In this document: positions 1 through 47,572 of the stretch, piece after piece | Numbering within the stretch: position 1 is the first letter of the stretch | How the letters are laid out: every line of letters begins with the position of its first letter | Origin: a virus | Strand: one strand, 5' to 3' | Virus record (IMG/VR): IMGVR_UViG_3300025310_000004 | Location: 123,759 to 171,330 of that record | Length of the DNA: 47,572 nucleotides | Program-made: the position numbers and the translations under genes | Notes under the pieces: model-generated | What the model was told of the DNA's origin: nothing | What the model saw: only the letters and a program-made list of their open reading frames with translations | Databases searched by the model: none

Positions 1-1
1 A

Positions 2-505
2 CCTCCGATCGCAACGATCGAAACCGTCTGCTACTGCGAGCCATGGGAGCAGGCGCGCAAGTGCTGCACCTTCGACAACCCTGCCGACTGGAACGATGCC
101 ACTTCCTACGTTGAGGTATGGACCGGCTCTGAGGAGATGCGGAACCTCAAGATCGAGGCGTACCGCAACCCCTTCGGTGAGAAGGTCCCGTGCCCTTGCG
201 ATCCAGCAGATGAGTTCTGGGAGTGCCGCGATCCTTGCGCCACCATCCTGATCCCTCAGTTGCCGAAGCAATCTCGACTGATCATCGACTCTCGCCTGCG
301 CCTGGCGCAGTTGGTGTTGTCGAGCGGGCGCGTCGTGAACGCTCTGCGCTACATCTTCTCCGCCGACGGCAAGCCATTCTCCTGGTTCGACATCGGACAG
401 TGCTCGACGTTCTGTGTCATCGTTCAGGCCGACTGCCGCCAGACCGCCGATGACGCCGAGGTGAGCGTTGGGGCCATCGGTCGCTACACCGCCTCGGGGT
501 GGTGA
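2..505 (+). CDS. Distal tail / minor tail protein, 3' part
   Basis: The frame is open from base 2, so only the C-terminal 167 residues are present and the start lies upstream. The fragment is Cys-rich near its beginning (CYCEPWEQ, CCTF, PCPCDP, CRDPC) and ends in a compact beta-rich segment. It lies directly in front of a Gp37-like minor tail gene, separated by one base, which is the usual place for a distal tail or baseplate protein in actinobacterial siphoviruses. No motif fixes the function, so the call rests on synteny. Confidence 0.55.
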   Translation, partial: PPIATIETVCYCEPWEQARKCCTFDNPADWNDATSYVEVWTGSEEMRNLKIEAYRNPFGEKVPCPCDPADEFWECRDPCATILIPQLPKQSRLIIDSRLRLAQLVLSSGRVVNALRYIFSADGKPFSWFDIGQCSTFCVIVQADCRQTADDAEVSVGAIGRYTASGW

Positions 506-506
506 G

Positions 507-1625
507 ATGTCCGACCTGTGTGTCACGCCACTAGAGATCAACGGCTTCACCCCGTGTCGATCTGGTGGACTGCTCGGGGATGGCAACGATCTTCGTGTCC
601 TGTTGGTCACGCGCGGCTACACCGCTGTGATTGCAGAACTCAAGCCCATCTCTGGTGAGTTCACTCGCACCCTCGATGGCACTTCCACGCTGACGATGGA
701 GGGCGTGGTGTCGGGGCGGTTGGAGGACTCGTGCTGCGATGGCTGGGAAGAAATCCGTCCCTGGGCGACTGAGATCATCGTGTTTCGTGACGGGCGTGAT
801 GCTTGGGCCGGTCCCGTCACGGATGTGGTGTTCTCCTACGGTGGGGTGCGTGTCGAGGCGGATGATCTGACGGCTTGGTGGGATCGACGCACCATCCCCA
901 CCCTGAACTTCTCCGGTGATGACCTGACCAACATCTTCCTCCGCATCCACGAGGAAGCGATGAAGCCTGACGACTCGATGAACATGAACGTCATCTCGCA
1001 GTTGACTGGCATCACGGGTGATCGCATCTACAACGGCAACCTCTACGAGTATGCGGGTGACGCCATCAAGGAATTGGCCGACACGGGCCTCGACTACACG
1101 GCGTACTCACGCAACATTATCGTTGGTGGAGAGGAGGTCGATGCCACCCCCTACGTCACCCTGCTCGATGAGCATTGGACCGAACCGCCGGAGGTTCGCG
1201 ATCGGGGCAACGAGCAGGCGACGGTCGTCATTGTGAAGGGCAATGGCGTCCAGGCGATTGCCTACGCGCCACAGGAATACATCGACTACTACGGCTATCT
1301 GGTCAGAGTGTTCGAGGAGCCCGACATCCTTGACGAGTCCTCTTGCGTCTTGGCTGCTGAGACGCGTGTCGATCTTCTCAGGGACCCTCAGTTCATCGAG
1401 ACGCCGGTTGGGGCAGGGCTCAAGACGACTGCCCCCATCACCCTGGCTGAACTGATCCCTGGAATGAGGATGCGGGTGGACACTCAATCGACCTGCCGCA
1501 AGGTCGTCAACGACTTCCGGCTGCAGCAGGTGACCGTCAACTTCGATGGTACTGTCTCGATCGATCTACAGCCCCTCGGCCATGTCTCCTCAGATGGGTC
1601 GGTGGACACCTTCACGGTCACCTAG
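507..1625 (+). CDS. Minor tail protein, siphovirus Gp37-like
   Basis: 372 residues. The ATG at 507 is chosen because it follows the upstream TGA by one base and avoids overlap; an in-frame upstream start at 468 would overlap the preceding gene. The protein resembles the siphovirus ReqiPepy6 Gp37-like tail family: an N-terminal region ending in an FRDG...WAGPV hairpin, a central ADDLTAWWDRR segment, and a C-terminal beta domain (LIPGMRMRVD). Members of that family sit at the tail tip or baseplate. Position between the distal tail gene and the fibre genes fits. Function is inferred from family likeness recalled from memory plus context. Confidence 0.65.
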   Translation: MSDLCVTPLEINGFTPCRSGGLLGDGNDLRVLLVTRGYTAVIAELKPISGEFTRTLDGTSTLTMEGVVSGRLEDSCCDGWEEIRPWATEIIVFRDGRDAWAGPVTDVVFSYGGVRVEADDLTAWWDRRTIPTLNFSGDDLTNIFLRIHEEAMKPDDSMNMNVISQLTGITGDRIYNGNLYEYAGDAIKELADTGLDYTAYSRNIIVGGEEVDATPYVTLLDEHWTEPPEVRDRGNEQATVVIVKGNGVQAIAYAPQEYIDYYGYLVRVFEEPDILDESSCVLAAETRVDLLRDPQFIETPVGAGLKTTAPITLAELIPGMRMRVDTQSTCRKVVNDFRLQQVTVNFDGTVSIDLQPLGHVSSDGSVDTFTVT

Positions 1626-1634
1626 GAGGATCAG

Positions 1635-1829
1635 ATGTCGTATCGAGCACCAGAGATCAACTCCCTGGCAGCGATGCTGTCCGAACTCGAACGTCGGGTC
1701 AGGAAGTTGGAGCAGGGTGGTGGGGCGACGGCTCCCGACCCTGGGTGGGTGCTGCGCGAGATCAACGGTGGCCTCTACTACCTGTATGTTCCGACCGGAG
1801 CGACCGGACCCCAGATTGGGACCAAGTAG
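1635..1829 (+). CDS. Small coiled-coil tail-region protein
   Basis: 64 residues, preceded by a good ribosome-binding site (AGGAGG, 7 nt before ATG). Residues about 10-27 (LAAMLSELERRVRKLEQ) form a short heptad coiled coil, followed by a Gly-rich linker and an aromatic C-terminus ending GATGPQIGTK, which has a collagen-like GxxG flavour. Proteins this size between minor tail genes and fibres often oligomerise with fibres, but no specific role can be assigned. The 40-base gap to the next gene contains a TACACT hexamer at 1836-1841 that could be a weak -10, without the box seen elsewhere. Confidence 0.6.
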   Translation: MSYRAPEINSLAAMLSELERRVRKLEQGGGATAPDPGWVLREINGGLYYLYVPTGATGPQIGTK

Positions 1830-1869
1830 CCGGGCTACACTAGTCCCGAGGACCCAGGAGGCTCGTTAG

Positions 1870-3039
1870 ATGGCACGCTGCGGATGCAGTTCAGAATGCG
1901 CTTGCGTGATCACCGACGGTGACTGCACGACGATCGCGGGCAACGGCAACCCTGGCGCGCCCTACCGGGTGAACCTAGAGATCGATCCGTCCCTCAACAA
2001 CCAGGCCGTCTGCGGCGAGGACGGCCTCCTAGTAGAGCCCCCACAGGCTGGTGACTGCATCGAGGTGGACGATTCGGTCGTCCCGGCGATCATCTCAGTC
2101 GAGGTCGATCCCGACCCAGACAACCAACTCGTCTGCAACCCTGCTGGCCTGTTCGTCAACCCGGCGATCACGGTCGCCGACACCGACTGCATCGACCTAG
2201 AGGGCGACGGGACTCCCGCCGACCCACTGACGGCCTCCCCCATCATCTCGCCGGATGTCGCGAACCTCTTGGAGTGCGTGGCTGCGCCCGACCCCAACCA
2301 GGGCCTCCGTGCCCGGCTGTTCTCGGGTGGGTCCGGTTGTATTGACATCTCCGGTGACGGAACGGCTGGCGATCCGCTCCTGGTTGGCCTTGAAGTCTCT
2401 CCCGACGTGGGCAACACCTTGCAGTGCCGCCCCAACGGAGCGTTTGTCCCGGCCGTTACCCAGGCCCCCATCGAGTACCGGGCGACGCTGCTCCACAACG
2501 GCGTTTGCGGCACGATCCTGCCTCCGGCCGCTGTTGGCGCAACCTCAAGCGCCTTCATCGACTACGACTACACCGAAGAAGCAGTCGGACTGATCCCCTA
2601 CTTGTGTGGCCTTGGTCCCGCCTATGCCAACACCTACATCGAGGTGCCGATCGGCGGCGCGGGCATCTACTTGATCCAGGCAACGCACCCCGCTTGGTCG
2701 ATCCTTCCAGCCAGCGCGGGAGACATGATCCTGAGGTTGCGGCTATGGCGCGGAGATACCACCGGGCGTCTTTCTGACGGCATCGGGCAGTCTGCCCAGA
2801 CTCGTTACTCGACGGTGGTTTCGGCGTTCAACACCCCTTACCTGCACATCAGCAGGACCATCTACCTCAATGATGGCGACTGCGTTGCTGTTGACTTCGC
2901 CGCCGAGGACTACAACGGGGCCTTCGCTGGGACGACCCTTGACACCGGACCCATCTACGGCGCTGGTGCCGTTGGACCCATCGTTCTTGAAACGGCCGGG
3001 CTCCCCTTCTTCCAGATGACAAGGCTTGGTTTGGCATGA
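1870..3039 (+). CDS. Tail fibre / receptor-binding protein with Cys/Gly repeats
   Basis: 389 residues, with AGGAGG nine nt before the ATG. The N-terminal half contains four imperfect repeats of about 40 residues: a Cys strand (GDCTTI, GDCIEV, TDCIDL, SGCIDI), a GDGTPADPL-type turn, then a strand D/SPD-xx-NxLxC followed by a GLFV-type end (GLLVEP, GLFVNP, GAFVPA). This is the pattern of trimeric phage fibre shafts. The C-terminal ~190 residues (from PIEYRATLLHNG) lack the repeats and look like a globular beta-sandwich head, probably the host-contact domain. It shares the C..GLxV strand logic with the gene at 3419. Fibre assignment is inferred from repeats and position. Confidence 0.65.
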   Translation: MARCGCSSECACVITDGDCTTIAGNGNPGAPYRVNLEIDPSLNNQAVCGEDGLLVEPPQAGDCIEVDDSVVPAIISVEVDPDPDNQLVCNPAGLFVNPAITVADTDCIDLEGDGTPADPLTASPIISPDVANLLECVAAPDPNQGLRARLFSGGSGCIDISGDGTAGDPLLVGLEVSPDVGNTLQCRPNGAFVPAVTQAPIEYRATLLHNGVCGTILPPAAVGATSSAFIDYDYTEEAVGLIPYLCGLGPAYANTYIEVPIGGAGIYLIQATHPAWSILPASAGDMILRLRLWRGDTTGRLSDGIGQSAQTRYSTVVSAFNTPYLHISRTIYLNDGDCVAVDFAAEDYNGAFAGTTLDTGPIYGAGAVGPIVLETAGLPFFQMTRLGLA

Positions 3040-3419
3040 GCGCTGTAGACGACGCCTTCTACCAGAACGACTGCGTTCGCGTGATGGCTCAGATCACCAA
3101 GCAGTTGGCCATCGACACCAACGGCAAGATCGCGCCTCAGCAGGACGCCCTTGATGGGGCTGAGGCAACCATCGCCTCTCTTGTCGCCGCTGGCCAGGTG
3201 CCGCCCGCTGACCTGGCGACCAAGACCGACGAGTACGTCCAGGGTGTCAAGGACTCCTACGAAGCGGCCAAGGCCGCATCTGAGGCCAGCCTGGCACTTC
3301 CAGTAGAGGTGCAATCAGCCCTCGGCATCATCCCCGAGCGCGAACAGGCTCGGCTCGACATCGCCAACCAGTGGCTCTTTGCCATCGACCAGGCTTGGAC
3401 TCCGGGGGGTGGCAACTGA
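3036..3419 (+). CDS. Helical tail-associated protein, unknown
   Basis: 127 residues, starting in an ATGA overlap with the fibre gene. It is largely alpha-helical and Ala-rich (ATIASLVAAG, YEAAKAASEAS) and ends in a Gly-rich tail. No known domain recognised. Its stop overlaps the next start (TGATG), so it is translationally coupled between two fibre-like genes. A chaperone or connector role for the fibres is possible but unproven. Confidence 0.6.
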   Translation: MSAVDDAFYQNDCVRVMAQITKQLAIDTNGKIAPQQDALDGAEATIASLVAAGQVPPADLATKTDEYVQGVKDSYEAAKAASEASLALPVEVQSALGIIPEREQARLDIANQWLFAIDQAWTPGGGN

Positions 3420-4279
3420 TGGCACAGATTCCGTGCGTCGAGGACTCCTGCTCGCTCGACCTTGAGATCACCGACGAGAACAAGTTGACCGGCGATGTCA
3501 TCTTGGACCCCGATGGTGGCCTCGTCTGTACGCCAGGTCAGGGCATTGGAATCTTGCTCGATTCATCCGAGTGTGGGATCGAAGCCTCCCTCAGTGCTGG
3601 TGGCCTTGCCCTCGGGCTCGACTACGACACCAATCGCGGCTTGGACTGCGATGGGTCTGGCCTGTACGTCCGTCGTCACCCCAACGCCTGCAACGACCTC
3701 GCCTTCGATGGTGGGCAGTTGAGGGTCAACAAGTACCAGTATCGATACGTCTCGTTTGGTACCAACGGTGGCAACCTTGGCGTGGCTGGTGTTGTCAACA
3801 CTGGCTTTGGGTCTTTCGCCGTTGACATCGACGCCTTCTGGGCTGCTTACGGTGGAGCAGCGCGTACCGACATCGCCAACAATGGCGTCGGCCAACTCAC
3901 CAACAACACCTGCCGCCGGATGCTTGTGGAGTTGTCCTACTCCATCATCCCCGGCTACTTCCTCGGCAACGGGTGGCAAGTGTGGGTGGGTGCCTACCAG
4001 GACCGGAACTACCCGGCGGGTGGATTCAGCGCAGAGGCGCCTTTCGTCTCCTACAACCACTCCCTGTCTCCATTCAACCCGAACTCTGGCCTTGGTGGAG
4101 ACTTCCACCCCCGCACCTATAGCGTCGGTGGACTGATCCTCGATCCTGGGCAGACCATCACTGCGACCATTGGTGCCTCGCTACAGATTGCTACCCCCGG
4201 CTTCGGCACCCCGGTGGGCAACACGGTCGAGTGGCGGTTCGGCTGCACCGGCACTATCAGCGCTTGGACGATCTCATGA
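3419..4279 (+). CDS. Second tail-fibre-like protein
   Basis: 286 residues. The ATG at 3419 overlaps the previous stop (TGATG); the longer in-frame version from 3371 would overlap more. The N-terminus repeats the Cys/Gly pattern of the 1870 protein (CSLDLEI, GGLVCTPGQG, GLDCDGSGLYVR), and the rest is a beta-rich domain with many Asn, Gly and aromatic residues. It looks like a shorter fibre or a fibre-tip partner of the 1870 product. No chaperone or hydrolase motif was seen. Confidence 0.6.
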   Translation: MAQIPCVEDSCSLDLEITDENKLTGDVILDPDGGLVCTPGQGIGILLDSSECGIEASLSAGGLALGLDYDTNRGLDCDGSGLYVRRHPNACNDLAFDGGQLRVNKYQYRYVSFGTNGGNLGVAGVVNTGFGSFAVDIDAFWAAYGGAARTDIANNGVGQLTNNTCRRMLVELSYSIIPGYFLGNGWQVWVGAYQDRNYPAGGFSAEAPFVSYNHSLSPFNPNSGLGGDFHPRTYSVGGLILDPGQTITATIGASLQIATPGFGTPVGNTVEWRFGCTGTISAWTIS

Positions 4280-4716
4280 GCACCGAATCTGTTACTTGGT
4301 GGGCCAAGGACCTCGACAGGGGTGTTGTCGTTGAGTCGTCGTCGTTCTCCGACGAGGGGACGGTAGATGGCGTGAGTGGAGCGATTCCCGAGGGCGCCTC
4401 AGTCTTGACTGAGCCCGAGTTCGCAGCCCTACTGCGTGAGGACTACCTCCACCAGTTTGACGCCTGGCAAGGCGCTCGCGCTCTCAAGGCGGCTGCCATC
4501 GCTCAGGTCCAGACGGAACGTCAGGCCAAGGTTGATGAGTTGGTCACCATTGGCCTTTCCGAGCAGTCCGCTGAGTCCATGGTTCCACCCGCCCCGGTTC
4601 TCGACATGTCAGAGAACTACGAGCCTCCTCCTGGTGCAGCCGAGCACCTTCGTTCTGCCTACCGTCTCAGCCAGGAATCGATCGACGCGATCCTTGCCCC
4701 CATCGAGGAGCCATGA
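4276..4716 (+). CDS. Tail-region protein of unknown function
   Basis: 146 residues, ATGA overlap with the upstream fibre gene (longer in-frame start at 4231 rejected). The middle is helical and charged (LREDYLHQFDAWQGARAL, QVQTERQAKVDEL), the C-terminus acidic with a helix (AEHLRSAYRLSQESIDAIL). The N-terminal part may be a short beta domain. Context suggests a fibre-assembly or attachment protein. No family recognised. Confidence 0.55.
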   Translation: MSTESVTWWAKDLDRGVVVESSSFSDEGTVDGVSGAIPEGASVLTEPEFAALLREDYLHQFDAWQGARALKAAAIAQVQTERQAKVDELVTIGLSEQSAESMVPPAPVLDMSENYEPPPGAAEHLRSAYRLSQESIDAILAPIEEP

Positions 4717-4719
4717 GAA

Positions 4720-5493
4720 GTGATCCTTGCAGACCACTCCCCATGGCACACCTGGGGTGAGACGATCGTTTGGATCGCAGGTGTAGCCACAGCCCTTGGC
4801 ATCATCTCGCGCACCAGGCCCGTCAAGTGGCTCTACCAGCAACTCGTGGGGAAGCCCGTCACCGAGTGGGGAAGCAAGGTCGTCGGTGACGTTGTTGAGG
4901 CCAAGGTCACACAGAACAACGGGGGGTCCTCACTCAAGGACCAGATCGATGGGCTGAACAGCAACCAAGCCGACATCAAGGCCGCTCTAGAGAACATCCA
5001 CACCTGTCTCGATACGCGCTTTGCCGACACCCATGAGCGCATGGAGAAGTTGACGGGCTACGCCGAGGAGGTGCTGGCTGAGGCCATCGGGGCCAAGGAG
5101 CGCATCCGGCAGTTGTACCGAGCCCTAGAGATTCCGGTGTTCGAGACGAACGCCCAGGGCTGGTGCACCTACGTCAACCCCGCCTACACCAAGATCACGG
5201 GCCTGTCGGTCGAGGACGCCTTGGGCGAGGGGTGGGCGGAGGCCCTTTATCCCGAAGATCGCACCAGGGTGTTCCGTTCGTGGGGACAGGCTGTTGAGGC
5301 TGGGGCCGAGTTCACTGCCGTCTACCGCTTCCGCAACACCCAGACGGGCAAGATGGTCGAGGTCAGGGGATCGGCCTCTCCACTCCATGACGCCCACCGC
5401 AACGTAGTCGGATGGGTGGGAACCCTGGACCTGATCCCAGAATCGACTAATCTGGTTGATGCCCAACCGGCCCAAGCCGTGGAGGAAGTATGA
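4720..5493 (+). CDS. Membrane-anchored PAS-domain protein
   Basis: 257 residues with a GTG start three bases after the upstream stop. Residues about 12-30 (ETIVWIAGVATALGII) are one membrane segment followed by a basic patch; residues about 60-130 are helical and likely coiled coil; residues about 132-240 form a clear PAS fold: FETNAQGWCTYVNPAYTKIT, GLSVEDALGEGW, YPEDRTRVF and a closing VVGWVGTLDLI strand. PAS domains bind ligands or cofactors or mediate dimerisation. There is no kinase, GGDEF or HTH output domain. It overlaps the holin-like gene by an ATGA, so a role in lysis timing or host sensing is an inference. The residues do not show which cofactor, if any, is bound. Confidence 0.75.
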   Translation: MILADHSPWHTWGETIVWIAGVATALGIISRTRPVKWLYQQLVGKPVTEWGSKVVGDVVEAKVTQNNGGSSLKDQIDGLNSNQADIKAALENIHTCLDTRFADTHERMEKLTGYAEEVLAEAIGAKERIRQLYRALEIPVFETNAQGWCTYVNPAYTKITGLSVEDALGEGWAEALYPEDRTRVFRSWGQAVEAGAEFTAVYRFRNTQTGKMVEVRGSASPLHDAHRNVVGWVGTLDLIPESTNLVDAQPAQAVEEV

Positions 5494-5777
5494 GCGACAT
5501 CGGAACCCCGGTCGATACCAGCGGAAGTGGTGGCCCCATGCCACCTGACTTCGGCGCGGCCATCATCCGCACCGTGGTGCCCTACGCCACTGCCTTCGTC
5601 GTGGCCAAGTTGGCCGAGAACGGCATCGAGGCAGATGCGGCGGAGGTCAACGCCGCCGTCGTCACCATCGGTGGCTCGCTGTGGTACATGCTGGTGCGAG
5701 TCCTAGAGCAGCGCTGGCCCAAGGCTGGCTGGCTCCTGGGTAGCCCCAAGACCCCGACCTACTCCAAGCCTGAGTGA
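5490..5777 (+). CDS. Holin-like small membrane protein
   Basis: 95 residues, ATGA overlap with the PAS gene. Two hydrophobic segments are seen: residues about 25-42 (IIRTVVPYATAFVVAKL) and about 53-72 (NAAVVTIGGSLWYMLVRVLE), followed by a conserved-looking tail KAGWLLGSPKTPTY. This layout matches a holin-like family common in actinobacterial phages, which forms holes in the inner membrane at lysis. The endolysin is not adjacent: it lies at 24801-25949 on the other strand. Confidence 0.65.
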   Translation: MSDIGTPVDTSGSGGPMPPDFGAAIIRTVVPYATAFVVAKLAENGIEADAAEVNAAVVTIGGSLWYMLVRVLEQRWPKAGWLLGSPKTPTYSKPE

Positions 5778-6238
5778 AGATGGGCAAGTACCGCGCAACT
5801 CTCAACATGCCCGAGGCCAAGCGTGGCCAGGTGGCCACCTTCGATGACACCGAGCCTCGCGTGATTCGCATGGTTCGTGATGGTCACCTCGTGCCGGTCG
5901 ATGTCTCACCTGAGGCCCTCGCCCGCATCGAGGAGGCCAAGAACAAGCCCGCCCCTGTTGCCACCGGATCGGTGGAGGCAGTGAAGCGGGCCTTGGAGGA
6001 GCGCCGTCGTGCCGCTGGCATCGGAACTGGTGGGGCCACCACCGAGGTGTCTACCGCCGTTCCGGTCGTGATGGCCCCCGAGGCCCCTGAGGAGGCCCCT
6101 GAGGCGCCTGAGGCGGTCGAGGAGGCCCCTGAGGCCCCCCAGGAGCCCGCCGACGACGAGAAGCCGACCTACGCCGGTTCTCGTGGCACGAGCCAGCCAG
6201 CCTCCAAGAAGTCGGCACCTCGCAAGCGGGGCAGGTAG
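5774..6238 (+). CDS. Ala/Pro/Glu-rich small protein
   Basis: 154 residues from the GTG at 5774, which overlaps the upstream TGA; an ATG two codons later (5780) is an equally plausible start. The N-terminal ~50 residues form a compact module (YRATLNMPEAKRGQVATF, RMVRDGHLVPVD). The second half is a low-complexity acidic stretch of repeated EAPE units followed by a basic tail (KKSAPRKRGR). Similar short modules with disordered tails occur near tail and head-completion genes, but function is unknown. Confidence 0.55.
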   Translation: MKMGKYRATLNMPEAKRGQVATFDDTEPRVIRMVRDGHLVPVDVSPEALARIEEAKNKPAPVATGSVEAVKRALEERRRAAGIGTGGATTEVSTAVPVVMAPEAPEEAPEAPEAVEEAPEAPQEPADDEKPTYAGSRGTSQPASKKSAPRKRGR

Positions 6239-6244
6239 GCGACC

Positions 6245-6439
6245 ATGGGCTGTGGATGCAACAAGGTCCGCACCTACTCTGAGAGCAACCCACTGATGCT
6301 CGGCGAGCCGGACGGCAACCCCCCGGTGAACGTCCGGGCAACCGTCGCGGTGATGGGTCTGCGGGCTGGATCGGAGTTCTGGGCGGCGGGGTCAGGCATC
6401 CCCGCGATGATCGATGCGGGGTGGCTCGTCGCCATCTGA
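6245..6439 (+). CDS. Small protein of unknown function
   Basis: 64 residues, seven bases after the upstream stop with only a weak ribosome-binding site (AGGTAGG). It begins MGCGCNK, so the first Cys residues might bind metal, and ends with a short hydrophobic strand. It is the last gene before the first box promoter at 6443 and so probably closes the tail operon. Confidence 0.5.
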   Translation: MGCGCNKVRTYSESNPLMLGEPDGNPPVNVRATVAVMGLRAGSEFWAAGSGIPAMIDAGWLVAI

Positions 6440-6442
6440 GGG

Positions 6443-6464
6443 TGTCTCACCTCACTGGTAGTCT
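6443..6464 (+). promoter_or_regulatory. Box promoter for the 6471 operon (leaderless)
   Basis: TGTCTCAC box at 6443-6450 and TAGTCT hexamer at 6459-6464 preceded by TGG (extended -10). Box start to -10 is exactly 16 nt, as at the other sites. The expected +1, seven nt after the hexamer, is 6471, the first base of the GTG start, so the transcript would be leaderless. Confidence 0.7.
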
Positions 6465-6470
6465 TGCGCC

Positions 6471-6980
6471 GTGAGTGATCCGGCCTGGGAAGAAGAACGA
6501 CCATCAACCACCAGGGGACCACGGCGACCTCGACGGGTGAGCGATCTTCCCGATGAGCCTCCGCGTCCACGTCGGTATCGACGGACCCAAGACGATGGTC
6601 TTGAGTACCAGCAGCCGCTCAGTATGGCCGAGGTGGAGGAGCGCATCATGCGCGCCGACGATGAGTTGGCCGAACTCACGACCTCCCACATGGACCTCGC
6701 CCATGATGCTGCTGTCGCCGAAGCACAGTGGAAGCGCCATCGCGACACGGTGATCGTGCACACGGTGAAGAACGAGGAGCGCACCGCCGCGGACTACCGC
6801 GAGGCGCTTGCCCGTGAGCAGATCGATCCGATCACCGGCAAGCAGGGCGCAGAACTCTACGAGGTCTACAAGATCACCGAGGCTGCCGCCGAGTCATCCG
6901 CTCGGGCCATGCGCTCGATCGAGGCGCGGCTCAACGCCTTCCAGACCATCGCCGCCAACTTGCGAAAGGTGTCAATGTGA
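6471..6980 (+). CDS. Coiled-coil protein of unknown function
   Basis: 169 residues from a GTG that coincides with the predicted transcription start. The N-terminal ~45 residues are Arg/Pro-rich and probably disordered. Residues about 50-169 are long amphipathic helices (MAEVEERIMRADDELAEL, AVAEAQWKRHRDTVIVH, AAESSARAMRSIEARLNAF). No enzyme motif seen. It overlaps the MazG-like gene by a GTGA and should be co-transcribed with it. Confidence 0.6.
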   Translation: MSDPAWEEERPSTTRGPRRPRRVSDLPDEPPRPRRYRRTQDDGLEYQQPLSMAEVEERIMRADDELAELTTSHMDLAHDAAVAEAQWKRHRDTVIVHTVKNEERTAADYREALAREQIDPITGKQGAELYEVYKITEAAAESSARAMRSIEARLNAFQTIAANLRKVSM

Positions 6981-7435
6981 GGCCATCCGCTCAGGACATG
7001 GTGCGGGAGTTCCATGAAGTGTTCCGCCACCCGGTGCCGTCCGAACTCACCACGGTGGACCCCGATACCGCCCGACTCCGCATCGAGTTGATCCGTGAGG
7101 AGTTCGAGGAGTTCGTCCAGGGCATCCTGGGCGACCCCGAGGCGCAGGTGTCCATCTCGACCGGCCCAGGCGGTGAACCCAACATCATCGAGATCGCCGA
7201 CGCCCTGGCTGACATGGCCTACGTCATCTACGGCGCTGCCATCGTGCATGGCATCGATCTTGATGCTGTGGTGGCCGAGGTGCATCGCTCCAACATGTCC
7301 AAGTTGGGCGAGGATGGCAAGCCGCTTCGCCGAGAAGATGGCAAGACCCTCAAGGGTCCCAACTACTTCCCCCCGAACATCGCCGCTGCCCTCGGCTACC
7401 CCAAGGAGGACCCCGATGCACCTGGGTTCGGATGA
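6977..7435 (+). CDS. MazG-like nucleotide pyrophosphohydrolase
   Basis: 152 residues, GTG start overlapping the upstream TGA. The all-alpha NTP pyrophosphatase signature is visible: the acidic motif IREEFEEF at about residues 38-45 and the second motif EIADALADMAYVIYG at about 74-88, followed by HRSNMSKLG and GPNYFPP as in phage MazG/PRA-PH-like proteins. These enzymes hydrolyse nucleoside triphosphates to monophosphates; in phages they are proposed to adjust nucleotide pools or (p)ppGpp. The substrate cannot be read here. Confidence 0.8.
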   Translation: MRPSAQDMVREFHEVFRHPVPSELTTVDPDTARLRIELIREEFEEFVQGILGDPEAQVSISTGPGGEPNIIEIADALADMAYVIYGAAIVHGIDLDAVVAEVHRSNMSKLGEDGKPLRREDGKTLKGPNYFPPNIAAALGYPKEDPDAPGFG

Positions 7436-7631
7436 GCCAGACCTGCAGTCGCTTGTGACGACGTTGCGCGCCATGGCCGATGACCCCACCAAGTTCTCGC
7501 CAGCGACTATCTCGATGACCGCAGCGATGGCCGCAGAGGCTCTTGGTGGCCCCCCAGCCATGCAGGCCCCCCAGATGACGGCCTGCCCCGGTCAGTTGTC
7601 GATCTACGACTACCACGAGGAGAACTCGTGA
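7416..7631 (+). CDS. Small protein overlapping MazG-like gene
   Basis: 71 residues from the ATG at 7416, which has a strong ribosome-binding site (AAGGAGGA, five nt before ATG) inside the end of the MazG-like gene. Longer in-frame starts upstream would lie deep inside that gene. It is helical, Met/Ala-rich (TLRAMADDPTKFSPATISM) and ends LSIYDYHEENS. Stop overlaps the next start (GTGA). No family recognised. Confidence 0.6.
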   Translation: MHLGSDEPDLQSLVTTLRAMADDPTKFSPATISMTAAMAAEALGGPPAMQAPQMTACPGQLSIYDYHEENS

Positions 7632-7987
7632 CGAGCACAGCACTCGCCGGGTACATCGGCACGCCAACCGAGTTGGGCATCCCTGGGCGCTCCATGAAGC
7701 GCATCCAGCAGGCGATCTTCGACACCCAGGATCGCTACAGCCTGGTGATCCGCACGATCGAGTTCAGGGCCATCAAGACAGCAACGGGGGCCAACATCTC
7801 GCAGGCTTCGGTGGTCACCAATCAGGTGGACGGCCACCACCCCCATGAGCGCATCTCCATCGTGTACCGCAACGGTCGCTTCGCCAAGGCCATGGCCGAG
7901 TACGAGGATGGCACCGTGGTTGAGCACACCTTGGGTGCCGCCATCGACCGCATCAGCAATCCGGTTGGACGAGATGGCCGCTCGTAG
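7628..7987 (+). CDS. Phage protein of unknown function
   Basis: 119 residues, GTG start in a GTGA overlap. N-terminus (GTPTELGIPGRSMKRIQQAI) is followed by what reads as a beta-rich domain with alternating hydrophobic residues (YSLVIRTIEFRAI, HERISIVYRNGRFAKAMAEY). No recognised motif. Its last 14 bases overlap the start of the ribbon-helix-helix gene. Confidence 0.55.
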   Translation: MTSTALAGYIGTPTELGIPGRSMKRIQQAIFDTQDRYSLVIRTIEFRAIKTATGANISQASVVTNQVDGHHPHERISIVYRNGRFAKAMAEYEDGTVVEHTLGAAIDRISNPVGRDGRS

Positions 7988-8144
7988 CCACGTCATGCGT
8001 CTCGATCTCGCGGCGAGCATCTACGAGCAACTTGAGGCCCACGCCGCCAAGGAGGACATCGGTGTGGGCACCTTGGTGCGCCGCATCGTCATCGAATGGA
8101 CCCATGAGCACCCACCCCCTCCCTCCGAGCCCGACGACGTGTGA
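7974..8144 (+). CDS. Ribbon-helix-helix-like DNA-binding protein
   Basis: 56 residues from ATG 7974. The sequence HVMRLDLAASIYEQLEAHA, AKEDIGVGTLVRRIVIEW has the strand-helix-helix spacing of CopG/Arc-type repressors: a short strand (VMRLDL), helix 1 (AASIYEQLEAHAAKED) and helix 2 (GTLVRRIVIEWTHEH). Such proteins dimerise and bind DNA with the strands. It is a candidate regulator for the box promoters or an adjacent operon, but nothing here links it to a site. Confidence 0.55.
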   Translation: MAARSHVMRLDLAASIYEQLEAHAAKEDIGVGTLVRRIVIEWTHEHPPPPSEPDDV

Positions 8145-8469
8145 TCTCGCTGCCGGAGCGTGGCCGAAGGGCTGCGATTGGTGCGGTGGAGAGGTTCCTC
8201 CCGGTCGTACCCAATGGTGTCGAGACTGGTGTGAACACGCGTGGAGGGTGAACCACCATTGGCCCACCGCTCGGCGGTTTGCCTTGCGTCGAGATGGCCA
8301 CAAGTGCGTGAAGTGCTCATCTATTGAGGCGCTAGAGGTGAACCACATCAAGCCACTCAGGGGCATGGGGTACAGCCCATCGTGTTGGCACCACCAAGAC
8401 AACCTTGAGACGTTGTGTGGGTGGTGCCACGATGAGATCACATTCATCCAGAACAGGACATGGCAGTGA
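8104..8469 (+). CDS. HNH endonuclease
   Basis: 121 residues from ATG 8104, overlapping the previous gene by 41 bases; no other start exists before the first Cys motif. It has a zinc-binding CDWCGGEVP...WCRDWC segment and then the HNH core: HKCVKCSSIEALEVNHIKP, a middle HHQDNLETLCGWCHDEIT. The order C-C, NH, N, H, C-C is that of McrA-type HNH nucleases. In phages such proteins are homing endonucleases or packaging-associated nucleases; it is far from the terminase here. Confidence 0.8.
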   Translation: MSTHPLPPSPTTCDLAAGAWPKGCDWCGGEVPPGRTQWCRDWCEHAWRVNHHWPTARRFALRRDGHKCVKCSSIEALEVNHIKPLRGMGYSPSCWHHQDNLETLCGWCHDEITFIQNRTWQ

Positions 8470-8852
8470 TTCCGAGCATCTTCAACTACCGGGCCAGGGT
8501 TGATCGCGTTGTCGATGGTGACACCATCATCATGCAGATCGACTTGGGGTTCCACATGACCGCCAAGGTGTCGGTGCGACTGCTGGGTGTTGACACCCCC
8601 GAGTTGCGCTCCAAGGACCCAGAGGAGCGACAGCGCGCTCAGTTCGCTCGTTCCTTCACCGACGTGTGGTGCAACGAGGCCGTGGGGAACCCCAAGATCA
8701 CCGACCCCTGGGTCGAGTGGCCCTTCGTGATCTCCACCTCCAAGGCCGATTCGTTCGGTCGCTGGTTGGGCCGCGTGTGGTCGCTGAGGACCGGAGAGCA
8801 ACTCAACGAGGCCATCGTGGCGGCCGGATACAGCGTCTCACCCATCGGCTAG
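8460..8852 (+). CDS. Staphylococcal-nuclease-like (SNase) endonuclease
   Basis: 130 residues, ATG 8460, overlapping the HNH gene by 10 bases. The SNase OB-fold signatures are all visible: RVVDGDTIIM (metal-binding Asp), VRLLGVDTPELRS (Arg plus Asp and Glu of the active site), DSFGRWLGRVW (second active-site Arg) and the closing NEAIVAAGYSV. These enzymes cut DNA or RNA with Ca2+. No signal peptide is present, so it likely acts inside the cell, possibly in host DNA degradation. The next promoter lies in its last 20 codons. Confidence 0.85.
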   Translation: MAVIPSIFNYRARVDRVVDGDTIIMQIDLGFHMTAKVSVRLLGVDTPELRSKDPEERQRAQFARSFTDVWCNEAVGNPKITDPWVEWPFVISTSKADSFGRWLGRVWSLRTGEQLNEAIVAAGYSVSPIG

Positions 8853-8855
8853 GAT
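8834..8855 (+). promoter_or_regulatory. Box promoter inside the SNase 3' end
   Basis: CGTCTCAC at 8834-8841 and TAGGAT at 8850-8855, spacing 16. Expected +1 is 8862, four nt before the ATG at 8866, so the transcript would be nearly leaderless. The element overlaps coding sequence of the upstream gene. Confidence 0.55.
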
Positions 8856-8865
8856 GGGTGTCCCT

Positions 8866-9108
8866 ATGAGCCTCGTGAACGACTCCATCGACACCGCAAA
8901 GGCCCTTGTCACAGCGGCATTGGTGGATGACTTCGAGGCAGCAAGAACCTTGTTCCCAGAGGGCCGAGAGGAAGCGGCCCATCTGATCATGGCACTGTCG
9001 AAGTTGAACGCCAGGATGGTGCGCTCACTCGCCGCCGAGAAGGGCGATGAGCCTCTCGACATGTGGCAGAAGGCAATGATGGAGATGGCAGCGCAAGGCT
9101 GCCACTGA
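8866..9108 (+). CDS. Small helical protein of unknown function
   Basis: 80 residues from ATG 8866; an in-frame ATG at 8854 lies inside the predicted -10 and is therefore unlikely to be used. All-helical composition with several charged helices (DSIDTAKALVTAALVDDFEA, EGREEAAHLIMALSKLN). No known family. It precedes the DnaQ-like gene and is separated from it by a strong AAAGGAG. Confidence 0.55.
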   Translation: MSLVNDSIDTAKALVTAALVDDFEAARTLFPEGREEAAHLIMALSKLNARMVRSLAAEKGDEPLDMWQKAMMEMAAQGCH

Positions 9109-9118
9109 AAGGAGAATC

Positions 9119-9715
9119 ATGGCGAAGGCCAAGTACCTGGCCTGGGTCGATCTTGAGACGACCGGGGTGGACGAGTTCGCAGACCCCATCCTTGAGGTCG
9201 GGCTCGTCATCACCACCGCGGAGCCTCCCTTCGAGGAGTTGGCCTCCTACGAAGCGGTCATCGATCCCAACCCGACCCGGTTCCCAGAGTGGCGTGATCG
9301 GATGAACGATTTCGTCACCAAGATGCACACCACCAACGGCCTGCTCTCCGACATCTCGTCGGCCGCAGCCAAGTCGCCCGAGCGCGTGCAGCAGGAGATG
9401 ATCCTCGCCCTGGCCGGTGTCGGCCGTGAGCACAACTTCATGCTCGCCGGTTCTGGCGTTGGTCACTTCGACCGCCGCTTCCTGCACGTCCAGATGCCCG
9501 AGTTCGAGGGGTGGCTGCAGTACCCGTGCCTCGACGTTGGCGTCATCCGGCGCGCCTTCGACTTCGCTGGTCGCAAGGACCTCGATGCCTTCGGACAGAC
9601 CTTCGAGACGAAGAACGACAAGCCCCACCGTGGGCTGGCTGACGTGCGTGACCACCTCAACGAGTTCCGCGCCTACGCCAACCTGTTCGCCTCGATCCCC
9701 GAGGTGGGTGCTTGA
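9119..9715 (+). CDS. DnaQ-like / oligoribonuclease-like 3'-5' exonuclease
   Basis: 198 residues, AAAGGAG four nt before the ATG. DEDDh exonuclease motifs are present: ExoI WVDLETTGVDEF near the N-terminus, ExoII SGVGHFDRRFL at about residue 115, and ExoIII HRGLADVRDHL at about residue 173. Two metal ions held by the acidic residues would remove nucleotides from 3' ends. The size and motif spacing fit oligoribonuclease or a proofreading-type subunit; which substrate is used cannot be told. Stop overlaps the next start (TGATG). Confidence 0.82.
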   Translation: MAKAKYLAWVDLETTGVDEFADPILEVGLVITTAEPPFEELASYEAVIDPNPTRFPEWRDRMNDFVTKMHTTNGLLSDISSAAAKSPERVQQEMILALAGVGREHNFMLAGSGVGHFDRRFLHVQMPEFEGWLQYPCLDVGVIRRAFDFAGRKDLDAFGQTFETKNDKPHRGLADVRDHLNEFRAYANLFASIPEVGA

Positions 9716-9915
9716 TGGCCAAGAAGGAGACACCCAAGTCGAGCGAGTTCACTCGCGAGGAGTGGGTTGAGCGCTTCGAGGACTACTTCGCTGCCAAGCA
9801 CTGCAGCCTGTTCGGTCGCCACATGCCGGTGGCCATGCCCGACGAGCGCCACGAGGCGGCCAAGTGGTACGCGGACCTCATCATGGCAGTCTCAAGCGGC
9901 GACTACGGAGACTGA
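9715..9915 (+). CDS. Small charged protein of unknown function
   Basis: 66 residues, ATG overlapping the exonuclease stop. It begins with Lys/Glu-rich sequence (AKKETPKSSEFTREEWVERF) and has a helix-rich middle with HMPVAMPDERHEAAKWYAD. It may be a partner of the exonuclease because the genes are translationally coupled; nothing else supports a role. Confidence 0.5.
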   Translation: MAKKETPKSSEFTREEWVERFEDYFAAKHCSLFGRHMPVAMPDERHEAAKWYADLIMAVSSGDYGD

Positions 9916-9917
9916 CC

Positions 9918-10133
9918 ATGACGGCAGTGGTGGATGAGGAGCCGGAGCGGGAACGCCCGGAGGGGGCAGTCGAGACGGCCCTCTGGTGCAACCGCTGCAT
10001 GCTCCCATCCGCCTGTCGCTGGCCCGTGGCCGTGCACGCCGCTGGGTCAAACCTCCGAATCGGCAACCTCTCGGTGGTCATCTGCGTGGACTGTGGCTCC
10101 CGACTTGACGACGACGGCAATCCCGTCCACTAG
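9918..10133 (+). CDS. Small zinc-ribbon protein
   Basis: 71 residues from ATG 9918, two bases after the upstream stop. Two Cys pairs (WCNRCM and ICVDCG) about 35 residues apart suggest a zinc ribbon, with an acidic N-terminus (EEPERERPEGAVE). Such proteins can bind nucleic acid or protein; the specific role is unknown. Confidence 0.55.
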   Translation: MTAVVDEEPERERPEGAVETALWCNRCMLPSACRWPVAVHAAGSNLRIGNLSVVICVDCGSRLDDDGNPVH

Positions 10134-10143
10134 TCCTGGCCGC

Positions 10144-10165
10144 TGTAGAGGCGGTTAGATACGAT
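10144..10165 (+). promoter_or_regulatory. Degenerate box promoter for 10173
   Basis: TGTAGAGG at 10144-10151 (only the TGT and one A of the box are kept) and TACGAT at 10160-10165 with the same 16-nt spacing. Expected +1 is 10172, one base before the ATG at 10173. The -10 is good, the box is weak. Confidence 0.4.
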
Positions 10166-10172
10166 GGTGCCC

Positions 10173-10817
10173 ATGTGGATCGTCGCTCTCGTGGCCCTCC
10201 TTCTTGCGATCGTCGCCGTCGTCTCGGTGATCGCCGTCGTTCATGGCGAACGCAACCATCGCCTGATCGCCAAGGAGGAAGGTCTTGAGCCCCCTCCCGC
10301 AGACTTCACCGACATCGACTTCGATGATGACGACGAGTCGCTCTCTCCCGTGCCTGAGCGCGCCTCGGTCGAGGAGCACGATCTCGTCGCTCAGGAGTTC
10401 ACCGAGACGATCACCAAGACAGTCGAGGTCATCGAGATGGTGGCGACGCCGCTCGATGAGGCAGGGGCTCCATCCGGTGATCCCGTGGTGGTAGTCGAAC
10501 CAGAAGTGGTACCGGAAGCGGAACCGGAACCACGCCGCCACGAGGTCATCATCCCCAAGGAGATGGAGTACCTCACCGAGCCCGACGATGCGCTCGATGG
10601 GTTGGACGCTGCCCTCTTGGAGCACATGACCAAGGCTGTCCCCGACGAGGGACCCGTTGAGGAGATCGTCCTCACGGTTGTCGGCCCCGGCGACGAGACG
10701 CGTGAACACCCCGAGGACCCCGAGGTTGTCGTTCCTGTCGCTGATCCGATCAGGCGACTGCAAGAGGAGGCGGCCGGGAAGGCCCCCACCGAGTGGAAGC
10801 GGTGGAACAAGCCGTGA
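10173..10817 (+). CDS. Single-pass acidic membrane protein
   Basis: 214 residues. ATG 10173 is preferred because the in-frame ATG at 10164 lies in the -10 hexamer. Residues about 2-23 (WIVALVALLLAIVAVVSVI) are one membrane helix with a short outside N-terminus, followed by a long cytoplasmic-looking acidic region rich in Asp, Glu, Val and Pro (FDDDDES, EVVPEAEPEP). The acidic tail is probably disordered. Function unknown; it could recruit proteins to the membrane. GTGA overlap with the endonuclease VII gene. Confidence 0.6.
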   Translation: MWIVALVALLLAIVAVVSVIAVVHGERNHRLIAKEEGLEPPPADFTDIDFDDDDESLSPVPERASVEEHDLVAQEFTETITKTVEVIEMVATPLDEAGAPSGDPVVVVEPEVVPEAEPEPRRHEVIIPKEMEYLTEPDDALDGLDAALLEHMTKAVPDEGPVEEIVLTVVGPGDETREHPEDPEVVVPVADPIRRLQEEAAGKAPTEWKRWNKP

Positions 10818-11338
10818 GCGACATCAAACCAATGACGTGCCGAACCTGCGGAACGGAATTCGTGGGGGCTCACCCCAATGCGAGGTTCTGTTCCGGTGGA
10901 TGCAAGAGCGCGGCTAGGCGACAGGCCGCTCACCGATGGCGAGAAGCGAATCGCTCATTGGCGAACGAGCGCACGGCCAGGTGGTATGAGGCCAATCTAG
11001 AACGCGAGCGCGAGAAGGGACGTTCTTACTACCGCAAGAATTACACCCAGACCAAGCGGATGCAGATGCACGGTATGGAACCCGTACAGTTTGGCCTGCT
11101 CTGGGACGGTCAGGGAGGTAGGTGCGCTATCTGTGATCGGGCATTCGGGGCGGTGGCAGATGCCCACATCGACCATGATCACACCTGTTGTGATCGCACC
11201 ACTTCTTGCGGCAACTGCGTCCGGGGGCTCCTATGCAGGCGATGCAACCTGGCTCTGGGCCTCCTGGGCGATTCGCCTCAGGTTGCGGCATTGGCGGCTA
11301 ACTACCTTATGGAAACAAGGCTGGTCCCGCATGAGTAA
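10814..11338 (+). CDS. Recombination endonuclease VII-like
   Basis: 174 residues, GTG at 10814 overlapping the upstream stop (an in-frame GTG at 10793 is less likely). An N-terminal zinc module (CRTCGTEF...FCSGGCKSA) precedes a basic linker and the endonuclease VII core: GRCAICDRAF, HIDHDHTCCDR, CGNCVRGLLCRRCNLALG. This His-Me finger fold resolves branched DNA (Holliday junctions, mismatches) before packaging and clears recombination intermediates. It is followed by the modification cluster. Confidence 0.85.
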   Translation: MSDIKPMTCRTCGTEFVGAHPNARFCSGGCKSAARRQAAHRWREANRSLANERTARWYEANLEREREKGRSYYRKNYTQTKRMQMHGMEPVQFGLLWDGQGGRCAICDRAFGAVADAHIDHDHTCCDRTTSCGNCVRGLLCRRCNLALGLLGDSPQVAALAANYLMETRLVPHE

Positions 11339-12125
11339 GCACAACATTGTCGAGGGGCTCCGGCCCCTGATGTCTCCGATCGAGAACGTCATCCACCTTC
11401 CGGGGAACGCCCGTCGAGGGGATGTCGAGGCCATCAGCAAGTCACTGAATCGTTTTGGCCAACACAAGCCCATCGTGGTGCGTCGTACGGGGGTGGATGA
11501 GCGGGGGTTGCCTGTTGGTGAAATCCTGATTGGCAACCACACCACCATGGCGGCCCGGAGACTGGGGTGGGATTCGATCGCCGTGGTATGGGTCGATGAA
11601 AGCATGGATGTGGCCAAGGCGCGGGCACTTGCCGACAACCGCACCGCCGAGTTGGGCACCTACGACGACGACGCCCTAGCCGCGATGATCGCCGATGTCC
11701 TAGAGGCCGACGAGGCGCTCCTAGAGGACGCGTCCTACACCCTGGACGACCTAGAGGCGCTCCTGGGGGAGACGGCTGCTCCCGCCGACCTCGATGGCGA
11801 CGAGGACGACGAAGAAGAACAGCCCCCCGGCCCCAATCCGCTAGCCGATCGCAAGCGAGCCGAGGCACCAGCCACTCGCCATGCCACCTTGTCGCTGTTC
11901 GACCGCTTCTTGGTCCCACCATTCACCGTGCTCAACGCACGAGAGGGTTGGTGGCAGGAGCGCAAGAACACCTGGATCGATCTCGGCCTAGAGGGCGAGT
12001 TGGGGCGCGACGACAAGCCGCGCACTTGGTTCCTGGCTGCCCCCCAGCATCACCACCACCCTGATCGCCCGTTCGTGCCCTACGGCGCAGCCGATGAGCG
12101 CAAGCGAGAGGACGACGATGACTGA
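11331..12125 (+). CDS. ParB-like nuclease-fold protein fused to a methyltransferase N-terminal module
   Basis: 264 residues from ATG 11331, overlapping the upstream stop. Residues about 15-145 are a ParB/Srx-like domain: QHKPIVVRR, ILIGNHTTMAARRLGW, ALADNRTAELGTYDD (the GNHT and NRT motifs that bind nucleotide in this superfamily). After an acidic linker, residues about 200-240 (LVPPFTVLNAREGWWQER, WIDLGLEGELGRDD) match the N-terminal module that, in related phage DNA methyltransferases as I recall them, is fused to the catalytic domain. Here the stop falls between the two and the catalytic part continues in the next gene (ATGACTGA overlap), so the pair looks like one protein split in two. 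Confidence 0.7.
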   Translation: MSKHNIVEGLRPLMSPIENVIHLPGNARRGDVEAISKSLNRFGQHKPIVVRRTGVDERGLPVGEILIGNHTTMAARRLGWDSIAVVWVDESMDVAKARALADNRTAELGTYDDDALAAMIADVLEADEALLEDASYTLDDLEALLGETAAPADLDGDEDDEEEQPPGPNPLADRKRAEAPATRHATLSLFDRFLVPPFTVLNAREGWWQERKNTWIDLGLEGELGRDDKPRTWFLAAPQHHHHPDRPFVPYGAADERKREDDDD

Positions 12126-13689
12126 CGTTGCCCCCGAGGCCACCGAACCCGACCTCCTCTACGGCGATGGCGCCACCTCGATCTTCGATCCGGTCCTATG
12201 CGAGATCGCGTATCGCTGGTTCTGCCCACCCAAGGGCCTGATCCTCGACCCCTTCGCTGGTGGATCAGTGCGTGGCATCGTGGCCGCCAAGTTGGGCAGG
12301 CGATATATCGGAATCGATATTCGCAAGGTGCAGATCGACGCCAACTACCAGCAAGCCAAGGACCTTCTCACGGATGGGCTGGGGATCGTTCCTGACACCC
12401 CGGACGATGACATGCCGGAGATGACCCCGGTTGAGTTCATGGCCGAGCGCGGCATCTGGCTCAAGCGCGAGGACAAGTACGTCTACGCCGGGGTGCGTGG
12501 TGCGAAGGTTCGCACCTGCATGCACTTCGTCGCCGAAGCCAAGCAGCGTGGCGTTGGCGTCGTGACGGCCGGAAGTCGGATGTCGCCCCAGGTCAACTTC
12601 GTTGCCCAGATCGCCTATCAGATGGGCGTGAAGTGCTCGGTGCACGTTCCCTCCGGGCCACTGACTCCCGAGTTGATCGCCGCTCGGGCTGCAGGGGCCA
12701 AGATCACCCAGCACGACTACGGGTACAACTCGGTCATCATCGCCAGGGCACGCGAGGACGCCGAGCAGCGCGGCTGGATCGAGATTCCCTACGGCATGGA
12801 ATCCCAAGAGGCGGTGGACTACACCAAGCCCCAGGTGGCGAACATCCCCGCCGAGGCCAAGAGGCTGGTCAACGCCTGCGGATCGGGCATGACGCTCGCT
12901 GGCATCTTGTGGGGGCTCAAGGAGTCTGGCCGAGAACTCCCCGTCACTGCCGTGTGCGTGGGCAATGTCCCCGAGGAGCGCCTTGATCGCTGGGCTCCAC
13001 CAGAGTGGCGCGAGATGGTCGAGATCATCGATGAGGAGTCCGACTACCACGTTGCGGCGACTCGTACTGATCTCGACGGCGTGTTGGTGGATGCCTACTA
13101 CGAGGCCAAGTGCATCCCCTATCTCCGTGAGGGCGACTGCCTCTGGATCAGCGCCATCCGCCCCTCTGCCGTGCCAGCCATCGCTCCCGATCCAGTCTGG
13201 ATCGAAGGTGACGGCAAGGACGTGATGGACCTCGTTGACGAGCGGGCCGACATGATCTTCACCTGCCCCCCGTATGGGGACTTGGAGGTCTACAGCGACG
13301 ACCCGAGGGACCTGTCCAACATGGACTACCCGGAGTTCATCGCTGCCTTCGAGGAGATCATGTGCAACTCGGCCAAGCGCCTTGCCGATGATCGGTTCGC
13401 CGTCGTGGTGGTCGGGGACTTCCGCGACAAGGACGGCTACTACTACGGCTTCCCCGCCGACACCGTGAAGATCATGGAGCGGGCTGGCCTGAGGCTCTAC
13501 AACGAGGCTGTGTTGGTGACCCACGCAGCCAGCCTTCCCCTGCGTGCTGGGCGTCAGTTCGACGCGACTCGCAAGATGGGCAAGACCCACCAGAACGTGC
13601 TCTGCTTCGTCAAGGGCGACCCCCGTAAAGCCACGCGCGCATGTGGGCCTGTGATCGCCATGGACACCTCGGAAGGACCGGGCGAATGA
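12118..13689 (+). CDS. Phage DNA methyltransferase with inserted PLP-enzyme-like domain
   Basis: 523 residues from ATG 12118, overlapping the ParB-like gene. Residues 1-85 carry the SAM-binding motif I (LDPFAGGSVRG at about 43-53) and YIGIDIR. Residues 350-523 carry the catalytic motif IV (FTCPPYGDLEVYSDDP at about 381-396) and conserved KTHQNVLCFVKGDP. Both halves match a widespread phage methyltransferase family. Between them, residues about 101-350 look like a fold-type II PLP enzyme of the ACC-deaminase/D-cysteine desulfhydrase type: GIWLKREDKY, candidate Schiff-base Lys130 in GVRGAKVRTC, glycine-rich ACGSGMTLAG (253-262) that would hold the phosphate, and DAYYEAKC. The fusion suggests an amino-acid-derived base modification, but that is inference. 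No frameshift seen inside. Confidence 0.72.
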   Translation: MTDVAPEATEPDLLYGDGATSIFDPVLCEIAYRWFCPPKGLILDPFAGGSVRGIVAAKLGRRYIGIDIRKVQIDANYQQAKDLLTDGLGIVPDTPDDDMPEMTPVEFMAERGIWLKREDKYVYAGVRGAKVRTCMHFVAEAKQRGVGVVTAGSRMSPQVNFVAQIAYQMGVKCSVHVPSGPLTPELIAARAAGAKITQHDYGYNSVIIARAREDAEQRGWIEIPYGMESQEAVDYTKPQVANIPAEAKRLVNACGSGMTLAGILWGLKESGRELPVTAVCVGNVPEERLDRWAPPEWREMVEIIDEESDYHVAATRTDLDGVLVDAYYEAKCIPYLREGDCLWISAIRPSAVPAIAPDPVWIEGDGKDVMDLVDERADMIFTCPPYGDLEVYSDDPRDLSNMDYPEFIAAFEEIMCNSAKRLADDRFAVVVVGDFRDKDGYYYGFPADTVKIMERAGLRLYNEAVLVTHAASLPLRAGRQFDATRKMGKTHQNVLCFVKGDPRKATRACGPVIAMDTSEGPGE

Positions 13690-14480
13690 ACTCCCTACTC
13701 AACGAGATCACGACAGTCTCGATCGATCTCATCGAGCCGCACCCCGAGAACCCACGCATCGGCGACATCGAGGCGATCAAGAAGTCGCTCAAGGCGAACA
13801 AGCAGTTCCAGCCCATCTTGGTGCAGGAGTCGTCTGGCTTCATCATCGCGGGCAACCACACCTACAAGGCAGCCGTCGAGTTGGGTTGGACCGAGGTCGA
13901 TGTCGCCTACATCGATGTCGATGACGCCAAGGCCAAGGCCATCATGTTGGCCGCCAACAAGACTGCCGACCTCGGCTCCTACGACGAGCGGCTTCTTGCT
14001 CAGTTGATCTCCGACATCACCTTCGAGGAGGAGGCTCTCCTAGAGGGCACCGGCTACTCCTCGGATGAGATCGATGACTTGCTCGCTGCCTCCATGGTTG
14101 ACATCCCCCTAGAGGAGCCAGGCGAGGGAGTGGATGTGGCGGCTGCGATGCTCGATCGCATCATGCCCACCGACGACGATGAGGACTACGACGACATCGA
14201 TGATGAGTCCGACGATCTCATCGACAGCATCGAAGGGGCATCCACCCCGGCCCCCATCACCAACACGGTGGGCGAGACGGCTGTTGAGTTCGTGATCTTC
14301 CGCTTCGGTGAGTTGCGGGCCAAGGTCCCTCGCCAGACCTACGAGCGGTTCATCAAGGGCTTCCTCAAGGAGCATCGCAACGACTTGGCCCTCGCCGGGG
14401 TAGCGGCGGCCATCAAGTTGGGCCTCGACTCCGAGAACGTCGAACCCGCCGTGGCCCAGGGGGCCGAACGCTGGCTTTGA
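13686..14480 (+). CDS. Second ParB-like nuclease-fold protein
   Basis: 264 residues, ATGA overlap with the methyltransferase (start 13686 chosen over 13641). ParB/Srx signatures parallel the 11331 protein: IEPHPENPRI, QPILVQESSGFIIAGNHTYK, AANKTADLGSYDERLLAQL, EEEALLEGTGYSSDEID. A strongly acidic linker follows (DDDEDYDDIDDESDD) and the C-terminus ends with a helical FIKGFLKEHRNDLALAGVAA region. It flanks the methyltransferase on the other side from its paralogue, so the three genes form one cassette. In ParB-type fusions this domain is thought to recognise or process DNA or nucleotide; its exact role here is unknown. Confidence 0.7.
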   Translation: MNSLLNEITTVSIDLIEPHPENPRIGDIEAIKKSLKANKQFQPILVQESSGFIIAGNHTYKAAVELGWTEVDVAYIDVDDAKAKAIMLAANKTADLGSYDERLLAQLISDITFEEEALLEGTGYSSDEIDDLLAASMVDIPLEEPGEGVDVAAAMLDRIMPTDDDEDYDDIDDESDDLIDSIEGASTPAPITNTVGETAVEFVIFRFGELRAKVPRQTYERFIKGFLKEHRNDLALAGVAAAIKLGLDSENVEPAVAQGAERWL

Positions 14481-14502
14481 TGTCGCGCCCATGCCGTACC
14501 AT
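14481..14502 (+). promoter_or_regulatory. Box promoter for 14509 (leaderless)
   Basis: TGTCGCGC at 14481-14488 and TACCAT at 14497-14502, spacing 16. Predicted +1 at 14509 is the A of the ATG, so the transcript would be leaderless. An in-frame ATG at 14491 lies inside the promoter spacer and would not be transcribed from here. Confidence 0.6.
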
Positions 14503-14508
14503 GGGGTG

Positions 14509-15015
14509 ATGGATGGCGACCTGACCCCAGACCCGCATCAGGCGGAGATTCTTGAGGCTCTACTCGAAGCCGCCATGAAGGGCGACGCCGAGGAGTACGA
14601 CATCTTCCGTCGGGAGTGGGAGAGGTCGGACCCCATCGACTCCGAGGGCTGGCACATGCGCTTCTCTGAGAAGTCGCCCATCCCCTACACCGCGGTCGGG
14701 TTCTGCTACCACTGCCAGTCTCAGTGGGTAGTCTCTGGCGTCGCCTTCGGCCAGATGGTTCCTGGGCTGTCCCTCATGATCCACGTCACCGGGGAATGCC
14801 CCGAGATGGACGACTGCAACTGCTGGGTCGATGACACCGAGGGCGAGGATCGCCCCTTCGGCTACGCCCGTTGCCAGCGCTGCGACCGCGCCGAGCCGAT
14901 CTGCGAGTGCGATGGTGGCGTCGCCTACGGCCCGTGCGCCCTGTTCGAGCGTCACGAGCGAGAGAACGGGTTCGATTGGCACGAGCACACCGGAGATGTC
15001 TCACCCCCCGAGTAG
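14509..15015 (+). CDS. Cys-rich protein of unknown function
   Basis: 168 residues from ATG 14509, placed exactly at the predicted transcription start. The N-terminal ~60 residues are helical and acidic; the rest contains several Cys pairs (CYHCQSQW, ECPEMDDCNCW, ARCQRCDRAEPICECDG) that may bind two or more zinc ions. No known family recognised. It lies between the modification cassette and the helicase and is followed by two tandem promoters. Confidence 0.55.
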   Translation: MDGDLTPDPHQAEILEALLEAAMKGDAEEYDIFRREWERSDPIDSEGWHMRFSEKSPIPYTAVGFCYHCQSQWVVSGVAFGQMVPGLSLMIHVTGECPEMDDCNCWVDDTEGEDRPFGYARCQRCDRAEPICECDGGVAYGPCALFERHERENGFDWHEHTGDVSPPE

Positions 15016-15018
15016 TCT
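14997..15018 (+). promoter_or_regulatory. Upstream tandem box promoter of the helicase
   Basis: TGTCTCAC at 14997-15004 and TAGTCT at 15013-15018, spacing 16. It overlaps the end of the 14509 gene; expected +1 is 15025. A second copy follows 41 bases downstream. Confidence 0.6.
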
Positions 15019-15037
15019 GTAGATCACACTCGACATG

Positions 15038-15059
15038 TGTCACAGAGACGTGATACTAT
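15038..15059 (+). promoter_or_regulatory. Downstream tandem box promoter of the helicase
   Basis: TGTCACAG at 15038-15045 and TACTAT at 15054-15059 preceded by TGA, spacing 16. Expected +1 is 15066; a ribosome-binding site AAGGGAGG (15071-15078) and the ATG at 15086 follow. Confidence 0.65.
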
Positions 15060-15085
15060 GTCTGCAGACGAAGGGAGGTGCCTAC

Positions 15086-17932
15086 ATGAGCCAGATGTCC
15101 ATGGATTTGTTCGATTCCGAGCCGGAGCCGTCGGCCACGCCGACCCCGGTCGCCTCTGGAACGATCTCGCTGCGTCCTTACCAGGAGGAGGCGCTGGCAC
15201 ACATCGAGGAGGGGCGCCAGAGGGGCGTCCGCAAGCAACTCGGAGTTGCTGCTACGGGGCTGGGGAAAGGTTTGATGGTTGGGACCGAAGTTCTCAAGTC
15301 GGATGGCTCTTGGTGTCCGGTCGAGAATCTTGAGGTGGGCGACTTCGTGGTGGGGGTGGATGGTCAACCGACGAAGATCGAAGGGGTGTTTCCCCGAGGG
15401 GAACAGCCCTGCTTTGAGGTGACCACCGACGATGGAGCCTCTGTGGTGGTGGACGCAGACCATCTTTGGACGGTTGCCACCGATTCTGACATCACCCGCG
15501 GGCTCCCCTGGCGCACTCTGGAAACGGCCGACCTCTACTCTCGTGGCATCACCTCCCCTGAGGGGCGACGCCGATGGAGGCTTCCCGTTGTTGCACCCAT
15601 CGAATTTGATGCTCAACCGGAACTCCCGATCGATCCGTACATCCTCGGCGTCATCTTGGGGGACGGCTCCATCACCCAAGCCACCGTTGAGTTCTGTCCG
15701 GGGGACGCTTGGATCGCTGACAAGGTGGAGACCTTGTTGCCTGAGGGGTTCTCCCTGAGGCCCATCACCTCAGCAGATCGCGCCACCTCTTATCACATCA
15801 AGGACTCCGGTTCCTCTCGGGCGACACCCAACCGCATGAAGGGTGCCCTTGCCGATCTGGGTCTCTGGGGTCTCGGTTCGCTTGAGAAGTTCGTCCCCGA
15901 TGCCTACCTGACCGCCTCTGTCGCGGACCGTAGGGCACTGTTGGCTGGGTTGATGGATTGTGACGGGTGGGCTGGCAAGTCCACAGTGCAGTTCACCACG
16001 TCGTCGCCACGCCTGGCATCTGACGTGAAGCGACTCGCCGAGTCTCTCGGGACCATTGTCCGCGTTGGCAGCAAAATCCCCACCTACACCTACGGGGACG
16101 AGAAACTGCGGGGGGCGCGCGCCTACGCCGTGAATCTTCGTGGAGGTGGATGCCCCTTCACGCTGCCCCGCAAGGTAGATGCATGGGCGCAGACCAAGCG
16201 GCTCGGCGCTACCCGCAAGATCGAATCCATCGTGCCGGTGGGGCCACGAGAGACGGTGTGTATCAAGGTGTCGGCCGACGATGGCCTGTTCGTCACCGAG
16301 CATCACATCGTCACTCACAACACCATCATGTTCTCCGCCCTGGCGCAGCGCATGAACGTTCCCACCCTGGTGCTCGCTCATCGTGATGAGTTGATCTCCC
16401 AGGCCGCCGACAAGATGCGCCAGGTCTGGCCTGGCGCCGACATCGGCGTGGTCAAGGCAGAGCGCAACGAGATCGATCATCAGGTCGTCGTGGCGAGCGT
16501 CCAGACGCTTGCCCGTTCCAGCCGCCGCGATCAGATTCCCGCCGACAAGTTCGGGCTGGTGATCATCGATGAGGCACACCACGCCAAGGCAGTGTCCTAC
16601 ACCAACATCATCGAGCACCTGAATGCTGGCGATGAGGACGGCCCGCTCCTGGTCGGCGTGACAGCCACGCCAGACCGCGGCGACGGCAAGGGCCTGGTGG
16701 ATGTGTTCGATGAGATCACCTTCACCTACGACATGCTGTGGGGCATCCGCTCCGGCTACCTGAGTGACCTGCGTGGCCTGCGCGTCCACCTCGATGCCGA
16801 CTTCTCCAAGGTCAAGATTCGCAAGGGCGACTACGACGCTGGCCAGGCCGGGCAGATGCTCGAAGATGCAGACGCCCCCTCCCTGATCGCCGACGCGTGG
16901 ATCAAGTACGCGCAGGACCGCAAGACCCTGGTGTTCACCCCCACGGTTGCCACTGCAGAGATGGTCACCGCCGAGTTGGTTGGCCGGGGCGTGAGTGCAT
17001 CGATGGTGTCCGGCGAGACTCCCATCGATGAGCGACGAGACATCCTCGCTCGCTACGCCAAGGGTGAGATCAGGGTCATCGCCAACTGCGCCGTTCTCAC
17101 CGAGGGTTTCGATGACCCCGGCACCTCGTGCATCGTGGTTGCTCGACCCACGCAGTCACGGGCTCTCTACACCCAGATGATCGGGCGCGGCACTCGCCGC
17201 CACCCCGACAAGCATGACTGCCTCGTCATCGATGTCGTTGGCGCATCGGCCAACCATTCGCTGGTGACCATCCCGTCGCTGTTTGGCATCAAGAAGGAGA
17301 ACCCCTTCGAGAACGCCGAGCGCACCGTGGCCGAGGCCATGGATGAGCAGGTCGAGGACGAGATCAAGCGCGGTGAACTCAAGGCCACCGAGGCTGACCT
17401 GTTCCGCAAGGTTCTCGACTCCCCCATCGCCTGGGTGCACTACAGCAACCGCATGTCTCAGACCTGCTACCTGTGCGGCCTTGGTGACAAGGAAGTCGGC
17501 TCCGTTGTCATCGAGCCCATCCCCTACGACGTGAGTCAGCCAGCGGAAGCGCCGACTCGCTACCACTGCTTCCAGCAGTGGGAGGACAACTTCGTTCCGG
17601 TAGGCCAGCCTGGCATCACCATGCGTCCTGATGGCTCTGGCTTCCGCACCCTGATCACCAACGTGGACCTTGAGATGGCTCAGGGTGTGGGTGAGGACTT
17701 CATCCGCAAGAACGGTGCTGCGGCACTCACAGATCGCAACGCCGCATGGCGCAAGGCGAAGCCTTCCCAGAAGCAGTTGGATTTCGCTGAGAACTTGGGC
17801 ATCGTTGTCGATCCTTCGTGGGACAAGGGGCAGGTCAGTGATGCCATCAGCGCCAAGAAGGAAGCCATCAATGACCGTCGCCGCAATCGCCCCGCATGGG
17901 CGAAGAACAAGGGAAGGAACAACCGTCGATGA
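15086..17932 (+). CDS. Superfamily 2 DEAD/DEAH DNA helicase interrupted by an intein
   Basis: 948 residues as translated; ATG 15086 has AAGGGAGG seven nt upstream, while the longer frame from 15035 lies in the promoter. N-extein residues 1-61 end in the Walker A motif ATGLGK; residues 62-412 are an intein; the C-extein resumes with TIMFSALAQRMN. The spliced product would be 597 residues. Motif II is VIIDEAHHAKA at about residue 491-501, motif VI IGRGTRRHPDKH at about 698-709, and a CYLCG zinc motif lies in the C-terminal third. Such phage SF2 helicases act at replication or recombination forks using ATP. Overlaps the sliding clamp gene by four bases, which supports a replication role. Confidence 0.85.
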   Translation: MSQMSMDLFDSEPEPSATPTPVASGTISLRPYQEEALAHIEEGRQRGVRKQLGVAATGLGKGLMVGTEVLKSDGSWCPVENLEVGDFVVGVDGQPTKIEGVFPRGEQPCFEVTTDDGASVVVDADHLWTVATDSDITRGLPWRTLETADLYSRGITSPEGRRRWRLPVVAPIEFDAQPELPIDPYILGVILGDGSITQATVEFCPGDAWIADKVETLLPEGFSLRPITSADRATSYHIKDSGSSRATPNRMKGALADLGLWGLGSLEKFVPDAYLTASVADRRALLAGLMDCDGWAGKSTVQFTTSSPRLASDVKRLAESLGTIVRVGSKIPTYTYGDEKLRGARAYAVNLRGGGCPFTLPRKVDAWAQTKRLGATRKIESIVPVGPRETVCIKVSADDGLFVTEHHIVTHNTIMFSALAQRMNVPTLVLAHRDELISQAADKMRQVWPGADIGVVKAERNEIDHQVVVASVQTLARSSRRDQIPADKFGLVIIDEAHHAKAVSYTNIIEHLNAGDEDGPLLVGVTATPDRGDGKGLVDVFDEITFTYDMLWGIRSGYLSDLRGLRVHLDADFSKVKIRKGDYDAGQAGQMLEDADAPSLIADAWIKYAQDRKTLVFTPTVATAEMVTAELVGRGVSASMVSGETPIDERRDILARYAKGEIRVIANCAVLTEGFDDPGTSCIVVARPTQSRALYTQMIGRGTRRHPDKHDCLVIDVVGASANHSLVTIPSLFGIKKENPFENAERTVAEAMDEQVEDEIKRGELKATEADLFRKVLDSPIAWVHYSNRMSQTCYLCGLGDKEVGSVVIEPIPYDVSQPAEAPTRYHCFQQWEDNFVPVGQPGITMRPDGSGFRTLITNVDLEMAQGVGEDFIRKNGAAALTDRNAAWRKAKPSQKQLDFAENLGIVVDPSWDKGQVSDAISAKKEAINDRRRNRPAWAKNKGRNNRR
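15269..16321 (+). other. Class 3-like LAGLIDADG intein in the helicase (351 residues)
   Basis: Inserted between Lys and Thr of the Walker A motif. The first intein residue is Gly (GLMVGTEVLKSDG), not Cys or Ser. Block B is DADHLWTV with His-x-Trp, block F has Cys in TVCIKVSADDG, and the intein ends VTHN before Thr+1: these are the Trp-Cys-Thr signature of class 3 inteins, which start splicing from the block F Cys. A LAGLIDADG endonuclease is embedded (YILGVILGDGS and LLAGLMDCDGW). All positions were read from the translation; splicing itself is inferred. Confidence 0.8.
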
Positions 17933-19080
17933 AGGTGACTGCTGACGCTTCGGCGATCAAGAAGGCCCTCGACATCCTCCGCCCCGGAGGCACCAATCGG
18001 TGGATCACCCCCGCTGAGCGCGGGGTGAAGATCGAGGCTCGTGGCAAGGGGGTCTTGGAGGCCACCACCACCGACCTCGACCATTGGGAGAGCGTCCGCA
18101 TTCTCGGCCAGCAGGTTGAGGGAACCGGATCGGTGCTGCTGCCCTGGGCGCAACTCCGCAAGGTGCTCGGTGTCATGAAGCACGACACCATCACGCTGGC
18201 CCAAGAGGATGACGCCATGGTGATCACCTCGGGCGATGTGTCGATGAGGCTGGCGGTGCTTCGGGACTACACCAAGAAGGGTGGCAACGTGAAGCACCCT
18301 GCCGAGTTCCCAGCATCTCCTCCTCGACCCAAGGACGCCACCCCCATTCGCCTTCACCTCGGTGCTTTGGCTGAGTGCGCGAAGTTCACCTCCCCCGATG
18401 AGTACCGCCCGGTGCTCGGGTGCGTCTACTACGACGCCGGGTCCTACGTCGCCACCGACTCCTACCGGCTGTCGCTGGTCGAGGTACCTGAGGGTGCCGC
18501 GGACCTGCAGTTTCTCATCCCTCGGGCTGCTCATCGCGCCATCGCTCGTCTCGGCTCTGGGAAGTTCATCGACGCCTGGGTGTCTCCTGATCCTCAGGCT
18601 GTCGGTGCGATGCTGTGGATCGACTTCGGTGACGCTTCGCTCGCCGCCAAGTTGCAGGAGGGGCAGTTCCCCGTCTACCGCACGCTGATCGATGGCGCTG
18701 GACGCAGCGGTGGCCTCAAGGCCACTCAGCAGATCAGGGACGCTGCTCTCCGCATCCACCGGCTGATCAAGGCATGTGGATCGGACTCCTACGAGTTGAA
18801 CAACCCCGTCAAGATCGAGCAGGTTGGCGATCGCGTCGTGCTGGCCGCCAAGGTCGGTAACAACACCATCGAGATCAAGGCGATGGGCGGCGTCGAGGTC
18901 TCGGCTGCCTTCAATCCTCGGTACCTGGCTGAGTTCTTCGAGGGCACCAACGTGGACACGATCTTCGGCGCTGACTCGATCAAGCCGTGGGGCCTTGAGG
19001 AGCCTGCCGACTACTGCGCTGGGGCGAAGCGCACCAGGCTGCTGATGCCCACCCGCATCCACGACCGCAACGACTGGTGA
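17929..19080 (+). CDS. dnaN: DNA polymerase III beta-subunit-like sliding clamp
   Basis: 383 residues, ATGA overlap with the helicase, start MKVTADASAIKKAL. Length is close to bacterial DnaN (about 366-400). Three-domain clamp features are visible: a domain boundary region with PIRLHLGALAECAKFTS, the motif YVATDSYRLSLVEVPE at about residue 180-195, and the C-terminal AAFNPRYLAEFFEGTN and RTRLLMPTRI. A clamp encircles DNA and tethers the polymerase. No DNA polymerase gene is in this window, so it would tether host or out-of-window polymerase. Confidence 0.85.
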   Translation: MKVTADASAIKKALDILRPGGTNRWITPAERGVKIEARGKGVLEATTTDLDHWESVRILGQQVEGTGSVLLPWAQLRKVLGVMKHDTITLAQEDDAMVITSGDVSMRLAVLRDYTKKGGNVKHPAEFPASPPRPKDATPIRLHLGALAECAKFTSPDEYRPVLGCVYYDAGSYVATDSYRLSLVEVPEGAADLQFLIPRAAHRAIARLGSGKFIDAWVSPDPQAVGAMLWIDFGDASLAAKLQEGQFPVYRTLIDGAGRSGGLKATQQIRDAALRIHRLIKACGSDSYELNNPVKIEQVGDRVVLAAKVGNNTIEIKAMGGVEVSAAFNPRYLAEFFEGTNVDTIFGADSIKPWGLEEPADYCAGAKRTRLLMPTRIHDRNDW

Positions 19081-19120
19081 TCGGGTTCGACGCAGCCAGC
19101 ATTCGACACCAATACAGCGA

Positions 19121-19126
19121 TACGAT
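19121..19126 (+). promoter_or_regulatory. Possible -10 hexamer of a leaderless promoter
   Basis: TACGAT lies seven nt before the ATG at 19133, the same geometry as the leaderless box promoters, but no TGTCNCAC box is found 16 nt upstream. The promoter may use a weaker -35 such as TTCGAC (19102-19107). Confidence 0.35.
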
Positions 19127-19132
19127 CGCTGC

Positions 19133-19498
19133 ATGACGGCGTGCTTGCGGTGCGACGGTTGCTCAAGGGCTGTTGCAGAACACGAGGACGATCTGAGGCA
19201 GTGGTGGCGCTTGATGCGCCACGGCATGGAGTGGGCCGACGAGGCTGGCGCTCCGAAGTTCGGAGCCATGATGATGGCGCCGTCAGTCTCCATGCACTCG
19301 ACGTTCATTGGTGGCATGTTCACCGATGACGATGGTGACGATGATGACGACGAGATGATCGTTGTCGGCATCCCCGTTGAGGACGACGACGACGAACCAT
19401 CGTCGGTGGTGCTTCACTTCTGCTCGGCACGATGCCTGGCCGGTTGGGCTGAGCAGGCATCCGCGATCGAGCCGGACGAGGAGTCGTCCGAGGGGTGA
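19133..19498 (+). CDS. Acidic zinc-finger-like protein
   Basis: 121 residues. It has CLRCDGC at the N-terminus and HFCSARCLAGW near the C-terminus, so a zinc site is likely, with a very acidic stretch (DDDGDDDDDE) between. No close family is recognised. A hairpin terminator follows at 19513. Confidence 0.55.
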   Translation: MTACLRCDGCSRAVAEHEDDLRQWWRLMRHGMEWADEAGAPKFGAMMMAPSVSMHSTFIGGMFTDDDGDDDDDEMIVVGIPVEDDDDEPSSVVLHFCSARCLAGWAEQASAIEPDEESSEG

Positions 19499-19512
19499 TC
19501 GGAACCCCCACT

Positions 19513-19531
19513 AGGCGCAAGTGCTGCGCCT
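19513..19531. terminator. Hairpin between convergent genes
   Basis: AGGCGCA and TGCGCCT form a 7-bp stem with loop AGTGC. It lies between genes that converge (19133 rightward and 19629 leftward), so it may terminate both. There is no clear T-tract on either side. Confidence 0.4.
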
Positions 19532-19628
19532 CAGGGGAGAAGCGCCGCAAGGGGGCGCGCCAGGGCCACCGTCATGACAACCGTCATGAGAAGGAAGCCC
19601 GGACACGCCCCCAGAGGCGAGCCGAAGA

Positions 19629-20087
19629 TCAGTCCTCGGACCAGGGCACCCAGCGGTCGAACCCGACCGAGTAGCGCTCGACTCCGGCCTTGGTGTCGCG
19701 CTTGAGGCGGTGGCCGTTGAAGCCCTTGAGGTCGTAGGCGCTGGCCTGCCAGCCATCCACCTCGAACTCCTTGACGCGCTCACGCACCTCCACCATGTAG
19801 CCATCCCCCCACCGCAACTCGTCGGTGGTGGGGAACTCGATGTCGATAGTCTTGCGCTCGTGCCTCATCCCGATCTTGTCCATGCCGCGCAGCGTCACGG
19901 GGATGCCGGAGATGTCGCCACGGGAAGCGACCAGACGGGCGAACTGCTCCATGGAGAGGTCGATCGAGAGGAACAGCAGTCCCGAGCGCTCGTCGGTGAT
20001 CTCCAACGAGAAGTAGTCGCCACGCTCGTCGGCGTTGGAATGGATGGCGCCCATGTGGACGCGTAGGGTGGTTTCGATTTCGGTCAT
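19629..20087 (-). CDS. Phage protein of unknown function
   Basis: 152 residues. Start MTEIETTL (ATG at 20087-20085) has the AAAGGAG cassette eight nt upstream; the longer version to 20249 would extend through its own promoter. Mixed alpha-beta composition with a strand-rich core (YFSLEITDERSGLLFLSIDL) and a basic, glycine-containing C-terminus (KGFNGHRLKRDTKAGVERY). No motif recognised. It is transcribed away from TerS. Confidence 0.55.
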   Translation of the reverse strand: MTEIETTLRVHMGAIHSNADERGDYFSLEITDERSGLLFLSIDLSMEQFARLVASRGDISGIPVTLRGMDKIGMRHERKTIDIEFPTTDELRWGDGYMVEVRERVKEFEVDGWQASAYDLKGFNGHRLKRDTKAGVERYSVGFDRWVPWSED

Positions 20088-20114
20088 GGTGTTCTCCTTT
20101 CGTAGAGTGCGTGC

Positions 20115-20136
20115 ATCGTACCACGGGGGTGTGACA
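20115..20136 (-). promoter_or_regulatory. Leftward box promoter for 19629
   Basis: On the minus strand TGTCACAC (20136-20129) and TACGAT (20120-20115), spacing 16, with the TGG of the extended -10. Expected +1 is 20108, 20 nt before the ATG. The box sequence on the plus strand (GTGACA at 20131-20136) also sits at -35 distance from TAGGAT at 20155-20160, so this stretch may serve TerS as well. Confidence 0.7.
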
Positions 20137-20154
20137 CTGCTCTCGAAAGTAGGG

Positions 20155-20160
20155 TAGGAT
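20155..20160 (+). promoter_or_regulatory. -10 hexamer of a leaderless TerS promoter
   Basis: TAGGAT, with +1 expected at 20167, exactly the first base of TerS. GTGACA at 20131-20136 is 18 bp upstream as a possible -35. It lacks the 16-nt box of the other promoters. Confidence 0.4.
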
Positions 20161-20166
20161 GGCGCC

Positions 20167-20802
20167 ATGTCCACGAACAAGGGCGGCGCCCCATCCAGGT
20201 TCAACGAGGACCGGGCCGAGAAGTTGCTGCAGGCCGTGCGCGGTGGCAACTACTTGGAGACGGCTGCGCGCTATGCGGGCATCTCGTATCAGACCTTGCG
20301 TCGCTGGTTGCTCAAGGCGGACGAGCCGGACGCACCACCGGAGTATGTCGCCTTCAAGGAACAGTTGGAGAAGGCCCGAGCCGACGCTGAGGTGGCTGCC
20401 CTAGCCAAGATTCAGAAGGCTGCCTCAGAGGGCGCCTGGCAGGCTTCTGCGTGGTACCTAGAGCGTTCCTGGCCTGAGCGCTGGGGGCGCAGGGACACCA
20501 ACCGTGTCGAGTTGGTGGGCGACGGCGGCGGCCCGGTCAAGGTGGTGGCTGGCATCGAGTTGGACGACGCGTCGATGAACGCCTTGGCTCAGCGTCTAGC
20601 CTCCCGAGCCGCCTTCGAGCAGCGCGAGATCGAGGAGGCCCAGATCATCGAGGAGTACCGGGGTGAGTTGGAGGCTGGCGATCCGCTAGCCGTGCCTGAC
20701 GACATCTCCGGGCTCGACGGTGAGCGCTATGGGGAGGCGATCCCAGAGAGCCCATCTGACGATGATGGGTGGTGGAATGGCGACGACGAGGATCGCACCT
20801 GA
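20167..20802 (+). CDS. terS: Small terminase subunit (TerS)
   Basis: 211 residues. The N-terminal region (RFNEDRAEKLLQAV, YLETAARYAGISYQTLRRWL) is a helix-turn-helix that would recognise the packaging site, followed by helical KARADAEVAALAKIQKA oligomerisation-type sequence and WPERWGRRD. The acidic C-terminus is typical. Position directly before TerL supports the call. It would bind pac/cos DNA and bring TerL to it. Confidence 0.72.
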   Translation: MSTNKGGAPSRFNEDRAEKLLQAVRGGNYLETAARYAGISYQTLRRWLLKADEPDAPPEYVAFKEQLEKARADAEVAALAKIQKAASEGAWQASAWYLERSWPERWGRRDTNRVELVGDGGGPVKVVAGIELDDASMNALAQRLASRAAFEQREIEEAQIIEEYRGELEAGDPLAVPDDISGLDGERYGEAIPESPSDDDGWWNGDDEDRT

Positions 20803-20912
20803 TGCCAGGTGGAGCAGGAAAGGCCAAGAGGTCGTGCCCCATGTGCAAGCCTTACAAGTTCGCGGGCAACATTCGTAGGTTGACCGAGAAGGTTGATCTC
20901 GATGAGCGATGA
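20802..20912 (+). CDS. 36-residue Cys/Lys protein between TerS and TerL
   Basis: A small gene with ATG 20802 overlapping the TerS stop (TGATG) and a stop at 20910-20912 that overlaps the TerL start by 11 bases. Sequence begins MPGGAGKAKRSCPMCKPYKF and ends with a helix (IRRLTEKVDLDER). The CPMC pair and high Lys/Arg content suggest a small metal- or nucleic-acid-binding peptide. The double overlap supports it being real and translationally coupled. Function unknown. Confidence 0.5.
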   Translation: MPGGAGKAKRSCPMCKPYKFAGNIRRLTEKVDLDER

Positions 20913-23900
20913 GCACACCGGCTTCGTAGCGATCCCTCCCGATCTCCTGGCCCACGCCACAGCCGAGGAGCGCGAGGCGTACTACCAGTACCTCCTTGGC
21001 AACGTCATCGCCGCGGATGAGTGGGAACCGTGGATCAGGATGATCTTCCCCCAGGTGGCGGAGAAGCCGTTCTCTGAGGGTCACCAGAAGTTCTGGGAAT
21101 GGGTCTGGCAGGTCGAGCCAGGCACTCGCCCCAAGCCATGGGTGTCGATCTGGCCTCGTGGTCATGGTAAGCGCCTAAAGAGTTCGACACCAATCCTCAC
21201 GACGGAGGGGTGGACGACGCAAGGACAACTCAACATTGGCGACGAGGTGTTTGGACCAGACGGAACCCCAGCCGCCGTCACATGGGTTGGACCAGAAACG
21301 ATGCGCCCCCTCTACAGGGTTCGGTTCACTGACGGGACCGAACTCGTTGCCGATCCCGAGCACGAATGGACGGTGCTGGATCGCGGGCCATACGAGTGGC
21401 GCACGCTTGAGACTCAGGAGATCGCAGCGCAGCGGTACTACTCGGGCGGGCGCGCCAGGTTCATGCTGCCACATCGAGATGCTATTCAGGCGCCACGTCG
21501 AGACCTGTTGATCGACCCCTACCTGCTCGGCTACTGGCTAGGCGACGGAAACCACAAGACTGGTGTGCTGGCCGCTGGCTCGATGGATGACGCTAATGAG
21601 GTTGCACTCAACATCGAGTCCCGTGGCGAGTTGATCAAGAACCGCTACACGCAGGCCAACACGGGATGCAACTACATCGTCATTGACGGTCTACGCAATC
21701 GGCTATCCGCGCTCGGCCTTCTTGGCAACAAGCACATTCCCAGCGGCTACCTCACCTCATCCGAGGAGCAGCGGCGTGCACTTCTGGCCGGGCTGGTCGA
21801 TTCCGATGGACACGTTGACAAGAAGCGCGGCAGGGTCCGCTACGTGTCGCACGACCAGACTCTCGCTGAGGCGGTTCGACTGCTCGCCAGGACGCTTGGC
21901 TACAACGCCACCGTCTGGAGTGAAATCGATGATCGTGAGCCACATCCCGTCACCGATCTAGATGGCGTCGTGACGATGGTGTCTACGGCTGGCACTCGAT
22001 GGGTTGCATCATGGACACCACACGACGGTCTCGGCCAAGGGATGCTCGCCAGGAAGGTTGTCCCCACCTACGCCAAGCGCCAGCGGGTTGGGATTGAGTC
22101 GATCACCCCGGTCGAGTCAGAACCCGGCCTCTGTATCGAGGTCGATCGTGATGATGGCCTCTACCTTGCCGGTAGCGACCTGATCCCCACCCACAATTCC
22201 ACCTCGTCGGAGTTGGCCGTCGTCGTGCTCGCCGCACGTCGCAAGCGTCGCTACGGCATCTACGTCTCCGAGACGCAGGACCAGGCCGACGACCACGTTG
22301 CCAATGTGGCTGCCATGTTGGAGTCGCCCACGATCGAGTTGGCCTACCCCGACCTCGGTGAGCGCCTCATGGGCAAGTTCGGAACGTCCAAGGGCTGGCG
22401 GCGCAACCGCATCCGTACCAAGACCGGCTTCACCCTCGATGCCATGGGCCTCGACTCCGCTGCCCGAGGCGTCAAGTTGGAGGACCAGCGTCCCGACTTC
22501 ATGGTCTTTGACGACATCGATGGCGAGTTGGACACCGATGAGCGCGTCGAGAAGAAGATCAAGACCATCACCCGCAAGTTGCTCCCGGCTGGTTCTCAGG
22601 ACTGCGCCATCTTGATGGTGCAGAACCTCGTGCACGAGAACTCGATCTTCGCTCGCCTCTCGGATGGTCGGGCCGACTTCCTGCGTGACCGCATCGTCTC
22701 TGGCCCAATCCCTGCCATCTGGGACCTTGAGTACGAGGAACTAGAGGGGAAGTTCGTCATCACGGGCGGTGAGCCATCGTGGCCCGAGGGATTCCCTATC
22801 CCGTCGTGCCAGTTGCTCATGAACGACATTGGCCTCTCCGCCTTCCTGGCCGAGTGCCAGCACGAGACGAAGCCACCCGAGGGCGACATCTTCAACCACA
22901 TCGCCTTCGTGCGCGTCGAGCACCACGAGGTTCCGCCGCTTCGTCGTGCGGTGGTGTGGGTTGACCCTGCCGTCACCTCCACCGACTCGTCGGACTCCAT
23001 GGGCATCCAATGTGATGGGCTCGGAGTGGACGACAAGATTTACCGCCTGTTCTCGTGGGAGAACCGCTCGACGCCGTACCGAGCCATCCACCTCGCGATC
23101 GAGAAGGCCCTTGAGTACGGAGCCGACACCGTGGGTGTCGAGACGAACCAGGGTGGCGACCTGTGGCGAGTGGTGTACGACCAGGCATGTGAGGACATCC
23201 GCAACGAGCGCGGTGACCGCCACATGAAGATGCCCCGCTACCGCCAGGAGAAGGCCACCGCTGACCTCGGATCGAAGGTCACTCGCGCTGAGCGCATGTT
23301 GGTGGACTACGAGCGTGGCCTATTCGTACACGTCGAGGGAACTCACCACACGTTGGAGATGGCGCTACGCCGGTTCCCCAAGGTCAAGCCGTTCGACCTC
23401 GTAGACGCCTGCCTGGTGGCTGGCACCCTCGTGGCCACTCCCGACGGGGAGGTGCCGATCGAGTCGATCGTCCCAGGGGATTTCGTCTGGACGCGTCAGG
23501 GGGCGAAGCGTGTTCTCAACGCCGGGCCGACGCGGTTCGATGCCGAGGTCTACGAACTCGTCACGGAAGATGGACGCTCGGTGGTGGGAACCGGAGACCA
23601 TCTTGTCTGGACCCATGAGTGTGGATGGGTTCCATTGGCCCTCGCTGCCGGGCTGACTGTCAGTATTGGCTCATGGACCATCCCGTCGAGGTTGAATACG
23701 CCGGTCGGCGCTATCGCCGCTATCCCAATGCCAAACAGCGCAGCCATCGGGTCTACTACGTGCCCCTCGGGCCAGGGGATCGAATCTACTTGCACCGAAA
23801 GGTCTACATCGATCACTTCGGCCCGATTCCCGAGGGGTGGCATGTTCACCACGTCGATGGTGACCCCTTCAACAACGACCCCGGAAATCTCAGGGCCATT

Positions 23901-24486
23901 TCACCAGGGGAACATCGTTCAACCCATGGGTCAACATGGACAGACCCATCCGACATGGAACGGCATCTCGCAGCCATCCGAACCTTGGCCGCCAAGTGGC
24001 ACGGATCGCCAGAAGGGCTCCAATGGCATTCCGACCACGGACGCTCATCCTGGGAGGGCCGAGCCGAGCATCAACTCCAATGTGTTTGGTGTGGAGAGGC
24101 ATTCTCGTCGCTTGTGGCTTCCACGGGGTTCTGCTCTCAGCGATGCCGATACCGGAAGTTCGAGGCCGATGAATCAAACAAGGACGCCCGGACCTGCGAG
24201 GAGTGCGGAGGCGGGTTCCTCGCTGAACGACGGAAGGCCACCCGCTTTTGCGGCGTCACTTGTCGTAATCGTTCAACCTCGCGGAAGCAGCGCCGTGGTG
24301 TATGACCTGGAAGTTGAGGACGCTCACGAGTTCTTGGCTGATGGGGTTGTTGTGCACAACTGCTATTGGTCGTGGGCCTACTTGGCCGGGCCACTTCACC
24401 GTCGCAAGGCGAAGGTGCGTTCCTCGGCTCGCAAGTACCTCAATGCCGCCGTTGGCATCGGCAACGCTCCTGCCGGGTTCGGCTAG
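20902..24486 (+). CDS. terL: Large terminase subunit (TerL) with two inteins
   Basis: 1194 residues as translated from ATG 20902 (an in-frame TTG at 20893 was rejected). After removing two inteins the extein is about 535 residues, a normal TerL size. ATPase: Walker A WPRGHGK before intein 1, resuming STSSELAVVV, and Walker B DFMVFDDIDGELD. Nuclease: VWVDPAVTSTDSSDSMG, GVETNQGGDLW and DLVDA followed by intein 2, then CYWSWAYL. The first intein splits the ATP site and the second follows the third nuclease Asp, so both activities depend on splicing. It pumps DNA into the capsid. The stop codon shares CTAG with the convergent gene. Confidence 0.85.
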   Translation: MSDEHTGFVAIPPDLLAHATAEEREAYYQYLLGNVIAADEWEPWIRMIFPQVAEKPFSEGHQKFWEWVWQVEPGTRPKPWVSIWPRGHGKRLKSSTPILTTEGWTTQGQLNIGDEVFGPDGTPAAVTWVGPETMRPLYRVRFTDGTELVADPEHEWTVLDRGPYEWRTLETQEIAAQRYYSGGRARFMLPHRDAIQAPRRDLLIDPYLLGYWLGDGNHKTGVLAAGSMDDANEVALNIESRGELIKNRYTQANTGCNYIVIDGLRNRLSALGLLGNKHIPSGYLTSSEEQRRALLAGLVDSDGHVDKKRGRVRYVSHDQTLAEAVRLLARTLGYNATVWSEIDDREPHPVTDLDGVVTMVSTAGTRWVASWTPHDGLGQGMLARKVVPTYAKRQRVGIESITPVESEPGLCIEVDRDDGLYLAGSDLIPTHNSTSSELAVVVLAARRKRRYGIYVSETQDQADDHVANVAAMLESPTIELAYPDLGERLMGKFGTSKGWRRNRIRTKTGFTLDAMGLDSAARGVKLEDQRPDFMVFDDIDGELDTDERVEKKIKTITRKLLPAGSQDCAILMVQNLVHENSIFARLSDGRADFLRDRIVSGPIPAIWDLEYEELEGKFVITGGEPSWPEGFPIPSCQLLMNDIGLSAFLAECQHETKPPEGDIFNHIAFVRVEHHEVPPLRRAVVWVDPAVTSTDSSDSMGIQCDGLGVDDKIYRLFSWENRSTPYRAIHLAIEKALEYGADTVGVETNQGGDLWRVVYDQACEDIRNERGDRHMKMPRYRQEKATADLGSKVTRAERMLVDYERGLFVHVEGTHHTLEMALRRFPKVKPFDLVDACLVAGTLVATPDGEVPIESIVPGDFVWTRQGAKRVLNAGPTRFDAEVYELVTEDGRSVVGTGDHLVWTHECGWVPLALAAGLTVSIGSWTIPSRLNTPVGAIAAIPMPNSAAIGSTTCPSGQGIESTCTERSTSITSARFPRGGMFTTSMVTPSTTTPEISGPFHQGNIVQPMGQHGQTHPTWNGISQPSEPWPPSGTDRQKGSNGIPTTDAHPGRAEPSINSNVFGVERHSRRLWLPRGSALSDADTGSSRPMNQTRTPGPARSAEAGSSLNDGRPPAFAASLVVIVQPRGSSAVVYDLEVEDAHEFLADGVVVHNCYWSWAYLAGPLHRRKAKVRSSARKYLNAAVGIGNAPAGFG
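21172..22197 (+). other. TerL intein 1: class 3-like LAGLIDADG intein (342 residues)
   Basis: Inserted after Lys of the Walker A motif (residues 91-432). The first residue is Arg (RLKSSTPILTTEGW), so there is no N-terminal Cys/Ser nucleophile. Block B is DPEHEWTV (His-x-Trp), block F has Cys in GLCIEVDRDDG, and it ends IPTHN before Ser+1. This is the class 3 plan, but with Ser instead of the usual Thr. LAGLIDADG motifs: YLLGYWLGDGN and LLAGLVDSDGH. Confidence 0.78.
23410..24360 (+). other. TerL intein 2 containing an out-of-frame HNH gene (317 residues)
   Basis: Begins CLVAGTLVATPDGEVPIE, has block B VVGTGDHLVWT and ends with block F/G VYDLEVEDAHEFLADG...VVVHN, followed by Cys+1, so it is a class 1 intein (residues 837-1153). 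About 600 bases in its middle read in the intein frame as Ser/Thr/Pro-rich low-complexity sequence with no stop, while the same bases in another frame encode an HNH endonuclease. Confidence 0.75.
23673..24305 (+). CDS. HNH homing endonuclease nested out of frame in TerL intein 2
   Basis: 210 residues from ATG 23673, stop TGA at 24303-24305, in a frame different from TerL. The HNH core is IYLHRKVYIDHFGPIPEGWH, HHVDGDPFNNDPGNLRA, then EHRSTH, and the C-terminus has two zinc modules (CVWCGEAF..FCSQRC and CEECGGGF..FCGVTC). It has its own start but no clear ribosome-binding site. Such nucleases promote spread of their host element by cutting an intein-less allele. Alternative: two compensating base errors could have shifted an in-frame domain; its own start and stop argue against that. 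Confidence 0.8.
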   Translation: MDHPVEVEYAGRRYRRYPNAKQRSHRVYYVPLGPGDRIYLHRKVYIDHFGPIPEGWHVHHVDGDPFNNDPGNLRAISPGEHRSTHGSTWTDPSDMERHLAAIRTLAAKWHGSPEGLQWHSDHGRSSWEGRAEHQLQCVWCGEAFSSLVASTGFCSQRCRYRKFEADESNKDARTCEECGGGFLAERRKATRFCGVTCRNRSTSRKQRRGV

Positions 24487-24698
24487 GGCAGTCCACCCCG
24501 AGGGCGCTTGCGCGCCAACTCCTCACGACACTCCTGGCAGACGCCGACCTCGGTGCCATCGACCAACCGGAAGGCCATGCGATGCAAGGGGCGCTCACAG
24601 CGGATGCACTCCTTGCAGACCTCGATCTTCGTCGTGTAGTGGAGCGGGTTCTTCTTCACGCGAATAGCGTGACGAGGCCCCAGCCAGCGATCTCCCAT
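24483..24698 (-). CDS. Zinc-finger protein convergent with TerL
   Basis: 71 residues. ATG at 24698-24696. Two Cys pairs (CKECIRCERPL and GVCQECREEL) separated by about 20 residues suggest a zinc ribbon; the rest is basic (RWLGPRHAIRVKK, RKRPRGG). Its stop TAG and the TerL stop TAG lie in one palindromic CTAG, so the two genes end on each other. The predicted +1 is the first base of its start codon (leaderless). Confidence 0.6.
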   Translation of the reverse strand: MGDRWLGPRHAIRVKKNPLHYTTKIEVCKECIRCERPLHRMAFRLVDGTEVGVCQECREELARKRPRGGLP

Positions 24699-24704
24699 GG
24701 CGAC

Positions 24705-24726
24705 ATTATAGCCGGTCAGTGAGACG
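24705..24726 (-). promoter_or_regulatory. Leftward box promoter with perfect TATAAT (leaderless)
   Basis: On the minus strand CGTCTCAC (24726-24719) and TATAAT (24710-24705), spacing 16. Expected +1 is 24698, the first base of the ATG. It has the best -10 of all the sites. Confidence 0.7.
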
Positions 24727-24753
24727 CCATATTATGGAAAGGTCCAAAGAGAA

Positions 24754-24773
24754 GGGCCGGGTTTCCCCGGCCC
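24754..24773 (-). terminator. Rho-independent-like terminator after the endolysin
   Basis: GGGCCGGG and CCCGGCCC form an 8-bp GC stem with a 4-nt loop. On the minus strand it is followed by TTCTCTTTGG, a modest T-rich tract, so it would end the leftward endolysin transcript just before the next leftward promoter. Confidence 0.65.
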
Positions 24774-24800
24774 CACTCTCTTGTCCCCCCTGCACGGAGA

Positions 24801-25949
24801 TCAGGTGACGGTTGCCGTCCAAGCCTTGGTCCAGGTGGTCGGGCCGACGATGCCATCAACGGCGAGGCCCTTCTCCTGCTGGAACTTGAGGGCAACCTGG
24901 CGGCTCTGCTCGCCGAAGATGCCATCCACGTCGATCTTCCAGCCGCGGTTCTTCATCTGCTGCTGCCACTGACGCACGTCGTCGCCACGCATGAGCGGCG
25001 ACTGCACCATGAGGTAGCGGCCGGGCCACGGGGGAGCGGCCGGAGCCGGAGCCGGAGCGGGGGTGCCTCCACCCATGCCGGAGGGCTTCCAGTTGGTGGC
25101 CTCGGCGTTGTCCATCGAGGCGAGCGACGCGGGGCCGACGATGCCATCGACCTCCAAGCCACGAGCCTGCTGGAACCAGCGAGTGATGCCGTCGGTCAGC
25201 GATCCGAAGATGCCGTCCGCTGCGATCCAGTAGCCACGGCCAGCAAGCCGGGACTGCCAGCGGTGAACGTCCTCGCCCTGCATGCCCTTCTTGAGCAGGC
25301 GGGGTCCGGTCGGGGCTGGCGGCGGCGGAGGGGGCGGTGGCTGGGGTGCGGCACCACCGAGGCTCGCCTTGGCGTGCTCGATGATCCGGGCCATGTTGAT
25401 CTTGCCGCCGTCCCAATGGTCGTTCTCGGGGACGTGCTGATGCCAGCAGGTCCCATCGAAGCCAACCCAAGCGGAGTAGGAGAGCCGCTGGGGGGCGTGA
25501 GGGGTGGCGATGGTGCCGTCCTGGGGACCCTTGGTCGCAGGAGCGTTGTCGAGATCGAGCGGGACGCCAGCGCGCACGAGGTCGGCGATGTGCTCACCGA
25601 TGAAGCGCAGCCACTCGTCGGGCCAATTGGGCGTCTCGGCAGCGCGACCGCAAATCTCGGTCTGCACGGCGAAGGCCCGGTTCGTCTCGACGCCACCGCT
25701 CATGTTCTTGAGAGCGGCGGAGGCCCACTCGGTGGGGATGAACTGCGCCTTGCGGCCGTTGGCCGGGTCGATGCAGAAGTGGGGCGTCGAGCACGGACGG
25801 CCACGGAAGAAGGCGATGACGCCATCGATCGTGCCGGGGTTGGACTCGGTGGTGTGGCCAACCCATCGCCAGGGATGCCCCGACTTGTAGGTGCCTGGGC
25901 CGGTGCAGCCCAGAATCTCGTGGCGCTCGTAGCCCGGTAGCCATGCCAT
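24801..25949 (-). CDS. Endolysin: N-acetylmuramoyl-L-alanine amidase with two peptidoglycan-binding domains
   Basis: 382 residues from ATG at 25949, chosen because AAGGGAGA is eight nt upstream; the longer version would extend into the promoter. Residues about 20-200 are an amidase_2/PGRP-type catalytic domain: Zn ligands WVGHTTESNP (His32) and a second His/Asp set in CWHQHVPENDHWDGG. A Pro-rich linker follows, then two PG_binding_1 repeats (LQ: GEDVHRWQSRL...GIVGPASL and GDDVRQWQQQM...GIVGPTTW). It would cleave the amide between muramic acid and the stem peptide. No signal peptide, so it needs a holin; the likely holin is at 5490. Confidence 0.88.
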   Translation of the reverse strand: MAWLPGYERHEILGCTGPGTYKSGHPWRWVGHTTESNPGTIDGVIAFFRGRPCSTPHFCIDPANGRKAQFIPTEWASAALKNMSGGVETNRAFAVQTEICGRAAETPNWPDEWLRFIGEHIADLVRAGVPLDLDNAPATKGPQDGTIATPHAPQRLSYSAWVGFDGTCWHQHVPENDHWDGGKINMARIIEHAKASLGGAAPQPPPPPPPPAPTGPRLLKKGMQGEDVHRWQSRLAGRGYWIAADGIFGSLTDGITRWFQQARGLEVDGIVGPASLASMDNAEATNWKPSGMGGGTPAPAPAPAAPPWPGRYLMVQSPLMRGDDVRQWQQQMKNRGWKIDVDGIFGEQSRQVALKFQQEKGLAVDGIVGPTTWTKAWTATVT

Positions 25950-25986
25950 GGAACATTCTCCCTTGGGGGGTCGATGTGTGGGTTCC

Positions 25987-26006
25987 ATGGTAACCCAGAT
26001 GGTCAA
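25987..26006 (-). promoter_or_regulatory. Possible leftward endolysin promoter
   Basis: On the minus strand TTGACC (26006-26001) and TACCAT (25992-25987), with expected +1 at 25980. It lacks a proper TGTCNCAC box at the usual spacing (the matching window reads CATTGACC), so it may differ from the common class. Confidence 0.4.
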
Positions 26007-26025
26007 TGCCGTCTAGGATCGACAC

Positions 26026-26220
26026 CTAGTCGGGATCGACATGGAGGTGCAAGCGCCCCGCGGGAAACCGACCGGAATGGTGTGCGCTGAGGTGAGTTCG
26101 CCTCAGGTCGTCTGAGTCCATGGCGAACACAGACTCAGGTTCCCAGCCGTGCCAGTAGATGAGGTGCTTCTCAAGCGATGTCCACCCCACGGGGAGTGGA
26201 ATCACATCGACCTCGATCAA
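26026..26220 (-). CDS. Small protein of unknown function
   Basis: 64 residues from a TTG at 26220-26218 that overlaps the upstream TGA (TTGA), with GAGGGGGG nearby as a binding site; an in-frame ATG at 26271 would overlap the upstream gene by 55 bases. Sequence begins IEVDVIPLPVGWTSLEKHL and is rich in His (RTHLSAHHSGRF). Function unknown. Start is uncertain. Confidence 0.4.
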   Translation of the reverse strand: MIEVDVIPLPVGWTSLEKHLIYWHGWEPESVFAMDSDDLRRTHLSAHHSGRFPAGRLHLHVDPD

Positions 26221-26447
26221 TTCGACCCCGCCCCCCTCAGGCGCTCCATGATCTCGGTGCAGCGCGGGCACACCGGGTAGCGCTCAGGGTCACGGCTCGG
26301 GACCCACACCTTGCCGCACAGTGCCTCGACGGGCGTGCCCTCGATGTAGGCGCGCATCTGGTCGTCCTTGCGGACGATGTGGGCCTCACGCGGCTCCTCA
26401 TCATCGAGAGCCGGATCGGAGGGACGGACATCGAGTTGTGTGCTCAT
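26217..26447 (-). CDS. Small Cys-containing protein
   Basis: 76 residues, ATG at 26447-26445 with AAGGAGC six nt upstream. MSTQLDVRPSDPALDDEE then REAHIVRKDDQMRAY and a C-terminal CPRCTEIMERLRG, so a single CxxC plus ALCGKV may bind metal. No known family. Confidence 0.5.
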   Translation of the reverse strand: MSTQLDVRPSDPALDDEEPREAHIVRKDDQMRAYIEGTPVEALCGKVWVPSRDPERYPVCPRCTEIMERLRGAGSN

Positions 26448-26468
26448 GGCGCTCCTTGGGAGTGGAGA

Positions 26469-26495
26469 CGGTGGGGGGCCGTCAGCCCCCCACCG
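26469..26495 (-). terminator. Strong GC hairpin over the 26482 stop codon
   Basis: CGGTGGGGGG and CCCCCCACCG form a 10-bp stem with a 7-nt loop that contains the stop codon of the leftward ParB-superfamily gene. Few T follow on the minus strand, so it may act as a terminator or processing signal. Confidence 0.5.
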
Positions 26496-27435
26496 CCGCT
26501 TCGGGCAGCCCCTCAGACTCGGCCTGTCGGGTGAAGCCCATCCGTTCCACCGAGATGTGCCCCGGTGGGGTGTAGTTGGGATCGGTGATGATCTCCTCGT
26601 AGACATCGCCGCTCGGGGTCACCATGTAGGGGAACTCCTCGCGGTGTGCGCCGCCAGAGCGCCAGGTCAGGTTCCGCACGGGGCGGTTCTTGAGCCAGGC
26701 GTTCCACGCCTTGACGCCGACGGCCGCATACTCCTCGCGAGCACGCTTGGCCTTCTGAGCCGAGGCGTTCAGCAGCCAGCGCCGCAGGACGTTGATGGGA
26801 TCGTCCTCGGCGAGATTGGCACCGCTCTTGAGGTGCTGGATGAACTCGGCCGCATCGATGGGGCTGATGCGCCGCATCCGCATGAGGAACGGGCCACCGA
26901 CCGACATGGGGAACCGAAGCGGAGCCGAAGCGATCGGCTGCCACCCCTTGACACCATCGCGGATGTCGGGGTTGGCGTCGAGCCATGCCAGGCGCTCAGC
27001 GTTGGAGTGCTGCCTGCCGCGGTGGGCGGGCGTGCCAGCCTCGTCCCAGCACATCCCCGCCTCGATGGCGGATGCCAGCGATGCCGTTGAAGTCTCGCCA
27101 CGCCAGCGCAGGATGTCGGAGAAGGTGCGCTTGGCACCCACGTCCATCGCCACCTGGACATCGAGCGGAAGCCCGGTGATCACGATGGTGTGGAAGGCGA
27201 CCCCAGACTCGACGCAGGCGAGCAGCCGGTGCTGTCCGTCGATCAGATCACCTGTGGTGCTGATCTTGATGGCCTCGCCGTTGAGGAGCCACTCGCCGCG
27301 CTCCATGTCTCGGGCGTACTTGCGAACCACCTCGGAGCGAACCTTGCGGTTGTTGTTGTTCGACCGCAGGAGAATCTCAGCCTCCTGTGGCGTCACGAGT
27401 CGCACCTCGGTCTTGATCTCCGCCGTGGCGGTCAT
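26482..27435 (-). CDS. ParB/Srx-superfamily protein with DGQHRL motif
   Basis: 317 residues, ATG at 27435-27433 with GAAGGAG upstream. The N-terminal ~120 residues carry RVLTPQEAEILLRSNNNNRK-like polar sequence, KYARDMERGEWLLNGEAI and the signature DLIDGQHRLLACVESG, a ParB/sulfiredoxin superfamily motif seen in many actinobacterial phage proteins. The C-terminal half is mostly helical. It is expressed from a box promoter that overlaps a near-palindrome, so it may regulate itself; that is speculation. Function unknown beyond family. Confidence 0.6.
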   Translation of the reverse strand: MTATAEIKTEVRLVTPQEAEILLRSNNNNRKVRSEVVRKYARDMERGEWLLNGEAIKISTTGDLIDGQHRLLACVESGVAFHTIVITGLPLDVQVAMDVGAKRTFSDILRWRGETSTASLASAIEAGMCWDEAGTPAHRGRQHSNAERLAWLDANPDIRDGVKGWQPIASAPLRFPMSVGGPFLMRMRRISPIDAAEFIQHLKSGANLAEDDPINVLRRWLLNASAQKAKRAREEYAAVGVKAWNAWLKNRPVRNLTWRSGGAHREEFPYMVTPSGDVYEEIITDPNYTPPGHISVERMGFTRQAESEGLPEAAVGG

Positions 27436-27453
27436 GGCATCTCCTTCTCGGGT

Positions 27454-27473
27454 GTGTAGAACTAGGTCTACAC
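27454..27473. promoter_or_regulatory. 20-bp near-palindromic operator over the 26482 promoter start
   Basis: GTGTAGA and TCTACAC are perfect inverted arms around a near-symmetric centre (ACTAGG), one mismatched pair in total. It overlaps the end of the -10 element and the predicted +1 (27465) of the leftward promoter, a classic repressor position. Which protein binds is unknown. Confidence 0.6.
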
Positions 27474-27493
27474 CTTAGCAGATGGGTGTGACA
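27472..27493 (-). promoter_or_regulatory. Leftward box promoter for 26482
   Basis: On the minus strand TGTCACAC (27493-27486) and TAAGGT (27477-27472) with TGC before it, spacing 16. The operator palindrome overlaps its start site. Confidence 0.7.
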
Positions 27494-27790
27494 TCACCCA
27501 GCGGCAACAGCAGGACCCTTGTCCAGAAGGATCATCGAGACTGCCATCCGGTCCCTCTTGCTGCGGCACCGGACGTTCAGGATGGCCGTCAGGCGCTCGT
27601 AGTCGGCCTCAGACACCTCGTAGTCCATGACGTTGAACGAGGCCCGTGGAAGGCGATCCCACTCGTCCATCGTCAACCCCAGCGCCTCGCGCCAGAACTC
27701 CAAGATGGCATGTCCCGGCTGCAGCACCCGAGAGCGATCCTCGATCGAGCGCCATTGGTGTTCGTTGAGGGTGAGCAGGGTGCGTTGCAT
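27494..27790 (-). CDS. Small protein of unknown function
   Basis: 98 residues; ATG at 27790-27788 overlaps the upstream stop (TGATG). Helical with WRSIEDRSRVLQPGHAIL, a basic middle and a KRDRMAVSMILLDKG tail. The last gene of the leftward group that begins at 28308. No family recognised. Confidence 0.5.
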   Translation of the reverse strand: MQRTLLTLNEHQWRSIEDRSRVLQPGHAILEFWREALGLTMDEWDRLPRASFNVMDYEVSEADYERLTAILNVRCRSKRDRMAVSMILLDKGPAVAAG

Positions 27791-28308
27791 CAGTCCCACA
27801 GCCCCCCGAACCACTCGGCGTAGAGCGGCATCATGGCCTTGAAGCGCTCGTGCCCGGCCTCATCGAAGTCATCGAGGTAGGCCAACTCACCGCGCCAGCC
27901 ATCCTCGAAGTAGGTCAGCATGGCCTTCCAGCGCTCGAACCCGTCGTCCCCGGTGAAGCCGATCTGGGCATCGATACGAGCGTTCTGCTCGGCGAACTTG
28001 GCGCGGTCCTCGTCGGAGTACCAGGGCTCGTCGGTTCCGTTGGTCAGCCCAGCGGGGTAGCCATGGGCGATCTCACGCAGACGGGAGAGCATCTCCACGT
28101 TGAGGCGAGCGATGTGGCCGTCCATGCCCCACAGATCGCAGTCGGACCAACCACGACGCCCGCGCTGGATGAACCAACGGACCTCGCGGGGGAATCGACG
28201 GAGGGGCTGGGCCACCTTCCATCGCCACTGCATGCTGGCCTTCTTCCAGATCGGCCACGCCTTGCGCTCTGCTTCGATGCGCTCGAACAGTTCCTCGACG
28301 TTTGACAT
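27790..28308 (-). CDS. Charged protein of unknown function
   Basis: 172 residues from ATG 28308-28306 (MSNVEELF), one base after the predicted +1; an in-frame ATG at 28317 is in the -10 and rejected. Highly charged with many Trp (KKASMQWRWKVAQPL, GWSDCDLWGMDG) and a helical C-terminus (ERWKAMLTYFEDGW). Function unknown. Confidence 0.55.
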   Translation of the reverse strand: MSNVEELFERIEAERKAWPIWKKASMQWRWKVAQPLRRFPREVRWFIQRGRRGWSDCDLWGMDGHIARLNVEMLSRLREIAHGYPAGLTNGTDEPWYSDEDRAKFAEQNARIDAQIGFTGDDGFERWKAMLTYFEDGWRGELAYLDDFDEAGHERFKAMMPLYAEWFGGLWD

Positions 28309-28315
28309 AGGCGGC

Positions 28316-28337
28316 ATCTTAGCATGCGCCTGTGACA
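28316..28337 (-). promoter_or_regulatory. Leftward box promoter for 27790 (near-leaderless)
   Basis: On the minus strand TGTCACAG (28337-28330) and TAAGAT (28321-28316) with TGC before it, spacing 16. Expected +1 is 28309, one nt before the ATG. Confidence 0.65.
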
Positions 28338-28341
28338 CCTA

Positions 28342-28542
28342 TTATCGTCGGTTGAAAGGATCGCTGGTGCTCAGGTGAGAGCCGATGGCGACGAGAGCGA
28401 CACCAACGAGTCCGAAGAACAGGGGAGGGTTGACCCACTGATCGGTGCCGGTGGCCAATGAACCCCAGGTGGCCCACGCGATCGCCCCAAAGACGATCAT
28501 CAGCAGGCCAACCCCAACGCAGATCACCCCCAAAGCCTTCAT
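28342..28542 (-). CDS. Small two-helix membrane protein
   Basis: 66 residues, ATG at 28542-28540, in an ATGA overlap with the upstream gene. Two hydrophobic segments (VICVGVGLLMIVFGAIAWA and LFFGLVGVALVAIG) with short loops: a probable two-pass inner-membrane peptide. Candidate for a second holin, antiholin or host-membrane modifier, none of which can be distinguished. Confidence 0.55.
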   Translation of the reverse strand: MKALGVICVGVGLLMIVFGAIAWATWGSLATGTDQWVNPPLFFGLVGVALVAIGSHLSTSDPFNRR

Positions 28543-28877
28543 GCTTCCGCCTCGTGCTCCTCGATCGCTTCCTGGTGTTCCCAGGTAAGCCTAGCGATGG
28601 TGGAGAGCGCTTTCGCTGGTGACGAATGGTCACCCGTGCAGTTCTCGGGGTCGTAGCAGTTCGCCGCAGCGATGTAGTCGTTGCAGGCTTCCACCAGATC
28701 GATCAGTCGCCCGGTGATCATGGACAGCCGATCCGAGGCGCACATGGTGGAGCGATCCTCAGGGGCACCAACGGCGTCAAGCAGGTCGTGGACGCGATCC
28801 AGGTCGCGGCCCATCAGCCACTCCTCGGTCGGAGTGGGAACTCCACCGAAGCCCTCAAGGGCACCGTCCTCACCCAT
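28539..28877 (-). CDS. Small helical protein of unknown function
   Basis: 112 residues from ATG 28877-28875 (MGEDGALEGF); the longer track version starts inside the upstream gene. Helical and acidic, with two Cys (MCASDRL, NCYDPENCTGDH). Stop overlaps the membrane protein start. No family. Confidence 0.5.
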   Translation of the reverse strand: MGEDGALEGFGGVPTPTEEWLMGRDLDRVHDLLDAVGAPEDRSTMCASDRLSMITGRLIDLVEACNDYIAAANCYDPENCTGDHSSPAKALSTIARLTWEHQEAIEEHEAEA

Positions 28878-29292
28878 CCTCGTACTCCTCCTCGGGGACC
28901 CAGGTGGACAGGTCGAACATGTGGTTGTTGAGTTCGACCATGGCGTTGGCCTGGTCGATCGGGTTGGATGCGTTCTTGAAGCGCTCCCAGGCGCGCACCG
29001 CCGAAGCGGCGGCATCGCCCGCAGCCGGATCGATCACCACCTCATCGCCAGGGATGAGCGTCAGGCGAGCCTCGTCGTTGGTGGAGAACTTCAACTCCAC
29101 GCTGCGGTTGGGGAAGTAGACCGCATCGGGTCGAGGGATGCTGAACTCGATGTCGGGATCGACGTAGCGAGCCTGGACTTCCAGGCGCGTGCGGGGCCGC
29201 TTGTTGTCGGCCTCCCAACGCATCCTGGTGCCGTCGTCGGCCTCGATGATCGCGGTGATCTTGGTGATGACGGGCGGTGGATCGGACATCAT
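28870..29292 (-). CDS. Protein of unknown function with beta-rich core
   Basis: 140 residues from ATG 29292-29290, overlapping the upstream stop. Contains a beta-rich segment (TKITAIIEADDGTRMRWEAD, RSVELKFSTNDEARLTLIPG) and a helical end (AVRAWERFKNASNPIDQ). No known family. Part of the leftward operon with overlapping stops. Confidence 0.55.
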   Translation of the reverse strand: MMSDPPPVITKITAIIEADDGTRMRWEADNKRPRTRLEVQARYVDPDIEFSIPRPDAVYFPNRSVELKFSTNDEARLTLIPGDEVVIDPAAGDAAASAVRAWERFKNASNPIDQANAMVELNNHMFDLSTWVPEEEYEDG

Positions 29293-29909
29293 GTCGGAAC
29301 CACCACGTCGTCCTCCACGGGCACCCCGAGGCTCTCGGCCAGGTCGGTGATCCAGCCGCGCCGACCGTTGGTGCGCTCGATCTCCTCGGCCATCGACTTG
29401 GTGTGGTAGCGGATGTCGCGCTCGGCACTCTCGATCTTCTCGGCCCGGTACTCGTCGGCCGTCTTGCGAACAGGGGGGTCCCACACCGAGCAGTCGAAGC
29501 GGATGGACTCCTCCAACTGCTGGATCATGAACTCCTTGAGGCCCTCGTGCTCGGCGGTCGGCGGGACCCAGCCCATCACGTCGGCCAGCATGTTGCGGTA
29601 GCGCTCCTCGCGGTCGCGCTTGTCCTTCTCGGCCTTCTTCCAGGCATCGAGCGCAGCGAGGTAGGACTCCTCGGCCTCGATCTCGACCAACTCGGCGGGC
29701 ATTCCACGGAAGCGATCGAGTTCGTTCTGGGCCTGCGCCAGCCGCTCAGCGCTGTAGTCGGTGCTGGGCTTTGGCAGGCGCAGAGGGGCGTCCCATGGAT
29801 CGTCGCGCTGCATGATGGTCGCGCCGAAGGCACGGGCGCACTGCAGCACGAACTGCTCGAAGGTCTGAGGCTTGCCGTCGTAGAGTTCTGAGGTGTATCC
29901 GCTGGGCAT
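29289..29909 (-). CDS. Charged helical protein of unknown function
   Basis: 206 residues from ATG 29909-29907 (MPSGYTSELYDG), with an ACGAAAGGAG cassette upstream. The middle is helical with many charges (ELVEIEAEESYLAALDAWKK, AEKDKRDREERYRNML) and resembles a coiled-coil region. No enzyme motif seen. It starts a new leftward run after a 16-base gap. Confidence 0.55.
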   Translation of the reverse strand: MPSGYTSELYDGKPQTFEQFVLQCARAFGATIMQRDDPWDAPLRLPKPSTDYSAERLAQAQNELDRFRGMPAELVEIEAEESYLAALDAWKKAEKDKRDREERYRNMLADVMGWVPPTAEHEGLKEFMIQQLEESIRFDCSVWDPPVRKTADEYRAEKIESAERDIRYHTKSMAEEIERTNGRRGWITDLAESLGVPVEDDVVVPT

Positions 29910-29925
29910 GATGGTGCTCCTTTCG

Positions 29926-30270
29926 TTACGCGAGGCCGCAGGCTGCAGCGACGCTGGGGTACTTGATGTGCCACTCGCTGTAGAGCATCCAGCGAGCGGG
30001 CGGCAGGATCGATCCGTCTCCGGCTTGGAGGCCGAACCACTGCACCAACTGCAGGGGATCGTCCATGTCGTACCAACGGTGATGGCAGATGTCGTGCATC
30101 TGCACGGGGTCGATCCCGAAGTGCTCACGGACGTAGGCGAGCATCTCGCGTTCGGTGCCCTCCTCGACCCATCGGCGCAGGTCACCGTTGGACTGACGCA
30201 TCTGAGCGTCGCCAACCCAATAGGTGTGCTTGACGCTCTTGGGGATGATCGTCGTCTCAGTGTCAGACAC
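29926..30270 (-). CDS. Protein of unknown function
   Basis: 114 residues; GTG at 30270-30268 overlaps the upstream stop by eight bases (the in-frame ATG at 30324 would extend into that gene). Contains HDICHHRWYDMDDPLQLVQW, a His-rich patch, and ends with WHIKYPSVAAACGLA. The His/Asp cluster could be a metal site, but no family is recognised. Confidence 0.5.
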   Translation of the reverse strand: MSDTETTIIPKSVKHTYWVGDAQMRQSNGDLRRWVEEGTEREMLAYVREHFGIDPVQMHDICHHRWYDMDDPLQLVQWFGLQAGDGSILPPARWMLYSEWHIKYPSVAAACGLA

Positions 30271-30568
30271 CGGCCACCTCCTGCATCTGGCCCACGATCT
30301 TGCGAGCAAGCGCACGGGCATCACCCTCGGCCCCGAAGAAGCCGATGCGGTGGATCACGTTGGTGCGGGAGTCCTTGACGCTCACTCCCCAGGTCAGTTG
30401 ATCGAGGAAGGCGTGATGGGTGAGCAGGTAGGGAGGCCACGGCTCGACTACCTTGAGTTCGCCGACGCGGCTGGCGCAGATGGCCAAGCCGTCGCCGAGG
30501 GCAACCCAGATGTTGCGGGCGTAGTAGGCGTGGGCGATGTCCTCGTGGTCGCAGTAGTGAGTCACCAC
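30263..30568 (-). CDS. Protein of unknown function
   Basis: 101 residues, GTG start at 30568-30566 (or 30565, the GTGA overlap). Starts with HYCDHEDIAHAYYARNIWVA, a His/Cys/Asp-rich run, then a mixed fold with a GAEGDARALARKIVGQ helix. No family. Confidence 0.5.
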   Translation of the reverse strand: MVTHYCDHEDIAHAYYARNIWVALGDGLAICASRVGELKVVEPWPPYLLTHHAFLDQLTWGVSVKDSRTNVIHRIGFFGAEGDARALARKIVGQMQEVAGV

Positions 30569-30996
30569 GCCTCCTCATCGAGAACGGCCCACGAGGCGCA
30601 ACCAACGTCGTGGCCAGCCGGGGCCTTGCAGGTGCAGGCTTCCCAGGCCGCCGCCTCTCGGGTCTTGCGATCGGACTCGCGACGCTTGAGGGAGTCCAAC
30701 TCGCGTCGAGCCGCACCATCGCGGTGGGCAACATGGCCGAGCGCCTCGGCGCGCATCCGCTCCACGGCATCGGCGAGGAACATCTTGCGACGGTTCGACA
30801 GCGACTTGAGGTCGAGAGCCTGAGCCTCGATCACGCGGGCGTTGTAGGCCAGCGACTCACGCAGACGCTCGATCTCTCGGGCCGCCACGCGCATGAGTTC
30901 TGCATCGCCAAGGAGGAGAACATCGTCGCCGTCCAAGACATCGATGGCATTGGCGTGTTCAAGGAGTCGCTCGGGGAGGTTGGCGAAGTCGATCAT
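30562..30996 (-). CDS. Helical protein of unknown function
   Basis: 144 residues from ATG 30996-30994 (MIDFANLP) overlapping the upstream stop. A long helical stretch (EIERLRESLAYNARVIEAQ, LSNRRKMFLADAVERMRAEA) suggests coiled coil. C-terminal CTCKAPAGHDVGCASW carries three Cys that may bind metal. Confidence 0.55.
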   Translation of the reverse strand: MIDFANLPERLLEHANAIDVLDGDDVLLLGDAELMRVAAREIERLRESLAYNARVIEAQALDLKSLSNRRKMFLADAVERMRAEALGHVAHRDGAARRELDSLKRRESDRKTREAAAWEACTCKAPAGHDVGCASWAVLDEEAW

Positions 30997-31223
30997 CACC
31001 GGCTCCCGTTCATGCAGGCCGGGTCGTCGGGGACCGTGTAGCGCTGGTAGTTGTCGGAGTAGGCGTCGTACTCGCGGTAGATGCCCGTGGTGCCCTTGCA
31101 CTCGATCAGGCCCGTACCGGGAATCTTGCCGCCACTGAGCACGAAGATCGCGATGATGACGATGATCACCACGATGATGCCGATGCCTCCGATGTCGGTC
31201 GTTCTGCTGCGATGAAGTCTCAT
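30996..31223 (-). CDS. Single-pass membrane protein
   Basis: 75 residues from ATG 31223-31221, with an ACGAAAGGAG cassette. Basic N-terminus (MRLHRSRTTD), one membrane helix (GIIVVIIVIIAIFVLSGG), then a polar domain with YREYDAYSDNYQRYTV and two Cys (IECKGTT, PACMNGSR). A topology with the N-terminus inside and a small outside domain is likely. Function unknown. Confidence 0.55.
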   Translation of the reverse strand: MRLHRSRTTDIGGIGIIVVIIVIIAIFVLSGGKIPGTGLIECKGTTGIYREYDAYSDNYQRYTVPDDPACMNGSR

Positions 31224-31250
31224 GGTTGGCTCCTTTCGTCGGGGACCCAC

Positions 31251-31272
31251 ACCATAGCATGTCGGTGTGACA
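31251..31272 (-). promoter_or_regulatory. Leftward box promoter for 30996
   Basis: On the minus strand TGTCACAC (31272-31265) and TATGGT (31256-31251) with TGC before it, spacing 16. Expected +1 is 31244, about 21 nt before the ATG, with the SD cassette in between. Confidence 0.7.
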
Positions 31273-31280
31273 CCCTATGG

Positions 31281-31556
31281 TCAGAAGCCCCCCTGAGGGG
31301 GGAATGGGCCGTAGCCACCAGCAACGAGGTCATCGTGGAAAGCCGCCATCTCGTTCGAGAGGGACTGCTGCAGCCACTCGTAGTGCAACTGCGTCAGACG
31401 CTCGCAGTGACGAGCACACAGGTAGAGGTACTGCGCGGCCCGGCAGGTCACACACATCAGGCTGGGGTTGGAGTGGAAGTGGCAGCGAAGGCCCTTCTCG
31501 CACATGGCGTGGAGGTCTTGGATGAGGTCGGCGTAGGGACCCTCGTCGTCACTCAC
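31281..31556 (-). CDS. Small Cys/His-rich protein
   Basis: 91 residues, GTG at 31556-31554 in a GTGA overlap. The middle has MCEKGLRCHFH, MCVTCRAAQYLYLCARHC, five Cys and several His, a likely zinc module. The C-terminus is helical. Function unknown. Confidence 0.55.
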   Translation of the reverse strand: MSDDEGPYADLIQDLHAMCEKGLRCHFHSNPSLMCVTCRAAQYLYLCARHCERLTQLHYEWLQQSLSNEMAAFHDDLVAGGYGPFPPQGGF

Positions 31557-31840
31557 AGCGACACCTCGCGCCGCTGCCCATCAGTGGCGATGTAGGTGAT
31601 TGACACCATCTCGTCGGGCCGGAACACGTCGATGGTCTGCTCGATGCGCCATCCATCCTCCACGTCAACGAAGTCCACGAGCCGCCAGACGGGAGTGTCC
31701 TCGCTGGGGCGCAAGAGCATGTGGCCGGTGATCAGCCGTGGCTCCTGCGTGGAGGTCCTCACCTCCCAGGTGTGCCGCGGGATGTCCTCGATGGCAACAG
31801 GGGCCACATGGGCCTCGTTGTAGTCGTGGGCATTACTCAC
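31553..31840 (-). CDS. Protein of unknown function
   Basis: 95 residues, GTG at 31840-31838 overlapping the upstream stop. Beta-rich with PRHTWEVRTSTQEPRLITG and WRIEQTIDVFRPDEMVSITY. No family. Co-transcribed with the upstream Zn gene from the divergent promoter at 32011. Confidence 0.5.
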   Translation of the reverse strand: MSNAHDYNEAHVAPVAIEDIPRHTWEVRTSTQEPRLITGHMLLRPSEDTPVWRLVDFVDVEDGWRIEQTIDVFRPDEMVSITYIATDGQRREVSL

Positions 31841-32003
31841 CGTCGTACCCCCGGTAGATCAACTGCATGGCGCAGGTGGTGCCGCTGCCGACGTGGCAGG
31901 CCCAGCCGATCCCCACCTTGGTCATCTGGTGCTCGGGGCGCTCGGTTCCACACCGGACGCAGGTGTGCGTGGCCGCCGATGCGGCCGTCATCGTGTCGTT
32001 CAT
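31833..32003 (-). CDS. Small zinc-ribbon protein (near-leaderless)
   Basis: 56 residues from ATG 32003-32001, one base from the predicted +1. TCVRCGTERPEHQMTKVGIG followed by WACHVGSGTTCAM gives three or four Cys/His ligands for one zinc. The last gene before the divergent region; transcription from 32011 gives a nearly leaderless mRNA. Confidence 0.5.
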   Translation of the reverse strand: MNDTMTAASAATHTCVRCGTERPEHQMTKVGIGWACHVGSGTTCAMQLIYRGYDGE

Positions 32004-32010
32004 GGTGGAC

Positions 32011-32032
32011 ACCATACCTCTTGCCTGCGACA
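32011..32032 (-). promoter_or_regulatory. Leftward half of the divergent promoter pair
   Basis: On the minus strand TGTCGCAG (32032-32025) and TATGGT (32016-32011) spacing 16. Expected +1 is 32004. Confidence 0.65.
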
Positions 32033-32047
32033 TCGGCCGATGTCGCA
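32026..32047. promoter_or_regulatory. Perfect 22-bp palindrome shared by two divergent box promoters
   Basis: The plus strand reads TGCGACATCGG then CCGATGTCGCA, an exact inverted repeat. Each arm contains a TGTCGCA box pointing in opposite directions. A dimeric protein bound here could regulate the leftward and rightward early arrays together. Confidence 0.7.
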
Positions 32048-32062
32048 CCCGCCTGCTAGTGT
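32041..32062 (+). promoter_or_regulatory. Rightward half of the divergent promoter pair
   Basis: TGTCGCAC at 32041-32048 and TAGTGT at 32057-32062 with TGC before it, spacing 16. Expected +1 is 32069, with ACGAAAGGAG before the ATG at 32097. Confidence 0.7.
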
Positions 32063-32096
32063 TGCTCACGTTCGACACCAACGAAAGGAGAACATC

Positions 32097-32375
32097 ATGG
32101 ACCACCAGGAAGTGACAGACCGACTCATCGACCACATGATCACGCGACAGGAGGAGCGTCGCCGGGCCATCGCCAACGGGCTACGCCGCCTGGCTGACGA
32201 CGTGGATGCGGCCGACCCCCGCAAGGACCTCCGCACCCTGCGCGTCAACTACGGCGCTCAGGCCAAGGACATCCTCCACATCGTGTTCTGGGGGATCGCC
32301 AACCTCAACATCGACGGGTTCGTTGGTGAGGCGGCCGAACTCGATGTCCTGGTCGCCCAGGAGGACAACTCGTGA
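32097..32375 (+). CDS. Small helical protein of unknown function
   Basis: 92 residues from ATG 32097, ACGAAAGGAG seven nt upstream; the longer frame from 31893 is rejected because it crosses the promoter. Charged helices (EVTDRLIDHMITRQEERRRA, RKDLRTLRVNYGAQAKDIL) suggest a helical bundle. Opens the rightward array. GTGA overlap with the next gene. Confidence 0.6.
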   Translation: MDHQEVTDRLIDHMITRQEERRRAIANGLRRLADDVDAADPRKDLRTLRVNYGAQAKDILHIVFWGIANLNIDGFVGEAAELDVLVAQEDNS

Positions 32376-32962
32376 GCGTCCCGCCCCCCAACGCGATCCA
32401 CTGCTTCGAGTGCTTCGAGATCACCATGGTGGATCACCCCACCTTCGACACTGAGTGCCCCGTCTGCCGGGACTACGGCCGCGAGGACGTGTGGTGCCAT
32501 GAGGTCGTTACGGTGTTGCCGTGCCCCAACGGCGAGGACGGCTGCGAGAGCGACTTCTGCAACCACCGCGGCCTCCACACGATCAACGAGGACGAGGCCG
32601 AGGAGGCCATCGAGGGCCTCGACTACGGGATGCCCGTCTCGCTGCCCCCGGCGTGCGCCAAGCCGTGCAAGGAATGCCCCTGGCGACGCGAGTCCGCTGG
32701 TGGTTGGTTGGGTCCATGGACCGCCGAGGAGTGGGTTGCCCTGGCCAACAGTGACGAGGCCATCGCCTGCCACACCACCATCGAGATCGATGGCGTCTGG
32801 ACGGCGCGCACCAAGCAGTGCGCTGGCGCTGCGTCGTACCGCAAGGCCACCGGCAAGGTGCCCCGTGACCGTCAGGTCGCCTGCGGCCCCGTGCAGGACA
32901 ACTGCTTCACCAACCGAGTCGAGTTCCTCGACCATCACACCAGGATCGGAGCATCCCGATGA
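32372..32962 (+). CDS. Cys-rich protein, CxxCPxR phage family-like
   Basis: 196 residues, GTG in a GTGA overlap. N-terminal zinc-ribbon-like part (CFECFEIT, ECPVCRDYG). The C-terminal domain has PCKECPWRRESAGGW, then ACHTT and QCAGAASYR, which matches my recollection of a small phage domain (DUF6283-like) with CxxCPxR. That domain is unassigned in function. The middle is acidic and helical. An assignment beyond a metal-binding protein is not possible. Confidence 0.55.
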   Translation: MSVPPPNAIHCFECFEITMVDHPTFDTECPVCRDYGREDVWCHEVVTVLPCPNGEDGCESDFCNHRGLHTINEDEAEEAIEGLDYGMPVSLPPACAKPCKECPWRRESAGGWLGPWTAEEWVALANSDEAIACHTTIEIDGVWTARTKQCAGAASYRKATGKVPRDRQVACGPVQDNCFTNRVEFLDHHTRIGASR

Positions 32963-33144
32963 GCAAGACCTACGAGGCCACCATCACCGAGACGCGCGAG
33001 GTGGTGTTCACCTTCACCGATGACGACATCGAGGGTGACGACACCCCTGAGGTTGCCGCCGGGGAGTTGGCGTTCATGCAACCCGATAGCGCCTGGGATG
33101 AGGTGGACTTCGACGTGACGGTCCGCGAGGTTCCGCCGTCATGA
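32959..33144 (+). CDS. Small acidic protein of unknown function
   Basis: 61 residues, ATGA overlap. Beta-rich N-terminus (KTYEATITETREVVFTF), then a highly acidic loop (TDDDIEGDDTPEV) and WDEVDFDVTV. No family. Its stop overlaps the start of the next gene. Confidence 0.5.
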   Translation: MSKTYEATITETREVVFTFTDDDIEGDDTPEVAAGELAFMQPDSAWDEVDFDVTVREVPPS

Positions 33145-33317
33145 AGTTCGTGATCCGCCACGCTGGCTTCTTCTACTCCGGCTTGATCTACGCCGGGGTG
33201 TGGGTGCTGCTCCCAGACGTTCACTACATCCGTCGTGGGATCGGGTCCATCCTCATCGCCCTCGGTGTGCTCATCGCCGTGGCTGGCTGGGAGGCCGATC
33301 GTGGCCGCCGCCACTGA
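33141..33317 (+). CDS. 58-residue two-helix membrane protein
   Basis: Short gene from ATG 33141 to TGA 33317, overlapping the previous stop by four bases. Two hydrophobic segments (FFYSGLIYAGVWVLLP and GIGSILIALGVLIAVAG) separated by a HYIRRG turn and a basic tail: a probable two-pass membrane peptide. It may be too short for many gene finders; the overlap with both neighbours supports it. Confidence 0.5.
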   Translation: MKFVIRHAGFFYSGLIYAGVWVLLPDVHYIRRGIGSILIALGVLIAVAGWEADRGRRH

Positions 33318-33813
33318 GCGCCGCGTCCAGGTCATCTTCGGCCCCGAACCAGACGATGAGCGCGATGGTCCCGTCATCCCACCATGGGTCGCGGCTTCCG
33401 CCGACTGCTCCGGCAACTACGGGCGTCGTGACACCATGTGGTGGGAGGTGGAGGACACCGAGCGTCGCACCGTCCCCGACGTGGATGGGGTGCGAGAGTC
33501 ATTCCCCAACTCGGTGACCGTCGAGACACCCGTGCGAGACAACGACCGGGACATCGCTCTCGACTTCATCGCCATCTCTCTCGCCCAGCATCTCCACGAG
33601 TTGCTCGAATGGGTGCAGGTGGACGGCAAGCGCATCGCCCTACCTCACCCCGAGAACAGCATGGTCACCGACCTGATCCCCGATCGTGACGCCAACGGCA
33701 AGATCGATGCCTGGGGCTATTGGGATTGGTCGATCACCAAGATGCGGTCAGTGGTCAATGCTTACTGCCGCCGCTACCCGCCGTCCAAGGAGGACACGCT
33801 TCATGACCGCTGA
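33301..33813 (+). CDS. Protein of unknown function
   Basis: 170 residues from GTG 33301 (overlapping the previous gene by 17 bases). Begins AAATERRVQVIFGPEPDDER, contains HPENSMVTDLIPDRDANGK with many acidic residues and aromatic WWEVEDTERR. C-terminus helical (SVVNAYCRRYPPSKED). No recognised fold. Confidence 0.5.
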   Translation: MAAATERRVQVIFGPEPDDERDGPVIPPWVAASADCSGNYGRRDTMWWEVEDTERRTVPDVDGVRESFPNSVTVETPVRDNDRDIALDFIAISLAQHLHELLEWVQVDGKRIALPHPENSMVTDLIPDRDANGKIDAWGYWDWSITKMRSVVNAYCRRYPPSKEDTLHDR

Positions 33814-34141
33814 ATGGGGAGTCCCGACACCATCGGGCCACGTCTACCGCGTCCCGACCACCTACGCCGACGCCCGCGAGCGAGTCAACGACTTCGCCCA
33901 GGGTGAGATCGAGTCATGGGACGACGCCGAGCGCTGTCCTGAGCCGACCTGGGAGATCGTCGGCCGCCTGCTCGATGAGATCGAGCGCCAGCGCATTGTG
34001 GTTGCCACCGTGCGTTCGGAGTGGGCTGAGGCGGGAGTTCGCTGCACCGACATCGACAGAGGGATGGATCGTTGGTACGCCGGAGGGATCGATGCTCTGG
34101 CCGACGTTGCCAAGCGGTTCGAGGAGTCTGACTGTGGCTAG
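33803..34141 (+). CDS. Protein of unknown function
   Basis: 112 residues from ATG 33803 (overlap of 11 bases). Helical core (ADARERVNDFAQGEIESW, EIVGRLLDEIERQRIVVA). The C-terminus overlaps the next start (GTG at 34134). No family. Confidence 0.5.
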   Translation: MTAEWGVPTPSGHVYRVPTTYADARERVNDFAQGEIESWDDAERCPEPTWEIVGRLLDEIERQRIVVATVRSEWAEAGVRCTDIDRGMDRWYAGGIDALADVAKRFEESDCG

Positions 34142-34421
34142 CCCACACATCTCCATCTGGTCGTTCTACGACGCCCCCGAGGAGTACCGGGCGCTCTCGC
34201 GCCATGGAGGCGACGAGGACTTCGTGACCCACATCCCCGCCGAGTTGGTCGAGGGCTATCGCGAGTGGACCGACGAGTATTACGGCACGCCTGAGTGCGA
34301 GTTGTCGCTCAAGGTCGGCCTGTACCGCCTTGAGGACCTGATCTATCGCCTCGGGGTGTGCGACACCTCCTACCACCGCTTGTCCAACGGGGACTTCATC
34401 GCGATCGGAGCGCACGCGTGA
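34134..34421 (+). CDS. Protein of unknown function
   Basis: 95 residues, GTG start overlapping the upstream TAG. Mixed fold with SIWSFYDAPEEYRALSRHGG and CELSLKVGLYRLEDLIY. Possibly a compact beta domain; no family. GTGA overlap with the next gene. Confidence 0.5.
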   Translation: MASPHISIWSFYDAPEEYRALSRHGGDEDFVTHIPAELVEGYREWTDEYYGTPECELSLKVGLYRLEDLIYRLGVCDTSYHRLSNGDFIAIGAHA

Positions 34422-34687
34422 GCGACATCATCTTCACCACCTACAGCGACGACTGCGCCTCGATCAAGGGCCGCAACAACGTCGATGAGTCGGCCCTGTG
34501 GGGCCATTGGTGGCCGCTGGTCGTGGACGGCAAGCAGGTCGGCTCAGTGATGGTGGACTACGGCGACGGCTGGGAGTTCCATCTGCGCCCGCTCAAGGGC
34601 ACCACGATCGACGTGATCGATGACCCGGCCCTGCTCCCCGAGGACGTTCGGTCGGCGTGGTGGGAGGACGACGACGCCGAGGAGTGA
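34418..34687 (+). CDS. Protein of unknown function
   Basis: 89 residues, GTG in a GTGA overlap. Beta-rich with IIFTTYSDDCASIKG, HWWPLVVDGKQVGSVMV and DGWEFHLRPLKG; acidic C-terminus. The next box promoter follows immediately. No family. Confidence 0.5.
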   Translation: MSDIIFTTYSDDCASIKGRNNVDESALWGHWWPLVVDGKQVGSVMVDYGDGWEFHLRPLKGTTIDVIDDPALLPEDVRSAWWEDDDAEE

Positions 34688-34709
34688 TGTCGCACCCATG
34701 TGTTATGGT
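34688..34709 (+). promoter_or_regulatory. Box promoter for the 34733 array
   Basis: TGTCGCAC at 34688-34695 and TATGGT at 34704-34709 with TGT before it, spacing 16. Expected +1 is 34716; an ACGAAAGGAGG cassette precedes the ATG at 34733. Confidence 0.75.
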
Positions 34710-34732
34710 CCTGGCGACGAAAGGAGGCGACC

Positions 34733-34957
34733 ATGAAGCGAGTTCTTGAACCACTCCCCCCCACCCCTGACTACAAGCAAGTCGGCTGGGTCTGCATGTA
34801 TCACGATCCGTCCTACGCGTGGGGTACGGGCCGCATGGCGTGCCACAACCCACTCGACTGCGATCTGGTGCCGGTGTGGGCGCTCAAGCGTGAGGTGGCC
34901 ATCGAGGTCATCAACGGACGGCAGGAGCATCCCCATGCCCAGCAAGAAGAAGTCTGA
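34733..34957 (+). CDS. Small Cys-containing protein
   Basis: 74 residues from ATG 34733, strong SD. WVCMYHDPSY and MACHNPLDCDL contain three Cys and two His, a possible zinc site. Followed by an overlapping gene in another frame. Function unknown. Confidence 0.5.
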   Translation: MKRVLEPLPPTPDYKQVGWVCMYHDPSYAWGTGRMACHNPLDCDLVPVWALKREVAIEVINGRQEHPHAQQEEV

Positions 34958-35213
34958 GCGCCTACACGCTCGCCGCCGAGCGAGAGAGCGCTACGGCATC
35001 GAGGTGGGCAACCACACGCGACGCAAGATCATCCAAGCCATCCAGGGTGGACGCTCCAAGGCGGTCCGCCGTACCTCAACCAACAAGACCGTTCACGACG
35101 TGACTCTCGATGACGGGTTCACCGTCAGGGTCGTCTACGACAAGGAGCGCAAGGAGATCGTGACCTTCTTGCCGCTTGAGAAAGGAGATCAACATGGGAC
35201 ACAGGACATGTAA
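34935..35213 (+). CDS. Basic protein of unknown function
   Basis: 92 residues from ATG 34935, overlapping the previous gene by 23 bases. Strongly basic N-terminus (PSKKKSERLHARRRARERYG) and a C-terminal beta segment (TVHDVTLDDGFTVRVVYDKE). Likely nucleic-acid binding by composition only. Overlaps the next start by 20 bases. Confidence 0.5.
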   Translation: MPSKKKSERLHARRRARERYGIEVGNHTRRKIIQAIQGGRSKAVRRTSTNKTVHDVTLDDGFTVRVVYDKERKEIVTFLPLEKGDQHGTQDM

Positions 35214-36075
35214 GCGGGTGCCGCTCGACTTCGATTGGCCGCTCAACAAGGTCTGGAAGGGCTACACCGAGCCGTGGGAGGAGACTGCGTTCCCTGAGTG
35301 CACCGCGTGTGGTGGCACCGGCAACGCCCTGCACGCCCGGCTGTTGAAGGATCGCTGGTACGGCCACACGAAGTTCGACCCGGCCGAAACCGGCTCCACC
35401 CCCTTCACCCCCGACACCCCCGAGGTGCGCGCCTTCGCCGAGCGCAACGTCAAGAACTCGCCATCGTTCTACGGACACGGCGAGGCCGCGATCGTTCGTG
35501 AGGCTCAGCGCCTCTGCGACCTGTGGAACGGTGCTTGGTCGCATCATCTCGACCAGGATGATGTCGATGCGCTGGTGCGCGCTGATCGCCTGCGCGACCT
35601 GACGCACCGCTTCGATCCCGACGCCTCCGGCCCAGACCGCTGGGTTTCCACCGGCCACTACCCCACCGCCGAGGAGGTCAACCGCTGGTCGCTCACCGGC
35701 TTCGGCCATGACTCGATCAACTGCTGGGTCGTAGTCGAGGCTGCGTGCGAGCGCGCTGGTGTCCCCTACGTCTGCGAGGTGTGTGGTGGCCACGGCAACA
35801 TCGCCACCGACGCCGAGCGCGAGGAGCGTGACAAGATCGAGGGCTACGAGCCGCCCGAGGGCGACGGATGGCAACTCTGGGAGACGACCTCCGAGGGTTC
35901 GCCCACCAGCCCCGTGTTCGCCACGGCCGAGGAACTCGCCGAGTGGTGTGCGGAGAACGCCACCTACTTCGCCGACCTCAAGATGTCCAAGGAGGAGTGG
36001 CTGCGCGGGTTCGTCAACGACACCACCGACGTGGACTCGCTGCTCGTCATCTCCGTACCCAGGAGCGAGCCGTGA
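35194..36075 (+). CDS. Conserved phage protein with two zinc-finger-like modules
   Basis: 293 residues, ATG 35194 with GAAAGGAG. Two CxxCxGxG modules (ECTACGGTGN and CEVCGGHGN, DnaJ-type) are about 160 residues apart. The C-terminus contains GDGWQLWETTSEGSPTSPVF, which I recall as highly conserved in many actinobacterial phage genomes, with no assigned function. Between the modules is a long region with DHDSIN and aromatic residues. The size and conservation suggest an important early protein, but the function is not known. Confidence 0.65.
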   Translation: MGHRTCKRVPLDFDWPLNKVWKGYTEPWEETAFPECTACGGTGNALHARLLKDRWYGHTKFDPAETGSTPFTPDTPEVRAFAERNVKNSPSFYGHGEAAIVREAQRLCDLWNGAWSHHLDQDDVDALVRADRLRDLTHRFDPDASGPDRWVSTGHYPTAEEVNRWSLTGFGHDSINCWVVVEAACERAGVPYVCEVCGGHGNIATDAEREERDKIEGYEPPEGDGWQLWETTSEGSPTSPVFATAEELAEWCAENATYFADLKMSKEEWLRGFVNDTTDVDSLLVISVPRSEP

Positions 36076-36491
36076 CCACCATCGATGCCTCCAACATCAA
36101 GGCCATGTGCTGGGTGCACAGCGACGGCCCTGCCGGGGTTGGCATCTATCAGGTCGATGAGCGCGGCTGTCCGCACAAGCCGATCATCCACGTCGAGATG
36201 ACCGCGACAGAGATGGCCGAGTTGGCCTTCGACCTGCTCAACGCCGCTCGCGACATCGACGCTGGTGCGGTCTACGGGGCACGCATGTCCCAGCCGTTGG
36301 CGCTGACGCCAGAGGATCAGGAAGTGATCCTTGAACTTCTCCGCAAGGCCGCATCCTCAAGCCTGACCTGCGACTACTGCGGGGACCGGACCGAGACGTG
36401 GGAGACACGCACCTACCTGGGTGACCATCTCAACGTCTGCCACGAGTGCGCCGTATGGATCGACGCCGAGAACGTTAAGGAGCCAGAATGA
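36072..36491 (+). CDS. Protein with C-terminal zinc ribbon
   Basis: 139 residues, GTG in a GTGA overlap. First ~90 residues form an alpha-beta domain (MCWVHSDGPAGVGIYQVDE, MAELAFDLLNAARDIDAG). C-terminal TCDYCGDRTE and NVCHECAVWID form a two-pair zinc ribbon. Function unknown. Confidence 0.55.
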   Translation: MTTIDASNIKAMCWVHSDGPAGVGIYQVDERGCPHKPIIHVEMTATEMAELAFDLLNAARDIDAGAVYGARMSQPLALTPEDQEVILELLRKAASSSLTCDYCGDRTETWETRTYLGDHLNVCHECAVWIDAENVKEPE

Positions 36492-37255
36492 ACGACGAAC
36501 ACACTGACGATGAGGTGGTTCCCCAGCCAGCCACCGACATGATTCGCGTCGCACTGTTCAGGCACATCGGTATGGCCATGGAATACCGGGGTCTGGATGA
36601 CGTGTCGAACTACATGGCTTGGACGGGCTGCCCGGAGAACGAAGCGGTCGATGCCATCCAGCGAGTCATGGACATGCCGCTTGACCCCGAGTGGGACATC
36701 GAGGCGCTCGCCGTGATTCTGGGCGAGTTGGGCTTCACGTTCACCGTCAGCAGCATCCTGCAGGAGCAGGTCCCACCCGACCCCGACACGGTAACCCCAC
36801 TCAGCGGGATCACCGTACAGGACCTCATCGACTCGCCGGACCCTGTTATTGGTTCGATGATGTCTGGGCTTTCGCCGCTCCACCTCGATCGCTTTGGTTA
36901 TGACGTGATGGAAGCATTCGAGGACGACGAGCAGACCTTGTTCATTCGCGATGTCGTCAGAATCGGCCTCCCGTTTATCCATGCCGTCTTGGACAACCCC
37001 TGGCCTCTTGGTGATCTCGATGGTCCGTTCAATCCCGACAATCCCGAGCGGGCACAGGACAGCGATGCGAGGAACTTCATGATCCGCGCCACCGTCACGA
37101 CCAACTTCTACGTCAGGATTCTTGAAGGGTTCCTCGCCTCGATGTGGGACACGATCGGCGAGTTGGGTGGAGACACCAGCAAGATCACGGCCTCGTTGGA
37201 GTACGTCGATGATTCGATCATCGAGGGAATCGTCCGCTCTATCAAGGGAGAATGA
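36488..37255 (+). CDS. Protein of unknown function, possible helix-turn-helix
   Basis: 255 residues, ATGA overlap. The N-terminal region (VSNYMAWTGCPENEAVDAI, DIEALAVILGELGFTFTVS) has a weak XRE-like HTH pattern; the rest is helical and acidic with a RATVTTNFYVRILEGFLAS segment. HTH is a low-confidence suggestion. It is one of the largest genes of the right arm. Confidence 0.5.
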   Translation: MNDEHTDDEVVPQPATDMIRVALFRHIGMAMEYRGLDDVSNYMAWTGCPENEAVDAIQRVMDMPLDPEWDIEALAVILGELGFTFTVSSILQEQVPPDPDTVTPLSGITVQDLIDSPDPVIGSMMSGLSPLHLDRFGYDVMEAFEDDEQTLFIRDVVRIGLPFIHAVLDNPWPLGDLDGPFNPDNPERAQDSDARNFMIRATVTTNFYVRILEGFLASMWDTIGELGGDTSKITASLEYVDDSIIEGIVRSIKGE

Positions 37256-37256
37256 G

Positions 37257-37556
37257 ATGAGCCACCGTGACCTGATCGTTGCCGACGATGATGGCAACCT
37301 CACCACCAACCGTGCCTACTACGGCACCACGACCTTCAACCCACCTCCCATCAAGGGGTGGGATACCCCTCCCGCACCTCCTCCGCCATGGGCGGATGGT
37401 TCGCTGCCGGACATGAACCTCTACACCGAGTTGGAGTTGTTCGTCGCTGGACGCCTCTCCACGATGGCCCCGTTCGCCAGGTACCACCCCGCCTGGGCAC
37501 TCCCGTTCGCTCGGGCCGCCCTTGAGGCGTGCGGTGATTGGGAGCCGTCGTCATGA
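37257..37556 (+). CDS. Protein of unknown function
   Basis: 99 residues from ATG 37257, a base after the upstream stop. Begins SHRDLIVADDDGNLTTNRAY, then a proline-rich linker (DTPPAPPPPWADG) and a helical end (RYHPAWALPFARAALEACG). No family recognised. Confidence 0.5.
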   Translation: MSHRDLIVADDDGNLTTNRAYYGTTTFNPPPIKGWDTPPAPPPPWADGSLPDMNLYTELELFVAGRLSTMAPFARYHPAWALPFARAALEACGDWEPSS

Positions 37557-37891
37557 CCATGCCCATCCCCGACGACTTCGAGGACGTTCTCAATTTCGTG
37601 GCCGAGATGGTCACACTCATCACCGAGGGCAACTACATCACCCCAGAGGAACAGGCGGCTGTTATCGCTGAGACACACTCATCGGAACAAATCGCGTTCT
37701 ATCTGCAGACATCGTGGGTGATGAGCGCCGCCTTCGCCAAGGCCCTCTCTCGCCGCAAGCGCGGTGGATCGGTGCGCGACATGATGAGGCACTACGTCGC
37801 CAAGTCCATGAGCGACCTTGAGTTCACCCGCGACGTGCTTGCCGGGATCGATGATCTCCCCGGCGACCCGAACATGGGATTCGTGGACTGA
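37553..37891 (+). CDS. Protein of unknown function
   Basis: 112 residues from ATG 37553 (overlaps the upstream stop). Helical with PIPDDFEDVLNFVAEMVT, EEQAAVIAETHSSEQIAF and SRRKRGGSVRDMMRHYVA. Stop overlaps the next start (TGATG). No family. Confidence 0.5.
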   Translation: MTMPIPDDFEDVLNFVAEMVTLITEGNYITPEEQAAVIAETHSSEQIAFYLQTSWVMSAAFAKALSRRKRGGSVRDMMRHYVAKSMSDLEFTRDVLAGIDDLPGDPNMGFVD

Positions 37892-38274
37892 TGGCTACCA
37901 AGCCCTACGCCGTCGAGATCGAGGCCATCAGGTATGCCTCCTTCGAGGCACCCAAGGCGCAGTCGGCAACCGAGTGGGAAGGTCGCATCACCACGATCCT
38001 GGGACACCATGACGGAGAGGTGTTCCGCGAGTTGCTGCGTTACGAGACGGGCGACTACCTCGGCCCCGCCAAGAACTACCTGGCGGCCATCTCCGGCGTG
38101 ACGATCGCCTGGGCCAAGATGCGCGGGCTGTCCTTCGAGGCATACGTCTACAGCGCCGAGGCGGGTGAGGCGTTGTGTCGCACCTTGATGCTCCTCGGCT
38201 TCAACTCCGCCGTCGTGGACTCGTTTGACCATTGGCACGACGGAGAAACCCACATGGTGAGAGGATCGTTGTGA
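37891..38274 (+). CDS. Protein of unknown function
   Basis: 127 residues, ATG in a TGATG overlap. Mixed fold (AVEIEAIRYASFEAPKA, AISGVTIAWAKMRGLSFEA). No motif. GTGA-type overlap with the next gene. Confidence 0.5.
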   Translation: MATKPYAVEIEAIRYASFEAPKAQSATEWEGRITTILGHHDGEVFRELLRYETGDYLGPAKNYLAAISGVTIAWAKMRGLSFEAYVYSAEAGEALCRTLMLLGFNSAVVDSFDHWHDGETHMVRGSL

Positions 38275-39173
38275 GCCGCGTCTACTTCCATTCCATCGAC
38301 GGTGATGCCGAACTCCGCGGGTCGGAGCGCGCCTACGCCGGGGGTGTCACGAGCAACATGGCCCTGTCCATGCTGCGCGACTCCATCGGCGGCGGTCGAG
38401 AGCGCTACGAGCGCTTACTGCCCCGTGACCACTACCTCCGCAACGTCAAGGACGAGCATTGGATGAACTCGTTCAGGACGTGGTGGAACGTCGGATTCGA
38501 CTCTCATGAGTTCGACTTCGATGGCTACCACATCTCGCCATGGCAGATCATCCTCAACACCGCTCTGGTGATGGGTTCGGATGCAGTCGAACTCCTGGCT
38601 CGCATCCACGCCACCTGCGAGATTCACGGCTACATCGAGGGCGAGCACCGTGAGTGGCTTGCTGACATCATCGAGGTTGGTCGCGAGGATCGCGTACTGC
38701 GCCCCAATCAGGGCTGGGAGGACGTGATGGCCCTGCTCCGCAAGACCGACGCATCTCCCGTGGTGATGTCCTACAGCGTGTGTGAGCGCTTCCCCAACGC
38801 GTATGTCGCCAAGGAGGCCGGACTGTGGAGTCCTGGCCCTGAGCACTGCGGCCATTACACAGCCGAACAGGAGGCTGAGAACCGTCGCTGGTACGCCGAG
38901 CACCAGAAGGACCCCCTCTACGGCCACCTTTCATCCTTCCCCTACAGCGGCTTCAAGGAAGGCGACTACTGGTGGGACGGTGACGAGTGGTACGACATCG
39001 AGCCTGACGCCCAATGGGACATGTGCATCGAGGCCCTTCGCACCAAGTGGGCGGGCAGCATCAACATCAACCCTGACATCTGGGGTGAGCGCGGCTTCGG
39101 CCCCGACGACGGAGAAGGACGCGCCTGGTCGATCTTCGATGTCGAGGAGTGGCTGGATCGGCAGGGGTCATGA
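38271..39173 (+). CDS. Conserved phage protein of unknown function
   Basis: 300 residues from GTG 38271 (the in-frame start at 38232 is rejected). The opening RVYFHSIDGDAELRGSERAY resembles a conserved phage family I recall without a function. Middle part has HEFDFDGYHISPWQI and SVCERFPNAYV; the C-terminus ends with WSIFDVEEWLDRQGS. No catalytic motif can be named. Confidence 0.6.
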   Translation: MSRVYFHSIDGDAELRGSERAYAGGVTSNMALSMLRDSIGGGRERYERLLPRDHYLRNVKDEHWMNSFRTWWNVGFDSHEFDFDGYHISPWQIILNTALVMGSDAVELLARIHATCEIHGYIEGEHREWLADIIEVGREDRVLRPNQGWEDVMALLRKTDASPVVMSYSVCERFPNAYVAKEAGLWSPGPEHCGHYTAEQEAENRRWYAEHQKDPLYGHLSSFPYSGFKEGDYWWDGDEWYDIEPDAQWDMCIEALRTKWAGSININPDIWGERGFGPDDGEGRAWSIFDVEEWLDRQGS

Positions 39174-39337
39174 GCATCCAGGGAAACGCCGGGGCTGGGC
39201 GCGCCGCCAGAGAGATCAGGGAGTATGCCGAGTCGCTTGAGCGCAACGTCACTGACCCTGAGGCGACGTGGGTAATCGCTCAGATCATCGCCAAGGCAGA
39301 GGAGATCGAGTTGCAGTGCGATACGGGGTGGTACTGA
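39170..39337 (+). CDS. Small helical protein
   Basis: 55 residues from ATG 39170, overlapping the upstream stop. Helical with GAGRAAREIREYAESLERNV and ATWVIAQIIAKAEEIELQ, so perhaps a small dimerising helix. TGATG overlap with the next gene. Function unknown. Confidence 0.5.
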   Translation: MSIQGNAGAGRAAREIREYAESLERNVTDPEATWVIAQIIAKAEEIELQCDTGWY

Positions 39338-39522
39338 TGAGCGACCCCATCCCCTACTCCCTCAACATCAACACCAGGCCCAGGTGCCCTGAGTGTGGTT
39401 CCATCGCCATCGCCTCACGCTTGATCTTCACTGATCAGCCGAACGGCGAGGGCTACTTCACCTATATGGGCAAGGTCTGCAAGTCCTGCGACCACCAATG
39501 GCGACCTGAGGAGACTCAATGA
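39337..39522 (+). CDS. Small zinc-ribbon protein
   Basis: 61 residues from ATG 39337. RCPECGSIAIASR and VCKSCDHQW give a Cys4 zinc ribbon with 30 residues between pairs. Likely binds nucleic acid or protein. Overlaps the next gene start. Confidence 0.6.
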   Translation: MSDPIPYSLNINTRPRCPECGSIAIASRLIFTDQPNGEGYFTYMGKVCKSCDHQWRPEETQ

Positions 39523-39752
39523 GCGTTGAGCGACTTTCATGCCCCGACTGCGGGGTGGAGGCGAACATCTCCATCGTCTCCTGTGGCCGGTGGCGTGGCT
39601 ATTGGGTGGACTTCTACGTCTACGAGCCAGCCACGGGTAGGCGCGGAGCAACCGTCACCCACCACTCGCTGTTCCGTTGGACGGCGAACGCCTACGCCAA
39701 GTTCTTGCGGCGCTCGATCATCAACGGCCTCAAGGAGTGCCCTGGTGCCTGA
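39519..39752 (+). CDS. Small Cys-containing protein
   Basis: 77 residues, ATGA overlap. One CPDCGVEA pair and another Cys, followed by beta-rich WVDFYVYEPATGRR and a helix (TANAYAKFLRRSIING). The lack of a second pair argues against a complete ribbon. Function unknown. Confidence 0.5.
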   Translation: MSVERLSCPDCGVEANISIVSCGRWRGYWVDFYVYEPATGRRGATVTHHSLFRWTANAYAKFLRRSIINGLKECPGA

Positions 39753-40320
39753 CCCGCTCCCGCTCAACCTCGATGACCACGTTCGCTGGTGGCTCAACCA
39801 CCCCGAGGGGTCGCGTGCGCTGTACCACCCCCAGGGTTATGAAGGACTTACCAGCGAGGATCGCACCGTTGAGATGTATGTCATAACGGTGCTGGACTTC
39901 GATCTTGAGGTCCATTTCTGCATCTCGGTGCGCTGGCGTCCCTATCTGGCCATGGAGCGCTCCCAGGAGGTATGGGATGCGAACCCTGAGGTGCGTGACC
40001 ACCTGTTCCTGAGCGTGGAGTTGCTCAAGCGTTGGCCCGAGCAGGAAGGTCCGATCTGGCGCGCTGCCTGGATGGGTCGCCCACACCACCCCTTCGACAA
40101 GGACTCCCCCACCACCCGCGAGGTGATGACGGCGCTGCTCGATTTCATCGAGGGTGCCCCCCATACGCCGTGCACGCCTATCGAGGCCCGCTGGTGCCCC
40201 AGGTGCGGCGACTGTCGCTGTGAGGCCGATTGGAGCGACCTCGCCAACCCCGACTGCCCGCTACACGGCATGGATTCCGACCATCCGAAGGTGTACCCAG
40301 CCGACGAGCCGTCACACTGA
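39745..40320 (+). CDS. Protein with C-terminal Cys cluster
   Basis: 191 residues, GTG at 39745 overlapping the previous stop. A mixed N-terminal domain (NLDDHVRWWLNHPEGSRAL, MYVITVLDFDLEVHFCISV) and a C-terminal cluster (RWCPRCGDCRCEADW, CPLHG) probably binding zinc. No family. Followed by a box promoter that overlaps its last codons. Confidence 0.5.
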   Translation: MPDPLPLNLDDHVRWWLNHPEGSRALYHPQGYEGLTSEDRTVEMYVITVLDFDLEVHFCISVRWRPYLAMERSQEVWDANPEVRDHLFLSVELLKRWPEQEGPIWRAAWMGRPHHPFDKDSPTTREVMTALLDFIEGAPHTPCTPIEARWCPRCGDCRCEADWSDLANPDCPLHGMDSDHPKVYPADEPSH

Positions 40321-40331
40321 CGTGCTATTGT
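40310..40331 (+). promoter_or_regulatory. Box promoter for the Pth2-like gene
   Basis: CGTCACAC at 40310-40317 and TATTGT at 40326-40331 with TGC before it, spacing 16. Expected +1 is 40338, with GAAAGGAG before the ATG at 40357. Confidence 0.65.
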
Positions 40332-40356
40332 CTCGGCCGCCAGAAAGGAGCCTCCC

Positions 40357-40977
40357 ATGAGCGACCTCGTACAAGCCATCCTGATCCCCAAGGGCGACCA
40401 CATCCACGAGGACGTGGTAGTTGCTGTCGCAACCGCTTCGGTGAAGGCTCTCGTGTTCACCCGTCAGTTCCCGATCTGGGACGAGTGGCTGGCTGGTCCG
40501 TTCACCAAGACGGTGCGCCGGGCCACGATCACGCAGTTCGATGACGCCACCGAGTACGCCGTGGCTGCCGCACAAGAAGGCGACACCCAGGTGATCGCCA
40601 CGGCCCCCATGCGCTACGAGGACTTCCCCAAGTGCATCGCCAAGGCCCAGGTGCAGGGAACCGACTACCCCCACCGTGGTTCCTACCTGTGGCCGCCGAT
40701 CCTGAGCGATGACGAGCCGCTCGTGGCGATCAACCCTCGCGTCGAGATGACCACCGGCAAGACGGCCGCCCAGGTTGCCCATGGCCTGATGGCCGCCATC
40801 CTCCGCCGCGACCCTGAGTGGATCAAGGGATGGGTGGAGCGTCAATGCCCGTGGGGCTGCTTCGTTGCCCCTACGGTCAGCGAGTTCGACTCCTGGGCGA
40901 CCAACTCCCCGGTCCACATCAACGATGCCGGGTACACCGAGGTCGAGCCAGGGACCCTGACGGTGGTGGCCTCCTGA
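40357..40977 (+). CDS. Peptidyl-tRNA hydrolase 2-like protein
   Basis: 206 residues. The C-terminal ~90 residues match Pth2: PRVEMTTGKTAAQVAHGLMA (the GKTAAQxxHA active-site region), and the ending SPVHINDAGYTEVEPGTLTV (INDAGxTEVxPGT). The N-terminal ~110 residues (FTKTVRRATITQFDDATEYA, AKAQVQGTDYP) match the actinobacterial Pth2-like proteins I recall, so this gene was probably acquired from a host. Pth2 releases tRNA from prematurely terminated peptidyl-tRNA. Such an activity could help phage translation by recycling tRNAs, but that is inference. Confidence 0.72.
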   Translation: MSDLVQAILIPKGDHIHEDVVVAVATASVKALVFTRQFPIWDEWLAGPFTKTVRRATITQFDDATEYAVAAAQEGDTQVIATAPMRYEDFPKCIAKAQVQGTDYPHRGSYLWPPILSDDEPLVAINPRVEMTTGKTAAQVAHGLMAAILRRDPEWIKGWVERQCPWGCFVAPTVSEFDSWATNSPVHINDAGYTEVEPGTLTVVAS

Positions 40978-40979
40978 GG

Positions 40980-41001
40980 TGTCGCACCCGTGTGATACTC
41001 T
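40980..41001 (+). promoter_or_regulatory. Box promoter for the 41029 array
   Basis: TGTCGCAC at 40980-40987 and TACTCT at 40996-41001 with TGA before it, spacing 16. Expected +1 is 41008, with ACGAAAGGAG before the ATG at 41029. Confidence 0.75.
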
Positions 41002-41028
41002 ACGGGCCGTCAACGAAAGGAGATCACC

Positions 41029-41442
41029 ATGAGCACCTTCAACGCCGAGGAGTACGAGCGCCGCCAGGCCATCAAGCGTGAGCGTCTCGCTCCGCTATAC
41101 GCCCGCCTGGACGGCCACCCTGGGATGATCTCAGTCGGCCCCGGCTGGTACGACCTCGTGCTGGCTCTCGACGCCCGCCTGGCTGAGATCGATCCCGACT
41201 ACCGCATCGCTCAGGTCAAGGAGAAGTTCGGCGGCCTGCGCTACTACGCGTCATCGACCGTGAACTTCGACGGCGACTTCCGCGACAGCCCGTTCCAACA
41301 GGCCATCAACGAGGCCGAGGCCCTCGCATGGCGCACCTGTGAGGACTGTGGCGCTCCCGGCCGCGAGGCTGGTGGCAGTTGGTCCATCGTGCTCTGTGAA
41401 GCCTGCGAGACGGCTCGCGCTGGTGATCGGAAGATCAAGTGA
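41029..41442 (+). CDS. Conserved phage protein with zinc-ribbon end
   Basis: 137 residues. A central PDYRIAQVKEKFGGLRYYAS motif is one I recall from many actinobacterial phages, with no known function. The C-terminus has TCEDCGAPG and VLCEACETA pairs (zinc ribbon). Probably a nucleic-acid binding small protein. GTGA overlap with the next gene. Confidence 0.6.
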   Translation: MSTFNAEEYERRQAIKRERLAPLYARLDGHPGMISVGPGWYDLVLALDARLAEIDPDYRIAQVKEKFGGLRYYASSTVNFDGDFRDSPFQQAINEAEALAWRTCEDCGAPGREAGGSWSIVLCEACETARAGDRKIK

Positions 41443-41678
41443 CCACCGACGCCGAGCGCTCCTACAGCGAACTCGCCGAGATGTGGCTCAAGGGAGAGCG
41501 TTCGTGGTGGAACACCTTCGCTGGCTCAGACGACGCCGAGGCGCGCTGCCAGGCCGCCGACATCGCCACGGCCAACACCTACGCGCTGCTCGCCCTGGCT
41601 GACGCCATCAACGCCAAGTCCGGCACCCAGACGATCGACCCGAAAGGCGTCCTGTTCATCGGAGAGGTCCGTGTCTGA
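41439..41678 (+). CDS. Small protein of unknown function
   Basis: 79 residues, GTG in a GTGA overlap. Helical with ERSYSELAEMWLKGERSW and TANTYALLALADAINAKS, ending with a beta strand (KGVLFIGEVRV). No motif recognised. Confidence 0.5.
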   Translation: MTTDAERSYSELAEMWLKGERSWWNTFAGSDDAEARCQAADIATANTYALLALADAINAKSGTQTIDPKGVLFIGEVRV

Positions 41679-41964
41679 CATCGAGATCGGCGAGTTCGCC
41701 GAACGGTGCCCGGACAACTGCGAGGACGGCCGCCTCACCTGGATGCGTGATGGCGTCAAGTGGGGCTGCCCTTGCGATCGTTGCGGCGGCTATGGCTGGG
41801 TCGCCCTTGGCGGCGATCCCGCTGTTCGCCTCAAGGACGTGATCGACCTCATCATCGAGGAGATGGCCAACGCCACCATCGACTACCGCTCGGCTGGGCG
41901 CGCCGCCCTGCCCTACAGGGGCCTCTTGGACCGCCTGCTCGGGGATCGTGAGGTTGTGTCATGA
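41671..41964 (+). CDS. Zinc-finger protein, array paralogue A
   Basis: 97 residues, GTG start with an overlap of eight bases. N-terminal Cys cluster CPDNCEDG and CPCDRCGGYGW (DnaJ-type CxxCxGxG), then DPAVRLKDVIDLIIEEMANA and TIDYRSAGRAALPYRGLL. The C-terminal part is close in pattern to the 42188 protein, so the two are paralogues. The zinc module may bind DNA, RNA or unfolded protein. Function unknown. Confidence 0.6.
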   Translation: MSDIEIGEFAERCPDNCEDGRLTWMRDGVKWGCPCDRCGGYGWVALGGDPAVRLKDVIDLIIEEMANATIDYRSAGRAALPYRGLLDRLLGDREVVS

Positions 41965-42191
41965 GCCGCCCATGGATCGACGCCCAGGACGATGGTGAGG
42001 ACGTGGTGATCCGCGTCGGTGCCAACGACGCCGACCGCATCGCCCATGCGCTCCGCATGCACGGGCAGCGCTCGGTCTGCGCCCAGGACTACTTCCACAT
42101 GGCTGCCGCCATCGAGCGGGCCGTCGAGGACGCGTTCGAGAACGGAGCGCTCCCGGCCCCCGGCATCGTGCTCAAGGTGGTGCCGCGATGA
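41961..42191 (+). CDS. Small protein of unknown function
   Basis: 76 residues, ATGA overlap. Helical with NDADRIAHALRMHGQRSV and MAAAIERAVEDAFENGA. It separates two paralogous zinc-finger genes. No family. Confidence 0.5.
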   Translation: MSRPWIDAQDDGEDVVIRVGANDADRIAHALRMHGQRSVCAQDYFHMAAAIERAVEDAFENGALPAPGIVLKVVPR

Positions 42192-42496
42192 TCTTCCAAC
42201 CCATGGCCCCCGGCTTCCTCGCCCAGACGTGCCCCGACTGCAACGGCGATGGCGTCGTCTGCAGTGGTGTGGGCCGCGATCAGTGGCCGCCCTTGGAGTG
42301 CCCCGAGTGTGGTGGCGATGGAACCATCATTCGCGAGGACATCGTGGCCGTCGCCTTGGGTGACGTGATCAACATGTTGCGCGACGAGATCGCCAACGTT
42401 GCCACCGACTACGGCACCGAGATGGCGCACTTGCCGCAGGCTGCCCTTCTGCAGTTCCGTGACCGCCTCCTGAAAGAGTACGGGGTTCAGGGATGA
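42188..42496 (+). CDS. Zinc-finger protein, array paralogue B
   Basis: 102 residues, ATGA overlap. Two CxxCxGxG modules (CPDCNGDG and CPECGGDG), then VALGDVINMLRDEIANVATD and a helical end, matching paralogue A at 41671. DnaJ-type zinc fingers can bind unfolded protein, but here there is no J domain. Function unknown. Confidence 0.6.
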   Translation: MIFQPMAPGFLAQTCPDCNGDGVVCSGVGRDQWPPLECPECGGDGTIIREDIVAVALGDVINMLRDEIANVATDYGTEMAHLPQAALLQFRDRLLKEYGVQG

Positions 42497-42843
42497 GCCG
42501 CTACGACGACTACCCCGACCATCCGCTCTGCGGTTTCCCTGAGAGCGTCCTTGAGGTCGCCCGCGAGAGCCTGCAGGGCGCGGTCGAGTGGGGTGACATC
42601 TCCGAGGACATGCGCGATCCCATCGCCGATGCCATGGTGATGGCCCTTCTTCCCTGGATCGATACATCGAGGGTGGTCATCGCGGATGATCCTGAGCCGT
42701 GCCCCGGCGAATGCGAGGACGGCTGGGTCATCCTCAACCCCGATTGGCCCAACGGTGAACTCCCCTACCGCGAGAAGTGCTCCTACGTCGGTGATGACGA
42801 GTACCGGGTGTCGCACCCGACCTTCTGGGGGACTCGGCGATGA
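42493..42843 (+). CDS. Zinc-binding protein of the array
   Basis: 116 residues, ATGA overlap. Contains EPCPGECEDGWV (a CxxxCxDGxx knuckle like that in paralogue A) and a helical N-terminal part (PESVLEVARESLQGAVEWG). Only a partial zinc motif is visible, so it is a more distant relative. Confidence 0.5.
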   Translation: MSRYDDYPDHPLCGFPESVLEVARESLQGAVEWGDISEDMRDPIADAMVMALLPWIDTSRVVIADDPEPCPGECEDGWVILNPDWPNGELPYREKCSYVGDDEYRVSHPTFWGTRR

Positions 42844-43139
42844 AGCCCCAGACGACCGGCTTTCTGGCCACCGAGTGCCCATCCTGTGATGGCACGGGCG
42901 ACATCGTGGTCAAGCGCGGCCTTGAGCAACTGCCATGGCGCTACGACTGCGACGACTGTCGCTCGACCGGCTGGATCATCCACAGCGATACACCGGCCAT
43001 CTCGGTCAGCGGCGTCTTGAACATCATCGATGAGCGCTCCGGTGGAGGAGCAATCGGCGGTGAGGTCAAGCAGGGATGGGTGGCAGCGAAGAACCACATC
43101 AAGAGCCACATCGAGGGCGCTTTCGAGGAGGCCAGATGA
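42840..43139 (+). CDS. Zinc-finger protein, array paralogue C
   Basis: 99 residues, ATGA overlap. ECPSCDGTGDI and DCDDCRSTGWI give two CxxCxxTG modules, then AISVSGVLNIIDERSGGG and a helical end. Same plan as A and B, so three of the four neighbouring genes appear related. Function unknown. Confidence 0.6.
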   Translation: MKPQTTGFLATECPSCDGTGDIVVKRGLEQLPWRYDCDDCRSTGWIIHSDTPAISVSGVLNIIDERSGGGAIGGEVKQGWVAAKNHIKSHIEGAFEEAR

Positions 43140-43357
43140 GCGCACGAGACGACACCATCAAGGCCGTTCGCATCGCCCAGCGCGACGCCAACGTGACGGA
43201 GGTTCTGACCCTCCTGGGTCACCTCTACTACTCCCCATCGAAGTTCAAGGCCGACGAGGTTCGTGGTCTTGTTGGCCGCGCCACCCAGATGATCCGTGAC
43301 CTCCACACCGACGTGAGGGGGTGGGAAGCACATGAGCAAGAAGTGGAAGGCCGGTGA
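43136..43357 (+). CDS. Small helical protein
   Basis: 73 residues from ATG 43136 (the in-frame ATG at 43076 is rejected because it lies in the previous gene). Helical with RDDTIKAVRIAQRDANV and ATQMIRDLHTDVRGWEAH. Overlaps the next start by 26 bases. Function unknown. Confidence 0.5.
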   Translation: MSARDDTIKAVRIAQRDANVTEVLTLLGHLYYSPSKFKADEVRGLVGRATQMIRDLHTDVRGWEAHEQEVEGR

Positions 43358-43574
43358 CCATCCCAAGGCTCCGATGCCGTCGCGCTTCGTGGTGGCCGTG
43401 GACAAGGTGATCTTCGCTGAGCAGGACGTGGCTCACGCCGAGCGCGCGCTGCGTTCCGCCAAGCGGGCGCTCGCCGAGGCCAGGGAGCACATGCACGAGG
43501 TGATGCCCCCTGAGATCGACAACGCCAAGGTCGGGTACCGACTGCCCGATGTGTTCGCATGGAGGCGACCATGA
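43332..43574 (+). CDS. Coiled-coil protein of unknown function
   Basis: 80 residues from ATG 43332. A long helix (VDKVIFAEQDVAHAERALRS, KRALAEAREHMHEV) is probably a coiled coil; basic N-terminus (SKKWKAGDHPKAP). No family. Confidence 0.5.
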   Translation: MSKKWKAGDHPKAPMPSRFVVAVDKVIFAEQDVAHAERALRSAKRALAEAREHMHEVMPPEIDNAKVGYRLPDVFAWRRP

Positions 43575-43855
43575 GTGCCCCTGGTATCCACGAGTTCGAG
43601 CGCCTCACCCAGCCGGATTGGTGCAACGCCCCTCAGCCCGGCAACTGGAAGAACGCCTGTATGCGTAGTCCTGGCCACGACGGTGATCACGCCGTCCGCA
43701 AGTGGTACGACTACGACGAGTGCTTCGCTTGGCCAGATTCCTGGCCCGTGCGCTCCACCTACGCCTACAAGTTCCCCGACCTGTGGCATCCCCTTCGTGA
43801 CCCCGAGGAACGCAGCATCGATGACTACTTCCACGATGGGGACGGCTGGGGATGA
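43571..43855 (+). CDS. Protein of unknown function
   Basis: 94 residues from ATG 43571, preceded by GGAGGC; an in-frame ATG at 43559 is less likely. Rich in aromatic residues and Asp (YDYDECFAWPDSW, DDYFHDGDGWG) with two Cys (DWCNAPQ, NACMRSPGHDGDHA). The His/Asp/Cys mix could bind metal. No family. Confidence 0.5.
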   Translation: MSAPGIHEFERLTQPDWCNAPQPGNWKNACMRSPGHDGDHAVRKWYDYDECFAWPDSWPVRSTYAYKFPDLWHPLRDPEERSIDDYFHDGDGWG

Positions 43856-44070
43856 CCGGCACCTACTACATCGACACGGCCGTCAACGGCCGCGACTTCG
43901 CCAGGTTCATCTCCTGGCTGGCGATCCTGGGCATCTGCCCGTTCCGCTACGAACAGCACCATGCCCACCGCGTGGAGGTCTGGCTGCCGCGCCCATGGCT
44001 GGCCGATGGCACCCACGAGGTGACCACCTACCAGCACTACACCTTCCCCGCTGAGTGGCTCAAGGAGTAA
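43852..44070 (+). CDS. Small protein of unknown function
   Basis: 72 residues, ATGA overlap. Mixed, aromatic-rich (YYIDTAVNGRDFARFISW, HRVEVWLPRPWLADG). No motif or family. Confidence 0.5.
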   Translation: MTGTYYIDTAVNGRDFARFISWLAILGICPFRYEQHHAHRVEVWLPRPWLADGTHEVTTYQHYTFPAEWLKE

Positions 44071-44072
44071 TC

Positions 44073-44402
44073 ATGACCGACCGCTACATGCTTGTTGACG
44101 ACCAGGGGAAAGTCATGCACTTTGGCTTCTTCTCTGAGTCAGGCACTCAGCGCTACCTCAATCGCCACCCCGAGTGGAAGATGGTCGCCCTTGAAGAAGC
44201 GAAGCCGGGTGAGCCGTCCTGTGGTTGGACCACGGGATGGGAGCAGGGATGCCCGGTCAAGGCCCCGTGCCCCTACCACTCCACCATGACGTGCTTCTGC
44301 GGGAAGCCCTCGACACATGGCTGCTCGATGACCGGGCAGTTCGTCTGTGGGCACCCCCTGTGCGACGACCACCGCCAATGTTCCTCCCATGGAAGGTTCT
44401 GA
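44073..44402 (+). CDS. Protein with C-terminal Cys-rich finger
   Basis: 109 residues from ATG 44073. Short beta-like N-terminus (YMLVDDQGKVMHFGFFSES), then TCFCGKPSTHGCSMTGQFVC and HPLCDDHRQCSSH: many Cys and His that resemble an AN1- or B-box-like zinc finger. Likely a metal-binding protein. Function unknown. Confidence 0.55.
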   Translation: MTDRYMLVDDQGKVMHFGFFSESGTQRYLNRHPEWKMVALEEAKPGEPSCGWTTGWEQGCPVKAPCPYHSTMTCFCGKPSTHGCSMTGQFVCGHPLCDDHRQCSSHGRF

Positions 44403-44403
44403 G

Positions 44404-44718
44404 ATGACCGACCATTCACCGCCAGACCCGGTTGATGGTGTCGCTGACCGCTACGCAAGGGACTTCATTGCCGAGTTCCCTTGGATCGCCGATGAGTATG
44501 ACCGCAGATTCGACGGCGAGTGCGACACCGCCGTGGAGGAGGTGGCCAGGTGGATTGCGAGTGCAATCGAGGATGCACTTTCTCCTTGCGTTGCATACCA
44601 GAACGAAGCCTGGGAGCACGGTCTTTCAAGGTGGGCGACCGAACTCCTCACCCTCTCGGAACGCGCCAGAATCGACTGCCTGGAAAGGGCAGCAAGAAAG
44701 AAGGTCATGTATGGATGA
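44404..44718 (+). CDS. Protein of unknown function
   Basis: 104 residues from ATG 44404. Helical with DGVADRYARDFIAEFPWIA, DTAVEEVARWIASAIEDAL and ATELLTLSERARIDCLERA. No known family. Overlaps the next gene by eight bases. Confidence 0.5.
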   Translation: MTDHSPPDPVDGVADRYARDFIAEFPWIADEYDRRFDGECDTAVEEVARWIASAIEDALSPCVAYQNEAWEHGLSRWATELLTLSERARIDCLERAARKKVMYG

Positions 44719-44995
44719 CTACCCCATCGCATCATTCGAGTACGGCCACACCCCGACGCGCGATGAGCGCTCCGCCGAGGTCTACCGCATCGGCGGCCTG
44801 ATGGACTCCATCGACGCCTGGGAGATCACCAAGGCCACGCTGGTCGAGGTGGGCCTCATCCCCGAGCACGCCGACGCCGTGTCCAAGGCGATCTTCGCCC
44901 GGCTCGCCCAGGCCCCTGAGGCCCCGATCCTGCCGTGCCGGGTGTACGAGGCCACCGAGGTGGGCGTACAAAGTTCCGGCGTTGCTGGCGAATAG
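44711..44995 (+). CDS. Protein of unknown function
   Basis: 94 residues from ATG 44711. DDYPIASFEYGHTPTRDERS then RIGGLMDSIDAWEITKATL and a hydrophobic, helical VSKAIFARLAQAPEAPILP. No family. A 36-base gap without features follows. Confidence 0.5.
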   Translation: MDDYPIASFEYGHTPTRDERSAEVYRIGGLMDSIDAWEITKATLVEVGLIPEHADAVSKAIFARLAQAPEAPILPCRVYEATEVGVQSSGVAGE

Positions 44996-45031
44996 GACGC
45001 CTTTCTCCGTGACTATGAACGGAAGCAGACC

Positions 45032-45217
45032 ATGAGCACCTTCATCGTGCACCGCACCGGCTCGGGCCGTCGTGACACCTACGACCGCTCAGAGTTCTTC
45101 TGGACCATCGACCATGGTGGGACCCTCGTGATCCACCGACGCGGCCACACCGATAAGGTCGCTGCCTACGCCCCGTCGTGGTGGTACTTCGTGGAGACGG
45201 ATGGAGACGATGGATGA
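45032..45217 (+). CDS. Small protein of unknown function
   Basis: 61 residues from ATG 45032. Beta-rich with TFIVHRTGSGRRDTYDRSEF and GTLVIHRRGHTDKVAAY, ending in YFVETDGDDG. No motif. Overlaps the next gene start. Confidence 0.5.
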   Translation: MSTFIVHRTGSGRRDTYDRSEFFWTIDHGGTLVIHRRGHTDKVAAYAPSWWYFVETDGDDG

Positions 45218-45485
45218 CCTGCTCGCTCTGATGGGTGACATCGTGCGCGCCTATGTCAACCAGCACCACCCCGAGATGCTGGACGACATCTGGGAGACGG
45301 ATCGCGATTGGCTCAACCATGTCCTGGGTGGCTGGTGGGTGCTGCGCGACGACATGAGCTGGGCCTGGTGGCTCGGGGTCTACACGCGCTGCCCTGTCGG
45401 CCAGGACCTCGATCGGTTCTCCTACTGCTACCTCGACGCCCCTCTGCCCAATGCGTCGTTCCCGGTCGAGCACACCCATGGATGA
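45201..45485 (+). CDS. Protein of unknown function
   Basis: 94 residues from ATG 45201 or 45210 (both in frame, each with GGAG just upstream). Tryptophan-rich (DIWETDRDWLNHVLGGWW, RDDMSWAWWLGVY) with two Cys. No recognised fold. Confidence 0.5.
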   Translation: METMDDLLALMGDIVRAYVNQHHPEMLDDIWETDRDWLNHVLGGWWVLRDDMSWAWWLGVYTRCPVGQDLDRFSYCYLDAPLPNASFPVEHTHG

Positions 45486-45873
45486 CTTCGAGCCGTTCGT
45501 GGCGGTTGTGTGCTGGTTCGGGGTGCCAACGACCGATGACCGGGTGGTCTTGCCGGGAGCGATCACGGTGCCCCGCTACCCGGTGCTGCTGCTGCATCCC
45601 AACCCAAGCGTTCGCGACTACACGCCCATCGGCGCTATCGAGATGACGCACTCCACCCCGGAGGAGTTCTGGGTGTTCGGCTACGCAGACCGTAGCGCGT
45701 TGCCAACTGACAACGAGAACAATCCGTTCTACGGTCTTGGGATGGACCTTAGCGCAATCGAGGTTCGCTACGATAACGGCCTGTGCGTGTTCACTCACGC
45801 CGAGTTGGTGGGCGTGACCGTAGTACCCGAACCTGCCTACCCAGCCGCCAAGATCAGATTCGAGGAGTGGTGA
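45478..45873 (+). CDS. Protein of unknown function
   Basis: 131 residues from ATG 45478. Beta-rich with FVAVVCWFGVPTTDDRVVL, YPVLLLHPNPSVRDY, then FYGLGMDLSAIEVRYDNGLC. No family. TGATG overlap with the next gene. Confidence 0.5.
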   Translation: MDDFEPFVAVVCWFGVPTTDDRVVLPGAITVPRYPVLLLHPNPSVRDYTPIGAIEMTHSTPEEFWVFGYADRSALPTDNENNPFYGLGMDLSAIEVRYDNGLCVFTHAELVGVTVVPEPAYPAAKIRFEEW

Positions 45874-46325
45874 TGAGCCGTCGCCGTGGAAACCAACACC
45901 TGCGCCGCTCCCCGGCCAACATGAGCCGTGGTGTCGATCTGGCCAAGTTGCAGCGCGACCGCCTCATGGACTCGATCGGTGCCTTCGCAGAGAACATGGC
46001 CCAGGGCACCGGGATGCCGATGGTGGTGTGCGCTGAGTACGTCCTGATGATGCTCACCACCGAGGACTTCGAGCGCCACTGCGCCGCCTGCAACGAGGTC
46101 CACACCAACCGCTCGGCGCTGTCGTGGTACCACCACGCCGATACCAACACCACGATCCTGTGGAGCGCGTGTGAGGACTGCGCTGAGGCCCCCGGCATGA
46201 GGACCACCGCCATCCCCACCCTGGAAGCCTGGGCGACCGGAGAGGCAGACCCCGAGGGCCTCGTGGTGATCTTCGCCCCGCCCCCCGCCGAGGTAGTCGA
46301 ATCTGAGGATACGCCGTCAGACTGA
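45873..46325 (+). CDS. Protein with two-pair Cys motif
   Basis: 150 residues from ATG 45873. Basic N-terminus (SRRRGNQHLRRSPANMSRG), helix, then HCAACNEVH and ACEDCAEAPG, a four-Cys zinc module. C-terminus acidic. A nucleic-acid-binding role is suggested by composition only. It is followed by a short gap of 67 bases holding GC repeats. Confidence 0.5.
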   Translation: MSRRRGNQHLRRSPANMSRGVDLAKLQRDRLMDSIGAFAENMAQGTGMPMVVCAEYVLMMLTTEDFERHCAACNEVHTNRSALSWYHHADTNTTILWSACEDCAEAPGMRTTAIPTLEAWATGEADPEGLVVIFAPPPAEVVESEDTPSD

Positions 46326-46392
46326 CGACGAATTATCAACCCCGCCCCCCATGGGAGGGGAGCATCATCGTGGTGCAGTAAAGGAGCCTGGA

Positions 46393-47400
46393 ATGCCGTA
46401 CCACCCACGCAACGAGCAAGAAGCCATCGTCTACAGCGTCGCGAAGAACCATCTTCCTCAGCCCGTTGGTTCCAAGACGTTCCTGTGCATCCCTGAGATC
46501 GCCAAGACCTTCGGCAACGACGAGGACAAGGTAGTCGAACTCCTGGCCTCCATGGAGGAGTCCGGCGCCTTCGTGGGCCGCAACGGGACGTGGCACATCG
46601 CGATGCCAGCAGAGGTGGAGGTCAAGACCGTCACCTCATCGGACGGCATCGACTTCCACGTCTACGAGGACATCCACCAGTTGATCGTAGGACTTTCGAT
46701 GGTGGACTACGCTAGGGTGTTCGTCCTGGTCACCGGCCCCAGCGACTTCGCCGAGTTCGTTGAGCGCGCTCACCGCTTCTCCGAGGCCATCGCCTACCAG
46801 CACTCCGACGACTACGAGTTGGTGGAGTCGATCCCCTTCTTCCGCCTCAACAAGACCGGCTTCTCCGCCTGGGACAACTCCAACCCATCCGACCAGGGGT
46901 TGATCTCGGTGATCCGCCCGAACCTGACTCGCGTCAAGATGGCCACCCCTACCGGGTTCATCGTGGGACCGGGCGGGTCCAACAAGGACCTGATGACCGC
47001 CATCGAGCACTACTCCGGCGTGATCGTCAAGGCCCGCAAGGACGATGAGGCCCTCAGGGCGCAGGCCGAGGTTCGGCGTGAGGTGGTCGGCCAGCAGCAG
47101 TTCTTCGACCCACCCCTCAAGTCAGCCAGGAAGCCCGCTGCCCCCCAGGGACATCCTCGCCTGTCGGACTCGCTGCGCCTGTCGCCGGAGGGCGAGGCTG
47201 CCGCCATGGAGAGCCTGCCCTATCAGGTGATGGTCGGAGAGGCCGCCCGCAACCTGCACGCCTCCTTCGACTGTGATGGTTACGAGGCCATCTCGGGCTG
47301 TGGTTACTGCCTGACGTGCGAGGAGGGTGCCACCGAGGCCATCCGGGCCGCATCGTCAGCGATCGAGGCATACATAGCCGGGAGGCTTGGCTCAGGCTGA
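46393..47400 (+). CDS. Protein of unknown function, possible winged-helix N-terminus
   Basis: 335 residues from ATG 46393 with AAAGGAG. The start (FLCIPEIAKTFGNDEDKVVE, LLASMEESGAFVGRNGTWHI) has the shape of a winged helix. A middle segment (DFHVYEDIHQLIVGLSMVDY) is beta-rich. The C-terminus has a Cys cluster (GCGYCLTCEEG). No family is recognised. It ends just before the last box promoter. Confidence 0.5.
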   Translation: MPYHPRNEQEAIVYSVAKNHLPQPVGSKTFLCIPEIAKTFGNDEDKVVELLASMEESGAFVGRNGTWHIAMPAEVEVKTVTSSDGIDFHVYEDIHQLIVGLSMVDYARVFVLVTGPSDFAEFVERAHRFSEAIAYQHSDDYELVESIPFFRLNKTGFSAWDNSNPSDQGLISVIRPNLTRVKMATPTGFIVGPGGSNKDLMTAIEHYSGVIVKARKDDEALRAQAEVRREVVGQQQFFDPPLKSARKPAAPQGHPRLSDSLRLSPEGEAAAMESLPYQVMVGEAARNLHASFDCDGYEAISGCGYCLTCEEGATEAIRAASSAIEAYIAGRLGSG

Positions 47401-47422
47401 TGTCTCACCCCCGTGGTATTAT
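47401..47422 (+). promoter_or_regulatory. Box promoter for the 47451 gene
   Basis: TGTCTCAC at 47401-47408 and TATTAT at 47417-47422 with TGG before it, spacing 16. Expected +1 is 47429, with ACGAAAGGAGG before the ATG at 47451. Confidence 0.75.
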
Positions 47423-47450
47423 GCGACCACGCCACGAAAGGAGGCCCTTC

Positions 47451-47572
47451 ATGACCGACACCACGACCACCGACCTTCCCCGCGAGTCCTACCTGATCCA
47501 ACGCCTGGAATCCCCCTACGGTGGGAGCCTGCTGGGCAAGGACAACCCCTTCTCCTTCGGCGGAGGACTCCG
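47451..47572 (+). CDS. Phage protein, 5' part (runs off the window)
   Basis: At least 40 residues from ATG 47451; no stop before the window ends. Contains SYLIQRLESPYGG and NPFSFGGGL, which I recall from a conserved phage family that opens with a FxFGGGL loop. Function unknown. Confidence 0.5.
   Translation, partial: MTDTTTTDLPRESYLIQRLESPYGGSLLGKDNPFSFGGGL

Follow-up and report, generated by a model that had tools for sequence, protein, structure and literature searches.

The window, a stretch of 47,572 nucleotides from the IMG/VR record IMGVR_UViG_3300025310_000004 (positions 123,759 to 171,330), contains a gene for the terminase large subunit (terL) with two inteins in a single open frame. 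This frame is stop-free from 20893 to 24486, its first ATG lies at 20902, and the part of TerL that precedes the second intein matches the PHROG family phrog_38, terminase large subunit (1.5e-25). Intein 1 carries a LAGLIDADG endonuclease in frame (Pfam LAGLIDADG_3, 5.7e-11; Hom_end, 5.9e-7), and its block residues W..C..T suggest that it belongs to class 3. Intein 2 is continuous in frame with both exteins, and a second gene is nested within it. The features are given in window coordinates.

20902..24486, + strand: terL, terminase large subunit, with two inteins in a single open frame (ORF call)
21172..22197, + strand: intein 1, in the TerL Walker A motif (GHGK/STSS) (translation and Pfam)
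23410..24360, + strand: intein 2, 317 aa, class 1 by its residues, inserted at the TerL nuclease motif VDA/CYWSWAY
23410..23676, + strand: N-terminal splicing half of intein 2, residues 1-89, blocks A and B, pLDDT ~97
23616..23618, + strand: TGA stop in the HNH frame, shortly upstream of the HNH gene
23673..24305, + strand: nested HNH_3 homing endonuclease gene, 210 aa plus TGA, −1 frame relative to TerL
23692..24225, + strand: intein-frame stretch, residues 95-272, predicted to be disordered (AlphaFold)
24244..24360, + strand: C-terminal splicing half, residues 279-317, blocks F and G, HN end, pLDDT ~96
24301..24306, + strand: block F codons Tyr-Asp (TAT GAC), enclosing the TGA of the HNH gene
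24361..24486, + strand: C-extein of TerL, first residue Cys+1 (translation)

Intein 2 and the gene within it

The two ends of intein 2 carry the residues expected of a class 1 intein. It starts with CLVAGTLVATPDG, which supplies Cys1, has T61 and H64 in block B (Cys1, T61 and H64 are all kept in 44 relatives), and finishes with VVVHN in front of Cys+1, forming an HN/C junction. In Pfam the ends match Hint_2 with 34.0 bits (cut-off 28.4) and Intein_splicing with 34.1 bits, slightly below its cut-off of 35.8, and the NCBIfam models intein_Nterm and intein_Cterm both attain their cut-offs. AlphaFold, supplied with an alignment of 44 inteins, assembles a Hint fold from both ends, with pLDDT above 95 for residues 1-89 and 279-317 and mostly below 50 for residues 95-272. 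A Foldseek search with this model retrieved the gp41-1 intein (1.9e-6), which is the nearest solved fold, along with other mini-inteins. Sequence and model alike identify intein 2 as a genuine class 1 intein with predicted splicing activity, and the normal splicing blocks that a first-pass annotation of this DNA had read at both ends are borne out.

The same annotation described the middle of intein 2 as stop-free, low-complexity sequence overlying a complete out-of-frame HNH endonuclease of 210 residues with two C-terminal zinc modules. The coordinates of this gene hold (ATG 23673, TGA 24303-24305), and its product matches Pfam HNH_3 with 51.2 bits (cut-off 24.8), with the HNH core at residues 39-81. 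The cysteines of both zinc modules (CxxC...CxxxC) are intact, at C137/C140/C154/C158 and C175/C178/C193/C197, and the protein keeps the residues that are invariant in 44 homologues (H59, H60, D62, N67, N68, N72, H81 and H85). AlphaFold predicts a confident fold for the HNH frame, with a mean pLDDT of 94.6. The only solved sequence relative is I-HmuI (1u3e; profile E=1.2e-4), to which Foldseek matches the HNH model weakly; both proteins have an HNH core but, unlike the intron-borne I-HmuI, the window protein has two C-terminal zinc modules and is nested in an intein. Since this DNA gives a predicted disordered chain in the intein frame and a confidently predicted fold in the HNH frame, the low-complexity middle of intein 2 is a shadow translation of the HNH gene. 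The stop of this gene is itself made by the Tyr-Asp codons of intein block F (TAT GAC), as it is in several relatives that were read directly, and TGA is the HNH stop codon in 86 of 121 nested relatives.

It is highly probable, in our assessment, that the element is a mini-intein in the TerL nuclease active site with a nested, independently translated HNH homing endonuclease gene in the −1 frame. Canonical full-length inteins contain an in-frame LAGLIDADG or HNH endonuclease between their Hint splicing halves. The window element resembles them in its Hint ends, central nuclease and conserved active-site insertion, but its nuclease lies outside the intein reading frame and has its own start and stop, so that a single stretch of DNA yields two distinct proteins. 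Fractured genes, which Dassa and colleagues reportedly described in 2009 as split inteins whose halves are separated by a free-standing endonuclease, likewise have mini-intein halves flanking a separately translated endonuclease gene. In the window, however, both halves belong to a single ORF rather than to separate genes and the intein frame is continuous where split relatives have stops, so splicing would be in cis.

Recurrence in other phages

A tblastn search of isolate phages with the HNH protein located it inside the terL genes of Tetrasphaera phage TJE1, Acinetobacter phage Highwayman and Rhodobacteraceae phage LS06, and of an unannotated faecal phage record, each time within an uninterrupted intein and in the −1 frame relative to it. 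The whole intein 2 protein as query gave almost no matches in isolate phages, because its middle is without protein-level conservation. Viral contigs and prokaryotic genomes were scanned, and the hits were sorted by their matches to profiles of the HNH and of each splicing half, N- and C-terminal. With clusters defined at less than 70% HNH identity, this yielded 157 HNH clusters, namely 121 nested in the −1 frame, 24 without an intein, five with a broken intein frame, six with one half detected and one in frame. The 121 nested clusters are non-redundant and include isolate phages as well as five prokaryotic genome contigs. Splice junctions are canonical throughout them, and the exteins are TerL in nearly all; most insertions fall in the nuclease-domain motif around DNH/xDAxRY and a minority at Walker B. 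As the nested class is partly defined by its open frame, the argument rests on unconditioned fractions; an HNH-only scan, blind to frame, found 67 of the 80 best HNH relatives to be nested. Recurrence in more than 100 divergent phage sequences confirms that the double-coded intein/HNH arrangement is real and widespread, and no sequencing error. Relatives in which the HNH is continuous with the intein frame, which the first-pass annotation had named as evidence against its reading, are almost absent, with one weak case (L179) among the 157 clusters.

Relatives lacking this arrangement were found as well. Mini-inteins of 120-135 residues occupy the same TerL motif (L118, L122, L145, L153 and L176) and supply the insert-free counterparts whose existence had been left as a question. 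Split forms, in which an N half ending in a stop is followed by an HNH gene and a C half, are present in Lactobacillus phage CL2 (L004), Vibrio phage 1.238 (L013), L200 and L206, and the annotated gene layout of Vibrio phage 1.245 is the same. Free-standing HNH homologues mostly lie directly behind terL, typically at 30-110 nt.

Unrelated endonucleases nested in the +1 frame were also observed, both in TerL Walker-B inteins (L157 and L169) and outside TerL, in a helicase intein (L182, DUF559-type) and a DNA polymerase A intein (L034). Their occurrence makes it probable that nesting arose more than once.

Selection on the two frames and expression of the nuclease

Of the 126 clusters in which splicing halves flank an out-of-frame HNH, 121 have an open intein frame, the five with stops being the split forms. 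In contrast, the equivalent frame is open in none of 20 full-length free-standing HNH homologues of similar GC content (p=2.6e-20), and nested clusters with an open intein frame reach down to 28% GC. Measured against the expectation from synonymous shuffles, free-standing genes contain 127 stops where 120 are expected, and nested genes 0 where 214 are expected. The constraint extends to the amino acids of the HNH protein: Met followed by a codon starting with A, which creates TGA in the intein frame, was found 0/157 times in nested genes and 17/57 times in free-standing ones. A chance open frame fits the window taken alone, where permuting the HNH codons synonymously leaves the intein frame open in 76% of shuffles, and is ruled out for the family by the 121/126 against 0/20. 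In a window so rich in GC the stop-free intein frame is unsurprising by itself, and the strength of the argument comes from the relatives.

Identity is higher in the HNH frame than in the intein frame in 366 of 366 pairs (0.51 vs 0.27), and substitutions cluster at the third positions of HNH codons, which correspond to the second positions of intein codons. Protein-level selection acts on the HNH frame; where it overlaps the HNH gene, the intein frame is kept only as a stop-free spacer. The nearest HNH relatives of the window copy are only ~40% identical to it, so this selection is a property shown for the family, through no close pair of the window copy. These data bear on the idea that the window holds a decaying element, in which the intein still splices, the HNH gene is an inactive passenger, and a GC-rich genome leaves the frame open by chance. 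The proportion of open shuffles would agree with decay, as would an HNH start without a Shine-Dalgarno sequence, but the window HNH has retained its invariant residues and is predicted to fold confidently, and the family combines strong HNH-frame selection with open frames at low GC. We consider decay improbable.

The first-pass annotation further held that the nuclease would have to be made from an internal start. This is supported for the family, in which a start codon is present at the HNH start in 119 of 121 nested relatives (89 of them ATG) and Shine-Dalgarno matches of five or more bases accompany 33% of nested HNH starts, against 5% of 4201 control internal starts. At ATG 23673 itself a search for a Shine-Dalgarno match returned none (46 of the 60 ORFs in the window have one of four or more bases), so for this phage we infer the internal start.

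A different route to the protein would be a programmed −1 frameshift in the intein, joining the HNH to the N-terminal splicing half. Such a shift would suit a window ATG that has no Shine-Dalgarno sequence, and −1, the frame of all 121 nested HNHs, is also the direction in which programmed shifts most often go. This bias has a simpler cause, since the other frame would carry about 14 stops per gene in the free-standing homologues. In the window the TGA at 23616-23618 means that any N-terminal fusion to the HNH needs a shift between that stop and 23673, and in the relatives the HNH frame is usually closed shortly upstream (median 36 nt). Only 10 of 121 cases have a slippery heptamer (X XXY YYZ) within the interval where the shift would be needed, and the rate is 0.0045 vs 0.0033 in the control. 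The start codon with its enriched Shine-Dalgarno sequences at the HNH start also speaks against frameshifting, as does the existence of unrelated endonucleases nested in the +1 frame. None of the evidence favours frameshifting, which we hold to be quite unlikely.

The closest published parallels are the ShiLan domain and the Pacc40 insertion, in which an HNH is hidden out of frame and from which, according to the authors, intein and intron splicing features are absent (Arsenault et al. 2025, PMC11855218). The reported host is a methylase, and the disjunct distribution suggests homing (PMC11855218). The window element is likewise a stop-free host-frame insertion in a phage gene with an HNH in another frame (the third frame, as in ShiLan), but differs in its full splicing blocks, Hint fold and TerL host. 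Although these published insertions without splicing domains give precedent to a bare insertion, or an intron, with an HNH gene and no intein, that account is very improbable here: the intein blocks are complete, with an HN/C+1 junction and a predicted Hint fold, the TerL frame contains no stop, and no intron family was found over the intein 2 region in Rfam at E up to 1. Least credible of all, although the window comes from a single metagenomic virus record, is an assembly or sequencing artefact, with a pair of compensating indels disguising an ordinary intein whose HNH is in frame. The HNH retains its own start, stop and upstream stop, and for the family the artefact is refuted by 121 independent clusters with an identical offset, among them TJE1, Highwayman, LS06 and the five prokaryotic genome contigs.

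The TerL inteins described in mycobacteriophages also lie in active-site motifs but in the ATPase domain only (Kelley et al. 2016, PMC5050341), whereas intein 2 and most of its relatives are in the nuclease domain. The initial impression that no intein of this kind had been described fits our full-text literature searches, which returned no close report other than the hidden HNH of ShiLan (PMC11855218); with 121 clusters, however, the architecture is not unique to this phage, and ShiLan is a precedent outside inteins. The ShiLan authors cite a preprint on actinobacteriophage inteins of 'non-canonical architecture' (PMC11855218) which, going by that mention, may describe overlapping cases, and priority for inteins with nested endonucleases is uncertain.

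Mobility and evolution of nested inteins

We propose that a mini-intein of ~130 folded residues sits within the TerL nuclease active site. Translation in the TerL frame would give a precursor in which the nested stretch forms a disordered linker of ~180 residues, an insert that could slow splicing, and the Hint halves would assemble, excise the intein and restore TerL. Separate initiation at the internal start would produce an HNH enzyme of the free-standing type. The insertion site and the neighbours point to the element-free terL allele as its probable target, which it would cut near the insertion site, and in homing the repair would copy intein and nuclease gene jointly. Because the HNH gene lies inside the intein, repair after cutting would move both, and the earlier suggestion that splicing and mobility are uncoupled probably does not apply: mobility would still be tied to the intein, and only the expression of the two activities is uncoupled.

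On the HNH tree, free-standing and nested copies are mixed, with 13 changes between them of which only one or two are forced by well-supported branches. The tree is a quick one that leaves about half of the inner branches unresolved, and it does not show one consistent direction of change from free-standing to nested forms or back. The range of relatives suggests that a mini-intein acquired an endonuclease gene that had stood next to its target, and that a split intein can arise once the intein frame is no longer kept free of stops, the direction of these steps being our own reading. We lean, if only slightly, towards a more general view, in which inteins whose nested endonuclease is read in a different frame and translated independently form a widespread class, found mainly in phage TerL, that escaped notice because annotation registers a single long terminase gene. 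Such inteins would be a step from free-standing to intein-borne endonuclease, and would lead to split inteins where the stop-free constraint is lost.

In textbook inteins the endonuclease is fused in frame, whereas here there are two separate proteins and the same DNA codes twice. The annotation gap is systematic, in that TerL records such as those of TJE1, Highwayman and LS06 hold an unannotated nuclease. In so large and divergent a family it is possible to measure selection on the HNH protein as well as the exclusion of stops from the splicing frame. The relatives cover every state, from mini-intein through nested and split forms to the free-standing gene beside terL, which makes both the entry of endonuclease genes into inteins and the origin of natural split inteins open to testing.

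Endonuclease genes nested in the +1 frame

Among the sequences recovered in our scans, endonuclease genes were also found nested in the +1 frame of inteins (coordinates are those of each sequence):

1110-4223, DNA polymerase A intein (L034), HNH_3 gene at 2674-3231
1570-3981, TerL intein at the Walker-B site (L157), zinc/HNH gene
1522-4050, TerL intein at the Walker-B site (L169), zinc/HNH gene
1690-4440, helicase intein (L182), DUF559/Vsr-like endonuclease, ORF 2393-3016

The nested HNH_3 gene of the polymerase intein differs from the main-family HNH, and an endonuclease similar to that of the helicase intein lies in frame in L172.

Further TerL inteins

Separate HNH genes lie between the halves of split TerL inteins:

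1670-2771, Lactobacillus phage CL2
2565-3727, L200
2660-3721, L206
2723-3901, Vibrio phage 1.238

In L200, a promoter-like pair (TTGACA-17-TACGAT) directly precedes the HNH gene. Mini-inteins of 120-135 residues (L118, L122, L145, L153 and L176) occupy the same TerL nuclease motif as intein 2, and a single terL gene holds two nested-HNH inteins in both L178 and L180. The out-of-frame HNH gene is unannotated in the public terL records ADX42540.1, CAL1778227.1 and WBK39888.1 (L002, L005 and L012, respectively).

Intein 1 of the window terL

21172-22197, intein 1 at the Walker A motif site, LAGLIDADG in frame

Intein 1 lacks the N-terminal nucleophile and carries W in block B (HEW), C in block F (LCIEV) and T in PTHN, a residue pattern that would match class 3 inteins.
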